A stretch of DNA of 64,000 nt from an uncultured Ruminococcus sp. GTDB lineage: Bacteria; Bacillota; Clostridia; Lachnospirales; Lachnospiraceae. Under the pieces are notes generated by a model. That model had not been told where the DNA came from and ran no database searches. It worked only from the letters and a program-made list of their open reading frames with translations. Location of the stretch: the NCBI GenBank assembly GCA_904418845.1, contig CAJFQC010000001.1:124001-188000 (forward strand), in the 5' to 3' direction. Both the position numbers and the translations under genes were made by a program. Shown here piece by piece: positions 1-64,000 of the stretch; the stretch's first letter is position 1, and each line of letters begins with the position of its first letter.

Positions 1-399
1 TTGGAAAGCGGGGAGCTGGAGGAGGCTATCCTTGTGTATCAGGCAATCTTAAACGGCGAGAAAGACGAGACAGTGGACGACAAGTTCTACGGCAGAATCT
101 ACGCCGGGCTGGGCGCTGCCTACGGACGGCTTTTCCTCTATCAGGAGTCTGCGCGTATGTATGACAGAGCTTACCAGATGTGCGAAGATAAGGCGCTGAT
201 CAAGCCGTATCTCTACGCCTCCTATAAATATATGTCGTTGGAGGAATACCACATCCTCATCACGAAGAATGAAGAGTACATGGTGGTCAATGCGCAGATG
301 CGCAGGGAGATTGACGAGATAAGAAAAAACATGCCGGAAGAGGTAGACCCTGGAGCGCTTGAGAACTGGAAAAGGCAGCATCGCAGGAGCCACACATAA
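1..399 (+). CDS. TPR-repeat protein, C-terminal part (cut by window edge)
   Basis: The reading frame is open from the first base, so the TTG at position 1 is probably not the true start and the gene continues upstream of the window. The visible 132 residues hold helix pairs typical of tetratricopeptide repeats (a repeat near residues 5-25 and another around 33-60 with the pattern GLGAAYGRL...ESARMYDRAY). The C-terminal third is charged and probably coiled. TPR proteins usually act as protein-protein scaffolds; nothing visible indicates the partner. It ends 123 bp before the ABC transporter operon, which has its own promoter. TPR assignment is fairly sure, function unknown. Confidence 0.6.
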   Translation: MESGELEEAILVYQAILNGEKDETVDDKFYGRIYAGLGAAYGRLFLYQESARMYDRAYQMCEDKALIKPYLYASYKYMSLEEYHILITKNEEYMVVNAQMRREIDEIRKNMPEEVDPGALENWKRQHRRSHT

Positions 400-412
400 G
401 GACAATTCCTGT

Positions 413-441
413 TTGACAGGGTATGATCCGTGTGATAGAAT
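413..441 (+). promoter_or_regulatory. Sigma-A promoter of the amino-acid ABC operon
   Basis: TTGACA at 413-418 and TAGAAT at 436-441, separated by 17 bp. Transcription would start near 448, giving a leader of about 75 nt before the lipoprotein start at 523. Confidence 0.75.
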
Positions 442-495
442 ACAGTGGTAACTTTATCGTGGTGCAGTGGCTCATCGGTAGAGAAAAAAAGCGAA

Positions 496-509
496 GCCGG
501 ATATCCGGC
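496..509 (+). other. 14-bp perfect palindrome just before the ribosome binding site
   Basis: GCCGGATATCCGGC is a perfect palindrome ending 3 bases before the GGAGGG ribosome binding site (513-518) of the substrate-binding protein. It could be a dimeric-repressor operator or a small leader hairpin; the sequence does not decide. Confidence 0.4.
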
Positions 510-522
510 GATGGAGGGTATT

Positions 523-1347
523 ATGAAGAAAAAAGTATTAAGCGTCCTGCTCTGTGCGGGACTTGCGGTTTCCATGCTGGCGGGCTGCGGCTCTGATAAG
601 AACGCGGGATCAGGCAGTGATGCCGCTGACACTGCTGATGCGGGCGATATGGATTATGTGAAAGAGAAGGGTACTCTTGTCGTAGGGATTACGAATTTCG
701 AACCCATGGATTACAAGGATGAGAACGGAGAGTGGGTCGGATTTGACGCGGAACTTTCTACTGCATTTGCGGAGGCACTTGGCGTTGATGTGGAGTTTGT
801 GGAGATAGACTGGGACAACAAGATCCTGGAGCTGGAGGGCAGGACCATTGACTGCGTATGGAACGGCATGACGCTCACTCCTGAGGTGACAAGCGCAATG
901 GAATGCTCAGACGCTTATCTGGAAAACGCACAGGTTGTTGTTGTTCCTTCTGATAAGGCAGACCAGTATCAGGACGAGGACAGCCTTGCTGACTTAAGCT
1001 TTGCCGCTGAAGCTGGAAGCGCAGGAGAGGAAGAACTCGAGGCAAGAGGGCTTAATGTCACACCGGTTACCGCTCAGGCAGATGCCCTGATGGAAGTGGC
1101 GGCAGGGACATCTGACGCGGCAGTGATCGATCTGCTTATGGCAGCGGCCATGATCGGGGAAGGGACAAGCTATTCTGATCTTACATATACAGTTCACTTA
1201 AACAGCGAGGAGTACGGAGTAGGATTCCGCAAAGGCTCTGACCTTGCGGCCGAACTGAATGAATTCTTAGCAAAATGCTACGAGGACGGAACGATTCGGG
1301 AGCTTGCCGGGGAGTACGGAGTACAGGCAGCTCTGATCGCGGAATAA
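523..1347 (+). CDS. Amino-acid ABC transporter substrate-binding lipoprotein
   Basis: Binds a polar amino acid outside the membrane and delivers it to the permease encoded next. The 274-residue protein starts with a lipoprotein signal (MKKK, hydrophobic core, LAGC lipobox, lipidated Cys22), then a SBP_bac_3 fold (VKEKGTLVVGITNFEPMDY, DENGEWVGFDAELSTAF) with the usual lobe pattern ending in GTIRELAGEYG. I chose ATG 523, 26 codons inside the longest open frame, because it has GGAGGG at 513-518 and begins the signal peptide. It heads an SBP-permease-ATPase operon. The ligand (cystine, Glu/Gln, Arg or other) cannot be told from sequence alone. Confidence 0.9.
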   Translation: MKKKVLSVLLCAGLAVSMLAGCGSDKNAGSGSDAADTADAGDMDYVKEKGTLVVGITNFEPMDYKDENGEWVGFDAELSTAFAEALGVDVEFVEIDWDNKILELEGRTIDCVWNGMTLTPEVTSAMECSDAYLENAQVVVVPSDKADQYQDEDSLADLSFAAEAGSAGEEELEARGLNVTPVTAQADALMEVAAGTSDAAVIDLLMAAAMIGEGTSYSDLTYTVHLNSEEYGVGFRKGSDLAAELNEFLAKCYEDGTIRELAGEYGVQAALIAE

Positions 1348-1386
1348 TGCCGGAAAAAGAAAATAAATTTACAGACGGAGTATAAC

Positions 1387-2067
1387 ATGAACTTTTCAGA
1401 ACAGTTTCCAATTGTTTTTCAGGCGCTGAACGTGGGATTTTTACAGACCTTGAAGTTGTTTTTTGTGACACTTCTTGGCGCTATCCCGCTGGGGCTTATT
1501 ATTTCCTTCGGATCGATGGCCCGCTTTGCGCCGCTTCGTTATCTGACAAAGATTATTGTGTGGATCATCAGGGGCACCCCTCTGATGATCCAGCTTTTGA
1601 TCATTTACTTTCTGCCCGGACTGCTGGGAAACAATATCTGGGGCGGTGGGGAGACAGGAAGGTTTCTTGCGGCTTCCGTGGCGTTTATATTTAATTATTC
1701 CTGTTACTTTTCGGAGATATACAGAGGCGGCATCCAGGGAGTGCCGAAAGGACAGGAGGAGGCAGGTCTTGTGCTTGGCATGACCAGAAGCCAGATTTTC
1801 TTTAAAATCACGCTTCTGCAGATGATCAAGCGGATTGTTCCGCCCATGTCAAACGAGATCATCACACTGGTGAAGGATACCTCCCTTTCCCGTATTATTG
1901 CTCTTCAGGAGATCATCTGGGCGGGCCAGTCTTTCTTAAAGGGCAATCAGGGGATCGCCGGAGTGATCTGGCCGCTGTTCTTCACGGCAGTGTACTATCT
2001 GATTTTTAACGGCATACTGACGGTCCTTCTGGGACGTCTCGAGAAAAAACTGGATTATTTCAGATAG
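1387..2067 (+). CDS. Amino-acid ABC transporter permease
   Basis: Membrane subunit of the polar amino-acid importer, HisM/GlnP type (226 residues). Several hydrophobic segments are visible (residues about 12-35, 50-75, 90-110, 190-215). The cytoplasmic EAA loop that contacts the ATPase reads EEAGLVLGMTRSQIFFKITL, followed by P-rich residues and the conserved VKDTSL element. The gene lies 39 bp after the binding protein and 12 bp before the chosen start of the ATPase, so all three are one operon. A single permease is present, so the pore is probably a homodimer. Confidence 0.9.
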   Translation: MNFSEQFPIVFQALNVGFLQTLKLFFVTLLGAIPLGLIISFGSMARFAPLRYLTKIIVWIIRGTPLMIQLLIIYFLPGLLGNNIWGGGETGRFLAASVAFIFNYSCYFSEIYRGGIQGVPKGQEEAGLVLGMTRSQIFFKITLLQMIKRIVPPMSNEIITLVKDTSLSRIIALQEIIWAGQSFLKGNQGIAGVIWPLFFTAVYYLIFNGILTVLLGRLEKKLDYFR

Positions 2068-2079
2068 GAGGTGGAGCAG

Positions 2080-2865
2080 ATGGCGATATTGGAAGTACAG
2101 AATGTAAGTAAAAGCTTCGGAAATACCGAAGTATTAAAAGATATCAGCTTTTCTCTGGAAAAAGGGAAAGTGCTGTCACTTATCGGCTCGTCGGGAAGCG
2201 GGAAAACGACTCTGCTGCGGTGCCTGAATTTTCTTGAACGGCCGGACAGCGGAGTTATCCGGGTGAACGGGGAGACATTGTTTGACGGAAACGATCCCGA
2301 GACAAAGCAGGAGAGCGAGATACGCAGGAAACGGCTGCATTTTGGCCTGGTGTTCCAGTCCTTCAATCTGTTCCCGCAGTATACAGCTCTGGAGAATGTG
2401 ATGCTTGCAAAAGAACTTCTTGAGAAGGAGAAGCCGGAGTATAAATCCCGCAAAAAAGAAGTCCATTCACAGATCGAGGCGGAGGCAAAGGCACTGCTGG
2501 ATCAGATGGGACTGTCCGACAGGAGGAACAACTACCCGCACCAGCTATCGGGCGGCCAGTGTCAGAGAGTGGCGATTGCCAGAGCTCTGGCGTTAAAGCC
2601 GGACATCCTCTGCTTTGATGAGCCGACCTCGGCCCTGGATCCGGAACTGACCGGGGAGGTGCTTAAGGTGATCAAAGGACTTGCAGATCAGGAGACGACA
2701 ATGATCATCGTTACGCATGAGATGGCGTTTGCCAGGGATGTGTCCGGCCGGGTTATCTTCATGGACGATGGATGTATCACAGAGCAGGGGACTCCGGAAG
2801 AGGTGTTCGGTAATCCCAAAGAAGAGAGGACAAGACAGTTTTTGTCAAGATACACAAATGGATAG
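2080..2865 (+). CDS. Amino-acid ABC transporter ATP-binding protein
   Basis: Energises the importer. The 261-residue protein has Walker A GSSGSGKT (residues 36-43), Q-loop ([10 protein letters not shown]), signature [15 protein letters not shown] near residue 157, Walker [12 protein letters not shown] near 176 and the H-loop IVTHEM. It belongs to the GlnQ/HisP subfamily. I prefer ATG 2080 over the in-frame GTG 2071 because AGGAGGTG (2066-2073) is well spaced for 2080. It has about 20 extra residues between the Q-loop and the signature ([17 protein letters not shown]), a modest insertion relative to GlnQ. It is the last gene of the operon. Confidence 0.92.
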
Positions 2866-2935
2866 GGCTTCAAGGTGGAAGAAAGACGTGGGCTTTGCTT
2901 CTGCCTTTTTCTATGAAAAAATAAAAGGAGCAAAA

Positions 2936-3064
2936 ATGACAGATTTTGAGAGAGTATCAGCGGAACCCCAGAGCGGATTCCACGGGATATATGGAGAGCC
3001 AAAAGCTGAATTACGGAAGGCAAAGCCCGGATTGCTGCCTGCTTCAGACTGCCGCTGCATTTAA
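2936..3064 (+). CDS. Possible 42-residue small protein
   Basis: A short frame, beginning MTDFERVSAEPQSGFHG, starts 6 bases after AAAAGGAG (2924-2931 region) in the gap between the ABC operon and purB. I recognise no family, there is no membrane segment, and the ribosome binding site is the only support. It could equally be chance in a leader. Confidence 0.2.
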   Translation: MTDFERVSAEPQSGFHGIYGEPKAELRKAKPGLLPASDCRCI

Positions 3065-3094
3065 TGCTTGCCTCAGATACCGCACTGATGGTAG

Positions 3095-3100
3095 TATAAT
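3095..3100 (+). promoter_or_regulatory. Probable -10 element for purB
   Basis: TATAAT at 3095-3100, 45 bases before the purB start. The region 17 bp upstream has no good TTGACA match, so only the -10 is called. No purine riboswitch-like structure is visible in the short leader. Confidence 0.4.
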
Positions 3101-3145
3101 AGATGTGTATACAAACAGATATGATACAGATAAGGAGATAAGACC

Positions 3146-4579
3146 ATGTCAAATGACCGTTATGTAAGTCCGCTTTCCGAGCGTTACGCGAGTAAGGAGA
3201 TGCAGTATATCTTTTCCCCGGATAAGAAGTTCCGCACATGGAGAAGACTCTGGATAGCTCTTGCAGAGACAGAGAAGGAGCTGGGCTTAAATATCACAGA
3301 TGAGCAGATTGAGGAACTGAAAAGCCATGCGGACGACATCAACTATGATGTGGCGAAGGAGAGGGAACGTGTTGTGCGCCACGATGTCATGTCTCACGTC
3401 TATGCTTACGGCGTCCAGTGCCCGAAGGCAAAAGGGATCATCCATCTGGGAGCCACCTCCTGTTATGTGGGTGATAACACGGATATCATCGTGATGTCCG
3501 AGGCGCTGAAACTGGTGCGCAGGAAACTGGTCAATGTGATCGCGGAGCTTGCGAAGTTCGCAGAGGAGCAGAAAAGCCAGCCCACACTTGCTTTCACGCA
3601 TTTCCAGCCGGCACAGCCGACCACTGTCGGGAAACGGGCCACACTTTGGATGCAGGAGTTTGTCATGGATCTGGAGGATCTGGACTATGTGCTCGGAAGT
3701 CTGAAACTCCTTGGCTCAAAGGGAACGACAGGAACACAGGCGAGCTTCTTAGAACTGTTTGACGGGGATCAGGAGACGATCGATAAGATCGATCCTATGA
3801 TCGCAGAGAAGATGGGATTTTCGGCATGTTATCCGGTGTCAGGGCAGACTTACACAAGAAAAGTGGATACAAGAGTGCTCAATGTATTGGCGGGCATCGC
3901 GGCCAGTGCCCACAAGTTCTCTAATGACATCCGGCTTCTCCAGCACTTAAAAGAGATCGAGGAGCCATTTGAAAAGACACAGATCGGTTCTTCCGCCATG
4001 GCGTATAAGAGAAATCCCATGAGAACTGAGCGCATTGCCTCTCTGTCCCGGTATGTGATGGTGGACGCGTTAAACCCGGCTATCACTTCCGCGGCCCAGT
4101 GGTTTGAGCGCACTCTTGATGATTCGGCGAATAAGCGTTTAAGCGTGCCGGAAGGATTCCTCGCTATCGACGGGATACTTGACCTTTGTCTCAATGTGGT
4201 GGACGGTCTTGTGGTCTATCCGAAAGTCATCGAGAAACGCCTTTTGTCAGAGCTTCCTTTTATGGCGACAGAAAATATTATGATGGATGCGGTCAAAGCC
4301 GGCGGAGACAGACAGGAACTTCACGAGAGGATCAGAGAGCTCTCAATGGAAGCTGGAAAGAATGTAAAGGAAAAGGGACTGGACAATAATCTTCTGGAAC
4401 TGATCGCGGAGGATACCGCGTTCAACTTAAGCCTTGAGGATCTGAAAAAGACCATGGATCCGGGGAAATATGTGGGACGCGCCAAAGAGCAGACAGAGGC
4501 ATACTTAAAGAACGTGATCCACCCTCTTCTGAAGGAAAATAAGGATATCATCGGGATTACGGCGGAGATCAATGTATAA
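3146..4579 (+). CDS. purB: Adenylosuccinate lyase
   Basis: Cleaves SAICAR to AICAR plus fumarate and adenylosuccinate to AMP plus fumarate in purine synthesis. At 477 residues it has the fumarase/aspartase superfamily signature GSSAMAYKRNPMR (near residue 285), the TSCYVGDNTD segment, and THFQPAQPTTVGKR containing the catalytic-region His. The start has AAGGAG (3133-3138) 7 bases upstream. Length and motifs fit the clostridial and eukaryotic-like PurB subgroup rather than the shorter B. subtilis form. It is monocistronic here, ended by a hairpin terminator; purL lies 54 kb away in the same window. Confidence 0.96.
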   Translation: MSNDRYVSPLSERYASKEMQYIFSPDKKFRTWRRLWIALAETEKELGLNITDEQIEELKSHADDINYDVAKERERVVRHDVMSHVYAYGVQCPKAKGIIHLGATSCYVGDNTDIIVMSEALKLVRRKLVNVIAELAKFAEEQKSQPTLAFTHFQPAQPTTVGKRATLWMQEFVMDLEDLDYVLGSLKLLGSKGTTGTQASFLELFDGDQETIDKIDPMIAEKMGFSACYPVSGQTYTRKVDTRVLNVLAGIAASAHKFSNDIRLLQHLKEIEEPFEKTQIGSSAMAYKRNPMRTERIASLSRYVMVDALNPAITSAAQWFERTLDDSANKRLSVPEGFLAIDGILDLCLNVVDGLVVYPKVIEKRLLSELPFMATENIMMDAVKAGGDRQELHERIRELSMEAGKNVKEKGLDNNLLELIAEDTAFNLSLEDLKKTMDPGKYVGRAKEQTEAYLKNVIHPLLKENKDIIGITAEINV

Positions 4580-4606
4580 CTGTATAAATAAATTGTAAAA
4601 ACTTGC

Positions 4607-4645
4607 AAAGGAATGTTGCAAAGGATTGCGGCATTCCTTTTTCTC
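4607..4645 (+). terminator. Rho-independent terminator after purB
   Basis: Stem AAAGGAATG (4607-4615) pairs with CATTCCTTT (4632-4640), followed by a short T-rich run. Confidence 0.6.
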
Positions 4646-4722
4646 TGATACCTTATCCTTTGGAAGAGATGTGGAAAATATTTCCTTAAGATATTATGGT
4701 GAAGAAAGGAAAGGTATTTCAA

Positions 4723-5838
4723 ATGGAATGGTGTGAGACACTTTATGGGGAGCTTGGGATAACAGAGAGATTCGTAAGACTTGGGAGAACTCTGATCGTT
4801 CTTCTCATGTTTGGAATAATCGCAGTGAAAGGGTATGATACGGGGCAGGGAAGCCTTAAGATGAGTGCAGAACTTCCGGCGGCAGAGGGCATGACCGGAA
4901 AGAGTGCAGCTGTGGAGAGTGCCGCCGCGGCGAATATAACAGCGGAGCCGGCTGTAAACGCAGCAAAGTATTTTAAAGATATACCTCTGGCATTTTCGGT
5001 TTCTGAGGCGACGGAGGCCGCTCTGCTTATGGACTCCGAGAAGGTTTCCGCGATGTCGCCAGAGCTTCCGGTGGTTTGGACGGAAGAAAAGTATGCATTG
5101 ACAGCGCCGGTGATGCCGGAGGCGGCGATTTCTTCTGCAGCGGACGAACCGAAAGTGATGCTTCCTTCTGTACCGAAGGAGCCGGAAGCAGTGATTCCTT
5201 CTGTGCCAGAGGAGCCGGAAGCGGTGCTTCCTTCTGTGCCGGAGGAGCCGGAAACGGTGATTCCTTCTGTGCCGGAGGAGCCGGAAACGGTGATTCCTTC
5301 CGTGCCGAAGGAGCCGGAAGCAATTGTTCCTCCGGTTACGGATTCATCAGGGAATTCAGAGGACAGTGTTCCGCCGGCAGCAGAGGGATTCCTTGTGGAC
5401 GAGTCCGGGATAATCTATGGTGTCACAGATGCACTGGTTATTGCTGACGGCTGCCTGGTCCTGCCCTCTGAGGGATGCTCAGGTATTGCCTTTGGAGCAT
5501 TTGCGGACGCTCCGGGCGGAATCTATGAAGTCTATATTCCATCAAATATCACATATATCGCTGAGGGTGCGTTTACCGGACTTTTTGAACTGGAATGGTT
5601 TGAGACTGCTGCGTCAGGTACATATTATACAGAAGACGGTGTGCTTTTATCAGAGGGCGGGACTTGTGTTCTCAGCTTTCCTTCAGGAAGAATCGGGAGC
5701 TATAAAGTTCCGGCAAGTGTGAGCCGGTTTGCGTACGGCGCGTTTGACAGTGCGCATATCGATACAGTAGATGCAGCTGACTGCCTGTTGACAGATGTGG
5801 GAAATTTTCCCGAGACAATACTGCTTTTGCAGAAGTGA
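4723..5838 (+). CDS. Membrane-anchored surface protein with Pro-rich repeats and BspA-like LRRs
   Basis: A 371-residue protein of unknown function. One N-terminal hydrophobic segment (TLIVLLMFGIIAVKG, about residues 20-34) looks like a signal anchor. An Ala/Glu-rich stretch follows, then five 11-residue units of the type PSVPEEPEAVI, then a C-terminal domain resembling BspA/LRR_5 repeats (IPSNITYIAEGAFTGL, VPASVSRFAYGAFDS). Such repeats occur in surface proteins and adhesins. I prefer ATG 4723, which has AAAGGAAAGG 9 bases upstream; ATG 4696 is in frame but lacks a ribosome binding site. It stands alone between terminator and promoter. Confidence 0.65.
   Translation: MEWCETLYGELGITERFVRLGRTLIVLLMFGIIAVKGYDTGQGSLKMSAELPAAEGMTGKSAAVESAAAANITAEPAVNAAKYFKDIPLAFSVSEATEAALLMDSEKVSAMSPELPVVWTEEKYALTAPVMPEAAISSAADEPKVMLPSVPKEPEAVIPSVPEEPEAVLPSVPEEPETVIPSVPEEPETVIPSVPKEPEAIVPPVTDSSGNSEDSVPPAAEGFLVDESGIIYGVTDALVIADGCLVLPSEGCSGIAFGAFADAPGGIYEVYIPSNITYIAEGAFTGLFELEWFETAASGTYYTEDGVLLSEGGTCVLSFPSGRIGSYKVPASVSRFAYGAFDSAHIDTVDAADCLLTDVGNFPETILLLQK
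5161..5325 (+). repeat. Five 33-bp tandem repeats in the surface-protein gene
   Basis: Five in-frame units of 33 bp (starting 5161, 5194, 5227, 5260, 5293) encode 11-residue Pro/Glu-rich blocks. Units 3 and 4 differ at only a few bases, so copy-number change by slippage or recombination is plausible and would keep the frame. Confidence 0.9.
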
Positions 5839-5866
5839 CAGGTGAGGTACGTGCGAAAGGTGTTTA

Positions 5867-5895
5867 TTGAAGAATCCTCCAATATGTTCTATAAT
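5867..5895 (+). promoter_or_regulatory. Promoter of the sirtuin-like gene
   Basis: TTGAAG (5867-5872), 17 bp, TATAAT (5890-5895). The gene starts at 5947, giving a leader of about 45 nt with GGGAGGGG as ribosome binding site. Confidence 0.65.
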
Positions 5896-5946
5896 ATTTT
5901 TATATAAAATGAACAACTGCAGAATACAGCAGAAGGGAGGGGCTTT

Positions 5947-6687
5947 ATGAGCGAGAGAAACATACTCCAGATATTGAGAGACAGCAGGTATACTGTTGTT
6001 TTAAGCGGCCTGGGCCTGATGACGGAGAGCGGGTATCCCCTTTTGAGAGATGGGACAGAATCATATGAGATTGAGGAGAAGTACGGATATTCTTATGAGG
6101 AAATGCTAAACAGCAGCTTTTATTCCGCAAGGAAGGAATTATTCTTCCGTTTTTATAAGGAAGTCATCTTGAAAGCGGTAGAGATACCCCCTGGAAAAGG
6201 ATTTTACATGCTAAAACAGCTTCAGGACAATGGACTGATTCACTCGATCATTACGCGCCGCATTGCAGGACTTGAGAACAGAGTCGGCTGTACGAACGTA
6301 GTGAATCTTAAAGGAACTGTCTTTGATAATTTTTGTCCGAATTGTGGAAGGCATTATCCTATCGAGTATATGAGAGAGGCAAAAGGAGTGCCTTTATGTG
6401 AGCAGTGCCTTGTGGCTATCCGCCCGAAGGTATGCCTTTTCGGAGAGATGATCGACAACGGCCTTATGACCAGAGCTGCGGAAGAAGTGGAGAAAGCAGA
6501 CGTCATCCTCGTGCTGGGGGCCAGGCTGACCACGCCGCTGTGCAGCCAGATGCTGCAATATTATACAGGCACGAAACTGATTCTTGTGACAGAGTCAGAA
6601 CATTACTCAGACCAGAGAGCGGACATTATCGTATATGGACGCTGCGATGACTTTTTAGAGAAACTGGTTTTTGAGTGCGGGAATTAA
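5947..6687 (+). CDS. Sirtuin-like protein lacking the catalytic His
   Basis: A 246-residue Sir2-fold protein. The zinc ribbon is intact (C130-P-N-C133 and C151-E-Q-C154), and IRPKVCLFGE matches the RPxVVxFGE segment of sirtuins. Active-site motifs are altered: the usual GAGIS is GLGLM, the TQNID NAD/ribose motif is TRRIA, and the catalytic His-Gly is K122-G123. A classical NAD-dependent deacylase reaction is therefore unlikely; NAD binding, ADP-ribosyl transfer or a structural role remain open. It has its own promoter and lies 27 bp before gltX, possibly cotranscribed. Family assignment is firm, activity is not. Confidence 0.75.
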   Translation: MSERNILQILRDSRYTVVLSGLGLMTESGYPLLRDGTESYEIEEKYGYSYEEMLNSSFYSARKELFFRFYKEVILKAVEIPPGKGFYMLKQLQDNGLIHSIITRRIAGLENRVGCTNVVNLKGTVFDNFCPNCGRHYPIEYMREAKGVPLCEQCLVAIRPKVCLFGEMIDNGLMTRAAEEVEKADVILVLGARLTTPLCSQMLQYYTGTKLILVTESEHYSDQRADIIVYGRCDDFLEKLVFECGN

Positions 6688-6714
6688 AATACAGACTGAA
6701 ATTGGAGAGAGAAA

Positions 6715-8172
6715 ATGAGCAACAGAGTAAGAACAAGATTCGCTCCGAGCCCGACAGGCCGGATGCACGTAGGAAATTTAAGAACAGCGCTCTATGCGTA
6801 CCTGATCGCAAAACATGAAGGAGGAGATTTTATCCTTCGCGTGGAGGATACGGATCAGGAGCGTTTCGTAGAAGGGGCGCTTGATATCATCTACCGGACG
6901 CTGGAGAAAACGGGCCTGATCCACGATGAAGGACCAGATCAGGATAAGGGTTACGGGCCTTATGTGCAGAGCGAGAGACAGGCATCGGGACTTTATCTGA
7001 AATATGCCAGGCAGCTTGTAGAGCAGGGAGACGCATATTATTGTTTCTGTGACAAGGAGCGCCTGGAATCTTTGAAGACATCGGTTTCCGATGACGGGAC
7101 AGATATTGTAGTCTATGACAAGCATTGCCTTGGCCTCAGCAAAGAGGAAGTAGAAGCGAATCTGGCGGCGGGGAAACCGTGGGTTATTCGTCTGAATGTG
7201 CCGGATGAAGGAGAGACTACGTTTCACGACGAGATCTATGGGGACATCACCGTGCCCAACAGCGAGCTGGACGATATGATCCTCATTAAGTCGGACGGCT
7301 TCCCGACATATAACTTTGCAAATGTCATTGATGATCATCTTATGGGGATCACCCATGTTGTGAGGGGCAATGAATACCTGGCTTCCGCACCGAAGTACAA
7401 CCGTCTCTATGAGGCGTTCGGCTGGGAGATCCCGGTGTATGTGCACTGCCCGCTGATCACGGATGAGAACCACAAGAAGCTGAGCAAGCGGTGCGGGCAC
7501 TCCTCTTATGAGGATCTGATCGATCAGGGATTTGTGTCCGAGGCCGTGGTAAATTATGTGGCGCTGCTCGGGTGGTGTCCCACGGGCAACAGGGAAATAT
7601 TCTCTCTTGAGGAACTGGTTGAGGCATTTGATTACCACCATATGAGTAAGTCCCCGGCTGTATTTGATACTGTGAAATTAAAATGGATGAATGGTGAATA
7701 CTTAAAGGCAATGGATTTTGACCGCTTTTATGAACTGGCCGGACCATATATCAAAAAGGCGGTGACAAAAGATTACGATCTGAGAAAGATCGCAGCGCTG
7801 GTTAAGACCAGGATCGAGATATTTCCTGATATTGCGGATCAGATTGATTTCTTTGAGGAACTGCCGGAGTATGACAATGAGTTATACAGACACAAAAAGA
7901 TGAAGACAGATCCTGAGAAAGGCCTGGCGCTTCTTCAGGAGGCGCTCCCGCTCCTCGAGGCACAGGAAGATTACAGCAATGACGCGCTCTTTGAGATGCT
8001 GAAAGGATTTGCGGAGGAGAAGGGATACAAGGTTGGTTATGTGATGTGGCCTCTTCGCACCGCAGTGTCTGGAAAGCAGAATACGCCGGGCGGCGCGACG
8101 GAGCTGATGGAAGTGTTTGGAAAAGAGGAATCTCTGCGCAGAATCCGCGCAGGAATCGAGAAGCTGAGTTAA
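6715..8172 (+). CDS. gltX: Glutamyl-tRNA synthetase
   Basis: Charges tRNA-Glu with glutamate. The 485-residue class I synthetase has the HIGH motif as HVGN within [19 protein letters not shown] (residues about 8-26), the acceptor-binding region, and KMSKS as KLSKR near residue 258. The C-terminal anticodon-binding helices end in [13 protein letters not shown]. The ribosome binding site is GGAGAG. Clostridia of this kind often charge tRNA-Gln via Glu and GatCAB; nothing in the window addresses that. It ends 2 bases before the helicase start, indicating a tight operon. Confidence 0.96.
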
Positions 8173-8174
8173 AA

Positions 8175-10007
8175 ATGGGTTTTAATCAATCACAGAAAAA
8201 GGCTGTCTGCCATAGAGAAGGGCCCTGTCAGGTACTGGCGGGGCCCGGTTCAGGCAAGACACTGACTATCGTGAACAGAGTCCGCTATCTGATCGAAGAG
8301 TGCAGTGTAAGGCCGGAGGAGATCCTGGTCATTACGTTTACGCGCTATGCGGCGGCAGAGATGAAGACAAGGCTGTGCGCCCTCATGGGCAGACAGGATA
8401 TTCCCGTGACAACAGGCACTTTTCACGGGATTTATTATGGCATTTTGAAATGGGCATACCGGTTTGGACCGCAGAATATTCTTTCCGAGGAAGAAAAGTA
8501 CCAGATTCTGCGTTCTGTCGTGGGCAGACAGGAGATGGAAGTGTTCGACGAGGAGGATTTTCTGCGGGATATCGCCGGGGAGATCGGCAAAGTAAAGAAT
8601 AACCGGGCAGATATCGAGCAGTTTGTATCTGCCAAATGCAGTGCGCAAAACTTCCGTGATATATATAAAGAGTACGAAAAGCAGAGAAAAGCACTGCGTA
8701 AGATTGATTTTGATGATATGCTCGTCGTCTGCTTCGAGCTGTTTGTCTCGCGCCCGGATGTTCTTGCCCAGTGGCAGGGAAGGTTTAAATATATTCTTGT
8801 AGATGAGTTTCAGGATATCAACCGTGTGCAGTATGATGTGATCCGGATGCTTGCACTTCCCGAAAACAATCTTTTTATAGTGGGTGACGATGACCAGGCA
8901 ATCTACGGTTTCCGGGGCGCGGATCCTGAGATCATGTTCCGATTCAGGGAAGATTATCCCAACGCGGAGCAGATCGTTCTCAATGTGAATTACCGTTCCA
9001 CCTCCAACATTGTCAACAGCGCGTTAAAAGTGATCGCAAATAATGAGAAGCGATTCGATAAGAAGATATCACCTCTCAGGGGAAAAGGAGCTTTTCTCCA
9101 TATCCAGGAGCTGAAAGATTCCAATGAAGAGGCGCAGTATGCGGCGGATGAGATTGAGAAGAGGATTGAGAGCGGCATACCTGCTGAGGAAATTGCAGTC
9201 TTATTCCGTATCCATACCGATGCGCGTCCCGTGGTCGAGGAACTGGTCGCAAGGAAGATCCCTTTTCAGATGAGGGAGCATTTGCCGAATATCTACGACC
9301 ATTTTATCGCGAAGGATATACAGGCGTATTTCCGTCTGGGAATGGGAGAGATGAGCCGAAAGGATTTACTTTTGATCTTGAATCGTCCGAAGCGGTACAT
9401 CGGGCGTGACAGCTTATCGGACGGAGCTTCCTTTGAGAATATGAGGAAATTTTACTGCGACAAGAGCTGGATGACGGACCGGATTGATCAGTTTGAGTGG
9501 GACGTGAAGATGCTTTCGCGTATGGCGCCTTATGCGGCAATCCAGTATATCCGAAAGCGGATCGGGTACGACGACTTTCTGAAAGATTATGCATACACAC
9601 ATAAAGCAGAGCGTTCGGCCCTGAATGAAGTGCTCTCAGAGATCGAGGAGGCGGCAAGACCGTTCCCTTCTTTGAGGGAATGGTTTCGGCATGTGGAGGA
9701 ATATACCGAGGCGCTTAAGAAAAAAGAACGGCAGAAAGATAAGGTGAGAGAGGGCGTGCGTCTGATGACGCTTCACGCCGCAAAGGGACTGGAATTTGAC
9801 ACTGTTTTTCTCGTGGGAGCAAACGAAGGGCAGATGCCCTATAAGAAAGCAAAAAGAGACAGTGAGATCGAAGAGGAGAGAAGACTTTTCTATGTGGGAA
9901 TGACCCGCGCTAAGGAAATGCTCAAGATCTGCTATGTAAAAACAAAAAACGGGAAAGAGTTGTCTCCTTCCCGCTTTGTCGATGAACTTCTTGCCGAACA
10001 GGCGTGA
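8175..10007 (+). CDS. UvrD/PcrA-like DNA helicase
   Basis: Superfamily 1A 3'-5' helicase (610 residues). Motifs in order: Q-motif FNQSQKKAV, Walker A AGPGSGKT (near residue 24), VDEFQDINRVQYDVI (motif II), GDDDQAIYGFRGA (III), NYRST (IV), LMTLHAAKGLEFDTVFLVG (V) and RLFYVGMTRAKE (VI). I chose ATG 8175, two bases after the gltX stop; the frame runs open further upstream but only overlapping gltX. It is shorter than the usual PcrA of about 720-770 residues, with a brief 2B region, so it may be a specialised paralogue. It ends flush against the convergent DUF1292 gene. Confidence 0.9.
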   Translation: MGFNQSQKKAVCHREGPCQVLAGPGSGKTLTIVNRVRYLIEECSVRPEEILVITFTRYAAAEMKTRLCALMGRQDIPVTTGTFHGIYYGILKWAYRFGPQNILSEEEKYQILRSVVGRQEMEVFDEEDFLRDIAGEIGKVKNNRADIEQFVSAKCSAQNFRDIYKEYEKQRKALRKIDFDDMLVVCFELFVSRPDVLAQWQGRFKYILVDEFQDINRVQYDVIRMLALPENNLFIVGDDDQAIYGFRGADPEIMFRFREDYPNAEQIVLNVNYRSTSNIVNSALKVIANNEKRFDKKISPLRGKGAFLHIQELKDSNEEAQYAADEIEKRIESGIPAEEIAVLFRIHTDARPVVEELVARKIPFQMREHLPNIYDHFIAKDIQAYFRLGMGEMSRKDLLLILNRPKRYIGRDSLSDGASFENMRKFYCDKSWMTDRIDQFEWDVKMLSRMAPYAAIQYIRKRIGYDDFLKDYAYTHKAERSALNEVLSEIEEAARPFPSLREWFRHVEEYTEALKKKERQKDKVREGVRLMTLHAAKGLEFDTVFLVGANEGQMPYKKAKRDSEIEEERRLFYVGMTRAKEMLKICYVKTKNGKELSPSRFVDELLAEQA

Positions 10008-10313
10008 TCATTCGATATCGTCAAGGTCGATATCTCCAAAATCCTGTTCCTCCATCCATTCATTGAACGCCTCTGAAACGCGCTCAAACTCATCATCATC
10101 CAGAATGTTCTCAAGTCCGGGTTCCTCGTCCTCACCGTTGTCGATGAAACGGTAGAGATAGACCTGACCGTCATCATTGTCTCCTTCTTCATCAAGGGGA
10201 AGCAGGGCAATATACTCTCTGCCGTCTGTCTCGAAAATGGTGAGCACGGCACATTCTAATTCTTCATCATTTTCGAGTGTAAGTGTTACAGTGAGTGAGT
10301 CGTTTTCATTCAT
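10008..10313 (-). CDS. DUF1292 family acidic protein
   Basis: A 101-residue, very acidic protein (C-terminus EEQDFGDIDLDDIE). The pattern LTLENDEELECAVLTIFE...REYIALLPL...VYLYRF is that of DUF1292 (B. subtilis YrzB-like). These proteins are widespread in Firmicutes, often near the Holliday-junction resolvase ruvX, and have no established function. Here the neighbour is a helicase gene, convergent with no intervening bases. It carries its own minus-strand leader upstream of 10313. Family firm, function unknown. Confidence 0.85.
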   Translation of the reverse strand: MNENDSLTVTLTLENDEELECAVLTIFETDGREYIALLPLDEEGDNDDGQVYLYRFIDNGEDEEPGLENILDDDEFERVSEAFNEWMEEQDFGDIDLDDIE

Positions 10314-10394
10314 ATGAATTTCTCCTTTTCGTCTGTATTGTGTATCATGATGGTATCAGAAAAAAGAGGCAAAAGCAAGGCAGAACTGTAACTA

Positions 10395-10422
10395 TTGACA
10401 TTCCTTTGAAACACGGTAGAAT
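10395..10422 (+). promoter_or_regulatory. Promoter of the sugar-binding lipoprotein operon
   Basis: TTGACA (10395-10400), 16 bp, TAGAAT (10417-10422), 43 bp before the start codon. Confidence 0.7.
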
Positions 10423-10465
10423 GAAAAGTGGATGATAATAGCAAGACAATCAACGAGGTAAGAAG

Positions 10466-11455
10466 ATGAAGAAAAAACTGACCGCGATCATACTGACCGC
10501 AGTGCTTGTCGCTGTTTTTTTACCGGGGTGCAAGAAAAATGTAGGTACTCCCGAAGATAATCCTGTTCAGGAAGATACAGGAGAAAATATGCCGGAAGAA
10601 GAATATATTTTTGCATACAGCTGCGGCGATCTCACCGATCCTTTCTATGATGTGCTGAAGGAGTCGGTCCGCGCAGGAGTGGAGGAGCAGGGGCACCGTC
10701 TGGTAGTCAAAGATGCAGGGCAGGATGCCGCGCGGCAGGCTGAGCAGCTGGCGGCACTGGCAGAGGAGGACGTGGCGGCGGTATTTCTATGCCCGCTTGA
10801 CGAGGAAACGATCACCCCCTCTCTTGAGATGCTCGACGAGGCAGGAATCCCGGTTATTAACCTCAGCGAGAGACTTGATGGATCAGGACTTTCCGATGCG
10901 TTTATCGGGTCAGACGAAAGCAATGCCGGCAAAGTGTGCGGGGAAGATCTGATGCAGAGAAGAACCACCGGCGGAACGCTGGTGATCGTGGAAGATTCCG
11001 GTAACAGTCTTATCAATGAAAGGATCACAGGTTTTGAGGAGGCTGTCCGAAACGGAGGATTTGAAGTGATAAAACGCATCGACACCGGGAAAACATCTGT
11101 AGGTGTACAAGAAGAGATGGAGCAGCTTTTGGCCGGCGAAGACCATATCGATGCTGTTATGTGCGGAGACGACCGCATGGCAGCCGAGGTGCTCGCTGCT
11201 TTTGAAGAAACAGGAGGAACAGGAAGTATTGTATACAGTGTGGGAGGATCTCCGGGTATAAAAAAGGCCCTCTTAGACCCGCAGAGTCCAATGATGGGAA
11301 CGGGAGCTTTGTCACCTGTCAATATCGCAAAGACCGCGGTTAAAGTGGCAGCAGCTATTATCGACGGCGGACATTATGAGAAGGAGACAAGTATAGAGAC
11401 ATTCCTGATCAGCAGAGATAATCTGGAGATCTACGGAACGGACGGCTGGCAGTAA
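10466..11455 (+). CDS. Periplasmic-binding-protein-like (ribose/galactose type) lipoprotein
   Basis: A 329-residue extracellular lipoprotein: signal MKKKLTAIILTAVLVAVF, lipobox LPGC with Cys22, then a type-1 periplasmic binding fold (YSCGDLTDPFYDVLKESVRAG, LAALAEEDVAAVFLCPLD, FIGSDESNAGKVCGEDL, IDAVMCGDDRMAAEVLAA). Homologues bind sugars or autoinducer-2 for ABC import. No permease or ATPase is adjacent; instead a degenerate GH13 protein follows after 14 bp. It may feed a transporter encoded elsewhere or act as a sensor. AI-2 is a possible ligand since luxS is 2.3 kb downstream, but that is only proximity. Confidence 0.8.
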   Translation: MKKKLTAIILTAVLVAVFLPGCKKNVGTPEDNPVQEDTGENMPEEEYIFAYSCGDLTDPFYDVLKESVRAGVEEQGHRLVVKDAGQDAARQAEQLAALAEEDVAAVFLCPLDEETITPSLEMLDEAGIPVINLSERLDGSGLSDAFIGSDESNAGKVCGEDLMQRRTTGGTLVIVEDSGNSLINERITGFEEAVRNGGFEVIKRIDTGKTSVGVQEEMEQLLAGEDHIDAVMCGDDRMAAEVLAAFEETGGTGSIVYSVGGSPGIKKALLDPQSPMMGTGALSPVNIAKTAVKVAAAIIDGGHYEKETSIETFLISRDNLEIYGTDGWQ

Positions 11456-11469
11456 GAAAGGAACAGAAT

Positions 11470-13266
11470 ATGAATAAGACATCAGGAAGACCACAGCCAT
11501 TTGGGGCGGTCGTAGAGGGAAGAAAGGTGAATTTTGCTGTGCAGGTGCCAGAGGGAAAGACCTGTGAGCTCCTTCTATACAAAAAGGGAAAAGAAGAACC
11601 GGAACATATCTTTGAAATGCCCGGAGAAGAGGGGATCGGCGAAGTCCGTTTCCTTATGATCGAGGACATTGATGCAAAGGACTATGAGTATAACTTCCGG
11701 ATCGGCGGAAAGGTCTGCATTGATCCATATGTAAGGGAAATCACAGGCAGAAAGGCCTTTGGCAGGGCATATGATGTCTCAGAAGATCATGTGCGCGGGA
11801 AGCTGGTCGGCCCGGAATATGACTGGGGGGAGGATAAAAGACTCCATCTCCCGTGGAATGAGGTCGTGGCATACAGTCTTCATGTGCGGGGCTTTACGAA
11901 GCATAGTTCGTCGAAGGTAAAACATAGGGGAACCTATCAGGGAGTGATAGAAAAGATTCCCTATCTGAAGGAATTAGGCATCAACCAGATTCAGTGTATG
12001 CCGGTGTATGAATTTGAAGAGTGTGGAAAAGGAAAGATAAATTACTGGGGATACGGCCCGGCTTACTATTTTGCGCCGAAAGAAGCTTATGCTGCGGGAG
12101 AGTCTGCGGTACATGAACTCAAGGATATGGTCAGTGCATGTCACAAGGAGGGCATTGAGGTCATCCTGGAAATGCCTTTTACAGAAAATGTATCTGTATA
12201 TACAGTGCTGGAATGTCTGCGTTTCTATATGCTGGAGTACCACGTGGACGGTTTCGTAATCAATCCGTACAGCGTTCCGTGGGAGTTTTTGATAAAAGAT
12301 CCCCTGTTGAAGGATATCAAACTGATGCGTAAGGACGACGCTTTTCAGAATGTAATGCGGCGTTTCTTAAAGGGCGACGAAAATATGGTCAATGATGTAG
12401 TGTGGGCGCTCAGGCATCACTCGGTATCTGACGGGAAATGCAATTATATTACGGCGCAGACCGGATTTACTCTGTGGGATCTTGTGTCTTATGACAGCAA
12501 GCACAATGAAGCAAACGGAGAAAACAATTCGGACGGACCGGATTATAATTACAGCTGGAACTGTGGGGCGGAAGGGCCCAGCCGCAAGCGTGCGGTGACA
12601 GAGCTGAGAAAAAATCAGGTGAGGAACGCGTTCCTTCTTCTCCTTACAGCGCAGGGCACACCGTGTCTTTTGGCAGGAGATGAGTTTTATAATTCCCAGA
12701 AAGGGAACAACAACGTATATTGTCAGGACAACGAGACCGGATGGGTCGACTGGAGCCGGCTTAAGACAGACGATACTCTTTTTCAGTATGTGAAGGGGCT
12801 GATCGCATTTCGAAAGTCTCATCCGTGCCTGCATCGTAAGGAGGAGCTGAAAGGGCTTGATCAGACCGCGTGCGGCATGCCGGACGTATCCTACCATGGA
12901 GAGAGTGCATGGCAGATAAAAAATGAAGTGTCGAGCCGCCAGCTCGGAGTTCTCTACTCGGGCTCCGGGGTGGGAGGAAACGACTGCTTTATCGCCTATA
13001 ACATGCACTGGGTTCCCCATACTTATGCACTGCCGTCCCCGGGCAAAGGGAAAGTATGGCGCACTGCCGTGTGTACGGCAGCGGGGAAACTGGAACAGTT
13101 GTCACCCTTAGAGAACCAGAAGAACATTGAACTTAAAGAGAGAAGCATCGCCCTGCTTGTCAGTGTTAAGGATGAGAGGAAGAAAGAGAAGCCGTCAGGA
13201 AGACAGAAAAGGAGCAGAAAATCCAATGAAAGCATGGCAGCATTTCCAGACAATCACAAAGCATAA
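11470..13266 (+). CDS. GH13 (isoamylase/GlgX-like) protein without catalytic residues
   Basis: At 598 residues, this has an N-terminal CBM48-like domain (RPQPFGAVVEGRKVNFAVQ) and a GH13 barrel clearly related to glycogen debranching enzymes (HVRGFTKH, GTYQGVIEKIPYLKELGIN, KHNEANGENNSDGPD, GTPCLLAGDEF). Every catalytic position looks lost: the nucleophile motif GFRFD is GFVIN, the HD of region IV (xTAHDGFTL) is QT in ITAQTGFTL, no AEPWD general-acid motif is visible, and region I lacks the Asn-His pair. I infer a non-hydrolytic glycan-binding or regulatory pseudoenzyme. Cotranscribed with the lipoprotein; overlaps the next gene by 41 bp. Confidence 0.8.
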   Translation: MNKTSGRPQPFGAVVEGRKVNFAVQVPEGKTCELLLYKKGKEEPEHIFEMPGEEGIGEVRFLMIEDIDAKDYEYNFRIGGKVCIDPYVREITGRKAFGRAYDVSEDHVRGKLVGPEYDWGEDKRLHLPWNEVVAYSLHVRGFTKHSSSKVKHRGTYQGVIEKIPYLKELGINQIQCMPVYEFEECGKGKINYWGYGPAYYFAPKEAYAAGESAVHELKDMVSACHKEGIEVILEMPFTENVSVYTVLECLRFYMLEYHVDGFVINPYSVPWEFLIKDPLLKDIKLMRKDDAFQNVMRRFLKGDENMVNDVVWALRHHSVSDGKCNYITAQTGFTLWDLVSYDSKHNEANGENNSDGPDYNYSWNCGAEGPSRKRAVTELRKNQVRNAFLLLLTAQGTPCLLAGDEFYNSQKGNNNVYCQDNETGWVDWSRLKTDDTLFQYVKGLIAFRKSHPCLHRKEELKGLDQTACGMPDVSYHGESAWQIKNEVSSRQLGVLYSGSGVGGNDCFIAYNMHWVPHTYALPSPGKGKVWRTAVCTAAGKLEQLSPLENQKNIELKERSIALLVSVKDERKKEKPSGRQKRSRKSNESMAAFPDNHKA

Positions 13267-13774
13267 AATCCTTGTTATGAAAGAGTGTTTTCAGGTAGGA
13301 CTTTACAGACAAGGGCTCCTCCACGATCTGTCCAAGTACGGATGGTCGGAATTTCGGATTGGGTGTCAATATTATCAGGGAACAAGAAGCCCTAATAACG
13401 CGGAGCGTGAAGATAAAGGATTTTCTTCTGCATGGCTGCACCACAAAGGAAAGAATAAGCACCACTATGAGTATTGGATCGACTATAGTCTTGACGGAAG
13501 CCATAAGCTCACCGGGATGAAAATGCCCACACGCTATGTGGTGGAGATGTTCCTTGACCGGATCGCGGCAAGCAAAGTGTATAAAGGAGACAAGTATAAG
13601 GACAGTGATCCGCTGGAGTATTATCTGAACGGCAGGGCAGGCGATATGATGCATAAGGATACACGCCGGCTGTTAGAGGGGCTTCTTCGCATGCTTGCAG
13701 AGCAGGGAGAAGAGAAAACCTTTGCGTATATCCGAAGCAAAGTATTGAAAAAAGGCCTCATTCGGGATAATTGA
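13226..13774 (+). CDS. DUF5662 family protein, HD-like
   Basis: A 182-residue cytoplasmic protein. The motifs LLHDLSKYGWSEF, AWLHHKGKNKHHYEYW and MPTRYVVEMFLDRIAASK match DUF5662, an uncharacterised bacterial and phage family. The H...HD...HH...HH spacing resembles an HD-type metal phosphohydrolase, which is my inference. I chose ATG 13226 with AAGGAG at 13209-13214, although the frame is open further upstream. The gene overlaps the end of the GH13 gene by 41 bp and the convergent luxS by 17 bp, so it is probably the last gene of that operon. Confidence 0.7.
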   Translation: MKAWQHFQTITKHKILVMKECFQVGLYRQGLLHDLSKYGWSEFRIGCQYYQGTRSPNNAEREDKGFSSAWLHHKGKNKHHYEYWIDYSLDGSHKLTGMKMPTRYVVEMFLDRIAASKVYKGDKYKDSDPLEYYLNGRAGDMMHKDTRRLLEGLLRMLAEQGEEKTFAYIRSKVLKKGLIRDN

Positions 13775-14237
13775 GCTGATCGTCCCGAATGCCGGTGAGT
13801 ACACCGGATAAAAATTTTTCTGCAAGGTATTTTGCCATAGGAAGGTTCATATCCAGGTAGTTTCCGCAGTCCCGCGCAGAGGCCCCGGGGATTTCACCCT
13901 CGTAAGAGGCGATGAAGGAGAACATCTCTTTCATGAGAGGGACAATATCTCTGGAGTCATAGTCTCCGGCGAGGAGAAGATAGAAGCCTGTGCGGCATCC
14001 CATAGGGCCGAAATAAATGGTGCGGTCCTTATATTCCTCGTGATTTCTTAGAAAAACAGCGCCTAAGTGTTCGATGGCATGGACTTCGGCGGTATTCATG
14101 ACAGGCTCGTCGTTGGGGCTTGTCATGCGGATGTCAAAGGTGGTGATGACCGTGCCGTTTACCCGATCCTTTCTGGATACATAGAGGCCCGGCACGAGAC
14201 GGATGTGGTCAATAGTAAAACTGGCGATCTTATTCAT
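13758..14237 (-). CDS. luxS: S-ribosylhomocysteine lyase
   Basis: Converts S-ribosylhomocysteine to homocysteine and DPD, the precursor of autoinducer-2, in the activated methyl cycle. The 159-residue protein carries the metal motif HAIEH (His53, Glu56, His57), GPMGCRTGFYLL with the catalytic Cys, and ARDCGNYLDM with the third metal ligand. Length matches the family. Single gene on the minus strand with its own promoter; its 3' end overlaps the DUF5662 gene by 17 bp. Homocysteine made here could feed the metY/cysK sulphur genes elsewhere in the window. Confidence 0.97.
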   Translation of the reverse strand: MNKIASFTIDHIRLVPGLYVSRKDRVNGTVITTFDIRMTSPNDEPVMNTAEVHAIEHLGAVFLRNHEEYKDRTIYFGPMGCRTGFYLLLAGDYDSRDIVPLMKEMFSFIASYEGEIPGASARDCGNYLDMNLPMAKYLAEKFLSGVLTGIRDDQLNYPE

Positions 14238-14283
14238 ATGTCTTTCATTCCTTTCACTATATTTGTGTGTTGATTATGTTTCT

Positions 14284-14312
14284 ATTATAGGATGCGAGAG
14301 AAGAAAATACAA
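14284..14312 (-). promoter_or_regulatory. luxS promoter
   Basis: On the minus strand TTGTAT (14307-14312), 17 bp, TATAAT (14284-14289), followed by a leader of about 40 nt. No SAM-riboswitch-sized leader is present. Confidence 0.65.
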
Positions 14313-14332
14313 GTCAGAGAGGAGAGATCATC

Positions 14333-14980
14333 ATGATGATGTATATTGTCAGACACGGGGAGACAGATTGGAACAGATGGCGCAGAGTGCAGGGGCATAA
14401 GGATATCCCTCTGAATGATTACGGCAGACATCTGGCTGAACAGACCGCCGAGGGGATGAAGACCATCCGGATCGATATGGCATATACAAGCCCGCTGTCA
14501 AGGGCAAAGGAAACAGCGCAGATCATCCTTGCCGGAAGAGCGGTTCCGCTGATCGATGAGGAGCGGATAAAAGAACTCGGCTTCGGAAGCTATGAAGGAC
14601 TGTGCTGCAGCGGCGCACATAGAGAGCCGGGGAGCGACGAGTTCAACCACTTCTTCACAGATACAAAAAACTATGTTCCGCCAAAGGACGGCGAGACGAT
14701 ACAAGAGCTTTATGAGCGGACGGGCAGTTTCCTGCGGGAAATGTGTCAAAGAGAAGAGGAATTAAAAGATAAGAATATTCTTGTCTCCACACACGGGGCA
14801 GCCATGAATGCGCTCTTAAACCGTATCAAAGGGAATTTATCAGTGGAAGAGTTCTGGCGGGAGGAAGTACCGCCGAACTGCGCAGTCACAATAGTGGAAA
14901 TAAAAGACGGGAAGATGACAATCGCCAGAGAAGGGGTGATCTTCCATAAAGAAAAAGTGAGGAAGTGGAAAGCGGTATAG
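14333..14980 (+). CDS. Histidine phosphatase (phosphoglycerate-mutase-like)
   Basis: A 215-residue branch 1 histidine phosphatase. The N-terminal catalytic motif is VRHGETDWNRWRRVQG with the phospho-accepting His near residue 8; the second His lies in STHGAAMNALL (about residue 149). PLSRAKETAQ and IKELGFGSYEGL complete the pattern. Substrate specificity (sugar phosphate, alpha-ribazole phosphate or other) cannot be assigned. The protein is probably a broad phosphatase rather than glycolytic mutase because of its length and lack of the mutase insertion. GAGAGGAGAG precedes the ATG. A hairpin follows, separating it from the convergent flavoenzyme. Confidence 0.85.
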   Translation: MMMYIVRHGETDWNRWRRVQGHKDIPLNDYGRHLAEQTAEGMKTIRIDMAYTSPLSRAKETAQIILAGRAVPLIDEERIKELGFGSYEGLCCSGAHREPGSDEFNHFFTDTKNYVPPKDGETIQELYERTGSFLREMCQREEELKDKNILVSTHGAAMNALLNRIKGNLSVEEFWREEVPPNCAVTIVEIKDGKMTIAREGVIFHKEKVRKWKAV

Positions 14981-14988
14981 ACGCGGAC

Positions 14989-15030
14989 TGCCGGGGCGAT
15001 AGAATAAAACGATATTCCATCGCCCCGGCA
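14989..15030 (+). terminator. Strong hairpin between convergent genes
   Basis: TGCCGGGGCGAT (14989-15000) pairs perfectly with ATCGCCCCGGCA (15019-15030). T-tracts are weak on both sides, but position and stem strength fit a shared terminator of the phosphatase and the flavoenzyme. Confidence 0.6.
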
Positions 15031-15040
15031 ACTTTGGATT

Positions 15041-17041
15041 TTACAGGTATCCTCTCTTCTCAAGTGTGTTGAGGATATTTCTTCCTTCTTCCGTTCCTTC
15101 GATGATCCTTCTGGCGCGCACGCTGTCACCGATGTTTATGATCTCGATATGGTCGTCGTCCTCAAAGGCCTCTCTTAACTGCTGGAGCACCGGATGCTCA
15201 GCCTTCATTCCCAGGCAGACGAAACCGTAGTCAAAGGGAAGTTCTTCCTGTCCGTCTTTTGTCTCTACAAGGAAGTTGTCCGGGCGGACTTCTTTTAATG
15301 CAGTGTTCGGCATCTGGCGTACATTGTACTTCTTCATCAGAGTGTTGATGTCTGACTTGGATACCGGGTCAATGCCGTTTCCGATGACAGGCATCATCTC
15401 TATGATACTCACATCCGCGCCGCGGGGAGCGAAAAATTCTACTACGTCAAGGCCTACCGCGCCGCCGCCGATGACAACGACTTTCCTGCCGGTGAGATCT
15501 TCCGGATATTCCTGTATATGGTCGATCATATTCAGGATCGAGGAAACTTTTCCTCCCTCTTTGTCAATATTCTCATGCAGCCCGGGGATCGGGGGCAGGA
15601 GCGGAGAGGAGCCGGTAGCGTTTACGATCACGTCTGGATTTAAGCTGCGGATGAAATTCACGTCAGCTTCCATATTGGTAAACGCAAACAGGTTACGCAG
15701 TTTGTTTGTGCGGTGTACCATGTAGTTCGGGAAGTCGGAAAGGCGTTTCTTGTCAGGAATCTTGGAGATCTCGGCAGCAAGTCCGCCAAGGTTCGGTTTC
15801 TTCTCAATGAGGAAGGTGGTGCATCCCACCTCCGCCGCTGTACAGGCAGCTTCCATGCCGGCAGTACCGCCGCCGACTACAACGACGTTGCACGGTTTTG
15901 TAATATGACGTTTTTTATAGACATCTCCGTTTGGCACTTCTGGATTGATTGTACAGCGGATCGGGCGGTTGATGCCGATACGGTTTCCGGCGCAGCCGAT
16001 GTTGCAGGAGATACATTTGCGGATGTCGCATACGTCTCCGAATTCTACTTTGTTCACCCACTCAGGGTCGGCGATCAGTCCGCGTCCCATACCGATCAGG
16101 TCGGCGTCGCCTCTTGCAAGGATATCATCGGCAACTTTCGGGTCACGGATATTTCCCATTGTCACACAAGGTTTATTGTAGCGCTCTTTGACTGCCCTCG
16201 CCATGTAGGACCTCCAGCCGTCCGGGAAATGATTGGAGTCGATCTGGTACTGGATAGAGCCGTTAAGTCCGCAGGAAACGTCGATGACATCAACCTCTTC
16301 CTGGATATACTGAAGATAATCCAGACAGTCGTCCAATGTATTGCCGCCTTCCATGAACTCGTCTGCGCTGACACGCAGGAAGATGGGGAAGAACGGCCCC
16401 ACCTGGCGTCTTACTTCCTCGACTACAAGGCGGGCAAAGCGCGCGCGGTTTTCGGGAGAGCCCCCGAACTCGTCTGTCCGCTTGTTTGTGATGGGGGAGA
16501 GGAACTGGCTTAACAGGTAAGAGTGTCCGGCATGGATCTCCACTGTGTCAAAGCCCGCGATCTGTGCGCGTCTTGCGGCATCTCCATATTTTTTTATGAT
16601 GCGCATGATCTCATCTTTTTCCAGTGGACGGGGGATCTCGCCGCCTTCCTTGGAAGGAATGTTGGAAGCGGATACCGGCTGCATATTCGTACGCGCCGAC
16701 TGCGCGGACGCTCCGGCATGGTTTAACTGGATGCCGATGCATGCGCCGTGTTTGTGGACCGTCTCTGTCAGCTTGAACAGACGGGGAATATAGTTGTCAT
16801 GATCAATGCGCAGCTGCGTTGTTCCGTTGGAGCCTTCCGGGGAATCAACGCTGGCGTTCTCTACCATGATAAGCCCTGTACCGCCTTTGGCGCGCTGCTC
16901 ATAGTAGTTGATGTGGAGAAAACTCATCTCTCCGCTCTGTTCGCCGTAGTTTGTCCCCATGGGGGTCATCATAATGCGGTTCTTTAAGGTCATGCGGCGA
17001 ACCGTAAAGGGTTCAAAAATGTGTTTGTAGTCTTTTTTCAT
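15041..17041 (-). CDS. Enoate-reductase-like NADH:flavin oxidoreductase (BaiCD/FldZ/FadH family)
   Basis: A 666-residue flavoenzyme. The N-terminal Old-Yellow-Enzyme barrel holds FMN (MTPMGTNYGEQSGEMS; HAGHSYLLSQFLSP with the catalytic-region His and Tyr). A [4Fe-4S] motif follows, C-x2-C-x3-C-x12-C beginning CISCNIGC. The C-terminal FAD/NADH domain has VVVVGGGTAGMEAA and VVVIGGGAVGLDVVEF. The family reduces activated C=C bonds of enoates or enoyl-CoAs with NADH. ATG 17041 is chosen because of AGGAGA at 17051-17056; the frame extends 27 codons upstream. Divergent from a LysR gene and probably coregulated with ydiB. I infer shikimate or 3-dehydroshikimate, both cyclic enoates, as candidate substrates. 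Confidence 0.9.
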   Translation of the reverse strand: MKKDYKHIFEPFTVRRMTLKNRIMMTPMGTNYGEQSGEMSFLHINYYEQRAKGGTGLIMVENASVDSPEGSNGTTQLRIDHDNYIPRLFKLTETVHKHGACIGIQLNHAGASAQSARTNMQPVSASNIPSKEGGEIPRPLEKDEIMRIIKKYGDAARRAQIAGFDTVEIHAGHSYLLSQFLSPITNKRTDEFGGSPENRARFARLVVEEVRRQVGPFFPIFLRVSADEFMEGGNTLDDCLDYLQYIQEEVDVIDVSCGLNGSIQYQIDSNHFPDGWRSYMARAVKERYNKPCVTMGNIRDPKVADDILARGDADLIGMGRGLIADPEWVNKVEFGDVCDIRKCISCNIGCAGNRIGINRPIRCTINPEVPNGDVYKKRHITKPCNVVVVGGGTAGMEAACTAAEVGCTTFLIEKKPNLGGLAAEISKIPDKKRLSDFPNYMVHRTNKLRNLFAFTNMEADVNFIRSLNPDVIVNATGSSPLLPPIPGLHENIDKEGGKVSSILNMIDHIQEYPEDLTGRKVVVIGGGAVGLDVVEFFAPRGADVSIIEMMPVIGNGIDPVSKSDINTLMKKYNVRQMPNTALKEVRPDNFLVETKDGQEELPFDYGFVCLGMKAEHPVLQQLREAFEDDDHIEIINIGDSVRARRIIEGTEEGRNILNTLEKRGYL

Positions 17042-17084
17042 ATTGATTGATCTCCTAATAAACAAATTACAGAATTTTGAGAGG

Positions 17085-17106
17085 TTGTTTGATATTTGAT
17101 TAACAA
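17085..17106. promoter_or_regulatory. Conserved inverted-repeat motif in the flavoenzyme leader
   Basis: A 22-bp element starting TTGTTTGATATTT and ending TTAACAA, with TTGTT/AACAA arms. The first 13 bases recur exactly at 19240-19252 in front of ydiB. In both cases it lies just downstream of the predicted transcription start, which suits a repressor operator. Confidence 0.5.
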
Positions 17107-17122
17107 TTTGTTTACGCCTCAT

Positions 17123-17151
17123 ATTATAAGGAAAGAATGGTTATATAACAA
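17123..17151 (-). promoter_or_regulatory. Promoter of the flavoenzyme gene
   Basis: On the minus strand TTGTTA (17146-17151), 17 bp, TATAAT (17123-17128). Predicted transcription start is near 17116. Confidence 0.65.
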
Positions 17152-17173
17152 ATGAATATTTTTGTGTAAATTC

Positions 17174-17188
17174 ATAGATAATATCTAT
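17174..17188. promoter_or_regulatory. LysR-type operator ATAG-N7-CTAT
   Basis: ATAGATAATATCTAT is a palindrome of two 7-bp arms. Its centre lies 58 bp from the end of the flavoenzyme -10 hexamer, about -65 from the predicted start, the usual place of a LysR recognition site. A box of the same ATAG-N7-CTAT form sits at the same distance before ydiB. Confidence 0.65.
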
Positions 17189-17266
17189 AAATTATGATAT
17201 TTTATAAAAAAGATAAAATGAGCTGTCAGAAAGAGAAGTTAAAAAGACGGCAAAAAAGGAGACAGG

Positions 17267-18148
17267 ATGAATCTCAATCAACTGCATTATTTTTCAAAAC
17301 TGGCGGAGGTAGAGCACTATACAAAAGCTTCCGACGAGCTGAATATTTCCCAGCCTTCCTTAAGCCACGCCATTCGTGAGCTGGAGAAGGAACTGGGCAC
17401 GAAGCTTTTCGAAAAGCAGGGGAGAGGTGTTGTGCTGACAAAATACGGAAGGCTTTTCCGGGAATATGCGGATGAGTCGCTGAAGATACTCGATACTGGA
17501 GTGAGGAAAGTACGAAGCCTGACCGGGCAGACGGAAGGGGTGATAGAATTAGCCTATATCTATACACTGGGAAGCGAGTTCGTTCCGAGGCTTGTCAGTG
17601 ATTTTATCCGCACGCATGAAGAACTGAAAGTGCAGTTCCGGTTTACTGTGGGGAATACGTCGGAGGTCATACAGGGAATAAAAGAAGAGCGCTTTGATAT
17701 TGGGTTCTGTTCCATGACGGATAGGGAATCAAATATCAGCTTCACCCCTGTGGGAACGGAAAATCTTGTAGTTGTGGTGCCGAAAGGACATCCTCTGTCC
17801 GATGAGGAGGCGGTGGATCTGGAACAGGCGGCGTCCTATCCGCAGATCTTCTACACTCAGAACAGCGGTCTGCGCCCGGTGGTGGACCGGATGTTTGAAC
17901 AGATAAAGATGACTCCGCGGATTGCCTATGAGATTGAGGAAGACGGTTCCATGGCGGGGCTTGTGGCACAGAATTTCGGTATTGCCGTGATGCCGGAGAT
18001 CCCTGTTTTAAGCCAGCTTCCCGTAGACATCCTGCCGATCCGCAACCAGCATGAGATGCGGTACGTCTATATGGCAAGAGCGGCGGACAAGTACCAGCCG
18101 CCCCTTGTGCAGAGGTTTGCGGGGTATGTAAAACGTCACCGGATGTAA
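17267..18148 (+). CDS. LysR-family regulator 1 of the quinate/shikimate island
   Basis: A 293-residue LysR-type transcriptional regulator. The N-terminal winged helix reads MNLNQLHYFSKLAEVEHYTK, then ASDELNISQPSLSHAIRELE and LGTKLFEKQGRGV. The C-terminal effector domain is periplasmic-binding-like (GVIELAYIYTLGSEFVPRLV). It is divergent from the flavoenzyme and convergent with the second LysR gene, an arrangement in which it probably controls the promoter at 17123-17151 in response to a small acid. Listeria QuiR, a shikimate-responsive LysR regulator, is a functional parallel, but the effector here is inferred only. GGAGACAGG precedes the start. Confidence 0.9.
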   Translation: MNLNQLHYFSKLAEVEHYTKASDELNISQPSLSHAIRELEKELGTKLFEKQGRGVVLTKYGRLFREYADESLKILDTGVRKVRSLTGQTEGVIELAYIYTLGSEFVPRLVSDFIRTHEELKVQFRFTVGNTSEVIQGIKEERFDIGFCSMTDRESNISFTPVGTENLVVVVPKGHPLSDEEAVDLEQAASYPQIFYTQNSGLRPVVDRMFEQIKMTPRIAYEIEEDGSMAGLVAQNFGIAVMPEIPVLSQLPVDILPIRNQHEMRYVYMARAADKYQPPLVQRFAGYVKRHRM

Positions 18149-18199
18149 GAAGGTTACCAAAATGCGCGGTGCGCACGGCATCACAGACAGCATTATATG

Positions 18200-19084
18200 T
18201 CAGATACGCGCTCCCTCTTTTCGTACAAAAGAGATGAAATTTTTGACGGCGGGGATCTGATAGCGGCTTTTCAGATATCCCATATATACAGTGTGCTGGA
18301 GATTAATATCCGTCAGATGCAGCCGCTCCAGCCGGAAATGGCCGAGACTGTCCACGTCCGCTACGAGAGCGATGCCGAAGTCCTCGGCCACAAGGGAAGC
18401 GATGGCGTTCTCATCCGGCGACTCACAGATGATATCGGGATGGATGGAGTAAGCTTCATAAGTGCGGTTTGTGAAACCGCCCAGACCGGAGAACCGGTCA
18501 TATCCGATGATCGGATAATGCTCCAGATCACGGAGAACAGGTTCCTTTTTTTCGGCGAGGGGATGGCCTAGAGGGGTGATGATGATCATTTCCTGATCAA
18601 GAATGGGGACAAAGTTAATGTCTGGCTCATTCTCCACATAGGAACCAAGGATCACGTCATAATGCTCGGCTTTCAATCCTTCGACCATCTCAGCGGTGTG
18701 CTTCTGATGAAAGGTGAAGGAGACCTCTTTATTCTTGTCATTGCTTAAAAAGCGCCGCACCAGATGTGGAATGTAACGTTCCGCCAGCGGGAAGACATAG
18801 GCGATATCTACATGTCCGGCGCTGCCGGAGAGACGCTTCATCTGATTTTCGGCGAGAGCCACTTCGGACAGGATGCGGTCCGTATGTTCGAGAAAAATAC
18901 GCCCGCATTTTGTGAGCGAGATTGTGCGGCCCTGCCGCTCGAACAGAATAATACCCAGTTCATCCTCAAGGTTGGCGATAGAACGGCTTAAGGAAGGCTG
19001 TGAGATATTAAGCTCTGATGCGGCCAGGCGGAAATGCTGGCATCGTGCTACAGTCTGAAAGTAGGCGAGCTGGTTCAATGTCAT
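18200..19084 (-). CDS. LysR-family regulator 2 of the quinate/shikimate island
   Basis: A 294-residue LysR regulator. Its DNA-binding region (MTLNQLAYFQTVARCQHFRL, ELNISQPSLSRSIANLE) closely resembles that of regulator 1, and the two recognition helices share ISQPSLS. The effector domain begins GHVDIAYVFPLAERYIPHLV. It is divergent from ydiB across a 280-bp gap and convergent with regulator 1. The two genes may be a duplication; having both suggests either two effectors or antagonistic control of the two operons that share operator sequences. Confidence 0.9.
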   Translation of the reverse strand: MTLNQLAYFQTVARCQHFRLAASELNISQPSLSRSIANLEDELGIILFERQGRTISLTKCGRIFLEHTDRILSEVALAENQMKRLSGSAGHVDIAYVFPLAERYIPHLVRRFLSNDKNKEVSFTFHQKHTAEMVEGLKAEHYDVILGSYVENEPDINFVPILDQEMIIITPLGHPLAEKKEPVLRDLEHYPIIGYDRFSGLGGFTNRTYEAYSIHPDIICESPDENAIASLVAEDFGIALVADVDSLGHFRLERLHLTDINLQHTVYMGYLKSRYQIPAVKNFISFVRKEGARI

Positions 19085-19160
19085 TGTGAAAACTCCTCTC
19101 TTCGAAAAGTCAGGCGGGCTTCCGTATCAAAATTGCTTTTGTTGTATTATATCATAAATG

Positions 19161-19175
19161 ATAGTATAAAACTAT
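19161..19175. promoter_or_regulatory. LysR-type operator ATAG-N7-CTAT before ydiB
   Basis: ATAGTATAAAACTAT, inside the larger TGATAGT-N5-ACTATCA inverted repeat (19159-19177). Its centre is 58 bp from the end of the ydiB -10 hexamer, identical to the spacing at the flavoenzyme promoter. Confidence 0.65.
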
Positions 19176-19196
19176 CAAAATAAGAAAAAAGATGTA

Positions 19197-19226
19197 TTAG
19201 AAGTATAGAATAAAATGTCGTATAAT
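19197..19226 (+). promoter_or_regulatory. Promoter of the ydiB operon
   Basis: Weak -35 TTAGAA (19197-19202), 18 bp, TATAAT (19221-19226). A poor -35 with a LysR box near -65 fits an activator-dependent promoter. Confidence 0.55.
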
Positions 19227-19239
19227 AAAAGTACAGAGA

Positions 19240-19257
19240 TTGTTTGATATTTAACAA
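19240..19257. promoter_or_regulatory. Conserved inverted-repeat motif in the ydiB leader
   Basis: TTGTTTGATATTTAACAA, with TTGTT/AACAA arms, located just after the predicted transcription start. The first 13 bases match 17085-17097 exactly. Confidence 0.5.
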
Positions 19258-19364
19258 ACGCATTGCGGCGCACAACACAACAATACACGCATAAACGTGC
19301 CGCGTGCAGGAGACCATGGGTCGGACATTCTTAAGGAAAAAGAGTGAAAAAAGGAGAGAAAATC

Positions 19365-20240
19365 ATGGCAGAAAGAATCACAGGACACACAGAACTTATC
19401 GGACTTATGGCGTACCCGATCCGTCATTCCAGTTCACCGGCAATGCATAATGAGGCATTTGCCCAGCTCGGTCTGGACTACGCTTACCTTGCGTTTGAGG
19501 TTGATAACAGCACACTTGAGGATGCTGTAAAAGGCCTTCGCGCATTGAAGATGGTAGGCTCTAACGTATCTATGCCTAATAAGACAGTCGTAGGCCAGTA
19601 TCTGGATGAGCTGTCGCCGGCAGCAAAGATGTGCGGAGCTGTCAATACGATCGTAAATGACAACGGCAGACTCATTGGACACATCACAGACGGCATCGGA
19701 TATATGCAGTCCTTAAAGGACAATAATATTGATGTAATCGGAAAGAAAATGACGATCACAGGAGCAGGCGGAGCCGCAAAAGCGATTGAGGTCCAGGCAG
19801 CTTTGGACGGTGTGAAAGAGATATCCATCTTCAATATTAAAGATAAATTCTGGGAAGCGGCAGAGGAGACTGTTAAGACGATCCGCGAGAACACAGACTG
19901 TATCGTAAATCTGTATGACCTTGACGATAAAGAGAAGTTAAAAGAAGAGATGGCAGACAGCTACCTTTTCGCACAGGCGACAGGCGTAGGCATGAAGCCG
20001 CTGGAAGGAATGTCTGTTGTTCCGGATAAATCCTTCTTCCGCCCGGATCTTATCGTGACAGATACGATCTACTCCCCGAGAGAGACAGTTCTCCTTAAGA
20101 TGGCAAAAGAGGCAGGATGCAAGACAATGAACGGTCTCGGCATGATGCTCTTCCAGGGAGACGCGGCGTTCTATCTGTGGACAGGCAAACACATGCCGAT
20201 CGACCACATGAAAGAAGTTCTGGATATCAAGTACGACTAA
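19365..20240 (+). CDS. ydiB: YdiB-type quinate/shikimate dehydrogenase
   Basis: NAD(P)-dependent oxidation of shikimate to 3-dehydroshikimate, or quinate to 3-dehydroquinate, and the reverse. The 291-residue protein has the substrate Ser pair in RHSSSPAMHN, catalytic Lys73 in VSMPNK and Asp109 in TDGIGY, GAVNTIVND, and a dinucleotide-binding GAGGAAKA. The N-terminus (ELIGLMAYPIRHS...YLAFEVDN...LRALKM) resembles E. coli YdiB, the dual quinate/shikimate enzyme, more than biosynthetic AroE. The usual Asn before TDG is Ile (HITDG). ATG 19365 has AAGGAGAG at 19351-19358. First gene of ydiB-MFS-aroD-TRAP; the context suggests catabolism rather than biosynthesis. Confidence 0.9.
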   Translation: MAERITGHTELIGLMAYPIRHSSSPAMHNEAFAQLGLDYAYLAFEVDNSTLEDAVKGLRALKMVGSNVSMPNKTVVGQYLDELSPAAKMCGAVNTIVNDNGRLIGHITDGIGYMQSLKDNNIDVIGKKMTITGAGGAAKAIEVQAALDGVKEISIFNIKDKFWEAAEETVKTIRENTDCIVNLYDLDDKEKLKEEMADSYLFAQATGVGMKPLEGMSVVPDKSFFRPDLIVTDTIYSPRETVLLKMAKEAGCKTMNGLGMMLFQGDAAFYLWTGKHMPIDHMKEVLDIKYD

Positions 20241-20323
20241 GATCTAAAAGGAAATGGAAATGCAGAGGCGGGCGGGAACGTCTGCCGGGAAATCTACAAA
20301 AATGAGAGAAAGAGAGAGAAACA

Positions 20324-21511
20324 ATGAACAAGAAATATCTGCCAAGTGCATTAATACTTTACTTGAACTATTTTATACATGGTATCGGATGTTCCATCTT
20401 AGGCCAGCAGAGTGTGAAAGAACTGCTTGCGGGCCAGTGGGGCATGAGCGACGTCATGGGAGTTACGGCAGTAGCGGCAGCTCTCGGACTGGGACGATTG
20501 ATCTCCCTTCCGTTTGCAGGCCCGTTATCTGATAAACTGGGAAGAAAGCTCTCCGTGCTGATCGGATGCGCTTCCTATGTGATCTTTTTTGCAGGCATCG
20601 TGTTCTCGCCGAATATGACGGTTGCTTATGCGGCGGCAGTCCTCGGAGGTATCGCAAACTCCTTCCTTGACACAGCCACATATCCGGCAGTTGCCGAGAT
20701 CATCTACAAATACACAGGTATCGCTACAATGGGAATCAAGCTGTTTATTTCTGTCGCACAGCTTCTGATGCCGTTCTTCCTTGGAATCTGCGTGGGAACA
20801 GCGCTTGACGTTCTTACACTTCCGTTTGTATGCGGTATCGCGATCGCAGTTCTCGGCGTGCTGGCAATCTTCGCACCGCTGCCGAAGGTAGAGGGCGTAG
20901 GAAAGGGCGAATCTTTCCTGAACAACCTGAAAAACGCCCACTTCTCCATCGAGAGTGTGGCGCTGATCCTCATCGGATTTACCTGCACGGCAACATTCCA
21001 GTTGTGGCTCAACTGTGCACAGACTTTTGGTAAAGAAGTTGCGGGCATTCCAGCTGAGAGCGTTGCTGTGATGCAGACTTACTATTCAGCAGGAAGTCTT
21101 GTGGCTCTGTTTATTACAAGTATCCTGACAACAAAGTTCAAACAGGTACGTTTCCTCGTGATCTATCCGATCATTTCACTGGTAATGCTGGCTCTTGTAT
21201 ACATCATTAAGAGCCCGATGATCTGCTACGTGGGAGCATTCGTGATCGGTTACTCCGCAGCCGGCGGTGTCCTTCAGATTGCGACGGCCGTTGCGAACGA
21301 CCTGTTCCCGAAGATCAAGGGAACTCTTACCAGCCTTGTTATGATCGCGTCCAGTCTTTGCAATTACACGATCCTGACAGCGGCTTCCGGCATGACGGCA
21401 TCAGGTGTTATCCTTATGAACATTGTGATCACAGTCATCGGTATATTACTTGCGCTCTTTGTAAATGCAAGATATGGAGTCCTGCTGAAAAATGCAGAGA
21501 CGTCTAAATAG
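20324..21511 (+). CDS. YdiN-like MFS transporter
   Basis: A 395-residue major facilitator with about 12 hydrophobic segments. The loop 2-3 signature appears as GPLSDKLGRK; other marks are LGLGRLISLPFAG, GGIANSFLDTATYPA and GAFVIGYSAAGGVLQIAT. From memory these resemble E. coli YdiN/YdiM, whose genes also lie beside ydiB and aroD. It is therefore a probable importer of quinate, shikimate or a related hydroaromatic acid, or an exporter of the product. It sits between ydiB and aroD in the same operon (84 bp and 88 bp gaps). The substrate is inferred from context. Confidence 0.85.
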   Translation: MNKKYLPSALILYLNYFIHGIGCSILGQQSVKELLAGQWGMSDVMGVTAVAAALGLGRLISLPFAGPLSDKLGRKLSVLIGCASYVIFFAGIVFSPNMTVAYAAAVLGGIANSFLDTATYPAVAEIIYKYTGIATMGIKLFISVAQLLMPFFLGICVGTALDVLTLPFVCGIAIAVLGVLAIFAPLPKVEGVGKGESFLNNLKNAHFSIESVALILIGFTCTATFQLWLNCAQTFGKEVAGIPAESVAVMQTYYSAGSLVALFITSILTTKFKQVRFLVIYPIISLVMLALVYIIKSPMICYVGAFVIGYSAAGGVLQIATAVANDLFPKIKGTLTSLVMIASSLCNYTILTAASGMTASGVILMNIVITVIGILLALFVNARYGVLLKNAETSK

Positions 21512-21537
21512 TCGCGATACTGTTTATATATGGCCTG

Positions 21538-21567
21538 CCGGGTGTGCCGCCAGGAGGCGCGCCCCGG
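21538..21567 (+). other. Hairpin between the MFS gene and aroD
   Basis: CCGGGTGTGCC (21538-21548) pairs with GGCGCGCCCCGG (21556-21567), 11 bp with two G-U pairs and one bulged C. No T-tract follows, so transcript processing or stability control is more likely than termination. Confidence 0.4.
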
Positions 21568-21599
21568 AAATGCCGACAGCTTTCCAAGGAGGTAAAAAT

Positions 21600-22361
21600 A
21601 TGAATCCGGTAAAGGTAAGAAATATTGAGATCGGAACAGGAATTCCGAAGATCTGCGTGCCGATCGTAGGCGTGACAAAGGAAGAAATTATCAAGGCAGC
21701 AGAGAAGATCAAAACGACCGCAGCCGATGTTGTAGAGTGGCGTGTGGACTGGTACGAGGATATTTTTGATTTTGAGAAGACAGAGGATACGATGAAAGCT
21801 CTTCGCGGGACATTGGGAGATATGCCGATTCTTTTCACATTCCGTACATCAAAAGAAGGCGGAGAGAAAGCAATCGAAAAGGATGTTTATGTAGAACTGA
21901 ACCAGAAAGCGGCTAAGACAGGTCTGATTGACCTTGTGGATGTAGAGGCGTTCACAGGGGACGACGCGGTGAAGGCAGTCATTGAGACGGCGCACGGATG
22001 TGGAGTGAAAGTTGTCGCTTCCAACCATGACTTCCACAAGACGCCGTCTCAGGAAGAGATCGTGTCACGTCTTAAGAAAATGCAGGAGTCAGGCGCTGAT
22101 ATCCCGAAGATTGCCGTGATGCCGCAGAACAAGAAAGACGTGCTTACCCTTCTGGCAGCAACAGAAGAGATGGCGACAGAGTATGCGGATCGCCCGATCA
22201 TTACCATGTCAATGTCCGGAACAGGCGTTATCAGCCGTCTCTGCGGCGAAGTATTTGGTTCGGCGCTGACATTCGGAGCAGTGGGAAAGGCTTCTGCACC
22301 GGGACAGATGGGAGCGGAGGATTTAAAGACTGTGCTTACACTTCTCAATAAGAGCCTGTAA
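21600..22361 (+). CDS. aroD: Type I 3-dehydroquinate dehydratase
   Basis: Interconverts 3-dehydroquinate and 3-dehydroshikimate by a Schiff-base mechanism. The 253-residue protein has the catalytic set at canonical numbering: Glu46 (VEWRVDW), His143 (SNHDF) and Lys170 (PKIAVMP), which forms the imine. The C-terminal loop SAPGQM closes the active site. ATG 21600 follows AGGAGG; the frame is open further upstream but inside the MFS gene. In this operon it links quinate-derived 3-dehydroquinate to the shikimate branch, so it is probably catabolic here. No dehydroshikimate dehydratase (QuiC) is present, arguing against protocatechuate as the product. Confidence 0.94.
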   Translation: MNPVKVRNIEIGTGIPKICVPIVGVTKEEIIKAAEKIKTTAADVVEWRVDWYEDIFDFEKTEDTMKALRGTLGDMPILFTFRTSKEGGEKAIEKDVYVELNQKAAKTGLIDLVDVEAFTGDDAVKAVIETAHGCGVKVVASNHDFHKTPSQEEIVSRLKKMQESGADIPKIAVMPQNKKDVLTLLAATEEMATEYADRPIITMSMSGTGVISRLCGEVFGSALTFGAVGKASAPGQMGAEDLKTVLTLLNKSL

Positions 22362-22409
22362 CCCGGAGGAAATGGCATATCCTAAATGCCATGTTTCAAG
22401 GAGAACATC

Positions 22410-22901
22410 ATGAAAAAAGTTTTACACTGGATTGACGAATATCTGGAAGAAGTCCTGCTGGTGGCGGCGCTTGCCGCCATGGCAGTGATCATGGGGATAC
22501 AGGTGTTTTCAAGATATGTGCTGAGCGCATCCTTATCATGGTCCGAGGAACTGACGAGGTACATCTTTATCTGGGCAGGCTTTTTAAGTGTCAGCTACTG
22601 TACGAAGAAATGTATCTCAATCAAGATCGAGCAGTTTGTCGCGCTTTTCCCGAGGCGCGGCAAAGCCATGTTCAAGGTGGTGAATCATACACTGGAACTG
22701 ATTCTGTTTTTCTATCTGATCCCATTTGCATGGAAGTATCTGATGTCCGCCGTAGCGAACGGACAGACAAGTCCCGCTATGGGGATTCCTATGTATTATG
22801 TTCAGGCAGCGCCCCTTGTGGGATTCATCCTCTGCGCTGTGCGTGTGCTTCAGAGATGGCTCGCAGAGTGGCGTGTTGTGCGCGGAAAGGGGGAGGAGTA
22901 A
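22410..22901 (+). CDS. dctQ: TRAP transporter small membrane subunit (DctQ)
   Basis: A 163-residue membrane protein with four hydrophobic segments (about residues 14-34, 48-66, 87-107, 128-148). The DctQ signature is visible as FSRYVLSASLSWSEELTRY and FIWAGFLSVSYCTKK. It pairs with the large DctM subunit to form the Na+- or H+-coupled pump. I chose ATG 22410 with AAGGAG at 22398-22403. A 7-bp hairpin (ATGGCAT/ATGCCAT, 22372-22392) lies just upstream. It follows aroD by 48 bp, so the TRAP system is most likely cotranscribed with the quinate/shikimate genes. Confidence 0.9.
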   Translation: MKKVLHWIDEYLEEVLLVAALAAMAVIMGIQVFSRYVLSASLSWSEELTRYIFIWAGFLSVSYCTKKCISIKIEQFVALFPRRGKAMFKVVNHTLELILFFYLIPFAWKYLMSAVANGQTSPAMGIPMYYVQAAPLVGFILCAVRVLQRWLAEWRVVRGKGEE

Positions 22902-22902
22902 G

Positions 22903-24195
22903 ATGTCATCGATCGTAGTATTTATTATATTTGTAATCTGTCTGATCATCGCGATCCCTGTGTCCATTTCCCTGGGGATCGTCTCTGTGCTTCCGGGCGC
23001 TTTTGACCCGTCCTTTACGGCCAGCGGAACCTATGTCATCCGCTCTATGCTCGGCGGACTGGACAGTTTTCCTCTTCTCGCGGTACCTATGTTTGTACTT
23101 TCGGGAATCATCATGGCAAGAGGAGGTATCTCAAGAAAGCTGTTTGATGTATTCGCGTATTTTATGGGAAAAAGGACAGCGGGAATGCCCTGCGCGGTTG
23201 TGGTGACCTGTCTGTTCTATGGAGCTATATCAGGTTCCGGACCGGCAACGGTGGCGGCAGTGGGCAGCATGACCATCCCCATCCTCATTGAGATGGGATA
23301 TGACAAGAAATTTTCCACTGCCATCGTGGCGGTAGCCGGAGGTCTGGGCGTCATCATACCGCCCAGCATCCCGTTTATTATGTATGGCATGGCGTCCGGA
23401 GCGTCGGTGAGCGATCTGTTCATCGCGGGAATCATTCCAGGGCTTTTGATCGGCGGCCTTCTTATGGTCTATGCGTTTTATTACTGCAGGAAAAACGGAG
23501 AGGATCAGCAGAAGAAGGAAGCCATGGTGGGAGAGCTCCACGCAAAGGGCTTCTTCAATGTATTAAAGGACAGTGCCTTTGCCTTGTTAAGTCCGGTGAT
23601 CATCTTAGGCTGTATCTATACGGGCATCGCGTCCCCCACGGAAGCGGCGGTTATTTCCGTATTCTACGCGCTGATTATCAGTCTGTTCGTATACAGGAGT
23701 ATCAAGGTGAAGGATATATGGGCCATCCTTGTGGAGTCCATCCGCACCTATGCGCCCATCCTGTTTATTCTGGCGGCGTCCATCGCGTTTTCCAGAGTGC
23801 TCACACTCATGCAGGTACCGCAGACCATCAGCGCATGGATACTGTCACACTTTACCAGTAAGATCGTTCTGCTGCTCGTGATCAATGTATTCCTCCTTAT
23901 CGTGGGAATGGTCATGGATACGACACCGGCGATCCTGATCCTGACGCCGATTCTGCTTCCGATCGTGGAGGCAGTGGGAGTGGACCCGATCCACTTCGGA
24001 ATCATTATGGTCGTGAACCTTGCCATCGGATTCGTGACGCCGCCTATCGGGGTCAATCTGTTTGTGGCCAGCTCGCTTACGGATATTCCCATTATGGATA
24101 TTGCGCGAAAGGCAATGCCCATGATCGTTTATTTCCTGATCGCGCTTCTGGTGATCACATTTGTACCGGCGCTTAGTCTGGTATTATTAGGATAA
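22903..24195 (+). CDS. dctM: TRAP transporter large membrane subunit (DctM)
   Basis: The ion-coupled translocation subunit, 430 residues and strongly hydrophobic throughout. Typical DctM segments include FYGAISGSGPATVAAVGSM, GLGVIIPPSIPFIMYG, TGIASPTEAAV and the late motif GFVTPPIGVNLFVASSL. It starts 1 base after the dctQ stop with GGGGGAGGAG as ribosome binding site, indicating translational coupling. Known TRAP substrates are carboxylic acids including C4-dicarboxylates, sialate and aromatic acids; in this operon a hydroaromatic acid is the natural guess. Confidence 0.93.
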   Translation: MSSIVVFIIFVICLIIAIPVSISLGIVSVLPGAFDPSFTASGTYVIRSMLGGLDSFPLLAVPMFVLSGIIMARGGISRKLFDVFAYFMGKRTAGMPCAVVVTCLFYGAISGSGPATVAAVGSMTIPILIEMGYDKKFSTAIVAVAGGLGVIIPPSIPFIMYGMASGASVSDLFIAGIIPGLLIGGLLMVYAFYYCRKNGEDQQKKEAMVGELHAKGFFNVLKDSAFALLSPVIILGCIYTGIASPTEAAVISVFYALIISLFVYRSIKVKDIWAILVESIRTYAPILFILAASIAFSRVLTLMQVPQTISAWILSHFTSKIVLLLVINVFLLIVGMVMDTTPAILILTPILLPIVEAVGVDPIHFGIIMVVNLAIGFVTPPIGVNLFVASSLTDIPIMDIARKAMPMIVYFLIALLVITFVPALSLVLLG

Positions 24196-24214
24196 AAGAG
24201 AGGAGAAGGCTGAT

Positions 24215-25225
24215 ATGAGAAATAAGAAACTGACAGCCCGCCTCCTGTCCGTGCTTGTGGCGGGAGGGCTTACTGCGGGGCTTCTCTCCGGCTGTGCGCA
24301 GAGCACGGACGGGGAACAGAGATACGCCTATCCTCTAGGCACGGCCAGTCCCGAGGATACGGTGACCCAGATTTACGCGGAGAAATTTGCCGAGGAGGCG
24401 GAACGCTTAAGCGGCGGCCGGATCAAGATCACAGTATATCCGAACAGTGTGCTCGGCGGTGACAGAGAACTTCTGGAGAGCTGTTATGACGGAGATATCC
24501 CTTTCGTCGTACAGAACACGGCGCCTCAGGTAAACTTTATTGACGATACGGCTGTCTTTGACATGCCGTGTGTGTTTGAAGATATTGATTCCATGAGAGA
24601 GACTGTGGACAACCCGGAATTTATGGAACTGATGCGGGATTCTTACAGGGAGGCGGGATTCGAGCTTCTCGGATATGCGGACCAGGGATTCCGTGTCATG
24701 TCCAGCAACAAGGCGGTGGAAGACTTCTCTGATTTTAAGGGACAGAAGATCCGTACCATGGAAGACCCCTACCAGCTTTTATTCTGGAAAAAACTGGGTT
24801 CCAACCCAACCCCTATGAACTTCAGCGAGGTGTATATCGGACTGCAGCAGAACACGATCGATGCGCAGGAGAACCCCTATGAGGTAATCGTGTCAAACCG
24901 TCTGTATGAGCAGCAGGATTACATTATCGAGACGAACCATGTGCCCCACCTCATCTCGCTTGTGGTCAGCGAGGCGTTCTTCGAAGAACTGTCCGGGGAG
25001 GATCAGCAGATACTAATCGACGCCCAGGAAATCGCAAAAGAGTATGCTAGGGAGCAGTCTGATGAGAGGATCAGCGAGAGAATCCAGGTCATCAAGGACA
25101 GCGGGACAGAGATCATCACATTGGATGAGGGGACAACAGAAGAGATGAAGGAAGCCTCCCGGTCGGTGTATGATGAGATTGCCGAGGTGGTTGACCCGGA
25201 GATATTAGAACTATACAGCAGATAA
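24215..25225 (+). CDS. dctP: TRAP transporter solute-binding lipoprotein (DctP)
   Basis: Captures the substrate outside the cell. The 336-residue lipoprotein has a signal peptide with lipobox LLSGC (Cys27), then DctP features: LGTASPEDTVTQIYAEKF, GGRIKITVYPNSVLGGDRE, and the region DFKGQKIRTMEDP with the Arg that usually binds a substrate carboxylate. NTIDAQENPYE is the conserved Gln/Glu-Asn stretch. Being lipid-anchored fits a Gram-positive envelope. It is the last gene of the operon, followed by a terminator. Ligand not determinable; a carboxylate is expected from the family. Confidence 0.92.
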   Translation: MRNKKLTARLLSVLVAGGLTAGLLSGCAQSTDGEQRYAYPLGTASPEDTVTQIYAEKFAEEAERLSGGRIKITVYPNSVLGGDRELLESCYDGDIPFVVQNTAPQVNFIDDTAVFDMPCVFEDIDSMRETVDNPEFMELMRDSYREAGFELLGYADQGFRVMSSNKAVEDFSDFKGQKIRTMEDPYQLLFWKKLGSNPTPMNFSEVYIGLQQNTIDAQENPYEVIVSNRLYEQQDYIIETNHVPHLISLVVSEAFFEELSGEDQQILIDAQEIAKEYAREQSDERISERIQVIKDSGTEIITLDEGTTEEMKEASRSVYDEIAEVVDPEILELYSR

Positions 25226-25285
25226 TCCCTGCGTCTTTAAAAAACAGATCAGAAACGTTAAATCAGGGATAAACAGGAAATAATG

Positions 25286-25323
25286 AAAACAGGAGATCTT
25301 GAAAAAGGTTTCCTGTTTTTTTT
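25286..25323 (+). terminator. Rho-independent terminator of the ydiB-TRAP operon
   Basis: AAAACAGGA (25286-25294) pairs with TCCTGTTTT (25311-25319), followed by a run of T. Confidence 0.85.
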
Positions 25324-25331
25324 AAAAAGTC

Positions 25332-25361
25332 TTGCATTTATACCCTGATAGGGTATATAAT
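25332..25361 (+). promoter_or_regulatory. csoR-copA promoter
   Basis: TTGCAT (25332-25337), 18 bp, TATAAT (25356-25361). The spacer contains the first CsoR-type palindrome. Confidence 0.75.
25341..25355. promoter_or_regulatory. CsoR-type operator 1, in the promoter spacer
   Basis: TACCCTGATAGGGTA, a perfect inverted repeat with TACCCT/AGGGTA arms around GAT. Binding here would block RNA polymerase directly. Confidence 0.7.
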
Positions 25362-25377
25362 GACATCTGTAAGATAG

Positions 25378-25396
25378 ATACCCCTAAGGGGTTTAT
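25378..25396. promoter_or_regulatory. CsoR-type operator 2, downstream of the promoter
   Basis: ATACCCCTAAGGGGTTTAT, with ACCCC/GGGGT arms around TAA, near +10 to +28. It matches the G/C-run palindromes (TACCCC...GGGGTA) known for CsoR repressors better than operator 1. Confidence 0.75.
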
Positions 25397-25426
25397 AGAA
25401 TCATTCACAAGAAGGAGCAGGATATT

Positions 25427-25741
25427 ATGGAAGAAAAGGATAAAGTCTGTCCCGCATGTCAGCACAAGACAAAGAAACGTTCAGACAAGGAACGAAGGAG
25501 CCTGATCAACCGGTTAAGCCGCATTGAGGGACAGGTGCGTGGAATCCGGCGGATGGTGGAAAACGATGTCTACTGTCCGGAGATTCTTATTCAGGTATCA
25601 GCGGTTAACGCAGCGCTCAACAGCTTTAACAAGGCGCTCCTTGCAGAGCATATCCGCACCTGCGTGGCGGCAGATATCCGAGAGGGGGATGAGGCGGCGA
25701 TTGATGAACTGGTTCTTGTCCTGCAAAAACTGATGAAATAG
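25427..25741 (+). CDS. csoR: Copper-sensing repressor CsoR
   Basis: A DUF156/CsoR-family repressor that leaves DNA when it binds Cu(I). The 104-residue all-helical protein has the metal triad Cys50-x24-His75-x3-Cys79 (NDVYCPEI and EHIRTC), diagnostic of copper-responsive members rather than RcnR or FrmR. Extra cysteines C8-P-A-C11 at the N-terminus are not part of that site. AAGGAG precedes ATG 25427. It is the first gene of a csoR-copA operon with 11 bp between genes, and two palindromic operators at its promoter imply autoregulation. Confidence 0.93.
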
Positions 25742-25752
25742 GAGGGATCATT

Positions 25753-28368
25753 ATGGAACAATATAATGTGACGGGCATGAGCTGCGCGGCGTGCAGCGCC
25801 CGTGTGGAGAAGGCGGTCTTAAAAGTGCCGGGGGTGACGTCCTGTTCGGTGAGCCTTTTAACTAACTCCATGGGTGTAGAAGGGGCAGCGCCAGCGGCAG
25901 AGATCATCGCGGCAGTAGAGGAGGCCGGATATGGGGCTTCAGAAAAGAAATTGGGGGCAAAAGACGGCGTATCTTCAACCGGTGCGTCCGGCGATTTGAC
26001 GTCACTGTCCGCGGCGGAAGACTCGCTGGCGGATAAAGAGACGCCGAAGATGAAGAGACGGCTCATTGCTTCTTTATGTTTTCTTATTCCGCTTATGTAT
26101 TTCTCCATGGGGCATATGATGTGGAACTGGCCTGTGCCTTCCGCTCTGGAAGGCAACCATGTGGCAGTGGGGCTGATCCAGCTCATCTTTACCACGGCGG
26201 CCATGGTCGTGAACCAGAAGTTCTTTATCAGCGGTTTTAAAGGGCTGATCCACCGGGCACCCAACATGGATACACTGGTGGCATTAGGAGCGGGGGCGTC
26301 TTACGGGTACAGCCTGTACGCGCTCTTTGCCATGACAGACGCCCAGTTCAGAGGCGACATGGCAGGGGTTATGACATACATGCATGAACTCTATTTTGAG
26401 TCTGCGGCAATGATCCTGACGCTGATCACAGTAGGTAAGATGCTGGAAGCCAGCTCCAAAGGACGAACCACGGATGCTTTAAAGAGTCTGATGAAACTGG
26501 CGCCCAAGACAGCGACAGTCATAAGGGACGGGGCAGAGGAGACAGTATCTATCGAACAGGTGAGAAAAGGAGACATTTTTGTTGTAAGACCCGGAGAAAA
26601 TATTCCCGTGGACGGCATCGTCATGGAGGGGCACAGCGCGGTCAATGAATCCGCCCTCACCGGAGAGAGCATTCCTGTGGATAAGAAGGAAGGGGATACG
26701 GTCTCAGCGGCGACGTTAAACCAGTCAGGCTTCCTCAAATGTGAGGCTTCCAGGGTGGGAGAGGATACCACTCTTTCCCAGATCATCCAGATGGTGAGCG
26801 ACGCGGCAGCGACGAAAGCGCCTATCGCTAAGGTAGCGGATCGGGTATCCGGAGCATTTGTTCCGGCAGTCATCGGGATCTCGCTTGTGACCATTCTTGT
26901 GTGGCTCATTGCAGGGCAGAACATCGGATATGCCCTTGCGAGGGGAATCTCCGTTCTCGTCATTAGCTGTCCCTGCGCACTGGGGCTTGCCACCCCGGTA
27001 GCCATCATGGTAGGAAACGGTATAGGCGCGAAGAATGGCATTATGTTCAAGACAGCCGTATCTTTGGAAGAGACAGGAAAAACCCAGATCGTGGCGCTGG
27101 ATAAGACAGGAACTATCACAAGCGGAGAACCGAAGGTGACGGATATGATCCCTGCCGGAGGAGTGCCGGAAGAGGAGCTTCTCTCTCTTGCATATGCTCT
27201 GGAGAAGAAGAGTGAGCATCCGCTGGCACGGGCTGTTATTTTAAAGGCAGAGGAACGTAAAGCGGACATAAAGACAGACGCAGGGACTCTGGAAGACTTC
27301 CGGGCGGTTCCGGGCAACGGTCTTACAGGCACTTTAAACGGATCCTTGCTCTGCGGCGGGAATCTGAAATTTATCTCGGAGAAAGCCCAGATCCCTTCAG
27401 AAGTAAAACTGAAAGCGGAAGAGCTGGCAGAAGAAGGGAAGACCCCGCTGTTCTTCAGCAGGGACGGGCATCTCGTTGGCATTATCGCCGTGGCGGACAT
27501 GATCAAGGAGGACAGCCCGCAGGCAGTGAAAGAGCTCCAGAATATGGGAATCCGCGTGGTCATGCTTACCGGAGATAATGAACGCACAGCCCGGGCCGTC
27601 GGGGCACAGGCAGGCGTGGATGAGGTCATTGCGGGCGTGCTGCCCGACGGAAAAGAGAGCGTGATCCGCTCTTTGAGAGAGCAGGGGAAAGTGGCAATGG
27701 TCGGCGACGGCATCAACGATGCTCCGGCGCTCACGAGGGCGGATATGGGAATTGCTATCGGAGCCGGGACGGACATCGCCATTGACGCGGCGGATGTGGT
27801 GCTCATGAAGAGCCGCTTAAGCGATGTGCCCGCGGCCATCCGCTTAAGCAGGGCGACGCTTCGGAACATCCATGAGAACCTGTTCTGGGCGTTCTTCTAC
27901 AACGTGATCGGCATCCCTCTGGCAGCGGGCGTGTGGATACCCATTTTTGGCTGGCAGTTAAGCCCCATGTTCGGGGCGGCGGCCATGAGCCTGTCCAGCT
28001 TCTGCGTGGTCAGCAACGCGCTGCGGCTGAACTGGTTTAAGATGTATGACGGCAGCAGGGATAAGAAAAGAAAAATAAAAAACCCGGCAGCACAGGAAAC
28101 AGAAATACAAAAGGAAACACAAAAAGCAGAAATAAAAGAAAAAGAGGAGGAAGAAACAATGACAAAGACAATGAAGATTGAAGGAATGATGTGCGGACAC
28201 TGTGAGGCAAGAGTAAAGAAAGCACTGGAGGCGCTCCCCCAGGTTGACGCGGCAGAGGTAAGCCACGAGGCGGGCACTGCAGTTCTCACGCTCAACGCGG
28301 AACTGGATAATGACGTTCTGAAAAAGACTGTTGAGGATGAGGATTATAAAGTGACTGGCATCGAGTAA
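25753..28368 (+). CDS. copA: Copper-exporting P1B-type ATPase with a C-terminal CopZ-like domain
   Basis: Pumps Cu(I) out of the cytoplasm. In order (871 residues): N-terminal HMA domain with [14 protein letters not shown]; membrane helices from about residue 97; the transport site CPC in [11 protein letters not shown] near 407; phosphorylation site DKTGT near 450; the HP-locus SEHPLARA; hinge [10 protein letters not shown] near 651; last helices to about 760. A Lys/Glu-rich linker (about 770-802) then leads to a second HMA domain ([15 protein letters not shown]) at 803-871. A C-terminal HMA is unusual for bacterial CopA, and it has its own ribosome binding site (see 28159-28368). Confidence 0.95.
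28159..28368 (+). CDS. copZ: Probable internal start: free copper chaperone CopZ from the end of copA
   Basis: Within the copA frame an ATG at 28159 is preceded by AGGAGG (28145-28150) at 8-base spacing, a near-perfect initiation signal. The product would be 69 residues, exactly the size of a free CopZ, with the Cu(I) motif MCGHC and a complete HMA fold. The preceding linker is A-rich, hence unstructured and accessible to ribosomes. Initiation here would make a soluble chaperone alongside the long CopA. Alternatively only the fusion is made, after loss of an ancestral copA stop codon. The signal is seen directly; use of it is inferred. Confidence 0.55.
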
Positions 28369-28377
28369 AAACCAGAC

Positions 28378-28407
28378 AAAAAAGGCGAAATTTTTCGCCT
28401 TTTTTTA
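28378..28407 (+). terminator. Rho-independent terminator of csoR-copA
   Basis: AAAGGCGAAA (28381-28390) pairs with TTTCGCCTTT (28393-28402), flanked by A and T runs. Confidence 0.88.
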
Positions 28408-28472
28408 TTTTTCTTCTATCTTTCCGTAATGAGTGTTACAATAGAAGAAAATTGAAAAGGGTTGGTGAGACT

Positions 28473-30077
28473 ATGAAGATTACTTTTATTGGAGCAGCCC
28501 ATGAGGTTACGGGGAGCTGTCATTTCTTGCAGGCAGCGGGGAAGAATATCCTGATCGACTGCGGGATGGAGCAGGGACCGGATCTGTACGAGAATCCGGG
28601 GCTTCCGATCCCGCAGAAAGATGTGGATTATGTATTCCTCACCCACGCCCATATCGATCATTCGGGTATGCTGCCCAAACTGGCAAAGAACGGATTTAAG
28701 GGTCAGATTTTCGCGACCTTTGCCACTGTAGATCTGTGCAACATCATGCTGCGCGACAGCGCGCACATTCAGGAGTTTGAGGCGGAGTGGCGCAACCGCA
28801 AGGGTAAACGGGCCGGGCAACCTGAGTATGAGCCGGTATACACCATGCAGGACGCGCTGGACGCCATTGAGCTACTTGTGCCATGCCAATACGGCGAGCG
28901 CGTACGTATCTGCGACGGGATTGAGATCCGCTTTACAGATGTGGGACATCTGCTGGGATCGGCCAGTATCGAAGTGTGGGCCACGGAAGGAAATGTGACG
29001 AAGAAGATCGTGTTCTCAGGCGACGTGGGGAATCTGGATCAGCCGATCATCAAGGATCCGACTTACACCGAGGCGGCGGATTATGTGGTGGTGGAATCTA
29101 CATACGGAAACCGCATTCATACCGCGGAGAAGCCGGACTATTTAGGAGAGTTCACAAAGATCATAAAGGAGACCTTTGACAGGGGAGGCAATGTAGTGAT
29201 TCCCTCTTTTGCTGTCGGCAGAACGCAGGAGATGCTGTATTTTATCCGAGAGATCAAGGAGAAACACCTCATCCCGGAATATGAAGATTTTGACGTGTAT
29301 CTGGACAGCCCGCTTGCCATTGAGGCAACCAAGGTGTTCACCATGAACATGCGGGACTGCTTTGACGAAGAGGCCATGGCTTTGGTCAACGCAGGCGTAA
29401 ATCCCCTTGTGTTCCCGGGACTTCACACTTCTACTACGAGCGACGATTCCAGGATGATCAATTTTATCGAGAAACCGAAAGTCATCATCTCTGCTTCGGG
29501 AATGTGTGACGCGGGACGGATTCGGCACCACCTGAAGCACAATCTGTGGCGGCCGGAATGTACGATCCTCTTTGTCGGATATCAGGCAAATAGAACGCTG
29601 GGGCGCCGTCTGCTGGAGGGGGAGAAGAACGTGAAACTTTTTGGGGAACCCATTGAAGTCCATGCAAGGATCGAGAGCCTGCACGGCGTCAGCGGCCATG
29701 CGGATATGAACGGGCTCTTAAAATGGATCGGCGCTTTCCGTACCCCTGTGGAGAGAGTATTTGTCGTACACGGTGAGGATACGGTGACCGAGGAGTTCGC
29801 CCGGACAGTGGAAGAGAAGTTCGGATACAGTGCGTGGGCGCCTTATCCGTGCTGTGAGGCAGACCTTATCGCCAATGAGATCGTAAATGAAGGGGTTCGT
29901 ATTCCGATTCAAGCGAAGAAGGCGACACAGAGGAGGGCGGATATGGCGTTCGACCGTCTGGTTGCAGCAGGAAAGCGTCTGCTTGATATCATCTACAGCA
30001 ATGAAGGACTGTCAAATAAAGACAAGGCAAAATTTGAATCACAGATCAACAATCTGGCAGACAAGTGGGAAGAGTGA
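28473..30077 (+). CDS. Metallo-beta-lactamase/beta-CASP RNA-processing nuclease
   Basis: A 534-residue enzyme of the beta-CASP group. Metal site HAHIDHSG (near residue 57), VGHLLGSASIEV, SGDVGNLDQP, VVESTYGNR; beta-CASP motifs follow as SASGMCDAGRIRHH and SGHAD (about 409). Members such as the Thermus TTHA0252 family degrade or process RNA. The C-terminal extension (about 60 residues, KKATQRRADMAFDRL) is outside the core. ATG 28473 is preferred over the upstream in-frame TTG. Unlike RNase J it lacks the long C-terminal domain, so its RNA targets are unknown. Confidence 0.85.
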   Translation: MKITFIGAAHEVTGSCHFLQAAGKNILIDCGMEQGPDLYENPGLPIPQKDVDYVFLTHAHIDHSGMLPKLAKNGFKGQIFATFATVDLCNIMLRDSAHIQEFEAEWRNRKGKRAGQPEYEPVYTMQDALDAIELLVPCQYGERVRICDGIEIRFTDVGHLLGSASIEVWATEGNVTKKIVFSGDVGNLDQPIIKDPTYTEAADYVVVESTYGNRIHTAEKPDYLGEFTKIIKETFDRGGNVVIPSFAVGRTQEMLYFIREIKEKHLIPEYEDFDVYLDSPLAIEATKVFTMNMRDCFDEEAMALVNAGVNPLVFPGLHTSTTSDDSRMINFIEKPKVIISASGMCDAGRIRHHLKHNLWRPECTILFVGYQANRTLGRRLLEGEKNVKLFGEPIEVHARIESLHGVSGHADMNGLLKWIGAFRTPVERVFVVHGEDTVTEEFARTVEEKFGYSAWAPYPCCEADLIANEIVNEGVRIPIQAKKATQRRADMAFDRLVAAGKRLLDIIYSNEGLSNKDKAKFESQINNLADKWEE

Positions 30078-30219
30078 CGAAAGAGCCACAGGCCGCGCAA
30101 ATACTTGATGCGCTGTTTGTCAAGGACTAAAACTTTATAAAATTTCCCGGCTTGCAGAATATCTTTTTGCCGGAGTGAGAATCATTCTAATTAGACAAAT
30201 GCTTAGGAGGATTCTTGCT

Positions 30220-31002
30220 ATGATGGTAAATAAGGTAGAACTTTGCGGCGTGAACACATCGAAACTGCCGCTCTTAAAAGAAGAGGAGAAGGCAGAGCTG
30301 TTCGAGCGGATCAAAGCCGGGGACGAGGAAGCCAGAGAACAGTATATCAAGGGGAATCTAAGGCTGGTATTAAGTGTCATAAAGAGGTTTGAAAGCAGCA
30401 GCGAGAACGCGGACGATTTGTTTCAGATCGGCTGTGTGGGCCTGATGAAAGCGGTAGACCATTTTGATCCGTCCAGGCTGGTGAAGTTTTCCACTTATGC
30501 GGTGCCTATGATCATCGGGGAGATTAGGCGTTATCTCAGGGACAACAGTCCCATGCGGGTGAGCAGGTCGCTGAGAGATACTGCATATAAAGCGATCTAT
30601 GCAAAAGAAGGCTATATCCGCAAGTATATGAAAGAGCCGACCGTGCAGGAGATCGCGGATGAGATCGGGATCGCTAAAGAGGATGTGGTTTATGCACTGG
30701 ACGCCATCCAGATGCCGGTGAGCCTCCATGAACCGGTATACAGTGACGGCGGAGACACCCTGTACGTGATGGACCAGGTCAGCGACAAGAAGAACAAGGA
30801 AGAAAACTGGGTAGAGGAATTATCTTTAGAAGCTGCCATGGAACGTTTAAATGAAAGAGAACGGTATATTATCAATCTGCGGTTTTTTGAAGGCAAGACA
30901 CAGATGGAAGTGGCGGAGGAGATCGATATCTCCCAGGCGCAGGTGAGCCGTCTTGAGAAAAATGCCCTAAAGGTTATGAAGAAATATCTGCTTGGAGATT
31001 GA
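30220..31002 (+). CDS. sigG: Sporulation sigma factor SigG
   Basis: Forespore-specific RNA polymerase sigma factor, 260 residues. The N-terminus NKVELCGVNTSKLPLL is diagnostic of SigG. Region 2 (NLRLVLSVIKRFESS, DLFQIGCVGLMKAVDHFD, FSTYAVPMIIGEIRRYLRD), region 3 (PTVQEIADEIG) and region 4 (RERYIINLRFFEGKTQMEVA, ISQAQVSRLEKNAL) are complete. ATG 30220 has AGGAGG at 30205-30210. In Bacillus and many clostridia sigG follows spoIIGA-sigE; here it stands alone after an MBL nuclease. I could not find a convincing SigF/SigG-type promoter upstream. Its presence shows a spore-forming lineage. Confidence 0.93.
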   Translation: MMVNKVELCGVNTSKLPLLKEEEKAELFERIKAGDEEAREQYIKGNLRLVLSVIKRFESSSENADDLFQIGCVGLMKAVDHFDPSRLVKFSTYAVPMIIGEIRRYLRDNSPMRVSRSLRDTAYKAIYAKEGYIRKYMKEPTVQEIADEIGIAKEDVVYALDAIQMPVSLHEPVYSDGGDTLYVMDQVSDKKNKEENWVEELSLEAAMERLNERERYIINLRFFEGKTQMEVAEEIDISQAQVSRLEKNALKVMKKYLLGD

Positions 31003-31046
31003 AATTTTCTCATGTTCATACTATGATAGATACTGTTATCAGGGCC

Positions 31047-31078
31047 GGTGTACGAAAGGAATAAAGTTTTCGTACACC
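31047..31078. other. 11-bp perfect inverted repeat between sigG and the HAD gene
   Basis: GGTGTACGAAA (31047-31057) pairs with TTTCGTACACC (31068-31078) around a 10-base loop. There is no T-tract, so it may be an operator, an mRNA-stability hairpin or a weak terminator for sigG. Confidence 0.5.
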
Positions 31079-31124
31079 AGTATTGAGGCAGAGCCGGAAC
31101 ACGATCAGAGAAAGGCAGGATATT

Positions 31125-31790
31125 ATGTATAGAGCATGCATTTTTGATTTGGATGGGACATTGGCCGACACCTTGAACTCTCTTGTCCTTTCCGTCAATG
31201 AGACGATGAATGAGATCGGTATGCCGCAGATTACAGAAGATCAGTGCAGACAGTTCGTGGGAAACGGGGCAAAGGTGCTGATCAGGGAAGCGCTAAAAGC
31301 AGGGGGAGATGAAGAACTGACCCGGTTTGAAGAGGCATTTGAAGCATACAGACGGATATTTGACGCCAACTGCACATATGAGGTGAAGCCTTACAGTGGG
31401 ATACCCGAGATGCTCAGACAGATGAAAAAGCGGGGAATAAAACTGGGGGTTCTCTCAAATAAGCCTGACCGTCAGGCGGTACATGTTGTATCAGAGATTT
31501 TCGGCGGGGAGATCTTTGACGTAGTACAAGGACAGAAAGAAGGAGTTCCGCGGAAACCGGATCCCACAGCAGCCCTGTCTATTGCGGGACAGTTCGGCAT
31601 TGGACCAAAGGAGACCCTGTATATCGGGGATTCTGAGGTGGACGGAGCCACAGGAAAAGCGGCGGGAATGGACACGATCCTTGTATCGTGGGGATTCCGC
31701 TCAAAGGAAGTGTTAAGAGAAGCATCTCCGGAGTGGATTGTGGACCGCGCGGAGGAGATCATGGATATCATAAGAGGAGTAAAGCGATGA
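31125..31790 (+). CDS. HAD-family phosphatase (phosphoglycolate phosphatase-like)
   Basis: A 221-residue HAD hydrolase, subfamily IA. Motif I FDLDGTLADT with the nucleophile Asp near residue 8, motif II SNKPDRQ, motif III Lys in RKPDPTA, motif IV GDSEVD. The helical cap is of the Gph/PpaX type, so the substrate may be phosphoglycolate or pyrophosphate; neither can be proved. ATG 31125 follows AAGGCAGGA. The stop overlaps the start of the next small gene (ATGA), so the two are translationally coupled. Confidence 0.9.
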   Translation: MYRACIFDLDGTLADTLNSLVLSVNETMNEIGMPQITEDQCRQFVGNGAKVLIREALKAGGDEELTRFEEAFEAYRRIFDANCTYEVKPYSGIPEMLRQMKKRGIKLGVLSNKPDRQAVHVVSEIFGGEIFDVVQGQKEGVPRKPDPTAALSIAGQFGIGPKETLYIGDSEVDGATGKAAGMDTILVSWGFRSKEVLREASPEWIVDRAEEIMDIIRGVKR

Positions 31791-32050
31791 ACGAATACAG
31801 TGAAGAGTGTTTAAGGACGTTTTTAAAAGAGCAGGGAAAGCTGTTCGATGAACCGGTAGCAGAGAATCTTGAGGAGGCAGAGGCTTTCCTTGAGGACTGT
31901 ATGGCAGTGGTTGTGGATTCTCTGAAGGAAGTAAGGGAGTATTTTGAGGAAGAGGGCGTTGACGTGGACGGCATGACGCCGGAGGAGTTAGAGGAAGCGT
32001 CCGAGGTATTCCCTCTCCCTGACGGAAAATATCTGATTGTCGAAGGATAG
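31787..32050 (+). CDS. Small acidic protein coupled to the HAD phosphatase
   Basis: An 87-residue protein that I do not assign to a family with confidence. It is acidic (many Glu in LEEAEAFLEDC, REYFEEEGVDVDGMTPEELEE) and predicted mostly helical, with a short C-terminal strand PLPDGKYLIVEG. It begins in the stop codon of the HAD gene (ATGA overlap) after AGAGGAG, so both proteins are made together. No membrane segment or metal motif is visible. It could be a partner or regulator of the phosphatase. Confidence 0.7.
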   Translation: MNEYSEECLRTFLKEQGKLFDEPVAENLEEAEAFLEDCMAVVVDSLKEVREYFEEEGVDVDGMTPEELEEASEVFPLPDGKYLIVEG

Positions 32051-32087
32051 ACAAAAAGCCGCGGTCTAGTCGACAGCGGCTTTGTCT
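32049..32087. terminator. Hairpin between convergent genes
   Basis: AAAGCCGC (32055-32062) pairs with GCGGCTTT (32076-32083), extended by AGAC/GTCT outside a 2-base bulge. It spans the stop codons of both convergent genes; T-tracts are short. Confidence 0.5.
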
Positions 32088-32500
32088 ACGGCTTCTTTTA
32101 TGGCGTCCAGTATGATCTGCGAGGTGTAGGGCGCATCGTCCGGCAAAGTGATATCCTCCAGTGACTGTGTCTCGTATATCTGTTCTGCTATATCTTCTAT
32201 GGCAGGCTGGATGAGGGGAAACATGGTTGTCACCGTCTCATCCAGATTTGAAAACCGGATCGCATTGATGCGGGAGCTGTCCACGGATACCTCCACTTCA
32301 AGGTTGGTGTTGTTCAAGGTGAGAGAAGAGGTGTAAATACCCGGTGTGTACTGTTTCCCCGTGCCGCCGGAACTGTCCTCCTTACCTGAACGGAACATGA
32401 TGACAAGAAGGATGATCAAAAGTATGCCCAACGCGGCAAAAATAGCGGTGTAGATGATCTCCTTCATGTGCAGGACGACAATCTTAGTTTTGGAACCCAT
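32066..32500 (-). CDS. Single-pass membrane protein with an FMN-binding-like extracellular domain
   Basis: A 144-residue protein with one membrane helix (YTAIFAALGILLIILLVIMF, about residues 17-36) and an external domain. The outer part, YTPGIYTSSLTLNNTNLEVE through YTSQIILDAIKEAV, follows the outline of FMN_bind domains, but the SGAT flavin-attachment Thr is not evident (DDAPYTSQ instead). That relation is tentative. Start ATG 32500 has GGAGG at a 7-base spacing on the minus strand. Monocistronic and convergent with the small acidic gene. Confidence 0.6.
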   Translation of the reverse strand: MGSKTKIVVLHMKEIIYTAIFAALGILLIILLVIMFRSGKEDSSGGTGKQYTPGIYTSSLTLNNTNLEVEVSVDSSRINAIRFSNLDETVTTMFPLIQPAIEDIAEQIYETQSLEDITLPDDAPYTSQIILDAIKEAVDKAAVD

Positions 32501-32636
32501 AGAGTTACCTCCCGAATGGATCGGGCTGACGCGTTTGCGGCAGTCCGTTTTTTATAAGTGTATGAGCAAAAAAAGGAAAATATTCAGAAAAACTTGATTA
32601 TATGCGGCATGGAAAGACTAAGTGTGATGCTTGCTC

Positions 32637-32665
32637 TTGCAAAGACAAAGACAAGCGGTTATGAT
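32637..32665 (+). promoter_or_regulatory. Probable pth promoter
   Basis: TTGCAA (32637-32642), 17 bp, TATGAT (32660-32665), 86 bp before the pth start. The 250-bp gap 32501-32750 holds nothing else I can support. Confidence 0.5.
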
Positions 32666-32750
32666 TATGATGGAAGTGTCAGAGGTGACAGGGATTATCG
32701 ATATCCTTATGATCAGAGAAAACGGGTGACAGAGAAGAGAGAGGAAAACA

Positions 32751-33332
32751 ATGTATATTATAGCAGGGCTTGGAAATCCTGATAAGCAATACGAGGGAAC
32801 AAGACATAATGCAGGGTTCGATGTAATAGACCGGATCGCGGACAAATACAATATATCGGTGGACGGGAGAAAACACAGGGCTTTTATCGGAAAGGGCATC
32901 ATCGCGGGACAGAAGGTGATTCTTGCGAAGCCACAGACATATATGAATTTAAGCGGTGAGAGTATTTTGAGCCTTGTGGATTATTATAAGGCTGATGTGG
33001 AGCGTGAATTGCTCATAATCTACGACGATATCAGTCTGGAGACAGGACAGCTTCGTATCCGCGCGAAGGGCAGCGCGGGCGGGCACAACGGGATTAAGAA
33101 TATTATCGCTCATCTGGGAACCCAGGTGTTCCCCCGCATCAAGGTGGGCGTGGGTGAGAAGCCGCAGGGATATGATCTTGCCGATTATGTGCTGGGTCAT
33201 TTCTCGAAAGCAGAGAGAGAGCTTATGGACGAAGGGTATGATAATGCGGTCCGCGCGGCGGAGATGATCATATCCGGCAGAATGAACGAAGCAATGAATG
33301 AGTTTAACCGGAAAAAGAAAGACGAGGCATAG
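32751..33332 (+). CDS. pth: Peptidyl-tRNA hydrolase
   Basis: Releases tRNA from prematurely dissociated peptidyl-tRNA. The 193-residue protein has the N-terminal GLGNPDKQYEGTRHNAGF with catalytic His19, KPQTYMNLSGES with conserved Asn, DDISLETGQLRIRAKGSAGGHNGIKNI with the catalytic Asp and substrate-binding loop. GAGAGAGGAA precedes ATG 32751. The gene lies 38 bp before mfd, the same pth-mfd order found in many Firmicutes. Confidence 0.96.
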   Translation: MYIIAGLGNPDKQYEGTRHNAGFDVIDRIADKYNISVDGRKHRAFIGKGIIAGQKVILAKPQTYMNLSGESILSLVDYYKADVERELLIIYDDISLETGQLRIRAKGSAGGHNGIKNIIAHLGTQVFPRIKVGVGEKPQGYDLADYVLGHFSKAERELMDEGYDNAVRAAEMIISGRMNEAMNEFNRKKKDEA

Positions 33333-33370
33333 AACATCCGGCAGAATGTCAAGGAGGGAATGCAGGGGAG

Positions 33371-36300
33371 ATGCAGGCTTTACTGGCTCCGCTTTTGGAA
33401 CTTGCGGATTATCAGGAGATCGCAGGAGAGAGTAAAAAGGATAAAGGCATTATACAGGTGGCAGGGTGCACAAATTCCCAGAAGACTCATCTGATGTATG
33501 CGCTTGGCGATGGCTGTGAGTACAGAGTCATCGTTTTTTCCAGTGAGGAGAAGGCAAAAAAGGCTTACGAGGAATGCCAGGTCTTTACGGACGCAGTCTG
33601 TCTTTATCCTGCGAGAGACCTTCTCTTTTACTATGCGGATATCAAAGGAAAGACGATCACGGACCACCGTATGGAAGTACTGCGCACTCTGATCGAGAAG
33701 GAAGAAGGAAGCCCCGTGACGGTTATAACCACGATGGATGCCTTTCTGGACGGACTTCCCCACCCGGAGGAGATCCGCCTGGAGAGAATCTCCCTGTCAG
33801 GGGGCGATGCGGTTGAGCTGACAGAGTTTGAAGAGCGTCTCTCAGCTCTTGGATATGAGAGGGAGAGCCAGATTGAAGGGCCAGGCCAGTTCGCCGTGCG
33901 CGGGGGAATACTGGATGTATTTCCGCTGACAGAAGAACTCCCTGTGCGCATCGAGCTGTGGGGCGACGAGATCGATTCCATCAGAAGCTTTGATGTGGAG
34001 AGCCAGCGCTCGATTGAAAATCTGGAGACAGTGACCATATACCCGGCATCTGAAAACTGGAAAAACGTGATGGATACGGTGTCGTTTCTGGAATACTTCC
34101 CGAAGGAAAAAAGCCTTCTCCTTCTCGATGAGCCGCAGCGGCTCCAGGAGATGGCGGAGGAAGTGGAGAAGGAGTCTTTTCACAGTCGGGAGAGCAGGAT
34201 TGAGGCGGGGATGGAGGAGACACAAGATGTCTCTTTAAAAGTGTTCGAGACAAAGGATATCATCGTCAGAATGAATCTGTACAGCGGGATTGCGGTGACC
34301 ACATTGGAGACTAAGTGCGGACTGTTCAGGGTGCGCAGGACTTACAGTATTCAGGCCAGGGGAGTGAATCCGTATAACAACAGCTTTGAACTTTTGACCC
34401 GTGACCTGAAACGGATGAAACGGGAGAGATACCGGGTGGTTCTTCTGTCTGCATCAAGGACGAGAGCAAAGCGTCTTGCCGAAGATCTAAGAGACTATAA
34501 TCTGAGCAGTTTTTACAGTGAGGACATGGAACGGACAGTGAATCCAGGGGAGATCATGGTATCCTGCGGATATGCGGCGGAAGGATATGAGTACCCCATG
34601 CTGAAATTCACCGTGATTTCCGAGACAGATATCTTCGGACGGCAAAAAAAGAAAAAACGCCGGAAGAAATACGAGGGACAGAAGATCCGTGATTTTGCGG
34701 AACTCAAACCCGGGGATTATGTGGTCCACGAAAACCATGGGATCGGCATTTATCAGGGAATCGAAAAGATCGAGGTGGAGAAGGTCATCAAAGACTATAT
34801 GAAGATCTCCTACGCGGCGGGCGGCGTCCTCTATATCCCTGTTGCACAGATGGATCTGATTCAGAAGTACGCAGGCGCAGACGCGAAAAAGCCGCGGATC
34901 AATAAACTGGGCACCGTCCAGTGGGGAAAGACGAAGAATCAGGTGAAGAAGGCGGTCCAGACCGTGGCGGCAGATCTGGTGGAACTGTATGCCTCGCGGC
35001 AGCGTTCGGAAGGTTTCGTATATGGGCCTGACACAGTCTGGCAGCAGGAGTTTGAAGAGATGTTCCCCTTTGAGGAGACGGAGGATCAGATCCAGGCCAT
35101 CGAAGATACGAAGCGCGACATGGAAAGCACTAAGATCATGGACCGGCTTATCTGCGGGGATGTGGGATACGGGAAAACAGAGATCGCTATCCGCGCCGCG
35201 TTCAAGGCAGTGCAGGACGGAAAACAGGTCGTCTACCTTGTTCCCACGACGATTCTCGCCCAGCAGCATTACAATACCTTCGTGCAGCGGCTGAAGGATT
35301 TTCCGGTGAGAATCGACCTGCTGTGCCGCTTCCGCACGTCTTATCAGCAGAAAAAGACAGTGGAGGATCTGAAAAAAGGGATAGTGGACATCGTCATCGG
35401 CACCCACCGCGTCCTGTCAAAAGATGTGGGATATAAGGACCTGGGACTGCTCATCATCGACGAGGAGCAGCGGTTTGGCGTGACCCACAAGGAGAAGATC
35501 AAAAAGCTCAGGGAAAATATCGATGTGCTCACGCTGACCGCGACCCCCATCCCGCGCACCCTTCATATGAGCCTTATCGGAATCCGTGATATGAGTGTGC
35601 TCGAGGAAGCGCCTCAGGACCGGATGCCCATCCAGACTTATGTGATGGAATATAATGATGAGATGGTCAGGGAGGCGATCGCAAGAGAACTTTCCAGAGG
35701 CGGCCAGGTATATTATGTCTATAACCGGGTAACAGATATCGCGGATGTTGCCGGGCGGATCAGCCGTCTCGTGCCTGAGGCAACTGTGTCTTTTGCCCAC
35801 GGCCAGATGCGGGAGAGGGAACTGGAAGATATCATGTATGACTTTATCAACGGGGATATCGATGTGCTCGTGTCCACCACGATCATCGAGACCGGGCTTG
35901 ACATTTCTAATGCAAATACAATGATCATCCAGGACGCGGATCGGTTCGGTCTGTCCCAGCTCTATCAGCTCCGCGGGCGTGTGGGACGGTCCAGCCGCAT
36001 GGCGTATGCCTTCCTCCTTTACCGAAGGGATAAGCTTTTAAAAGAAGTGGCAGAGAAACGTCTCGCTGCCATCCGCGAATTTACCGATCTTGGCTCCGGC
36101 ATCAAGATCGCCATGCGCGATCTTGAGATACGGGGAGCGGGCAACCTGCTCGGGGAAGCTCAAAGCGGACATATGGAAGCCGTTGGGTACGATCTGTACT
36201 GCAAGATGTTAAATGAGGCAGTGAGACAGTTGAAAGGCGGCGAGGAGGAAGAGATTTTCAACACATCGGTTGACTTGAACATCGACGCTTATATCCCGGA

Positions 36301-36730
36301 ATCCTATATTAAAAACGAGTATCAGAAATTGGACATCTACAAGCGCATCGCTGCTATTGAAAATGAAGAAGAGATGGACGATATGACAGAAGAGCTGCTC
36401 GACCGTTTCGGAGATATCCCCAAAAAGGTGCAGCAGCTTCTCCATATCGCCGCCCTGAAAGGACTGGCACATGAGGCCTATGTGACGGCAGTTGAGCAAA
36501 AAGGCGATACATTCAAACTCACCTTGTACGGGCGGGCAAAGATTGATGTGCAGAAGATCCCCGCATTGCTTGCATCGTACAGGAATACCCTGACATTTAG
36601 GGCGGAGGAGACGCCGTATTTCTTATACCGGAAGCTGGGAAGGAGCGGCAAGGAGACAGGAGAGAGTGTACTTGATACCGTCAGGAAAGTGCTTGAGGAT
36701 ATCCGGAAGTTGAAAATAGAGAACAAATGA
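33371..36730 (+). CDS. mfd: Transcription-repair coupling factor
   Basis: Removes RNA polymerase stalled at DNA lesions and recruits UvrA. The 1119-residue protein has the UvrB-like N-terminal domains (about 1-330), a CarD/RID polymerase-interacting domain (LKPGDYVVHENHGIGIYQGI, near 448), then the RecG-like translocase with Walker A CGDVGYGKTE (near 596), DEEQRFGV (near 697) and motif VI QLRGRVGRSSRMAYAFLLY. The TRCF domain (SVDLNIDAYIPESYI) closes the protein. The start has AAGGAGG 13 bases upstream, a rather long spacing. Downstream of pth; length is slightly below the typical 1150-1180. Confidence 0.96.
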   Translation: MQALLAPLLELADYQEIAGESKKDKGIIQVAGCTNSQKTHLMYALGDGCEYRVIVFSSEEKAKKAYEECQVFTDAVCLYPARDLLFYYADIKGKTITDHRMEVLRTLIEKEEGSPVTVITTMDAFLDGLPHPEEIRLERISLSGGDAVELTEFEERLSALGYERESQIEGPGQFAVRGGILDVFPLTEELPVRIELWGDEIDSIRSFDVESQRSIENLETVTIYPASENWKNVMDTVSFLEYFPKEKSLLLLDEPQRLQEMAEEVEKESFHSRESRIEAGMEETQDVSLKVFETKDIIVRMNLYSGIAVTTLETKCGLFRVRRTYSIQARGVNPYNNSFELLTRDLKRMKRERYRVVLLSASRTRAKRLAEDLRDYNLSSFYSEDMERTVNPGEIMVSCGYAAEGYEYPMLKFTVISETDIFGRQKKKKRRKKYEGQKIRDFAELKPGDYVVHENHGIGIYQGIEKIEVEKVIKDYMKISYAAGGVLYIPVAQMDLIQKYAGADAKKPRINKLGTVQWGKTKNQVKKAVQTVAADLVELYASRQRSEGFVYGPDTVWQQEFEEMFPFEETEDQIQAIEDTKRDMESTKIMDRLICGDVGYGKTEIAIRAAFKAVQDGKQVVYLVPTTILAQQHYNTFVQRLKDFPVRIDLLCRFRTSYQQKKTVEDLKKGIVDIVIGTHRVLSKDVGYKDLGLLIIDEEQRFGVTHKEKIKKLRENIDVLTLTATPIPRTLHMSLIGIRDMSVLEEAPQDRMPIQTYVMEYNDEMVREAIARELSRGGQVYYVYNRVTDIADVAGRISRLVPEATVSFAHGQMRERELEDIMYDFINGDIDVLVSTTIIETGLDISNANTMIIQDADRFGLSQLYQLRGRVGRSSRMAYAFLLYRRDKLLKEVAEKRLAAIREFTDLGSGIKIAMRDLEIRGAGNLLGEAQSGHMEAVGYDLYCKMLNEAVRQLKGGEEEEIFNTSVDLNIDAYIPESYIKNEYQKLDIYKRIAAIENEEEMDDMTEELLDRFGDIPKKVQQLLHIAALKGLAHEAYVTAVEQKGDTFKLTLYGRAKIDVQKIPALLASYRNTLTFRAEETPYFLYRKLGRSGKETGESVLDTVRKVLEDIRKLKIENK

Positions 36731-36751
36731 GCCTGATTTCTTGTTTTCTAC

Positions 36752-36780
36752 TTGTTAGTTTTCCTAAAACACGCTATAAT
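36752..36780 (+). promoter_or_regulatory. Promoter of the PrsA-like lipoprotein gene
   Basis: TTGTTA (36752-36757), 17 bp, TATAAT (36775-36780), giving a leader of about 85 nt. Confidence 0.7.
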
Positions 36781-36872
36781 GTTACAATGTATGCGGGGCT
36801 ATGGAAGACCCGCTGCCGGGTGCATGAGAACAGAGAGCTGCACATTGAACGGCGAAGAAAGAGGAGGCTATT

Positions 36873-38000
36873 ATGGTACGATTTGGGAAAAAAGCGGCAG
36901 TCCTTGTGGCAGCAGGAACACTTACGGCAATGTCCGTCACAGGATGCAGCGGTTCGATTAATACAGATGCAGTTGTCGTGACAGTGGGCGGCGAGGAGAT
37001 CACACTTGGAGTCGCCAATTTCTACGCACGGCTGACACAGGGACAGTATGAGACATACTATGCAGACTTAATGGGAATGACGGCAGAGGCTATGTGGACA
37101 CAGGAGGCAGAGGGAGACAAAACTTATGAGGAGACTACAAAAGAAGCTCTTTTAGAATCTCTTGAGAACTTGTATCTGATCTCACAGCATGCCGGGGAGT
37201 ATGAGGTATCCTTGTCTGAAGATGAGCAGAAAGCCATCGAAGAAGCAGTAAAGCAGTTTGACGAGGATAATACAGACGAGGTCAAAGCGATCGTCTCAGG
37301 CTATAGAAAAGATGTCCAGAAATATCTGGAACTTGTCACCATTTCCCAGAAGATGACAGATAAGATGAAAGAGGGAGTGGATGAGGAAGTATCCGATGAA
37401 GAGGCAGCGCAGAAAGCGATGCAGTATGTGTATTTTTCCTACAGCACAACAGACGAAGAGGGGAATTCTTCGGATCTGAGTGATGAGGAGAAAGAGAGCC
37501 TGAAGGAGACAGCCCAGACATTCTGCGACGCGGTGAAGGCAGGGACAGATGTGGAGACAGCCGCCGCAGATGCGGGAGTTGAAGTTCAGACCGCAACCTT
37601 TGACGCGGAGAGCACAATACCGGACACCGCGCTTGTTGCTGCGGCGGATGCGCTGGCAAATGAGGGCGACGTAACGGAGGTCACGGAGACAGAGAACGGG
37701 CTTTATGTGGCGAAGCTGACAAGCCTTCTCGACAGAGAGGCGACAGACGCCGAGAAGCAGAACATCATTGAGGAGAGAAAGCAGGAGCAGTATGATTCTT
37801 TGCTGGCACAGTGGCGTGAGGATACAGAGATCAAAGTGGATGAAAAAGTATGGAAAAAGGTTGATTTTATAGATTATGGCGTGACTGTCATCACATCTGA
37901 GGAAGAGAGTACGGACGGTGCAACAGACGAAGGCGCGGCAGATGAGAGCGCATCTGGCGGAGAAACTTCGGATGGCGCGGCTGACGGGGCGGCAGAGTGA
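36873..38000 (+). CDS. PrsA/SurA-like foldase lipoprotein
   Basis: An extracytoplasmic chaperone candidate of 375 residues. Signal peptide with lipobox SVTGC (Cys25), then a SurA_N-like helical domain (VTVGGEEITLGVANFYARL ... VSGYRKDVQKYLELVTISQK), and a parvulin-like PPIC region (AMQYVYFSYSTTDEEG ... ETAQTFCDAVKAGTD) that is divergent. The C-terminal 35 residues are a low-complexity Asp/Glu/Gly/Ala tail. Isomerase activity is uncertain because the parvulin active-site pattern is poorly kept; holdase function is more likely. GAGGAGG precedes ATG 36873. Monocistronic. Confidence 0.75.
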   Translation: MVRFGKKAAVLVAAGTLTAMSVTGCSGSINTDAVVVTVGGEEITLGVANFYARLTQGQYETYYADLMGMTAEAMWTQEAEGDKTYEETTKEALLESLENLYLISQHAGEYEVSLSEDEQKAIEEAVKQFDEDNTDEVKAIVSGYRKDVQKYLELVTISQKMTDKMKEGVDEEVSDEEAAQKAMQYVYFSYSTTDEEGNSSDLSDEEKESLKETAQTFCDAVKAGTDVETAAADAGVEVQTATFDAESTIPDTALVAAADALANEGDVTEVTETENGLYVAKLTSLLDREATDAEKQNIIEERKQEQYDSLLAQWREDTEIKVDEKVWKKVDFIDYGVTVITSEEESTDGATDEGAADESASGGETSDGAADGAAE

Positions 38001-38041
38001 TATGCCGGGATGAGTTCATAGAATAGAAGATGTATCAGAAA

Positions 38042-38080
38042 GCCCGCGGGTTCGTGTTCAACACAGTTCCGCGGGCCTTT
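38042..38080. terminator. Bidirectional terminator
   Basis: GCCCGCGG (38042-38049) pairs with CCGCGGGC (38069-38076); short T runs follow on both strands between two convergent genes. Confidence 0.65.
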
Positions 38081-38099
38081 GAATGCTATATTTATGATT

Positions 38100-38585
38100 T
38101 TAAATGTATTCGCATTTTTCGAAGTAGTGCATCAGGATATCCGCGCAATTCTCCACTCCGAGTTCAGAGGTGTCGAGGATCATATGATAATCATTTACGT
38201 CGCCCCATGTCTTTCCAGTATGGTCGTAATAATAGGAAGCACGTTCCTCGTCGTTTGTCTCTACCTTTTCTTTCGCCTCATCATAGGTCAGGCCATATTT
38301 TTCCATGACTCTCTGGATACGGTCCTCTTTGTCGGCGCAGACAAAAATGTTCAGGACATTCAGTTTGTCCTTGAGGATATTAGAAGCACATCGTCCCAGG
38401 ATAATACACGGTTTTTCGGCGAGCTTACGGATGGCCTCCGCCTCGCTCTCGTACATATGGTCATGAAGCTTTCCTTCGATGTAGGCTTTGTCATATACTG
38501 GAATGCCGAGCCGCCCGGAAAGTTCTTCTGCGATGATGCTTGCTCCGGTTCCAAAACGTCGGCTCATGGTGATTACTAATTTCAT
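38100..38585 (-). CDS. Cytidylate-kinase-like P-loop protein
   Basis: A 161-residue protein of the cytidylate kinase-like family (PF13189 type): MKLVITMSRRFGTGASIIAE carries a P-loop in the place of the family's SREFGSGG motif, then LGIPVYDKAYIE and CIILGRCASNIL. Family members are usually about 200 residues, so this is a short form; the region after YEIPVYDK equivalents is trimmed. The substrate is unknown, and true CMP kinase activity should not be assumed. AAGGAGGAG lies 6 bases before ATG. It is 42 bp downstream of the flavodiiron gene, likely the same transcript. Confidence 0.75.
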   Translation of the reverse strand: MKLVITMSRRFGTGASIIAEELSGRLGIPVYDKAYIEGKLHDHMYESEAEAIRKLAEKPCIILGRCASNILKDKLNVLNIFVCADKEDRIQRVMEKYGLTYDEAKEKVETNDEERASYYYDHTGKTWGDVNDYHMILDTSELGVENCADILMHYFEKCEYI

Positions 38586-38627
38586 AAGAACTCCTCCTTC
38601 GTAGACATAAGTGTAAACTGCGTACTA

Positions 38628-39830
38628 TTATAACACTTCTTCTGCTATTTGTCTTGCAAGAGATTCGATTTCTTCCATCTGGGAATCTTTTACAGCAGAC
38701 TTTATAGTCACGGCGGTGTCCAGAAGCCTCATGTTCTTCATTTCACCGATCTTCGCAGAGATGAGTTTCGTGGACTGGGGCGCCCATGTTCCGTTGCCCA
38801 GCACAGCCACTGTGCGGTTTGAAAGAGCAAGTGCTTTCATATCTTCGAGATAGTTCTCCATCAGCGGATAGATCCCGTTATTATATGTTGGAGCTGCGAG
38901 AACAAGGTGACTGTACTTGAAACTGTCGGAGATCAGCTCCGATACATGTGTTTTGGAGATATTGTGCATACGAATATTTTTTACCCCTGCCTCCGCCAGC
39001 CGTGCGGCGAGGATTTCCGCCATATTTTCGGTGCTGCCGTACATAGAGGCGTAGGCGATCATCACGCCCTTTTCTTCCGTTCCGTACTTGCTCCAGATGT
39101 CATATTTCCCGATGATATAGTCGAGGTCTGTCCTCCAGACCGGTCCGTGAAGCGGGCAGATCACGCTGATATCAAACGCGGCGGCTTTTTTTAACGCATT
39201 CTGTACCTGGACGCCATACTTGCCGACGATATTTGTATAGTAGCGGCGTGCCTCATCAAGCCAGTCTCTGTCGAAATCTATTTCATCATTAAAGATATTT
39301 CCGTTTAATGCACCGAAGGTTCCGAATGCATCGGCGGAAAAAAGGATCTTATCCGTCTCGTCGTAGGTCATCATTGTCTCTGGCCAGTGCACCATGGGAG
39401 CCATCAGAAAATGGAGAGTGTGCACACCGGTGGAGAAAGTATCCCCTTCTTTTACGGTGATCGTCTTTCCCTCCAGATCAAAGCCAAAGAACTGGCTGAT
39501 CATGGGAAACGTCTTGGCATTTCCGATGATCTGCATATCAGGATAACGCAGTACCAGGTCTTCTATCATGGCGCAATGATCCGGCTCCATGTGGTTGACT
39601 ACGAGATAATCCAGTGTACGCCCGCTCAGCACAGCTTTGACGTTCTCAAGAAACTGGCGCCCGATGGCATGGTCCGCAGCGTCAAAGAGAACGGTCTTTT
39701 CATCCATGAGCAGGTAAGAGTTGTATGATACTCCATGTGGAAGCGGGAAAATATTCTCGAACAGTTCCAGTCTGCGGTCACTGCCGCCTACCCAGTACAG
39801 GTCGTCGGTTACTCTTCTAAAACAGTACAT
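38628..39830 (-). CDS. fprA: A-type flavodiiron protein
   Basis: Reduces O2 to water or NO to N2O, protecting the anaerobe. The 400-residue protein has a metallo-beta-lactamase-like diiron domain: NHMEPDH (H-x-E-x-D-H, near residue 80), His in MVHWPETM, Asp in SADAFGTFG, and His in CPLHGP. A flavodoxin domain follows (YASMYGSTENMAEILA with the FMN phosphate loop; APTYNNGIYP). No rubredoxin extension is present, so it is class A. GGAGG lies 8 bases before ATG 39830. It is transcribed away from the Spx-like gene. Confidence 0.95.
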   Translation of the reverse strand: MYCFRRVTDDLYWVGGSDRRLELFENIFPLPHGVSYNSYLLMDEKTVLFDAADHAIGRQFLENVKAVLSGRTLDYLVVNHMEPDHCAMIEDLVLRYPDMQIIGNAKTFPMISQFFGFDLEGKTITVKEGDTFSTGVHTLHFLMAPMVHWPETMMTYDETDKILFSADAFGTFGALNGNIFNDEIDFDRDWLDEARRYYTNIVGKYGVQVQNALKKAAAFDISVICPLHGPVWRTDLDYIIGKYDIWSKYGTEEKGVMIAYASMYGSTENMAEILAARLAEAGVKNIRMHNISKTHVSELISDSFKYSHLVLAAPTYNNGIYPLMENYLEDMKALALSNRTVAVLGNGTWAPQSTKLISAKIGEMKNMRLLDTAVTIKSAVKDSQMEEIESLARQIAEEVL

Positions 39831-39862
39831 CGTGGTATTCCTCCTTCTTTTAAGACGTCTTT

Positions 39863-39890
39863 ATTCTATCATATAAGAAAAAAATCGCAA
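39863..39890 (-). promoter_or_regulatory. Promoter of the flavodiiron gene
   Basis: On the minus strand TTGCGA (39885-39890), 16 bp, TAGAAT (39863-39868). Confidence 0.5.
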
Positions 39891-39952
39891 GATATTTTGA
39901 GCACTGCGGGAAAAAGAACATAGAAAATGTATATACGAATAACCTCAACAAG

Positions 39953-39981
39953 TTGTAATGCCGACAGAAAAGGAGTATGAT
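39953..39981 (+). promoter_or_regulatory. Promoter of the Spx/ArsC-like gene
   Basis: TTGTAA (39953-39958), 17 bp, TATGAT (39976-39981), 40 bp before the start codon. Confidence 0.6.
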
Positions 39982-40020
39982 GAAACCATTAATTAATTTT
40001 ATGAAGAGAGGTAAAATAAA

Positions 40021-40368
40021 ATGTTATTTGTATGTTATCCGAAATGCAGTACATGCATGAAAGCAAAAAAATGGCTGGAGGAACGGGGCATGGAGTATGA
40101 ACTCCGTGATATCAAGGCAGACAACCCCACAGTGGAAGAACTGAAATTGTGGTGGGAGAAGAGCGGACTTCCGCTCAAGCGGTTCTTCAACACCAGCGGC
40201 AACCTGTATAAAGAGATGAAACTAAAGGACAGACTTCCGGATATGAGCGAAGAAGAGCAGATCGCACTTCTCGCAACAGACGGGATGCTTGTGAAAAGAC
40301 CGATCCTCGTCAGCAAAGACAAAGTGTTAGTAGGGTTTAAGGAAAAAGAGTGGGAAGAGCTCAACTGA
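40021..40368 (+). CDS. ArsC/Spx-family thioredoxin-fold protein
   Basis: A 115-residue protein with the redox motif Cys9-S-T-Cys12 (YPKCSTCMKAKKWLEE) and the late RPILVSKDKVLVGF element. It is related to Spx/MgsR regulators and YffB-type arsenate-reductase-like proteins. RNA-polymerase binding as in Spx cannot be told from sequence here; true arsenate reductases have a single catalytic Cys in a different context. Divergent from the flavodiiron gene, which suggests an oxidative-stress setting. GAGAGG precedes the start. Confidence 0.85.
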   Translation: MLFVCYPKCSTCMKAKKWLEERGMEYELRDIKADNPTVEELKLWWEKSGLPLKRFFNTSGNLYKEMKLKDRLPDMSEEEQIALLATDGMLVKRPILVSKDKVLVGFKEKEWEELN

Positions 40369-40419
40369 CACAGTTTTCTTTAAAAAAGGCTTTTATCACT
40401 TTAATTCGCAAAAGTATTG

Positions 40420-40428
40420 TGGTATAAT
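40420..40428 (+). promoter_or_regulatory. Extended -10 promoter of the aryl-acid operon
   Basis: TGG-TATAAT at 40420-40428, an extended -10 with no clear -35. The leader to the first gene is about 80 nt and G/C-rich, with no riboswitch that I recognise. Confidence 0.55.
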
Positions 40429-40513
40429 GGTCGGGAAAACGCGGTCCAGACTGCTTGTGTGGTCTGCCCTGTCCTGCAGGGAGGCGGAACGTGCATCAAA
40501 GGAGGTATACACA

Positions 40514-41824
40514 ATGATATGGGCAAAGGAAGAGACTCTGCCGAGAAGTGAGGTCGAGGCCATACAGCTTGAAAAGCTAAAGGATACGATCCGCTACATC
40601 TATGACAGAGTAAAGCCTTACCGTGGGAAGATGGACGCGGCGGGGGTGAAGCCGGAGGACATCCGGACACTGGAAGATTTAAAAAAGCTGCCGTTTACAT
40701 ATAAGGCGGATTTCCGGGATAATTACCCGGACGGACTTTTTGCGGTGGATAAAAAGGACATCGTCCGCTACCACGCCAGTTCAGGCACAACGGGAAAACC
40801 GACGGTAGTGGGATACACGAGAAACGATCTTGACATGTGGCTTAATAACGTAGCGAGGCTCGCCTGCATGGGCGGGGCGACGGCGGACGATGTGGCGCAG
40901 ATTTCATTCGGCTACGGTACGTTTACCGGAGCGCTGGGACTCCAGGGAGGTCTGGAGAAGATCGGGGCAAGTGTGATCCCTATGTCCTCGGGCAATACGA
41001 ACAAGCAGATAATGTTCCTCCAGGACATGGGCGTGACCCTTCTCGTGGCGACGCCGTCCTATGCCCTCCATTTAGGGGAAGAACTGAGAAAGAGAGGAAT
41101 CGATCCGTCGAAAGACCTGAAGATCCGCATCGGGCTGTTCGGTGGTGAGGGCATGACCGAGCCTATGCGTGATGAGATGCGCAGAGTCTGGGGCAGCCAG
41201 TTCGTCTGCACACAGAATTACGGCATGAGCGAGCTGTGCGGACCGGGTGTTGCCGGGGAATGCACAGAGCTGTGCGGTATGCATTTTAATGAGGACTGGT
41301 TTATCCCGGAGATCATTGATCCGGAGACGGAAGAAGTGCTTCCGCCGGGAGAGCGCGGAGAGCTGGTAGTGACCTGTCTTGGCAAAGAGGCACTGCCCCT
41401 GGTCAGATACCGCACAGGAGATATGACGAGACTGATGTACGAACCCTGCAAATGCGGGCGCACGACGTGCAGGATGGAGAATGTGTCCGGACGAGCGGAC
41501 GATATGCTTGTGATCCGCGGCGTCAATGTATTCCCAACACAGATTGAAGAAGTGCTCTTAAAGATCGATGAGATCGGACCACACTACGAGATCTTTGTGG
41601 AGAGGAAGAACCGGCTCGACGTGATGACAATCACTGTGGAACTCACAGATGACAGGCTGCTTGACAGCTATGCGAAGTTAAGTGAGTTAGAGACAAGGAT
41701 CAAGTCAGCCCTTAAGTCACAGCTCGGGCTGGGAACACAGATCCGGCTTGTGGCGCCAAACTCCCTGAAACGGTTTGAAGGCAAGGCAAAGAGAGTGACA
41801 GATTTACGAAAGGATGGACTGTAA
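40514..41824 (+). CDS. paaK: Phenylacetate-CoA ligase 1
   Basis: AMP-forming ligase that joins phenylacetate or another arylacetate to CoA, 436 residues. The ATP/AMP motif is SSGTTGKPTVVGYT (near residue 93); others are YGTFTGALGLQGG, GLFGGEGMTEPMR, YGMSELCGPGV, RYRTGDMTRL and the C-terminal RGVNVFPTQIEEVLL. ATG 40514 has AAAGGAGG just upstream. First gene of paaK-iorA-iorB-ACT-paaK-ACT. Paired with indolepyruvate oxidoreductase it either makes arylacetyl-CoA for reductive carboxylation to aryl-pyruvate, or in reverse releases the arylacetate. Confidence 0.92.
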   Translation: MIWAKEETLPRSEVEAIQLEKLKDTIRYIYDRVKPYRGKMDAAGVKPEDIRTLEDLKKLPFTYKADFRDNYPDGLFAVDKKDIVRYHASSGTTGKPTVVGYTRNDLDMWLNNVARLACMGGATADDVAQISFGYGTFTGALGLQGGLEKIGASVIPMSSGNTNKQIMFLQDMGVTLLVATPSYALHLGEELRKRGIDPSKDLKIRIGLFGGEGMTEPMRDEMRRVWGSQFVCTQNYGMSELCGPGVAGECTELCGMHFNEDWFIPEIIDPETEEVLPPGERGELVVTCLGKEALPLVRYRTGDMTRLMYEPCKCGRTTCRMENVSGRADDMLVIRGVNVFPTQIEEVLLKIDEIGPHYEIFVERKNRLDVMTITVELTDDRLLDSYAKLSELETRIKSALKSQLGLGTQIRLVAPNSLKRFEGKAKRVTDLRKDGL

Positions 41825-41825
41825 A

Positions 41826-43571
41826 ATGGCAGAGAAAGTGATCATGCTGGGCAATGAGGCGATCGCCCGCGGCGCGTATGAGGCGGGAGTGAAAGTCTCA
41901 TCCGCGTATCCGGGAACACCCAGTACGGAGATAAGCGAATACCTTGTGCAGTATAAGGAAGATGTATATGAGGAGTGGGCGCCCAATGAGAAGGTGGCCA
42001 CAGAGGTTGCGGTAGGCGCGAGCCTTGTGGGGACGCGTGCCATGGCGTGCATGAAGCATGTGGGATTAAACGTGGCGGCAGATCCGCTGTACTCGGTGTC
42101 TTATATGGGCGTGAACGGCGGCCTGGTGATTGTGGTTGCGGACGATCCGGGACTGTATAGCTCCCAGAACGAGCAGGATACGAGAATGGTGGCGAGAGCG
42201 GCGCAGATCCCGGTGATCGAACCCTCTGACAGCGCGGAGGCAAAAGAGTTTTTCAAGACAGCCTTTGACTTGAGCGAGCAGTTTGACCGCCCGTTTATCT
42301 TCCGTATCACGACAAGGCTTGCACATTCCCAGGGACTGGTGGAACTATGCGAGCGCGTGACCCCGGCGGATAAGCCTTATGAGAAAAATATCCCGAAAAA
42401 TGTCATGATGCCGGGCAACGCGAAACTGCGCCATATTGAGATCGAGAAGCGCAATCTGGAGCTGGCGGAAGCGGCGAACAGCCTTTCCATCAATCAGGCA
42501 GAGATGAACGATACAAAGATCGGCGTCATCACCAGCGGCATCCCGTATCAATATGTAAAAGAAGCGCTGCCGGAAGCTTCTGTTCTCAAACTCGGTATGG
42601 TCAATCCTCTCCCAAGAAAACTGATCGAGGACTTTGCTTCTAAGGTTGATACATTATATATTGTAGAAGAATTAGATCCCGTGATCGAGGAACAGGTGAA
42701 GTCATGGGGCATCAAGGCGATTGGAAAAGAGATCTTTACCGTTCAGGGAGAGTACAGCGCCAATATGCTGAGAAAAGCTATTTTGAAAGAGGAGATTGAT
42801 CTGAAAGAGCCGGCAAAGGCTCCTGGAAGGCCGCCTATCCTCTGTCCGGGATGTCCGCACAGGAGTGTGTTCTATGTGCTCAATAAGTTAAAAATGCACG
42901 CGGCAGGTGATATCGGCTGTTACACCCTCGGAGCAGTAGCTCCCTTAAGTGTCATCGACGCCACCATGTGCATGGGATCGAGTATTTCCACCCTTCACGG
43001 CATGGAGAAGGCCAAAGGCAAAGATTACATAAAGAACTGGGTGGCCGTGATCGGAGATTCCACTTTCATGCATACCGGCGTGAACTCTCTGATGAACATG
43101 GTATACAACAACGCCACAGGGACGGTTATCATCATGGATAACTCTACTACAGGCATGACCGGTCATCAGGATCACGCGGCCACGGGAAAGACACTTCAGG
43201 GCGATCCGGCTTACGCTGTCAATATTCAGGCATTGTGCCGTGCTATGGGCGTGAAAAATGTAACCGAGGTGAACGCGCTGGACATCGCACTGTTGGAGAA
43301 GACGGTCAAAGAAGAAGCGGCAAAGGACGAGATTTCCGTTATCATCACGAAGACGCCCTGCGTACTCCTTGATAAGAACAGGAAACCGCTCTATATCGCG
43401 CATGAGGATAAATGTAAGAAATGTGGTATGTGCATGAAGCCGGGATGTCCGGCCATGACGAAGAATACGGACGGCACCATCCATATTGATGATACGATGT
43501 GCACGGGATGCGGCCTGTGTAAGGATCTGTGTAAATTTGACGCCATCGAGCTTGTAAAGGAGGGGGAATAG
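41826..43571 (+). CDS. iorA: Indolepyruvate ferredoxin oxidoreductase, alpha subunit
   Basis: Thiamine-diphosphate enzyme converting arylpyruvates plus CoA to aryl-acetyl-CoA, CO2 and reduced ferredoxin, reversibly. The 581-residue subunit has the pyrimidine-binding start (MLGNEAIARGAYEAGVKVSS, YPGTPSTEI), the TPP region (GDIGCYTLG, GDSTFMHTGVN), CPGCPHRSVFY, and two C-terminal [4Fe-4S] motifs (CKKCGMCMKPGCP and CTGCGLCKDLC, residues about 530-570). ATG 41826 is one base after the ligase stop, so coupling is likely. Substrates are inferred from the family: indole-, phenyl- and hydroxyphenylpyruvate. Confidence 0.95.
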   Translation: MAEKVIMLGNEAIARGAYEAGVKVSSAYPGTPSTEISEYLVQYKEDVYEEWAPNEKVATEVAVGASLVGTRAMACMKHVGLNVAADPLYSVSYMGVNGGLVIVVADDPGLYSSQNEQDTRMVARAAQIPVIEPSDSAEAKEFFKTAFDLSEQFDRPFIFRITTRLAHSQGLVELCERVTPADKPYEKNIPKNVMMPGNAKLRHIEIEKRNLELAEAANSLSINQAEMNDTKIGVITSGIPYQYVKEALPEASVLKLGMVNPLPRKLIEDFASKVDTLYIVEELDPVIEEQVKSWGIKAIGKEIFTVQGEYSANMLRKAILKEEIDLKEPAKAPGRPPILCPGCPHRSVFYVLNKLKMHAAGDIGCYTLGAVAPLSVIDATMCMGSSISTLHGMEKAKGKDYIKNWVAVIGDSTFMHTGVNSLMNMVYNNATGTVIIMDNSTTGMTGHQDHAATGKTLQGDPAYAVNIQALCRAMGVKNVTEVNALDIALLEKTVKEEAAKDEISVIITKTPCVLLDKNRKPLYIAHEDKCKKCGMCMKPGCPAMTKNTDGTIHIDDTMCTGCGLCKDLCKFDAIELVKEGE

Positions 43572-43573
43572 AC

Positions 43574-44149
43574 ATGGCAGTAAAAAATATCATGATCGTC
43601 GGAGTGGGCGGTCAGGGAACCCTTCTGACAAGCCGAATCTTAGGCGGGCTGGCCATAGCGGGCGGCTATGACGTGAAGCTGTCTGAGGTGCACGGTATGG
43701 CGCAGCGGGGCGGAAGCGTGGTCACCTTTGTCCGTTACGGAGACAAAGTGGCGGAGCCCATCGTGGAAGAAGGACAGGCGGATGTGATCATCGCCTTTGA
43801 GAGACTGGAAGCGCTCAGGTATGCGCATTTCCTCAAGAAAGACGGCGTACTCATCGTCAATGACTGGCGAATCGACCCCATGCCGGTCGTCATCGGGGCG
43901 GCGCAGTACCCGGAGAACATTTTGGAAGAGCTTCAAAAAGAATATAAAGTCTACAAGGCGGATGCCACCGGGGAGTCGAAAAAACTGGGCAATCCGAAAG
44001 TATTTAACATGATCGTGCTCGGCATCGCGGCACAGCACATGGACTTTACAAAAGAGCAGTGGTATGAAGTGATCGAGAAGACTGTGCCGCCGAAGACTAT
44101 TGAGATCAACAGGAAAGCGTTTGAGGTGGGATACAGTATCGCACAGTAA
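43574..44149 (+). CDS. iorB: Indolepyruvate ferredoxin oxidoreductase, beta subunit
   Basis: The 191-residue gamma-domain subunit that partners IorA. GVGGQGTLLTSRILGG (residues about 9-24) and EVHGMAQRGGSVVTFVRYG are typical. It starts 2 bp after the iorA stop, preceded by AAGGAGGGGG, consistent with equal expression of the two subunits. The complex acts in the cytoplasm with ferredoxin. Confidence 0.95.
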   Translation: MAVKNIMIVGVGGQGTLLTSRILGGLAIAGGYDVKLSEVHGMAQRGGSVVTFVRYGDKVAEPIVEEGQADVIIAFERLEALRYAHFLKKDGVLIVNDWRIDPMPVVIGAAQYPENILEELQKEYKVYKADATGESKKLGNPKVFNMIVLGIAAQHMDFTKEQWYEVIEKTVPPKTIEINRKAFEVGYSIAQ

Positions 44150-44184
44150 GAGAGTTTATTGCAGATAGAAGGGCGGTGATAGTA

Positions 44185-44604
44185 ATGATCAGGCAGATAT
44201 CAGTATTTGTGGAAAATCAGCCAGGAAGCATGATGAACGTGACTTCCGTTCTCACGGAAGAACATATCAACATCCGGGCGATCTCAACCTTTGATTCGCC
44301 GGAGTTCGGCATCATGCGTCTTGTAGTCGATGATCCTGTCCGGGCGAAGGAAAGCCTGACAAAGAGGGGATTCGTCACCAGAGTGACTGAAGTGATCGGC
44401 GCGGAACTCAAGGACGAGAAAGGGAATTTAAACCAGATGCTAAAGATTCTTGCAGACGGGCAGATCAATGTGAATTATATTTATTCTTTTGTGATCCGCG
44501 AAGGAAAAGCTCCTGTCATGGTATTTCATACCGATGATTTTGACAAGGCGGAAAAGGTCCTCAGCGCTGCTGATGTGAAACTCGTGGCGGAAGAGGAATT
44601 ATAG
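44185..44604 (+). CDS. ACT-domain protein 1
   Basis: A 139-residue protein made of two ACT-like halves (MIRQISVFVENQPGSMMNVT; then LNQMLKILADGQINVNYIYS). ACT domains bind amino acids and regulate enzymes. Stand-alone tandem-ACT proteins often lie beside paaK/ior genes, where an aromatic amino acid is the likely ligand. I chose ATG 44185, using GGGCGGTGA as ribosome binding site, over GTG 44176. No catalytic domain is present, so the role is probably allosteric partner or sensor. Confidence 0.85.
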   Translation: MIRQISVFVENQPGSMMNVTSVLTEEHINIRAISTFDSPEFGIMRLVVDDPVRAKESLTKRGFVTRVTEVIGAELKDEKGNLNQMLKILADGQINVNYIYSFVIREGKAPVMVFHTDDFDKAEKVLSAADVKLVAEEEL

Positions 44605-44638
44605 AAGAACATTTATAAGGACATTAAAGGAGAGAAAA

Positions 44639-45970
44639 ATGGCGGCAGTATCATTAGAAAACTGGACAGAGCGGATTCGTGATCCGAAGATCGAATGTAT
44701 GAGCAGGGACGAGATGGCTGCCCTGCAGAGCAAACGTCTTATGGATGTGGTAAAGAGGGTTTATGAAAACGTAGCGTTTTATCGAAAAAAAATGCAGCAA
44801 AGAGGTGTGGAACCCGGAGATATCAAATCTATTGAAGATATTGAAAAACTTCCATTCACGACGAAAGAAGATTTAAGAGACAATTATCCGTTCGGCCTTT
44901 TGGCGATTCCGAAAAAAGATGTGGTGCGCGTACAGGGAACTTCCGGGACCACAGGAAAACTGACCATTGCCCCGTATTCACAGAAAGATGTGGATGTATG
45001 GGGTGAGTGCGTTGCAAGATGTCTGACCATGGCAGGGCTTACAGATGAGGATATCATCCATGTATGCTACGGCTACGGTCTTTTCACCGGAGGCATGGGG
45101 CTTGATTATGGCGTGAAAGCGCTGGGCGCAATGGCCATCCCTATGTCAGCGGGAAATACAAAGCGCCAGATGATGTGTATGGAAGATCTGGGCGCGACGG
45201 CGTTCGCCTGTACGCCTTCCTACGCCCTGTATCTGGCAGAGTCTATTCAGGAGGCAGGACTCGTTGGCCATATGAAGTTAAAAGCAGGCATCCACGGGGC
45301 AGAGCCGTGGACAGAGGAGATGCGCAAGAAGATCGAAAGCATCTTACATATCAACTGCTTTGACATCTATGGACTGTGCGAGATCACGGGACCGGGTGTG
45401 GCGCAGGATTGTATCCACAAGGCCGGACTTCATGTCCATGCGGATTATTTCTATCCGGAAGTCCTGAATCCGGCAACCCATGAGGCGTGCGCAGACGGAG
45501 AGACAGGAGAGCTTGTATTCACCACGCTGGCCAAAGAGGCTATGCCGCTTATCCGCTACCGCACAAAAGATCTGACCAGCATTGACCACAGCACATGTGA
45601 GTGCGGAAGAACACTTCCGAGGATTTCCAAGTTCACAGGAAGAACAGATGATATGAAGGTTATCCGCGGAGTCAATGTATTCCCGACCCAAGTAGAGACA
45701 GCACTTCTGTCCATGGGTGGAGTAGTTGCGCCGCACTATATGATGATCGTGGACAGAGAGGATAACATGGATGTCCTGACTGTTATGGTAGAAGTGGATG
45801 AAAGCGTATTCTCGGATGAGATCCGTAAGCTGGATGCACTGAGAAATAAGATTGCTGCTGTGCTTAAGACAGCGCTGGGCGTATCTGCAAGAGTGAAACT
45901 TGTTGAGCCGAAGTCGATCCAGAGAAGCGAGGGCAAAGCTGTCCGCGTCATCGACAACAGAAACCTGTAG
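44639..45970 (+). CDS. paaK: Phenylacetate-CoA ligase 2
   Basis: A second AMP-forming arylacetate-CoA ligase, 443 residues, homologous along its length to ligase 1. Motifs: QGTSGTTGKLTIAPY, YGYGLFTGGMGLDYG, GIHGAEPWTEEMR, YGLCEITGPGV, RYRTKDLTSI, RGVNVFPTQVETALL. Differences from ligase 1 in the YGYGLF and CEITGPG segments could reflect another side-chain (phenyl, indolyl or hydroxyphenyl). GGAGAG precedes ATG 44639. Each ligase in this operon is accompanied by an ACT gene. Confidence 0.92.
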   Translation: MAAVSLENWTERIRDPKIECMSRDEMAALQSKRLMDVVKRVYENVAFYRKKMQQRGVEPGDIKSIEDIEKLPFTTKEDLRDNYPFGLLAIPKKDVVRVQGTSGTTGKLTIAPYSQKDVDVWGECVARCLTMAGLTDEDIIHVCYGYGLFTGGMGLDYGVKALGAMAIPMSAGNTKRQMMCMEDLGATAFACTPSYALYLAESIQEAGLVGHMKLKAGIHGAEPWTEEMRKKIESILHINCFDIYGLCEITGPGVAQDCIHKAGLHVHADYFYPEVLNPATHEACADGETGELVFTTLAKEAMPLIRYRTKDLTSIDHSTCECGRTLPRISKFTGRTDDMKVIRGVNVFPTQVETALLSMGGVVAPHYMMIVDREDNMDVLTVMVEVDESVFSDEIRKLDALRNKIAAVLKTALGVSARVKLVEPKSIQRSEGKAVRVIDNRNL

Positions 45971-45988
45971 AAGAGGGAGGTGAAAGAT

Positions 45989-46438
45989 ATGGGAATCACG
46001 ATCCAACAGTTATCCGTATTTCTGGAGAACCGGGAAGGAAGGCTGGACGAGGTGCTCTCTGTTCTGGCAGGAAACGACGTGAACATCGTGGCATTAAGCC
46101 TTGCGGATACCACAGAGTACGGAATGCTCCGTATGATCGTATCTGACCCGAATAAGGGGAAAGCGGTGTTAAAGGAAAATGGCATCACAGCCATGCTCAC
46201 CGATGTTATCGCTCTGAGAGTGCCCCATGAGACAGGATCTTTAAGCCGGGCCATGCACCAGATCGTGGACGGCGACGTGAACATTGAGTATATGTACGCT
46301 TTTGCCAACGGCGAGGACGCGTCCGCTGTTTTAAAATGCGACGATCCCGTGAGAGTGGTAGATATCTTAAGGGGAAGCGGCTTCGATGTCTGGGAGGCAT
46401 CCGAGGCCTATGTCTCCAACACCAAGAGCACCATGTAA
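45989..46438 (+). CDS. ACT-domain protein 2
   Basis: A 149-residue tandem-ACT protein (ITIQQLSVFLENREGRLDEV; LSRAMHQIVDGDVNIEYMYA) similar in plan to ACT protein 1. I chose ATG 45989, with GGGAGGTG at the right spacing; GTG 45980 is in frame but overlaps the ribosome binding site. Last gene of the aryl-acid operon, followed by a strong terminator. Likely binds an aromatic amino acid; that is inference from context. Confidence 0.85.
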   Translation: MGITIQQLSVFLENREGRLDEVLSVLAGNDVNIVALSLADTTEYGMLRMIVSDPNKGKAVLKENGITAMLTDVIALRVPHETGSLSRAMHQIVDGDVNIEYMYAFANGEDASAVLKCDDPVRVVDILRGSGFDVWEASEAYVSNTKSTM

Positions 46439-46450
46439 ACGGATGTATCA

Positions 46451-46490
46451 AAAAAGATCACCGGGCAGAAATGCCCGGTGATCTTTTTTA
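46451..46490 (+). terminator. Strong terminator of the aryl-acid operon
   Basis: A 17-bp perfect stem (46451-46467 with 46472-46488) closed by a GAAA tetraloop, with A and T runs at its base. Confidence 0.93.
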
Positions 46491-46566
46491 ATCTCATTTC
46501 TCTGTATTGCTTTTTAATAATAAATCAAGTCTGTTTATATATTAAAAGGTACATTAAAAAATCTGA

Positions 46567-46764
46567 TTAAAGTTTTACTACGTTTGTTGCCTGCGGTCCC
46601 TTAGCGCCTTCTGTCACTTCGAATTCAACAGCCTGGCCCTCTTCGAGAGTTTTGAACCCATCCATCACCAGTCCTGAATAGTGAACGAAGATATCGTTTC
46701 CCTCAGAATCAGAAATGAATCCGTAACCCTTCTGGTTGTTAAACCATTTTACTGTACCTGTCAT
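46567..46764 (-). CDS. cspA: Cold-shock protein
   Basis: A 65-residue single cold-shock domain that binds single-stranded RNA/DNA and melts mRNA structure. RNP1 is KGYGFI and RNP2 is [18 protein letters not shown] opens the fold. ATG 46764 is chosen because GGAGGG is 8 bases upstream on the minus strand; an upstream in-frame ATG would use no ribosome binding site. The leader of about 65 nt could carry temperature-dependent structure, as in other csp genes. Which csp paralogue it is cannot be said. Confidence 0.95.
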
Positions 46765-46835
46765 TATGTTGCCCTCCATATTAAGAAAAAATAAATAAGT
46801 TTCTGCATCAATGCGAAAAGCACCAATACTTGGTC

Positions 46836-46864
46836 AGTGTAGCATGTTTAACAATGAAAGTCAA
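46836..46864 (-). promoter_or_regulatory. Cold-shock gene promoter
   Basis: On the minus strand TTGACT (46859-46864), 17 bp, TACACT (46836-46841). Confidence 0.7.
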
Positions 46865-46911
46865 CGGATTTCTGGATGGATTTGTAAAAGTATACAAAAA
46901 GTGTCGAATCC

Positions 46912-46940
46912 TTGTAATCAGCGGGAGAGGTGGATAAAAT
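46912..46940 (+). promoter_or_regulatory. Promoter of the first Rrf2 gene
   Basis: TTGTAA (46912-46917), 17 bp, TAAAAT (46935-46940). Confidence 0.55.
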
Positions 46941-46997
46941 AAAAGCGGGAGTATGTGGAGAAAACCTGTACTATATAACGGAAACGAGGAAGAAAAT

Positions 46998-47423
46998 ATG
47001 AAAATATCTACAAAAGGAAAATATGCGCTTGAAATCGTGGCTGACCTTGCGATACATTCTGACAGCGGGCATCCTGAAAGCTTAAAAAATATCGCTCTTC
47101 GAAGAGGTCTCTCCGAAAAATATCTGGAACGTATCATAAAAACATTGAAAGATTCCAATATTGTCCGAAGTGTACGTGGAGCCAGGGGAGGATACTGCCT
47201 TGCCGCGCCTGCGGAGAAGCTGACGGCATACGAGGTCCTTAAGGCAGCGGAAGGGGAACTGGCCCCTGTGGAATGTCTGACTAAAGATACAGACTGTGGA
47301 ATCGAGTGTGGACAATGCCCTACACAGGAAATGTGGAGGAGCATGTGGGAAGTTATAAAACAGACTTCTGAGAGTGTGACAGTGGGAGATATCATAAAAG
47401 AGGCAAATGTAAAAATATGTTGA
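46998..47423 (+). CDS. Rrf2-family regulator with cysteine cluster (IscR-like)
   Basis: A 141-residue winged-helix regulator. The DNA-binding part reads MKISTKGKYALEIVADLAIH, LSEKYLERIIKTLK and VRGARGGYCLAA. Cysteines in the order C-x6-C-x3-C-x2-C (VECLTKDTDCGIECGQC, about residues 95-109) could hold an Fe-S cluster, as in IscR and NsrR. It therefore may sense iron-sulphur or redox status. GAGGAAG precedes ATG 46998. A second Rrf2 gene with its own promoter follows immediately. Confidence 0.88.
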   Translation: MKISTKGKYALEIVADLAIHSDSGHPESLKNIALRRGLSEKYLERIIKTLKDSNIVRSVRGARGGYCLAAPAEKLTAYEVLKAAEGELAPVECLTKDTDCGIECGQCPTQEMWRSMWEVIKQTSESVTVGDIIKEANVKIC

Positions 47424-47448
47424 CACGGCAGAAGTTCGGTGCTATAAC
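47420..47448 (+). promoter_or_regulatory. Promoter of the second Rrf2-metY-cysK operon
   Basis: TTGACA (47420-47425), 17 bp, TATAAC (47443-47448). The -35 overlaps the stop codon of the first Rrf2 gene. Downstream, GGTAGGAATT (47474-47483) resembles the GGAATT half-site of CymR boxes. Confidence 0.75.
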
Positions 47449-47499
47449 ATAAAAATACAATATATATTAAAAAGGTAGGAATTGAGGAGAGGAGGAGAC

Positions 47500-47940
47500 A
47501 TGAAGTTATCGACCAGAGGAAGATACGGGCTGAGAGCCTTGGTTGATCTGGCTGCGAATTCGGGAGAAAATGCAGTTTCTCTCATGCAGACCGCACGGCG
47601 CCAGAAACTGTCCCTTAATTACCTGGAGCAGGTGTTCGCATCTCTGCGGAGAGCGGGGCTTGTGTCAACTGTGAAAGGGGCAGGAGGCGGATACGCTCTG
47701 GCGCGTGATATGGATGAGATTACAGTAAAAGAAGTGTTAGAAGCGCTGGAGGGAAAGATATCCATTGCCGATGCAGACGCCGGATCAGAGAAAGACGAGG
47801 TTCAGGCGGCTATAAGACGTCTGCTCTGGGACGAAATCGACAGACAGGTGGACACTCTGCTTGAGAGCAGGACATTGGGCGGCCTTGTCAGAAAATATCA
47901 ATGTAGAATGCAAATCAAAAGAAAGGATGATTCACGATGA
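47500..47940 (+). CDS. Rrf2-family regulator (CymR-like)
   Basis: A 146-residue Rrf2 protein without the cysteine cluster (MKLSTRGRYGLRALVDLAAN, LSLNYLEQVFASLRRAGLV, GAGGGYALARD). Absence of the cluster and direct linkage to metY and cysK fit CymR, which represses sulphur-uptake genes together with CysK in Bacillus. Start 47500 follows GAGGAGGAG. Its stop overlaps the metY start (ATGA), so regulator and enzymes are translationally coupled. If it acts as CymR, the neighbouring CysK may be its corepressor; that is inference. Confidence 0.88.
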   Translation: MKLSTRGRYGLRALVDLAANSGENAVSLMQTARRQKLSLNYLEQVFASLRRAGLVSTVKGAGGGYALARDMDEITVKEVLEALEGKISIADADAGSEKDEVQAAIRRLLWDEIDRQVDTLLESRTLGGLVRKYQCRMQIKRKDDSR

Positions 47941-49220
47941 GAAAAGATTGGAGATTTGAGACATTACAGCTGCACGCAGGACAGGAACAGCCGGATCCGG
48001 CCACGGACGCAAGGGCAGTTCCGATCTATCAGACAACCTCTTATGTATTTAAGAACTGCCAGCAGGCGGCAGACCGCTTCCGCCTGGCTGAAGCGGGAAA
48101 TATCTACGGAAGGCTGACCAATCCGACGCAGCAGATTTTCGAGGAGAGGATCGCGGCATTAGAAGGCGGAAGCGCGGCTCTTGCAGTGGCTTCCGGAGCG
48201 GCGGCCATTACATATACTTTCGAGAATCTGGCAAAGGCGGGAGACCATATCGTGTCCTCGAAATACATTTACGGCGGCAGCTATAACCTTCTTGAACATA
48301 CTCTGACCACACAGGGGATCACCACTACTTTTGTAGATCCGGAGGTGGAAGGAAGCTTTGAGGCTGCGATACAGGACAACACGAAAGCGATTTTTATCGA
48401 AAGTATCGGCAATCCAAATGCGAATCTCGCAGATATCCAGAAGATTGCGGATATCGCGCACAGTCACGGGATTGTGCTTGTCGTAGACAATACATTTGCC
48501 ACACCGTATCTGCTGAAGCCGTTTGAACACGGGGCGGATATTGTCGTACATTCCGCGACAAAATTTATCGGGGGACACGGAACAGCCCTGGGCGGGGTTA
48601 TCGTAGAGAGAGGCTCATTTGACTGGGAAGCGTCAGGGAAGTATCCCCAGATCACTGAGCCGGATCCAAGCTATCACGGAGTCCGCTTCCTGGAAGCGGC
48701 GGGAGCGGCTGCCTTTGTCACAAGGATTCGCGCTGTGCTCTTAAGAGATATGGGGGCGGCTGTGGCCCCGCTTCATGCTTTTCTGTTCCTTCAGGGACTT
48801 GAGACACTGTCCCTCCGGGTGGAGCGTCATGTGGAGAACACGCTGAAAGTCGTAGAGTTCTTAAAAAACCATCCGAAGATAGCGAGAGTGAATCATCCGT
48901 CCCTTGAGGACAGCCCGTACCATGACCTTTATAAGAAATATTTTCCGCGTGGAGGGGCGTCGATCTTCACGTTTGAGATCAATGGGACAGAGGAGGAAAC
49001 GAAACGTTTCATTGACCGCCTGGAGATATTCTCTCTGCTGGCGAATGTGGCGGATGTAAAGTCCCTCGTCATTCATCCGGCGAGCACGACGCATTCCCAG
49101 ATGACGGCGGAAGAGTTGGAGAATTCGGGCATACAGCCGAATTCCGTGAGAGTTTCTATCGGAACGGAGCATATTGAAGACATCCTGACAGATCTTGCGC
49201 AGGCTCTTGAGGAGGTATAG
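47937..49220 (+). CDS. metY: O-acetylhomoserine sulfhydrylase-type PLP enzyme
   Basis: Makes homocysteine (or methionine precursors) from O-acetylhomoserine and sulphide. The 427-residue Cys/Met-metabolism enzyme starts [20 protein letters not shown], contains [20 protein letters not shown], binds PLP at Lys209 ([15 protein letters not shown]), and ends with the [14 protein letters not shown] pattern. The MetY/O-acetylhomoserine aminocarboxypropyltransferase subgroup is indicated by length and the [18 protein letters not shown] segment. It overlaps the Rrf2 gene by 4 bp and precedes cysK by 2 bp. Confidence 0.93.
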
Positions 49221-49222
49221 AG

Positions 49223-50149
49223 ATGAGAATATATAAAAGTGTTACAGAACTTGTGGGAAAAACCCCGCTTCTGGAAGTCAGAAATATCGAAAAAGAAATG
49301 GGGTTAAAAGCGAGGATTCTTGTGAAGCTGGAATATTTTAACCCGGCGGGAAGTGTGAAAGACCGTGCGGCGCTGGGCATGATAGAAGAGGCAGAAAAAT
49401 CCGGCAGGCTCAGGGAAGGTGCAGTCATTATTGAACCGACCAGCGGGAATACTGGGATCGGTCTTGCGTCAATCGCGGCCGCGAAAGGCTATAAAGCTAT
49501 CTTTGTAATGCCGGAAACGATGAGTGTAGAGAGGAGGAAGCTTCTTCTCGGATACGGGGCGCAGATCGTCCTGACGGAAGGCGCGAAAGGGATGAAAGGC
49601 GCCATCGAAAAAGCAGCTGAGCTGGAGAAGGAGATGGATAATGCCATCGTGTTCGGACAGTTTGTAAACGAGGCGAATCCGGCCGCTCACTATCAGACGA
49701 CCGGACCGGAGATTTGGGAGGACACCGACGGTATGGTGGACATCTTCATCGCCGGGGTAGGAACCGGCGGAACGATCACGGGAAACGGCCGGTATCTGAA
49801 GGGGAAAAAGCCGTCCATAAAGGTGGTCGCAGTAGAGCCGGAAAAGTCTCCGGTCCTTTCAGGAGGACAGCCGGGCCCTCACGGCCTTCAGGGAATCGGG
49901 GCGGGATTTATTCCCGATATTCTGGATACAGCTATCTATGACAAGATCGCCCGGGTCACGGAAGATGAGGCCTATGCCGCGGCAAGGCTTCTGGCTGCAA
50001 AAGAGGGTATTCTGGTGGGAATTACCTCCGGCGCGGCGCTTCATACGGCCATCGAGGAGGCGAAGCAGCCGGGGAACGAAGGCCTGACGATTGTGACGGT
50101 GCTTCCGGATACAGGAGAAAGATATCTTTCTACCCCTCTTTTTGCGTAA
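49223..50149 (+). CDS. cysK: Cysteine synthase A
   Basis: Forms cysteine from O-acetylserine and sulphide, 308 residues. PLP Lys46 lies in [12 protein letters not shown], the substrate loop in [12 protein letters not shown], and the phosphate-binding glycine run in [15 protein letters not shown]. The C-terminal [12 protein letters not shown] is typical. Start 49223 is 2 bases after metY and follows GAGGAGGTA. Part of the Rrf2-metY-cysK operon. It may also be the CymR-type corepressor discussed for the regulator. Confidence 0.96.
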
Positions 50150-50227
50150 CAGTTCCACCATGAGGAAAGAGATATGCCGTTGCCGGCGGGAGCCTGCCTG
50201 TTTTAGTAAAGATGCTGAAAACAGCGA

Positions 50228-50256
50228 TTGAAAAATCGGTGAATGTGGTATATACT
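50228..50256 (+). promoter_or_regulatory. ptsH-ptsI promoter
   Basis: TTGAAA (50228-50233), 17 bp, TATACT (50251-50256), 38 bp before ptsH. Confidence 0.75.
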
Positions 50257-50294
50257 GATAGAAGAATCACGAACTCAAAGGAGGACATGTAGTT

Positions 50295-50552
50295 ATGAAA
50301 GAATTTAAATATGTGATCACAGACCCGGAAGGAATCCACGCAAGACCGGCGGGCATCCTTGTAAAGCAGGCAGCAGGATATCAGTCAGCTGTTAAGATTG
50401 CAAAGGGTGAGAAATCAGCCGATGCAAAGAGGATCTTCGGTGTCATGGGTCTCGGCGTTAAGACCGGCGAGGAAGTCACCATTACGGTTGAGGGAGCTGA
50501 CGAGGACACAGCGATCACAGAATTAGAGGCATTCTTCAAAGAGAATTTATAA
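50295..50552 (+). CDS. ptsH: Phosphocarrier HPr with Arg46 instead of Ser46
   Basis: Passes phosphate from Enzyme I to sugar-specific EIIA proteins. The 85-residue protein has the active His15 in GIHARPAG. In low-GC Firmicutes HPr kinase phosphorylates Ser46 (KSIMGVMSLG context) to drive CcpA repression; here that position is Arg46 (AKRIFGVMGLG), so this regulation cannot occur on this protein. S41 lies close by but not at the kinase site. GGAGG precedes the start. Operon with ptsI, 21 bp apart. Confidence 0.93.
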   Translation: MKEFKYVITDPEGIHARPAGILVKQAAGYQSAVKIAKGEKSADAKRIFGVMGLGVKTGEEVTITVEGADEDTAITELEAFFKENL

Positions 50553-50573
50553 AACAGGTAAGGAGATTAAGCC

Positions 50574-52196
50574 ATGATCACGATAAGCGGTAAAAGTGTA
50601 TTTGGCGGTGTGTCCATCGGAAAGATTATGTTTTATAAAAGAAATGACAAAGTGATCAAGAGGACACATGTAGATGATGTAGATATTGAGTGGAAGAGAT
50701 TCCAGGATGCAAAAGATACGGCGGTATCCCAGCTTAAAGGGCTGTATGACAAGGCGATCGCGGATGTTGGAGAAGCCAACGCGATGATCTTTGAGATTCA
50801 TCAGATGATGCTGGAGGATCTGGACTACCTTGAGTCCATTGAGAACATCATCCGCACTCAGGAGGTCAACGCAGAGTTTGCGGTGGCTACTACAGCGGAT
50901 AACTTCGCCCAGATGTTTGCGGCTATGGATGACGCTTACATGCAGGGACGCGCCGCGGACGTAAAAGACGTATCTGAGCGCGTGCTGGATGTCCTGTGCG
51001 GTGTGGACGGCGGAATGAAAGAGATGGATGAGCCATGTATCATTGCGGCGGATGATCTGGCTCCCAGTGAGACCGTACAGCTCGACAAGAGCAAAGTGCT
51101 TGGATTTGCCACGATGTATGGTTCATCCAACTCCCATACCGCGATCCTGGCGCGTACGATGAACATACCTGCGGTGATCGGCCTGGGAGAGGACCTTCTG
51201 GCAGAGTATGATGGGAAGATGGCTGTTATCGACGGATTTACCGGAAAACTTTATATCGAACCTGACGAAGAGACGATGAAAGTGATGCAGGAGAAGCGCC
51301 AGAAAGATCTGGAGCAGAAAGCGCTTTTAGAGCAGCTCAAGGGCAAGGAGAATGTCACAAAGAGCGGCCGGAAGATCAATGTGTACGCCAACATCGGAAA
51401 TGTGTCCGATGTTGGAGCAGTGCTCAAGAATGACGCGGGCGGAATTGGTTTATTCCGAAGCGAATTCCTGTATCTGGAGAATACGGATTTTCCGACAGAG
51501 GAGCAGCAGTTCTCTGTATACAAGCAGGTGGCAGAGAACATGGCGGGCAAGAAGGTCATCATCCGTACACTGGATATCGGCGCTGACAAGCAGGTGGATT
51601 ACTTTGGGCTGGATAAAGAGGAGAATCCGGCGCTCGGCTACCGTGCGATCCGTATCTGTCTGACCAGGCCGGAGATCTTCAAGACACAGCTTCGTGCTCT
51701 GTACCGCGCGGCAGTCTATGGAAATATTTCTATCATGTTCCCGATGATTATCTCTGTCAATGAGATCCGCAAGATCAAAGCGATCATCGCGGAGGTGAAG
51801 GAAGAACTGAAAAGCGAAGGAATCCCGTATAGAGATGAGGTTGAGCTCGGCGTTATGATCGAGACACCGGCTTCTGTCATGATCAGCCGTGACTTGGCAA
51901 AGGAAGTGGATTTCTTTAGTGTAGGTACAAATGACCTGACCCAGTATACTCTGGCGATCGATCGTCAGAATTCCAAGCTGGATCCGTTCTATGACCCGCA
52001 TCATCCGGCAGTGCTTGCCATGATCAGGATGGCAGCGGAAAATGCACATGCCGAGGGTAAATGGATCGGTATCTGCGGTGAGCTGGGAGCTGATCTCGAG
52101 CTGACGGAAGAGTTCCTGAAGATGGGACTGGACGAGCTGTCCGTGTCGCCGGCGATGGTGCTTCCACTTAGAAAGAGAATCAGAGACTGCGAATAA
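50574..52196 (+). CDS. ptsI: PTS Enzyme I
   Basis: Transfers phosphate from PEP to HPr. The 540-residue protein has the HPr-binding N-terminal domain, active His188 in SSNSHTAILART, the linker, and the PEP-binding barrel with GIGLFRSEFLYL, IRTLDIGADK, MFPMI, and VMIETPA, plus the late SVGTNDLTQY. All catalytic marks are present, so glycolysis-coupled sugar uptake should work. Length is slightly below B. subtilis EI (570). Followed by an unusual structured element. Confidence 0.96.
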   Translation: MITISGKSVFGGVSIGKIMFYKRNDKVIKRTHVDDVDIEWKRFQDAKDTAVSQLKGLYDKAIADVGEANAMIFEIHQMMLEDLDYLESIENIIRTQEVNAEFAVATTADNFAQMFAAMDDAYMQGRAADVKDVSERVLDVLCGVDGGMKEMDEPCIIAADDLAPSETVQLDKSKVLGFATMYGSSNSHTAILARTMNIPAVIGLGEDLLAEYDGKMAVIDGFTGKLYIEPDEETMKVMQEKRQKDLEQKALLEQLKGKENVTKSGRKINVYANIGNVSDVGAVLKNDAGGIGLFRSEFLYLENTDFPTEEQQFSVYKQVAENMAGKKVIIRTLDIGADKQVDYFGLDKEENPALGYRAIRICLTRPEIFKTQLRALYRAAVYGNISIMFPMIISVNEIRKIKAIIAEVKEELKSEGIPYRDEVELGVMIETPASVMISRDLAKEVDFFSVGTNDLTQYTLAIDRQNSKLDPFYDPHHPAVLAMIRMAAENAHAEGKWIGICGELGADLELTEEFLKMGLDELSVSPAMVLPLRKRIRDCE

Positions 52197-52226
52197 TACA
52201 CAGTCGGTCAGGATCAAATCTGCATG

Positions 52227-52331
52227 TTACAGGAAATAGAATATAATAGCAGTCGGAAGGCACATATCCGGGCAGATGAATCTGCACTGGGATAAGATGC
52301 CGGCCGGCTGCTTTGCTGTTTTACAGGAAAT
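52227..52331. repeat. 11-bp direct repeats flanking a structured element
   Basis: TTACAGGAAAT occurs at 52227-52237 and again at 52321-52331, bracketing the hairpin element at 52248-52312. This looks like a target-site duplication of a tiny insertion, or a chance repeat. Confidence 0.5.
52248..52322 (+). terminator. Long multi-stem hairpin after ptsI (terminator or small RNA)
   Basis: Nested pairing seen by hand: AGCAGTCGG (52248-52256) with CCGGCTGCT (52304-52312); GGCA (52259-52262) with TGCC (52298-52301); TATCC (52265-52269) with GGATA (52290-52294); GCAGA (52272-52276) with TCTGC (52281-52285) closing a TGAA loop. Together 23 pairs, followed by TTTGCTGTTTT. TATAAT at 52242-52247 directly precedes it, though without a clear -35. 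Confidence 0.55.
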
Positions 52332-52385
52332 TCCCTGGACTTACCTGCAAAATTAGCAGAGCAGAAATTTCCATCTATTTTCGTC

Positions 52386-52414
52386 TTGAAATAATCGAAC
52401 GTATGTGCTATACT
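52386..52414 (+). promoter_or_regulatory. Promoter of the DNA-repair operon
   Basis: TTGAAA (52386-52391), 17 bp, TATACT (52409-52414); transcription would start near 52421. Both LexA-type boxes overlap or abut it. Confidence 0.75.
52396..52408. promoter_or_regulatory. Imperfect LexA-type box in the promoter spacer
   Basis: CGAACGTATGTGC: GAAC-N4-GTGC, one base off the GAAC-N4-GTTC core of Firmicutes SOS boxes. Confidence 0.55.
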
Positions 52415-52421
52415 TTAAAAC

Positions 52422-52435
52422 AGAACGAATGTTCG
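52422..52435. promoter_or_regulatory. LexA (SOS) box at the transcription start
   Basis: AGAACGAATGTTCG contains a perfect GAAC-N4-GTTC core and fits 12 of 14 positions of the B. subtilis consensus CGAACRNRYGTTYC. It covers the predicted +1 site. Confidence 0.75.
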
Positions 52436-52456
52436 ATTTATGAAAGGGCGGAAAAG

Positions 52457-53779
52457 ATGAAGGCGAGAATTCAGGCGGGGATGTCGCTGTACGAAAAACT
52501 GAATATTTTATCTGATGCTGCGAAGTATGACGTCTCATGTACGTCCAGCGGCGTGGACAGACAGAATGACGGGACAGGTATGGGGAATTGCCGGAAGGCA
52601 GGGATATGCCACAGCTTTTCAGCGGACGGAAGATGTATCTCTCTTCTTAAAATATTGTTCACGAATGAGTGTATCTATGACTGTAAATACTGTATCAATC
52701 GTTCTTCCAACGATGTGGTGAGGGCGTCTTTTACTCCGGAGGAAGTATGCACGCTGACGATGGAATTCTACAGGAGAAATTATATTGAAGGTTTGTTTCT
52801 GAGCTCAGGGATACTTAAAAGCCCGGACTACACGATGGAGCTGATCTATGCCACACTCTGGAGGCTGCGGCATGAGTGCAGTTTTCAGGGCTATATCCAC
52901 GTGAAGGCGATACCGGGAGCAGACCAGCGGCTAATCCAGATGACAGGGTATCTGGCGGACAGGATGAGCGTGAATATGGAACTTCCCACGGCAGAGAGCC
53001 TTCGGCTTCTGGCGCCTCATAAATCAAGGAAGAATATCCTGACCCCCATGCGTTTTGTCCAGGAGAAGTCAAAGGAGAACAGGCAGGAGATCATGCTGTA
53101 CCGGAATGCACCCCGTTTTGTTCCGGCGGGACAGAGCACACAGATGATTATTGGCGCTACGCCGGAGACAGACTATCAGATTCTTCATGTGACAGAGTCA
53201 CTGTATAAGAAATTCGATCTAAAGCGTGTGTTTTTTTCTGCCTTTGTGCCTGTCAATGAGGATAAGGCGCTGCCCTCCATCCGCGATCAGGGCCCGCCGC
53301 TTTTGCGGGAACACCGCCTCTATCAGGCGGACTGGCTTCTGCGGTTCTACCACTTTGAGGCGGATGAACTGCTGGATGAGACAAACCCGAATTTTAATGT
53401 GTTCCTTGATCCCAAGTGCTGCTGGGCACTGAAGCATCTGGAGGTATTTCCTGTGGAGATCAACAGTGCGGACTACCGCACACTCCTGCGGGTGCCCGGA
53501 ATCGGATATAAGTCCGCAGGACGGATTGTGAAAGCACGCCGGCTGGGGGCTTTGAAGTTCGAGGATCTTAAGAAGATGGGCGTGGTGCTAAAGCGGGCGT
53601 TGTATTTTATCACTTGCAGCGGGAGAATGATGTATCCGGTCCGGCTGGAGGAAGATTATATTACGAGAAATCTTCTTAATACAAAGGAAAAGCTGCCGGA
53701 AGGTGCGGACGGAATGACATACCGTCAGATGTCGCTTTTTGATGATGTGAATTTCAACAGCAGTACAGCTGTGTTTTGA
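52457..53779 (+). CDS. Radical SAM protein with HhH domain, putative DNA repair or modification
   Basis: A 440-residue radical SAM protein of the family usually annotated as putative DNA modification/repair (TIGR03916 type). The SAM-cluster motif C-x3-C-x2-C is CIYDCKYC (near residues 72-79). N-terminal cysteines (CTSSG, GNCRKAGIC, GRC) could bind a second cluster. The C-terminal helix-hairpin-helix VPGIGYKSAGRIV (about 347-359) is a DNA-binding element. ATG 52457 has AAAGGGCGG upstream; the frame extends further but across the promoter. First gene of a LexA-boxed operon with the TIGR03915-type partner. The reaction is unknown. Confidence 0.87.
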   Translation: MKARIQAGMSLYEKLNILSDAAKYDVSCTSSGVDRQNDGTGMGNCRKAGICHSFSADGRCISLLKILFTNECIYDCKYCINRSSNDVVRASFTPEEVCTLTMEFYRRNYIEGLFLSSGILKSPDYTMELIYATLWRLRHECSFQGYIHVKAIPGADQRLIQMTGYLADRMSVNMELPTAESLRLLAPHKSRKNILTPMRFVQEKSKENRQEIMLYRNAPRFVPAGQSTQMIIGATPETDYQILHVTESLYKKFDLKRVFFSAFVPVNEDKALPSIRDQGPPLLREHRLYQADWLLRFYHFEADELLDETNPNFNVFLDPKCCWALKHLEVFPVEINSADYRTLLRVPGIGYKSAGRIVKARRLGALKFEDLKKMGVVLKRALYFITCSGRMMYPVRLEEDYITRNLLNTKEKLPEGADGMTYRQMSLFDDVNFNSSTAVF

Positions 53780-53794
53780 GAGGAGGAGCGGAGA

Positions 53795-54613
53795 GTGAAA
53801 CAGATCTATATATGCACGGATACCATGACCGGCCTTTTCGCCGCTCTCCATGACGCGTGGAAGGAGAACCGGGATAATGACGCGGGGATCGAAGTGAAGG
53901 GAAAGGTACAACAGCAGCTTTTCTGCGAGTACCGGACTGTGGAGGAGTGCGAAAAGAAAGCGGTCCGTCTGGAGAGGATGATCAGGCGCTATCTGGGACA
54001 CAGCGCATACCGGGATATCTATCATGCCCTGCTCTCAGACGATGGGGATAAAGGTACAGCGGTATTTAAGACCATGCAGGCATCGAGATGTATCCAGGAC
54101 AGCCATAAGATCATGGATCATCTCAGCCATCCAGAGGTGGCGAAGGTATTCGCCCTTAGCAGGAGTGTGGCAAATGAGGCACATATGTATGAAGAGTTCA
54201 TCCGCTTCCGTGAACTGGAAAATGGCATCCTCTTTTCGGAAATCACGCCGAAAGCGCAGATACTGACCTGCATTGCTGATCATTTTGCAGATCGTTTTCC
54301 CCTTGAGAACTGGATGATCTATGACAAGACTCACCGAGTGTTCCTCGTCCATAAAGCCCGGCAGGCATGGGGGCTTGTCTGGGGTGAGACGCTTGACAAT
54401 GAGGCGGCGGAGAAAGTGTCAGAGAAAGAGCTGGAATATGAACGGCTCTGGAGCGGTTTTTTTGAATCCATTTCTATCAAGGAACGTGAGAACCCCAGAT
54501 GCCAGCAGAATCATCTTCCGCTGCGGTACAGATCTGATATGACAGAGTTCCTGCAAAAGTCCGCATATGCGCATGAGCGAAACCTGGAAGCAGAAAGCTT
54601 GCATAAAGCCTGA
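53795..54613 (+). CDS. TIGR03915-type putative DNA metabolism protein
   Basis: A 272-residue protein opening with the diagnostic MKQIYICTDTMTGLFAALHDAW and containing RSVANEAHMYEEFIRFRELE. Families of this type are found beside the radical SAM protein and in some species are fused to a uracil-DNA-glycosylase-like domain; here that domain is absent. Function is not established. The start is GTG 53795, with GGAGGAGCGGAGA ahead of it. It follows the radical SAM gene by 15 bp. A DNA-lesion recognition or processing partner is the plausible role. Confidence 0.83.
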   Translation: MKQIYICTDTMTGLFAALHDAWKENRDNDAGIEVKGKVQQQLFCEYRTVEECEKKAVRLERMIRRYLGHSAYRDIYHALLSDDGDKGTAVFKTMQASRCIQDSHKIMDHLSHPEVAKVFALSRSVANEAHMYEEFIRFRELENGILFSEITPKAQILTCIADHFADRFPLENWMIYDKTHRVFLVHKARQAWGLVWGETLDNEAAEKVSEKELEYERLWSGFFESISIKERENPRCQQNHLPLRYRSDMTEFLQKSAYAHERNLEAESLHKA

Positions 54614-54662
54614 AATCAGATTATGATAGAAATATTAATATGTAAAAGGCGGAATCATACAG

Positions 54663-57038
54663 TTGTTTGAAGAAGAAAAAAGTACTGTTCGGATCTCTGT
54701 CCGTAATCTGGTGGAGTTTATCCTGCGGGAAGGAGATATAGACAGCAGCCGCTCAGGCGGCATGGACAAGGACGCCATGCTTATGGGCGGGCGTCTGCAC
54801 CGCAAGATCCAGCGCCGTATGGGACCCGAGTACCACGCGGAGGTAAGCCTTAAAACGCTGATTGACTGTGGAGAGTTCTGTATCCAGGTGGAAGGAAGGG
54901 CGGATGGTATCATCATAAAAGAAGATAAAACGGAACCTCGCGTAGTCATAGATGAGATCAAGGGTGTATTAAGAGAGCTCTCGCATATTGATCAGCCGAT
55001 GAATGTTCATCTGGCACAGGCAAAGTGCTACGCTTATATTTATGCGCGGCAGCAGGGGCTTGACCGGGTTGGTGTCCAGATGACTTACTGCCGTCTGGAC
55101 ACGGAAGAGATCCGGCGTTTTCAATTTGAGTATGGAAAAGAAGAACTTCAAGAGTGGTTTTATGATCTTGTCGGAAGTTATGAGAAATGGGCGAGGTTTC
55201 AGATTGAGTGGAAGCGGGAGAGAGACGCTTCCATACAGCGGATTGAATTTCCGTTTCCTTATCGAAAAGGCCAGAGGGATGTGGCGGCGGCTGTCTACCG
55301 GACGATCCTGCGCAGGAAAAAGCTCTTTATACAGGCGCCCACCGGAGTGGGGAAGACCATATCCACTGTGTTTCCTGCAGTAAAGGCTGTGGGGGAAGGA
55401 CTGGCAGAGAAGTTATTCTATCTGACGGCGAAGACTATCACCCGGACTGTGGCGGAGAATGCTTTTTCCACATTGAAGGAGAGGGGGCTTCGTATGAAGG
55501 TCATCACTCTGACGGCAAAGGAAAAGATCTGTTTCTGTGAAGAAGCGGTCTGCAGTCCGGATGTATGTCTTTATGCAAAAGGGCATTTTGACCGTGTTAA
55601 CGACGCGGTGTTTGACATGATTACCAAAGGGAATGAGATCGACAGGAAGGCCATTGAAGAACAGGCGCAGAAATACATGGTGTGCCCGTTTGAACTGTCT
55701 TTGGATATTTCTACATGGACAGATGCAGTAATCTGTGATTACAATTATGCGTTTGACCCGACGGCTCATCTAAAGCGTTTTTTTTCAGAGGGAGGGAGCA
55801 GAAATTATATTTTTCTTATTGATGAGGCGCACAATCTCGTAGAGCGGGCACGGGAGATGTATAGCGCCCGACTTTATAAAGAAGATATGATGGAGGTGAA
55901 GCGTCTCACAAAGAAGGATGCTCCTGGTCTGGCAAAAAAATTAGAAGAAGTGAACCGGCTTTTCCTTGCATTAAAGCGGGAATGTGAGGATTACATGATA
56001 TTGGACAGCGTTTCCCACATTGCGCTCAAGCTGATGAATCTGCTGGCAGAGATGGAGAAATTCCTTGAAGAGCCTGTTGAGGAAAAGAAAAGAGAGCAGG
56101 TGACGGATCTGTATTTCCAGGTGCGTTCTTTTGTAAATATCCATGATATCATGGACGAGAACTATGTGGTATACAGTGAATTGGAATCTGACGGCAGGTT
56201 TAAGGTGAGGCTGTTCTGTGTGAACCCGGCTCAGAATCTACAGTCCTTTCTGGAATATGGAGCGGGGACGATATTTTTTTCAGCGACCCTGCTTCCGATC
56301 CATTATTATAAAGAATTACTCTCAGTGGAGAAGGAGGATTATGCAATCTACGCAGAGACCCCGTTCCCGCCAGAGAACCGTCTTCTTCTCATGGGAAGGG
56401 ACGTAAGTACAAAATATACACTGCGCGGCGCCGGCATGTATGAACGTATCGCGCGATATATCATCATAGCTGCCAAAGTGAGAAAGGGAAATTATATGGC
56501 GTTTTTTCCTTCATATAAAGTGATGGAAGAGGTATACGGGTATTTTCTTTCTAATGCCAGGGGAATTGATGCTGTGGTTCAGTCTCAGAGTATGCGGGAG
56601 ACGGAGAGGGAAGAGTTTCTGGAAATGTTTGAAAAAGAAAGGGAGAACAGCCTGGTCGGTTTTTGTGTGATGGGCGGAATTTTTTCTGAGGGAATTGACC
56701 TGACAGAAGACAGGCTGATCGGGGCAGTTATTGTAGGAACAGGCCTGCCTCAGGTGTGCAGTGACAGAGAAATTGTAAAGCAGTATTTTGATGCAATGGG
56801 AATGAGAGGATTTGACTATGCGTACCTTTATCCCGGCATGAACAAAGTGCTGCAGTCCGCCGGGAGAGTGATCCGTACGGAGACAGACCGGGGAGTGATT
56901 CTTCTTCTGGATGACCGGTTTTTACAGAAACAGTACCGCGAGATATTCCCAAGAGAATGGGAAGGGTGCAGGATATGCAGCGCTGACACCCTCGCTGATC
57001 TGGCGGGAGAGTTCTGGGACAGATTATCTCCCGGGTAA
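54663..57038 (+). CDS. Rad3/DinG-like helicase fused to a Cas4-like nuclease domain
   Basis: A 791-residue protein. Residues 1-130 form a PD-(D/E)XK nuclease: EGRADG with Asp81, DEIK with Glu98 and Lys100, and QAKCYAYIYA. The XPD-like superfamily 2 helicase follows: Walker A APTGVGKT (about 226), cysteines CFCEEAVC, CLYA and VCPFEL that fit the XPD iron-sulphur cluster, DEAH (about 385), and motif VI QSAGRVIRTETDRGV. The start is TTG 54663, preceded by AAAAGGCGG at a 9-base spacing. Probably 5'-3' unwinding with nicking of lesion-bearing strands. Third gene of the SOS-type operon; convergent with a LysR gene 2 bp away. Confidence 0.88.
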   Translation: MFEEEKSTVRISVRNLVEFILREGDIDSSRSGGMDKDAMLMGGRLHRKIQRRMGPEYHAEVSLKTLIDCGEFCIQVEGRADGIIIKEDKTEPRVVIDEIKGVLRELSHIDQPMNVHLAQAKCYAYIYARQQGLDRVGVQMTYCRLDTEEIRRFQFEYGKEELQEWFYDLVGSYEKWARFQIEWKRERDASIQRIEFPFPYRKGQRDVAAAVYRTILRRKKLFIQAPTGVGKTISTVFPAVKAVGEGLAEKLFYLTAKTITRTVAENAFSTLKERGLRMKVITLTAKEKICFCEEAVCSPDVCLYAKGHFDRVNDAVFDMITKGNEIDRKAIEEQAQKYMVCPFELSLDISTWTDAVICDYNYAFDPTAHLKRFFSEGGSRNYIFLIDEAHNLVERAREMYSARLYKEDMMEVKRLTKKDAPGLAKKLEEVNRLFLALKRECEDYMILDSVSHIALKLMNLLAEMEKFLEEPVEEKKREQVTDLYFQVRSFVNIHDIMDENYVVYSELESDGRFKVRLFCVNPAQNLQSFLEYGAGTIFFSATLLPIHYYKELLSVEKEDYAIYAETPFPPENRLLLMGRDVSTKYTLRGAGMYERIARYIIIAAKVRKGNYMAFFPSYKVMEEVYGYFLSNARGIDAVVQSQSMRETEREEFLEMFEKERENSLVGFCVMGGIFSEGIDLTEDRLIGAVIVGTGLPQVCSDREIVKQYFDAMGMRGFDYAYLYPGMNKVLQSAGRVIRTETDRGVILLLDDRFLQKQYREIFPREWEGCRICSADTLADLAGEFWDRLSPG

Positions 57039-57040
57039 TA

Positions 57041-57931
57041 TTAACGATTATCTCCCTGGAAATAGTTCAGGAATTCCATGGCGGCACGGGGCAGAGGAAG
57101 ATGCTCATTGTAGGCGATGGCAAGCTCACGCTCAGGCAGTTCTTCTTTTGTCTTAAGGACAAAGATATCTTTTTCGGCATCTGGTATGCAGTAATCCGGT
57201 ACAAAAGCGATGCCAAGCCCGATTCGCGCAAGGTCAATGAGAAGGTCATTGCTTGTCAGCTCAATTTCAGGAACAAGGTCAAGCTGGTGCTGCTGGAATA
57301 CCTGATGAATAAATTCGTTTGTTGTGCTGTTCTTATCAAGCATCAGGATCGGATAGCGCAAAAGCCGGGAGAAAGAAAGCGTTTCCTCCTTAAGCTCAAG
57401 AAAAGGGGCTCCGGCGATAAATACATCTCGGAATTTTTTGATCCGTATAGTGGAAGATGCAGTGCCGAGATAATTGTTCGGATAGTTGACCACGATCAGA
57501 TCCACAAGCCCGTTCTGAAGGAGCTGGGCACATTTCATGGAAGTCTGGTTGACGACCTTGATGTGAGCGCCGGGGAAAGCTCTGTGAAAACGCTCCAGAT
57601 ACGGGATGAGAAAATACCGGCAGATCGTGTCGCTGGCTCCGATCCGGATCTGTCCTCCGGTGGAAGCAGCGTCGAGAAGCTGTGTCTCCCCTTTTCGGAT
57701 GAGGTTCATGGCAGGCTCGATATGGCGCATGAGGATCTCGCCCTCAGGGGTAAGCCGGACTTTTTTTGTACTGCGGATAAAAAGGGTCTGGTCCAGTTTC
57801 CGCTCCAGTGTCTTGATGGACTGGCTGACCGCGGACTGGGAGATGAAGAGGCGTTTGGACGCCTCGGAAAAATTCAGGGTAGAAGCGACATGGTAAAAAA
57901 CCTTGTATAATTCATAATTGATATCGATCAC
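57041..57931 (-). CDS. LysR-family regulator
   Basis: A 296-residue LysR regulator: MIDINYELYKVFYHVASTLN, FSEASKRLFISQSAVSQSIK and LDQTLFIRSTKKVRLTPEGE make up the DNA-binding domain. The effector domain begins GGQIRIGASDTICRYFLIPY. It resembles CysL/CbbR-type regulators in outline, but its target is not evident: upstream lies the divergent TIGR01906 membrane-protein gene across 78 bp, which could be the regulated gene. The DNA-binding domain differs clearly from those of the two LysR proteins at 17-19 kb. Confidence 0.9.
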   Translation of the reverse strand: MIDINYELYKVFYHVASTLNFSEASKRLFISQSAVSQSIKTLERKLDQTLFIRSTKKVRLTPEGEILMRHIEPAMNLIRKGETQLLDAASTGGQIRIGASDTICRYFLIPYLERFHRAFPGAHIKVVNQTSMKCAQLLQNGLVDLIVVNYPNNYLGTASSTIRIKKFRDVFIAGAPFLELKEETLSFSRLLRYPILMLDKNSTTNEFIHQVFQQHQLDLVPEIELTSNDLLIDLARIGLGIAFVPDYCIPDAEKDIFVLKTKEELPERELAIAYNEHLPLPRAAMEFLNYFQGDNR

Positions 57932-58009
57932 TATAAGACCTCCTAATAAATAATGATTGTATTATAAGCTATATAAAATAAAAACACAATACAGAGAAGA
58001 GGTACACCA

Positions 58010-58720
58010 ATGGAAAGTATGAAAAAATTACAATGGGCAGCGGCAATCATCTTTGCCTTTGCGGTCATTGCCGCGGCGCTGATCTCAAGCTTTGAGATCG
58101 CGATGTATTCGGATTTTGGTTTTTATGAGAAAGAATATGAGAAATATGATGTCCTGTCAGACCTGGATATGACCATGGAGGATGCCATGTATGTGACCAG
58201 GGAGATGATGTCATATCTGAGGGGAGAAAAAGAAGAGTTATCCGTGCTTACTACGATAGAGGGAAGAGAGCAGGATTTTTTTAATGAGCAGGATCGTTTT
58301 CACATGGGTGAGGTGCGGGAGCTCTTTATCGGAGGGCTGAACATCAGGACCGGAGCGTGTGTGGCAGGAGCGCTGTGCCTGATCTTTCTGCTTGTATCCC
58401 GCGCAGATATAAAAAGACTTCTTTCAAAATCTTATTGGATAGCCCTGGGGATATCGGCTGGTGCCGTGGCGGTTATCGGTATTGCCTCGTTCGTGGATTT
58501 CAACGCGGTGTTTGTGCGCTTTCATCATATCTTTTTTGACAATGATCTGTGGATATTTGATCCGGCAGAAGATTACATGATCCGCATGCTGCCGGAAGGA
58601 CTGTTCTATGATTTTGTCATGAGGATCGGCGGACTCTTTGTGGGGATGCTGGCGGTGCTGTTCCTGCTGAGTATTTTGCCGGCAGCGGTCTCAAAAATAC
58701 GGAAAAAGCAATGTGATTAG
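58010..58720 (+). CDS. TIGR01906/DUF1461 membrane protein (Lit-like)
   Basis: A 236-residue membrane protein with four hydrophobic segments (about 8-28, 114-130, 143-162, 205-226). The external part has FHMGEVRELF (His98) and RFHHIFFDNDLWIF (His172, His173). These fit the TIGR01906/DUF1461 family, which includes Lit, the lipoprotein intramolecular transacylase of Enterococcus and Bacillus that makes lyso-form lipoproteins. I assign the family from motif layout; activity is inferred. It would act on the several lipoproteins encoded in this window. AGAGG precedes ATG 58010; ATG 58019 is possible. Confidence 0.7.
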   Translation: MESMKKLQWAAAIIFAFAVIAAALISSFEIAMYSDFGFYEKEYEKYDVLSDLDMTMEDAMYVTREMMSYLRGEKEELSVLTTIEGREQDFFNEQDRFHMGEVRELFIGGLNIRTGACVAGALCLIFLLVSRADIKRLLSKSYWIALGISAGAVAVIGIASFVDFNAVFVRFHHIFFDNDLWIFDPAEDYMIRMLPEGLFYDFVMRIGGLFVGMLAVLFLLSILPAAVSKIRKKQCD

Positions 58721-58752
58721 CAATGCTTATCATAAGCCTTTAATTATATTAA

Positions 58753-58782
58753 TTGTACTAATGAAGTGAACTGTGGTACGAT
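58753..58782 (+). promoter_or_regulatory. purL promoter
   Basis: TTGTAC (58753-58758), 18 bp, TACGAT (58777-58782), with TGG forming an extended -10. Confidence 0.5.
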
Positions 58783-58835
58783 ACAGACAGATAGTTTCAG
58801 TATGATACGTATGTAAGATGTAAAGGAGACTGTAT

Positions 58836-61800
58836 ATGAGTAGTGTAAGACGAGTTTTTGTAGAGAAAAAGCCGGCATTTGCAGTGGCAGCCAAGGAACT
58901 CCGCCATGAGATACGCCATTATCTCGGCATTCAGGACGTGACGGGAGTGCGTGTGCTGATCAGATATGACGTGGAAAATATTTCCGATGAGACATTCGAG
59001 AAGGCATGCAGCGGAGTGTTCGCTGAGCCGCCGGTGGATATCCTGTATAAAGAGGAATTCGCGGTGAACGAGGGAGACCGCAGCTTTTCCGTGGAATATC
59101 TTCCGGGCCAGTTTGATCAGAGGGCAGACTCTGCCGAGCAGTGTATTCGTTTTATCAAGGAGGACGAGACTCCGGTGATCCGCACGGCGACAACATATGT
59201 GATCGAAGGAGGAATTTCTGATGAAGAACTTTCGGAGGTCCGTAACCACTGCATCAATCCGGTGGATTCCAGAGAAGCGCAGGCAGAGAAGCCGGATACA
59301 CTTGTCACGGTATTTGATGAGCCGGAGGATATCAAAGTATTCGACGGATTCTGCCAGATGCCGGAGACCGAATTAAAAGAGCTTTATGACTCTCTTGGAC
59401 TTGCCATGACTTTTAAGGATTTCCTTCACATCCAGAATTATTATAAAGGTGAGGAACACAGAGATCCATCTATGACAGAGATTCGTGTTCTTGACACATA
59501 CTGGTCCGACCACTGCCGCCACACGACGTTTTCCACAGAGCTTACGGACGTGGTGTTTGATGACGGCGACTACAGGAAACCGATCGAAGATACTTATAAG
59601 CAGTATTTGAAAGATCACAATGAGATATTTGCCGGGCGAGAGGATAAGTTTGTCTGCCTGATGGACCTTGCCCTCATGGCAATGCGCAGACTGAAAAGGG
59701 AAGGAAAGCTCGAAGATCAGGAGCAGTCCGATGAGATCAACGCCTGCAGCATTGTTGTGCCCATCAAAGTGGACGGTGTGGAGGAAGAGTGGCTCATCAA
59801 CTTTAAGAACGAGACTCATAACCATCCGACAGAGATTGAACCTTTCGGAGGAGCGGCGACCTGTCTCGGCGGTGCTATCCGTGACCCGCTTTCAGGACGG
59901 ACCTATGTATATCAGGCAATGCGTGTGACCGGAGCGGCAGATCCTACTGTATCTGTGCAGGATACACTGAAAGGAAAGCTGCCCCAGAAGAAGCTTGTCC
60001 GGGGCGCGGCGCACGGATACAGCTCTTATGGAAACCAGATCGGTCTTGCGACGGGACTTGTAAAAGAAATCTACCATCCAAACTATGTGGCGAAACGTAT
60101 GGAGATCGGCGCAGTGCTGGGCGCGGCTCCAAGACGCGCGGTGATCCGTGAGACGTCGGATCCGGGAGATATCATCATCCTGCTGGGAGGACGGACAGGA
60201 CGCGACGGCTGCGGCGGCGCCACAGGTTCTTCAAAGGTACATACAGAAGAATCTATCGAGACGTGCGGCGCAGAGGTCCAGAAAGGAAATCCGCCCACAG
60301 AGCGTAAGATCCAGAGGCTGTTCCGCCGGGAGGAAGTGAGCAGGCTGATCAAAAAGTGTAATGATTTCGGCGCGGGCGGTGTGTCAGTGGCCATCGGTGA
60401 GCTGGCAGACGGACTGAGGGTTGAGCTTGATAAAGTTCCGAAGAAATACGCGGGACTGGACGGTACGGAAATTGCCATTTCTGAATCCCAGGAGCGTATG
60501 GCTGTGGTAGTCGACCCGAAGGATGCGGCAGAGTTCATGTCCTACGCAAAGGAGGAAAACCTTGAGGCGACAGAGGTTGCGGTTGTGACAGAAGAGCCGA
60601 GGCTGGTTCTCGTATGGAGAGGAAAAGAGATCGTGAATCTCTCACGTGCTTTTCTTGACACGAATGGGGCCCATCAAGAGACATCTGTTGAGGTGGAGAT
60701 GCCAAAACGTGAGGACAGCCTGTTTAAGCGCAGAGAGATCGGCGATGTGAAAACAGCATGGCTTAATGTGCTGAGTGATCTGAATGTATGCTCGCAGAAG
60801 GGACTCGTAGAGATGTTCGACGGTTCTATTGGAGCAGGTTCTGTGTTCATGCCGCACGGCGGTAAATATCAGATGACAGAGACGCAGACAATGGTGGCAA
60901 AGGTGCCGGTCCTCACAGGAAAGACAGACAGTGTATCCATGATGAGCTACGGCTTTGATCCCTATCTGTCAAGCTGGAGCCCGTATCACGGGGCGGTTTA
61001 CGCGGTTGTGGAGTCTGTGGCAAAGATCGTTGCCGCGGGCGGCGACTATAAAAAGATCCGCTTTACATTCCAGGAGTACTTCCGCAGGATGAGTGAAGAT
61101 CCGAAGAGATGGAGCCAGCCTTTCGCGGCGCTTCTCGGCGCGTACGCGGCGCAGATCGGATTCGGACTGCCGTCCATCGGCGGAAAAGACAGTATGTCAG
61201 GAACTTTCCGGGATATCGATGTTCCCCCGACGCTTGTGTCCTTTGCGGTTGATATGGCCACAGAGAAAGACATCATCACGCCGGAACTTAAAAAAGCCGG
61301 AAACAAACTGGTATGGCTGCGCATTGAGAAAGACGGATACGACCTTCCGGTATACGGTCAGATCATGGAACAGTACGGGAAGTTCACAGAGGATATCCGG
61401 GCGGGAAGGATTGTGTCTGCATATGCTCTTGACCGCCACGGCGTGATCGCCGCTGTGAGCAAGATGGCTTTTGGCAATAAGATGGGCGTAAAGATCGAGC
61501 ACAATATAGATCCGAGAGATATGTTCGCTCCGGCATTCGGCGATATCATCGCTGAGGTAGAGGACGGACAGGTCGGAAATTTACAGATAAGCTACACAGT
61601 GATCGGTGAAGTGGCAGACAGAGATACATTTGAATATAGCGGTGCAAAGATCGGCATGGAAGAAGCGCTTGGCGCATGGACGGGCACTCTGGAGAAAGTT
61701 TTTGCCACAAAGTCAGCGGAGAGCTCAGACCAGCGGGTGGAGGAGAAGCTTTATGATGCTTCTGACATCCATGTCTGCAGTCACAAGATCGCTCAGCCTA

Positions 61801-62591
61801 CAGTGTTCATACCGGTATTTCCGGGTACGAACTGTGAGTATGACAGCGCGAGGGCATTCGAGAGAGCAGGAGCGAAGGTTATCACAAAGGTGTTCCGCAA
61901 TCTGGATGCGGAGGATATCCGTTCTTCGGTAGCAGAGTTTGAAAAAGCCATCGCCCAGGCGCAGATGATTATGTTCCCGGGCGGGTTCAGCGCGGGTGAT
62001 GAGCCGGATGGTTCCGCGAAGTTCTTTGCCACCGCTTTCCAGAACGCGAAGATCAAAGAGGCGGTCGAGAAGCTGTTAAATGAAAGGGACGGACTTGCCC
62101 TTGGTATCTGTAATGGTTTCCAGGCGCTCATCAAGCTGGGACTGGTGCCGTACGGAAAGATCGTGGGACAGACAGCGGCTGCACCGACATTGACATATAA
62201 TACGATCGGACGCCACATTTCCAAGATGGTGTATACGAAGGTTGTGACAAACAAATCCCCATGGCTTCAGGAGGCAGAGCTGGGAGCTGTATATACGAAC
62301 CCCGCCTCCCACGGAGAAGGACGGTTTGTTGCAAGCCAGGAGTGGATTGACCGTCTGTTTGAAAATGGCCAGGTGGCGACGCAGTACTGTGACCCGGAAG
62401 GAACTATCAGTATGGATGAAGAGTGGAATGTAAACGGTTCTTACCGTGCCATCGAGGGTATCACAAGCCCTGACGGACGCGTACTGGGCAAGATGGCGCA
62501 CTCTGAGCGCCGGGATGCTTCTGTTGCGGTCAATATCTACGGAGAGCAGGATCTTAAGATCTTTGAATCCGGAGTAAAGTATTTTAAATGA
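58836..62591 (+). CDS. purL: Phosphoribosylformylglycinamidine synthase, single-chain
   Basis: ATP-dependent conversion of FGAR to FGAM with glutamine, in purine synthesis. The 1251-residue protein combines the N-terminal PurS-like part, the two synthase halves (TYWSDHCRHTTF with the catalytic His, NHPTEIEPFGGAATC, GGRTGRDGCGGATGSS, IGGKDSMSG), and a C-terminal glutaminase with PGTNCEYDSARAFERAG, nucleophile Cys near 1091 in GICNGFQ, and the HGEGRF His/Glu pair. This large single-chain form is the kind known from Proteobacteria, eukaryotes and clostridia, unlike the B. subtilis split PurSQL. Monocistronic, distant from purB. Confidence 0.96.
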   Translation: MSSVRRVFVEKKPAFAVAAKELRHEIRHYLGIQDVTGVRVLIRYDVENISDETFEKACSGVFAEPPVDILYKEEFAVNEGDRSFSVEYLPGQFDQRADSAEQCIRFIKEDETPVIRTATTYVIEGGISDEELSEVRNHCINPVDSREAQAEKPDTLVTVFDEPEDIKVFDGFCQMPETELKELYDSLGLAMTFKDFLHIQNYYKGEEHRDPSMTEIRVLDTYWSDHCRHTTFSTELTDVVFDDGDYRKPIEDTYKQYLKDHNEIFAGREDKFVCLMDLALMAMRRLKREGKLEDQEQSDEINACSIVVPIKVDGVEEEWLINFKNETHNHPTEIEPFGGAATCLGGAIRDPLSGRTYVYQAMRVTGAADPTVSVQDTLKGKLPQKKLVRGAAHGYSSYGNQIGLATGLVKEIYHPNYVAKRMEIGAVLGAAPRRAVIRETSDPGDIIILLGGRTGRDGCGGATGSSKVHTEESIETCGAEVQKGNPPTERKIQRLFRREEVSRLIKKCNDFGAGGVSVAIGELADGLRVELDKVPKKYAGLDGTEIAISESQERMAVVVDPKDAAEFMSYAKEENLEATEVAVVTEEPRLVLVWRGKEIVNLSRAFLDTNGAHQETSVEVEMPKREDSLFKRREIGDVKTAWLNVLSDLNVCSQKGLVEMFDGSIGAGSVFMPHGGKYQMTETQTMVAKVPVLTGKTDSVSMMSYGFDPYLSSWSPYHGAVYAVVESVAKIVAAGGDYKKIRFTFQEYFRRMSEDPKRWSQPFAALLGAYAAQIGFGLPSIGGKDSMSGTFRDIDVPPTLVSFAVDMATEKDIITPELKKAGNKLVWLRIEKDGYDLPVYGQIMEQYGKFTEDIRAGRIVSAYALDRHGVIAAVSKMAFGNKMGVKIEHNIDPRDMFAPAFGDIIAEVEDGQVGNLQISYTVIGEVADRDTFEYSGAKIGMEEALGAWTGTLEKVFATKSAESSDQRVEEKLYDASDIHVCSHKIAQPTVFIPVFPGTNCEYDSARAFERAGAKVITKVFRNLDAEDIRSSVAEFEKAIAQAQMIMFPGGFSAGDEPDGSAKFFATAFQNAKIKEAVEKLLNERDGLALGICNGFQALIKLGLVPYGKIVGQTAAAPTLTYNTIGRHISKMVYTKVVTNKSPWLQEAELGAVYTNPASHGEGRFVASQEWIDRLFENGQVATQYCDPEGTISMDEEWNVNGSYRAIEGITSPDGRVLGKMAHSERRDASVAVNIYGEQDLKIFESGVKYFK

Positions 62592-62628
62592 TTAGGGGAG
62601 CAATCACAGTTTAATAAGAAGAAAAAAG

Positions 62629-62676
62629 AACCCCGCAAAGGCAGGCCTGAGAAAAAGCTGCCCCTGCGGGGGTTTT
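62629..62676. terminator. Bidirectional terminator between purL and aroC
   Basis: ACCCCGCA (62630-62637) pairs with TGCGGGGGT (62665-62673), enclosing an inner GGCAG/CTGCC stem. T runs follow on both strands (TTTT forward; a T-rich stretch on the minus strand). Confidence 0.8.
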
Positions 62677-62723
62677 CTGAAATATTTCTGAAGAGATGGT
62701 TTGTCAAAAAGGCTGCTGCACGA

Positions 62724-63881
62724 TTATTCAAGGTCAGCGCTGTCTGCCGGAACACAGTTATATACCTTTTTTACATGCTCCAGCCTGGAAGCCATGTTTC
62801 TCAGCAAAAGATCAGCCAGGGTCAGCGCGGCCATGGATTCTACAACGACAACAGCGCGGGGGACGATGACAGGGTCATGTCTTCCGTGGACAGTGATGTC
62901 GGTATTTTCCCCGGCTATGTTTACTGTCTGCTGTGTTTTAGCGATAGAAGAGGTAGGCTTTACGGCGGCCCGGAGGACAAGCTGCGCTCCGTCGCTCATG
63001 CCGCCCAGTGTTCCGCCGGAATGATTGGTCACCTTGCAGATCCGGCCGCCAGACCCGGCGCAGCAAGTGTCAGAGGTGCCGAGGCTGCGGAATGCATCAT
63101 TGTTCTTGCTTCCCACAGAGGCGGCTGAGGCGAAGCCATCCCCGATCTCCACACCTTTTACCGCGCCGATGGACATGACTGCCTGGGCGAGCAGGGCATC
63201 CAGCTTATCAAAGACCGGCTCGCCAAGCCCGGCGGGGAGACCTTCGGCAATGCACTCGATGATACCGCCGCAGGAATCTGTCTTCGACATAAGTGAGGAA
63301 ATGTACTCCCCGGCCTGTTCTGCTATGGAATTATTTGGCATATACAGGCTGTTCTCGTGGATCTCGGACATATGATAATCCTTTTCTGATATGGTAAATG
63401 GTCCGATAGATTTTGTGTAAGCAGAGACTGTGATTCCAAGCTCTTTTAAAAGAAGGCAAGCGACAGCGCCCGCCGCCACGCGTCCGATTGTCTCACGGCC
63501 GGAAGAACGTCCGCCGCCCCGGTAGTCGCGGAATCCGTATTTTTCGGTAAACGGGTAGTCAGCGTGTCCCGGACGGAAAAGGGAGACGATGTTGCCATAA
63601 TCCCTGGGACGCTGATCCTGGTTGCGGACAAGAAGTGAAATAGGAGTTCCCGTTGTCTTTCCCTCGAATACGCCGGAGAGAATTTCAACAGAATCAGACT
63701 CATTTCGCTTTGTCGTATATTTACTCTGCCCGGGCTTACGCCTGTCCAGATATTTCTGGATATCTTCCTCTGACAGGGAAAGACCTGAGGGACAGCCGTC
63801 GATCACAACGCCGATGCCCGGTCCGTGGGATTCACCCCACGTGGTGACGCGGAATATTGTTCCAAATGATGAACCACTCAT
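62724..63881 (-). CDS. aroC: Chorismate synthase
   Basis: Last step of chorismate synthesis: EPSP to chorismate with reduced FMN. The 385-residue protein has the signatures GESHGPGIGVVIDG, GRSSGRETIGRVAAGA, and RPRDYG...RPGHADY with catalytic-region residues, and ends with a conserved PRAVVVVESMAALTLADL. ATG 63881 is chosen because AAAGGAG is 8 bases upstream on the minus strand; the longer open frame runs through the promoter. Monocistronic and unlinked to the ydiB-aroD genes, which supports a non-biosynthetic role for those. Confidence 0.95.
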   Translation of the reverse strand: MSGSSFGTIFRVTTWGESHGPGIGVVIDGCPSGLSLSEEDIQKYLDRRKPGQSKYTTKRNESDSVEILSGVFEGKTTGTPISLLVRNQDQRPRDYGNIVSLFRPGHADYPFTEKYGFRDYRGGGRSSGRETIGRVAAGAVACLLLKELGITVSAYTKSIGPFTISEKDYHMSEIHENSLYMPNNSIAEQAGEYISSLMSKTDSCGGIIECIAEGLPAGLGEPVFDKLDALLAQAVMSIGAVKGVEIGDGFASAASVGSKNNDAFRSLGTSDTCCAGSGGRICKVTNHSGGTLGGMSDGAQLVLRAAVKPTSSIAKTQQTVNIAGENTDITVHGRHDPVIVPRAVVVVESMAALTLADLLLRNMASRLEHVKKVYNCVPADSADLE

Positions 63882-63948
63882 AGATGAGCTCCTTTCTGAT
63901 ATGTAAGCCCCGCGATGTGTCCGCGGGTGTCTGCGGAATATAGGAACC

Positions 63949-63977
63949 ATTATATAAGAAAGAAATATATCTGGCAA
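63949..63977 (-). promoter_or_regulatory. aroC promoter
   Basis: On the minus strand TTGCCA (63972-63977), 17 bp, TATAAT (63949-63954). The leader contains a 6-bp CCCGCG/CGCGGG hairpin near 63905-63925. Confidence 0.7.
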
Positions 63978-64000
63978 GCGTAAAGAAAAAGAATAGGAAA

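Follow-up and report, generated by a model that had tools for sequence, protein, structure and literature searches.

A predicted SOS-controlled gene pair for a radical SAM protein with a putative clamp-binding tail and its DUF4130 partner in Lachnospiraceae-type bacteria

To our knowledge, the spore photoproduct lyase, SplB, is the only enzyme known to undo DNA damage directly with radical SAM chemistry. Two NCBIfam families point to further radical enzymes acting on DNA: TIGR03916 is described in one line as a putative DNA modification/repair radical SAM protein, and TIGR03915 as a putative DNA repair protein family. TIGR03916 is, we presume, the same family as COG4277. An SOS-regulated uracil-DNA-glycosylase operon, COG1573-COG4277, has been reported in Bacteroidetes and also in Verrucomicrobia and Alphaproteobacteria (PMC8565304). 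For other phyla, SOS control of this kind of radical SAM gene is already published; the uracil glycosylase that partners it there is lacking in the locus described here. One paper ties DUF4130, the domain of the TIGR03915 proteins, to uracil glycosylases and to a possible thymine modification. A literature search found no paper combining radical SAM, UdgX and DNA repair; among the matches listed by another search, radical SAM was mentioned only by a mycoplanecin paper.

The window, that is, the whole 64-kb stretch of DNA of a gut-type bacterium that was analysed, carries three closely spaced genes, as a sequence-only reading had proposed, with intergenic gaps of 15 and 49 bp (Table 1). The same reading had placed a promoter with one perfect and one near-match LexA box ahead of them, and these were confirmed at 52386-52434.

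Table 1. Features of the locus (positions in the window)
Feature	Position	Strand	Remarks
Sigma-A type promoter TTGAAA-17-TATACT	52386..52414	+	-35 TTGAAA 52386-52391, -10 TATACT 52409-52414, TG ahead of -10
LexA box 1, GAACGTATGTGC	52397..52408	+	One mismatch; sits in the promoter spacer
LexA box 2, GAACGAATGTTC	52423..52434	+	Perfect; right after the -10, near the expected transcription start
Radical SAM protein, TIGR03916	52457..53779	+	CX3CX2C; C-terminal HhH; QMSLF in a disordered tail
Codons for QMSLF, a predicted sliding-clamp-binding motif	53726..53740	+	Radical SAM protein residues 424-428, counted from ATG
TIGR03915 / DUF4130 protein (gene 2)	53795..54613	+	GTG start
EndoDinG, PD-(D/E)XK nuclease and XPD/DinG helicase	54663..57038	+	TTG start

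The promoter matches the consensus at 10 of 12 positions and ranks in the top three of the 11 promoter-like sites between 52150 and 57300, where shuffled sequences hold 6.2. The single mismatch of box 1 falls inside the TG of the extended -10. The perfect box, taken alone, is no more than chance would give: the 64-kb window has a single GAACNNNNGTTC, and 0.80 are found per shuffle, which makes about one perfect site expected per 64 kb. Its position within the promoter, next to a second box, and its conservation say more, and conservation rules chance out as its source. The -35 CTTG, box 1 and the TAT are unchanged in three chosen relatives while the flanks vary, and the GTGCTAT end of box 1 is identical in loci L221, L222 and L239. 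In the host genome the sole zero-mismatch CGAACN4GTTCG lies about 40 bp upstream of the recA match, and three one-mismatch boxes belong to lexA. The operator in the radical SAM promoter is thus of the host's own LexA type.

The family sample comprised 200 genera, with 101 radical SAM loci and 100 upstream stretches, each from a different genus of one family; locus L231 is that of Kineothrix alysoides, a relative that can be cultured. All 100 stretches have a GAAC-N4-GTTC box with no more than one mismatch; 54 have a perfect box and 75 have two or more boxes. Permuted control palindromes reach 3-17 of 100; the highest controls, palindromes with spacers of 8 and 0, reach 31 and 20 at one mismatch or fewer and 1 and 2 when perfect. 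Among 71 further distinct named loci, seven are without a box, and five of these seven are not titled Lachnospiraceae or Roseburia. The absence of boxes from homologous operons had been named beforehand as what would count against SOS control, and this check turned out in its favour. Some more distant carriers have other predicted operators. All eight alphaproteobacterial plasmid loci, five of them of Rhodobacterales, have a perfect GAAC-N7-GAAC, and the one betaproteobacterial locus has a perfect CTGT-N8-ACAG; we take these to be the local LexA motifs. Neither the Bacteroides nor the Gemmatirosa genes are preceded by any motif that was searched for, save a one-mismatch match of the Bacteroidetes type far upstream of a Bacteroides gene. 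SOS control of the radical SAM gene is very likely, judged from its upstream sequences, because the box is present in 100 of 100 stretches and the alphaproteobacterial loci have a LexA motif of their own. RecA-driven cleavage of LexA would then free the promoter.

The first protein scores 694.8 bits against TIGR03916 (cut-off 343.5), and its helix-hairpin-helix, already suspected from the sequence, passes the PF12836 cut-off narrowly (27.7 against 27). The CX3CX2C cysteines, C72, C76 and C79, are present in 55 of 55 aligned rows. Three extra cysteines, C28, C51 and C60, are likewise invariant in these rows and in four lineages. The leading fold matches of the model are HydE, human lipoyl synthase (LIAS), MqnE and biotin synthase (BioB). 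Together with the extra cysteines, which could hold a second cluster, they would suit a sulfur-inserting or cluster-consuming enzyme of the lipoyl or biotin synthase kind that makes a modified base and repairs nothing. This is a decidedly doubtful explanation: the stretch with the extra cysteines is modelled with low confidence, and LexA control in several lineages, the HhH and the clamp motif all point to damaged DNA.

A close kinship of this protein to spore photoproduct lyase was not seen. Its NCBIfam search, at an E-value limit of 0.01, gave no hit to TIGR04070, the SplB model, and the best 50 rows of the fold search contain no spore photoproduct lyase. A link with sporulation exists nevertheless. 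Within the family the gene, found in 114 of the 200 genera, tracks spoIVA, which is present in 101 of the 114 genera with the radical SAM gene versus 34 of the 86 genera without it. A test on 11 independent pairs, drawing on 60 genera, gave 5.8 pairs of the same sense versus 0.1 of the opposite (median p 0.031). Genome size was rejected as the cause of this link on the side of the radical SAM gene (3.1 versus 2.6), while spoIVA itself leans with genome size (4.6 versus 1.1, median p 0.375). The protein might accordingly be pictured as an analogue of spore photoproduct lyase that reverses a spore UV lesion at germination, the more so as no TIGR04070 match was found in the host genome and one paper terms the DUF4130-associated radical SAM enzymes SplB-like. 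That picture is highly improbable, given the missing SplB match and a promoter of the sigma-A type with LexA boxes. Phaeobacter, Agrobacterium and Bacteroides also carry the gene. We know of no spore formation in these three genera. The suggested importance in spores therefore stands as an association within the family and fails as a general rule.

The C-terminal tail of the radical SAM protein is predicted to be disordered (pLDDT <50). Its QMSLF, in a flexible segment, is of the QL[S/D]LF type of the consensus for sliding-clamp binders (PMC3716654). A strict form of the motif is found in the tail at 81 of 101 loci, in none of the protein bodies and at 0.02 in shuffled tails. A tolerant form, defined only after inspection of the loci that the strict form had missed, is found at 99 of 101 loci versus 4.7 in shuffled tails. 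Eight proteobacterial tails end, or nearly end, in QLALF, QLSLF, QLALI, QLSLL, QLELF, QLTLF or QLSLI; the Gemmatirosa reading frame stops without a tail motif. A short tail motif need not mean clamp binding, and recruitment of the enzyme by the clamp is a prediction that may be correct. The motif resembles the kind found in translesion polymerases, and a figure legend labels DUF4130 a predicted mutagenesis-related enzyme (PMC3765255). The gene pair could on these grounds be an accessory of SOS mutagenesis or tolerance that joins a translesion polymerase at the clamp, leaving the lesion in place. Such a role is unlikely, since besides gene 2 and the EndoDinG gene no neighbour cluster occurs in more than 15 of the 101 loci, a count that leaves room for a polymerase at single loci.

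The second protein scores 244.8 bits against TIGR03915 (cut-off 112.25) and 170.4 against DUF4130 (cut-off 27), and its residues E128, F138, F164, R167, D177, R231 and N233 are invariant. A DUF4130 gene lies downstream of the radical SAM gene in 100 of 101 loci; the exception ends 14 bp past the radical SAM frame. The statement that this family is elsewhere fused to a uracil-DNA-glycosylase-like domain proved correct for Phaeobacter and Caballeronia, where TIGR03915 is joined to UdgX. Family-model searches found neither a uracil-DNA glycosylase domain nor a UdgX (TIGR03914) match in gene 2 itself, and UdgX is above the cut-off in none of the 200 genomes of the sample, with 12 weaker matches. 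Control searches did pick up Caulobacter vibrioides, an example of the UdgX form. Uracil handling is an unlikely common step, to judge from these domain contents, because UdgX, a uracil-DNA-binding domain, is carried by the proteobacterial partner and absent from the partner in the family. A kinship of gene 2 with DHH proteins was considered and is doubtful. DHH/RecJ proteins lead its fold search in two libraries with probabilities up to 1.00, but the TM-scores are only near 0.3. A Pfam search gave no DHH hit at E 0.1, and a profile comparison with DHH gave 0.5%, with unrelated controls as good and several templates in wrong reading frames. What remains is a weak likeness of fold without sequence support.

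The third gene had been read as a PD-(D/E)XK nuclease joined to an XPD-like helicase, and the motif residues and helicase domains agree. The putative nuclease residues are H46, E60, D81, E98 and K100; the helicase has GKT at 230-232, DEAH at 387-390 and the four FeS cysteines C290, C297, C302 and C341. Across an alignment of 22 homologs, these nuclease residues, cysteines and helicase motifs are invariant in all 22. Pfam calls Helicase_C_2 and DEAD_2 and nothing in the nuclease half; the rad3 model stays below its cut-off (141.9 versus 246.95). By these motifs the protein is EndoDinG, a name already in print, and a more general nuclease-helicase. The PADLOC typeIV_DinG model matches the helicase part, and no cas genes are apparent in 49000-60500, where the neighbours were read by eye and ptsH, a LysR regulator and lit were scanned with Pfam. 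A tblastn search with the HPr of the window found no HPr between gene 2 and EndoDinG; at one locus, L105, a 91-aa reading frame between them reaches 22.5, just short of the 23 that Pfam sets for HPr.

EndoDinG is present in 170 of 200 genera, versus 114 for the radical SAM gene, which it adjoins in 40 of 101 loci. This adjacency appears to exceed the expectation for unlinked genes and forms clusters on the tree, with 13 changes where shuffles give 31.6. With EndoDinG on the same strand and 49 bp behind gene 2, it could speak for a dedicated three-step pathway, in which EndoDinG would unwind and cut what the first two proteins make of a lesion, all three being co-induced. Several findings make this quite unlikely. 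Only 13 of 39 same-strand neighbours follow at a gap of less than 120 bp, and on 11 independent pairs co-occurrence of EndoDinG and the radical SAM gene is not seen (1.6 same, 0.2 opposite). Separate EndoDinG copies were sampled as 20 of 60 candidates in genomes with the radical SAM gene and 20 of 48 in genomes without it. A one-mismatch box precedes 1 of 18 and 5 of 20 of them, where control palindromes reach 3 and 4, respectively. EndoDinG as an SOS gene by itself found no support, there being no perfect LexA box in the 38 separate copies. Of the damage-induced three-gene pathway proposed earlier, LexA control thus stood and the dedicated trio did not.

The reading that we prefer, at a probability of about one half, is a two-gene SOS module of a clamp-recruited radical enzyme and its DUF4130 partner, as predicted from the operators, motifs and gene order. 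The C-terminal tail would lead the enzyme to the clamp and so to damaged or stalled replication sites, the HhH would grip the DNA, and SAM-derived radical chemistry would act on a damaged nucleotide or adduct. The DUF4130 protein, to judge from its association with the enzyme, would be its steady companion and would bind or process the same DNA; EndoDinG would be an optional neighbour, here probably on the same SOS transcript. A bolder version can be put forward tentatively: the clamp-docked enzyme would use radical chemistry, and no glycosylase, to reverse or repair a lesion that blocks replication; LexA would switch it in phyla far apart, and Lachnospiraceae-type bacteria would have kept it with sporulation. 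If true, it would be a second radical enzyme of this kind beside SplB, recruited by the clamp and controlled by SOS in several phyla, and hence a general repair route. With no uracil-binding partner in the operon, the radical step stands apart from uracil handling, and this simple two-gene system offers a defined tail motif and an operator, both of which can be mutated. DNA damage apparently switches on the enzyme and its partner both here and in bacteria far removed, which opens an unexplained route of repair to testing.

Compared with known systems, the locus has the TIGR03916/TIGR03915 pair of NCBIfam side by side, both proteins scoring about twice their curated cut-offs; the clamp motif, the extra cysteines and the link with sporulation are absent from the one-line descriptions of these families. 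SplB shares the radical SAM superfamily and the DNA repair context, whereas its model is not matched and HydE, LIAS and BioB lead the best 50 rows of fold matches. EndoDinG of PMC11981726 has the PD-(D/E)XK residues, the CCCC cluster motif and the helicase motifs in common with the third gene product, which aligns with PDB 9kqh over residues 6-767; section 3.7 of that paper presents EndoDinG without an SOS operon context, whereas the third gene here lies in a predicted SOS operon. The COG1573-COG4277 operon, as outlined in PMC8565304, resembles the locus in its predicted LexA control and, on our own equation of COG4277 with TIGR03916, in its radical SAM gene, but its partner is a uracil-DNA glycosylase, a domain that gene 2 lacks. 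The Phaeobacter and Caballeronia proteins differ by their C-terminal UdgX, which is missing here, and share with gene 2 the TIGR03915 domain, a radical SAM gene directly upstream and a LexA-type box.

The promoter (TTGAAA-17-TATACT), the two LexA-type boxes and the three genes described in the sequence-only reading were all found where that reading had placed them, and the positions of both boxes suit repression. The transcript probably ends near 57038, because a convergent gene for a LysR-type regulator begins immediately beyond it; a simple scan detected no terminator there.

Features of the operon and its surroundings in the window
Feature	Position	Remark
ptsH and ptsI		upstream of the operon; ptsH by Pfam scan, ptsI by eye
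LexA box 1	52397-52408	within the -35/-10 spacer; single mismatch inside the TG of the extended -10
LexA box 2	52423-52434	directly past the -10
Radical SAM gene (TIGR03916)	52457-53779	
DUF4130 protein gene (TIGR03915)	53795-54613	
EndoDinG nuclease-helicase gene	54663-57038	
LysR-type regulator	from 57041	convergent, downstream of EndoDinG
lit (lipoprotein intramolecular transacylase)	58010-58720	shortly downstream; Pfam Lit, 148 bits

The TIGR03916 profile matched 118 of 200 same-family genera, 112 of them above the cut-off; four matches confined to the HhH range were dropped, leaving 114 genera with the radical SAM gene. One hundred of the 108 full-length places listed (the 8 lowest-scoring omitted) and the window form a set of 101 loci, one of which has too little upstream sequence. 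GAACN4GTTC boxes with at most one mismatch, which the sequence-only reading had proposed to look for before homologous operons, are present in all 100 upstream stretches of 350 bp; 54 contain a perfect box and 75 two or more boxes. As controls, the half-site letters in their eleven other arrangements occur in 3-17 of the 100 stretches (perfect in 0-2), dinucleotide shuffling (30 sets) gives a mean of 9.5 and a maximum of 18, and stretches within the radical SAM gene and within the DUF4130 gene give 6 of 100 and 9 of up to 99, respectively. Palindromes with a spacer of 8 reach 31 of 100. When the region is aligned with those of three relatives picked for the same box layout, the conserved blocks coincide with the -35, the two boxes and the -10. 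A second set was drawn from at least 590 loci by taking the 80 nearest named ones; 72 of them differ from the first set, 71 of these with at least 250 bp upstream. The box precedes the radical SAM gene in 64 of these 71; the seven boxless loci are titled Halanaerobiales (two), Clostridiaceae, Merdimmobilis, Clostridia, Roseburia and Lachnospiraceae.

Since most of the 80 nearest loci carry titles of Lachnospiraceae or its genera, the host is inferred to belong to this family. Its closest named relatives by the radical SAM protein are Clostridium sp. Marseille-P3244 and Mediterraneibacter faecavium. The genome (2.4 Mb, 51 contigs) has a single lexA, 82-155 bp before which are three one-mismatch CGAACN4GTTCG sites, all within 74 bp (G000:C4:99636-99709, G000 being this genome). 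The sole site with zero mismatches is found some 40 bp ahead of the recA match. As these sites precede lexA and recA, this type of motif should be the one expected for the host's own LexA. The one-mismatch pattern is not enriched genome-wide (33 versus 76 for the reversed pattern), so that single matches elsewhere in the genome mean little.

The radical SAM gene was also found in 158 records of a plasmid collection; 20 were listed at even steps, 12 fetched and 11 analysed (locus L220 omitted). All eight alphaproteobacterial loci, five of them from Rhodobacterales, carry GAAC-N7-GAAC without mismatch, 15-94 bp ahead of the start, and the single betaproteobacterial locus has a perfect CTGT-N8-ACAG, both as raw counts. 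The Ensifer and Novosphingobium genes are unannotated, and the starts used were guesses. We take these two motifs to be those of the alpha- and betaproteobacterial LexA. No perfect match was found before the Bacteroides gene to the firmicute, alpha, beta or two Bacteroidetes motifs (there is a one-mismatch GGA-N5-TCC at -224), nor before the Gemmatirosa gene to the alpha and beta motifs. If the motif assignment is right, the operator would have switched along with LexA while control was retained, which would be a stronger argument than conservation within the family.

In the radical SAM protein, the CX3CX2C motif is C72/C76/C79. Three further cysteines (C28, C51, C60), which may bind a second cluster, are conserved without exception in all 55 aligned rows and are shared by the window, Phaeobacter, Bacteroides and Caballeronia proteins; the cysteine arrangement is recovered in 94 of 101 loci by a pattern with fixed spacing. 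Among the structures similar to the AlphaFold2 model (pLDDT 80.9) are HydE, human lipoyl synthase, MqnE and biotin synthase, with alignments of about 210-255 columns. Spore photoproduct lyase, invoked earlier as the precedent for the chemistry, is absent from the 50 fold-match rows shown. The last 30 residues, mostly below pLDDT 50, contain QMSLF, and the sliding-clamp consensus is QL[S/D]LF in an excerpt of PMC3716654. The strict form Q[LM][SD]LF occurs within the last 60 residues in 81 of 101 loci (0.02 in shuffled tails) and a tolerant form, defined once the misses of the strict form were known, in 99 (4.7 in shuffled tails); outside the tail they occur in 0 and 5 proteins of the set, respectively. 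In other phyla, 8 of 11 proteins have QLxL[FIL] at or near the C-terminal end; the Bacteroides protein ends in QLLLDFGE, the Gemmatirosa frame has no such motif, and the Ensifer sequence was read in a wrong frame. No clamp motif in the TIGR03916 family is mentioned in the literature searched.

The DUF4130 gene follows the radical SAM gene in 100 of 101 loci, the exception stopping at a contig edge. Its product has seven invariant residues (72 aligned sequences) and a confident model (pLDDT 93.7), for which Foldseek places DHH/RecJ-type proteins at the top among solved and viral structures. This likeness is a lead only, because the TM-scores (about 0.3) and the identities of the leading rows (some 7-13%) are low and every sequence method tried failed to support it. 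DUF4130 relatives also occur in eleven records of a phage collection (hits H21-H31): eight contigs from human faecal samples, Bacteroides phage BKO1-TP1 and two 240-kb Acinetobacter records, which may be host sequence. In one relative's locus (L237:7478-8743), the protein has a long repetitive insert ahead of its C-terminal part.

The operators argue strongly for SOS induction as the first step of a pathway. The tail motif points, with moderate strength, to recruitment of the radical SAM protein to the sliding clamp, and family knowledge likewise to a grip on DNA by its HhH; radical chemistry on a lesion would follow, with the DUF4130 protein as partner, by either reversal or excision.

The third gene fits the EndoDinG group as described in an excerpt of PMC11981726, and a full-length homolog, 9kqh, has a solved structure (E 9.7e-159). 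EndoDinG is present in 170 of the 200 family genomes (150 places listed) and lies within 8 kb of the radical SAM gene in 40 loci, once on the opposite strand; a few loci end too early downstream. The gap after the DUF4130 gene is below 120 bp in 13 of 39. Adjacency requires 13 changes on the radical SAM tree versus 31.6 with shuffled labels. Copies elsewhere were sampled as the best-scoring 20 of 60 eligible copies apart from the radical SAM gene and 20 of 48 from genomes lacking it, two of the 40 being dropped as too short. One-mismatch boxes precede 1 of 18 of the former and 5 of 20 of the latter, none perfect, and control palindromes reach 3 and 4, respectively. The raw co-occurrence (107 of 114 genomes with the radical SAM gene versus 63 of 86 without) is absent on independent pairs. 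Because adjacency is partial, the sampled separate copies lack a perfect box and co-occurrence disappears on independent pairs, EndoDinG appears to be a passenger or optional helper outside the core, and the proposed three-gene pathway is not upheld. In three close relatives (L058, L062 and L084), four genes separate it from the DUF4130 gene, by eye encoding an NfeD-like protein, a stomatin-like protein, a LytTR-type response regulator and a histidine kinase. Four other loci (L048, L055, L073 and L105) have a reading frame of 91-115 aa in this gap, that of L105 being borderline HPr-like (22.5 bits against a cut-off of 23).

Of the 135 genomes with a spoIVA match, 101 carry the radical SAM gene, compared with 13 of the 65 that have no such match. 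An rpoB tree was built of 60 genomes, 30 with and 30 without the gene: that of the window and 59 drawn at random from 131 rpoB places, incomplete or contaminated genomes being mostly left out. On 11 independent pairs differing in the gene, spoIVA changes in the same direction in 5.8 and in the opposite in 0.1 (median p 0.031, range 0.008-0.375), and genome size goes in both directions. These pairs lend modest support, from a single marker, to a link within the family. The suggested importance in spores is supported to the extent that the gene follows spoIVA here; carriers that form no spores speak against a general spore role.

In Phaeobacter and Caballeronia the DUF4130 domain is fused to UdgX, whereas in Bacteroides it is unfused. 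None of the 200 family genomes has a UdgX match above the cut-off (12 have weaker ones), and the window's genome has one gene of the UDG superfamily. An excerpt of PMC8565304 reports that a Bacteroidetes operon for a uracil glycosylase, COG1573-COG4277, is predicted to be under SOS control, and for such control it also cites Verrucomicrobia and Alphaproteobacteria. SOS control per se had therefore already been predicted; what is new here is the UdgX-free form in the Lachnospiraceae-type family.
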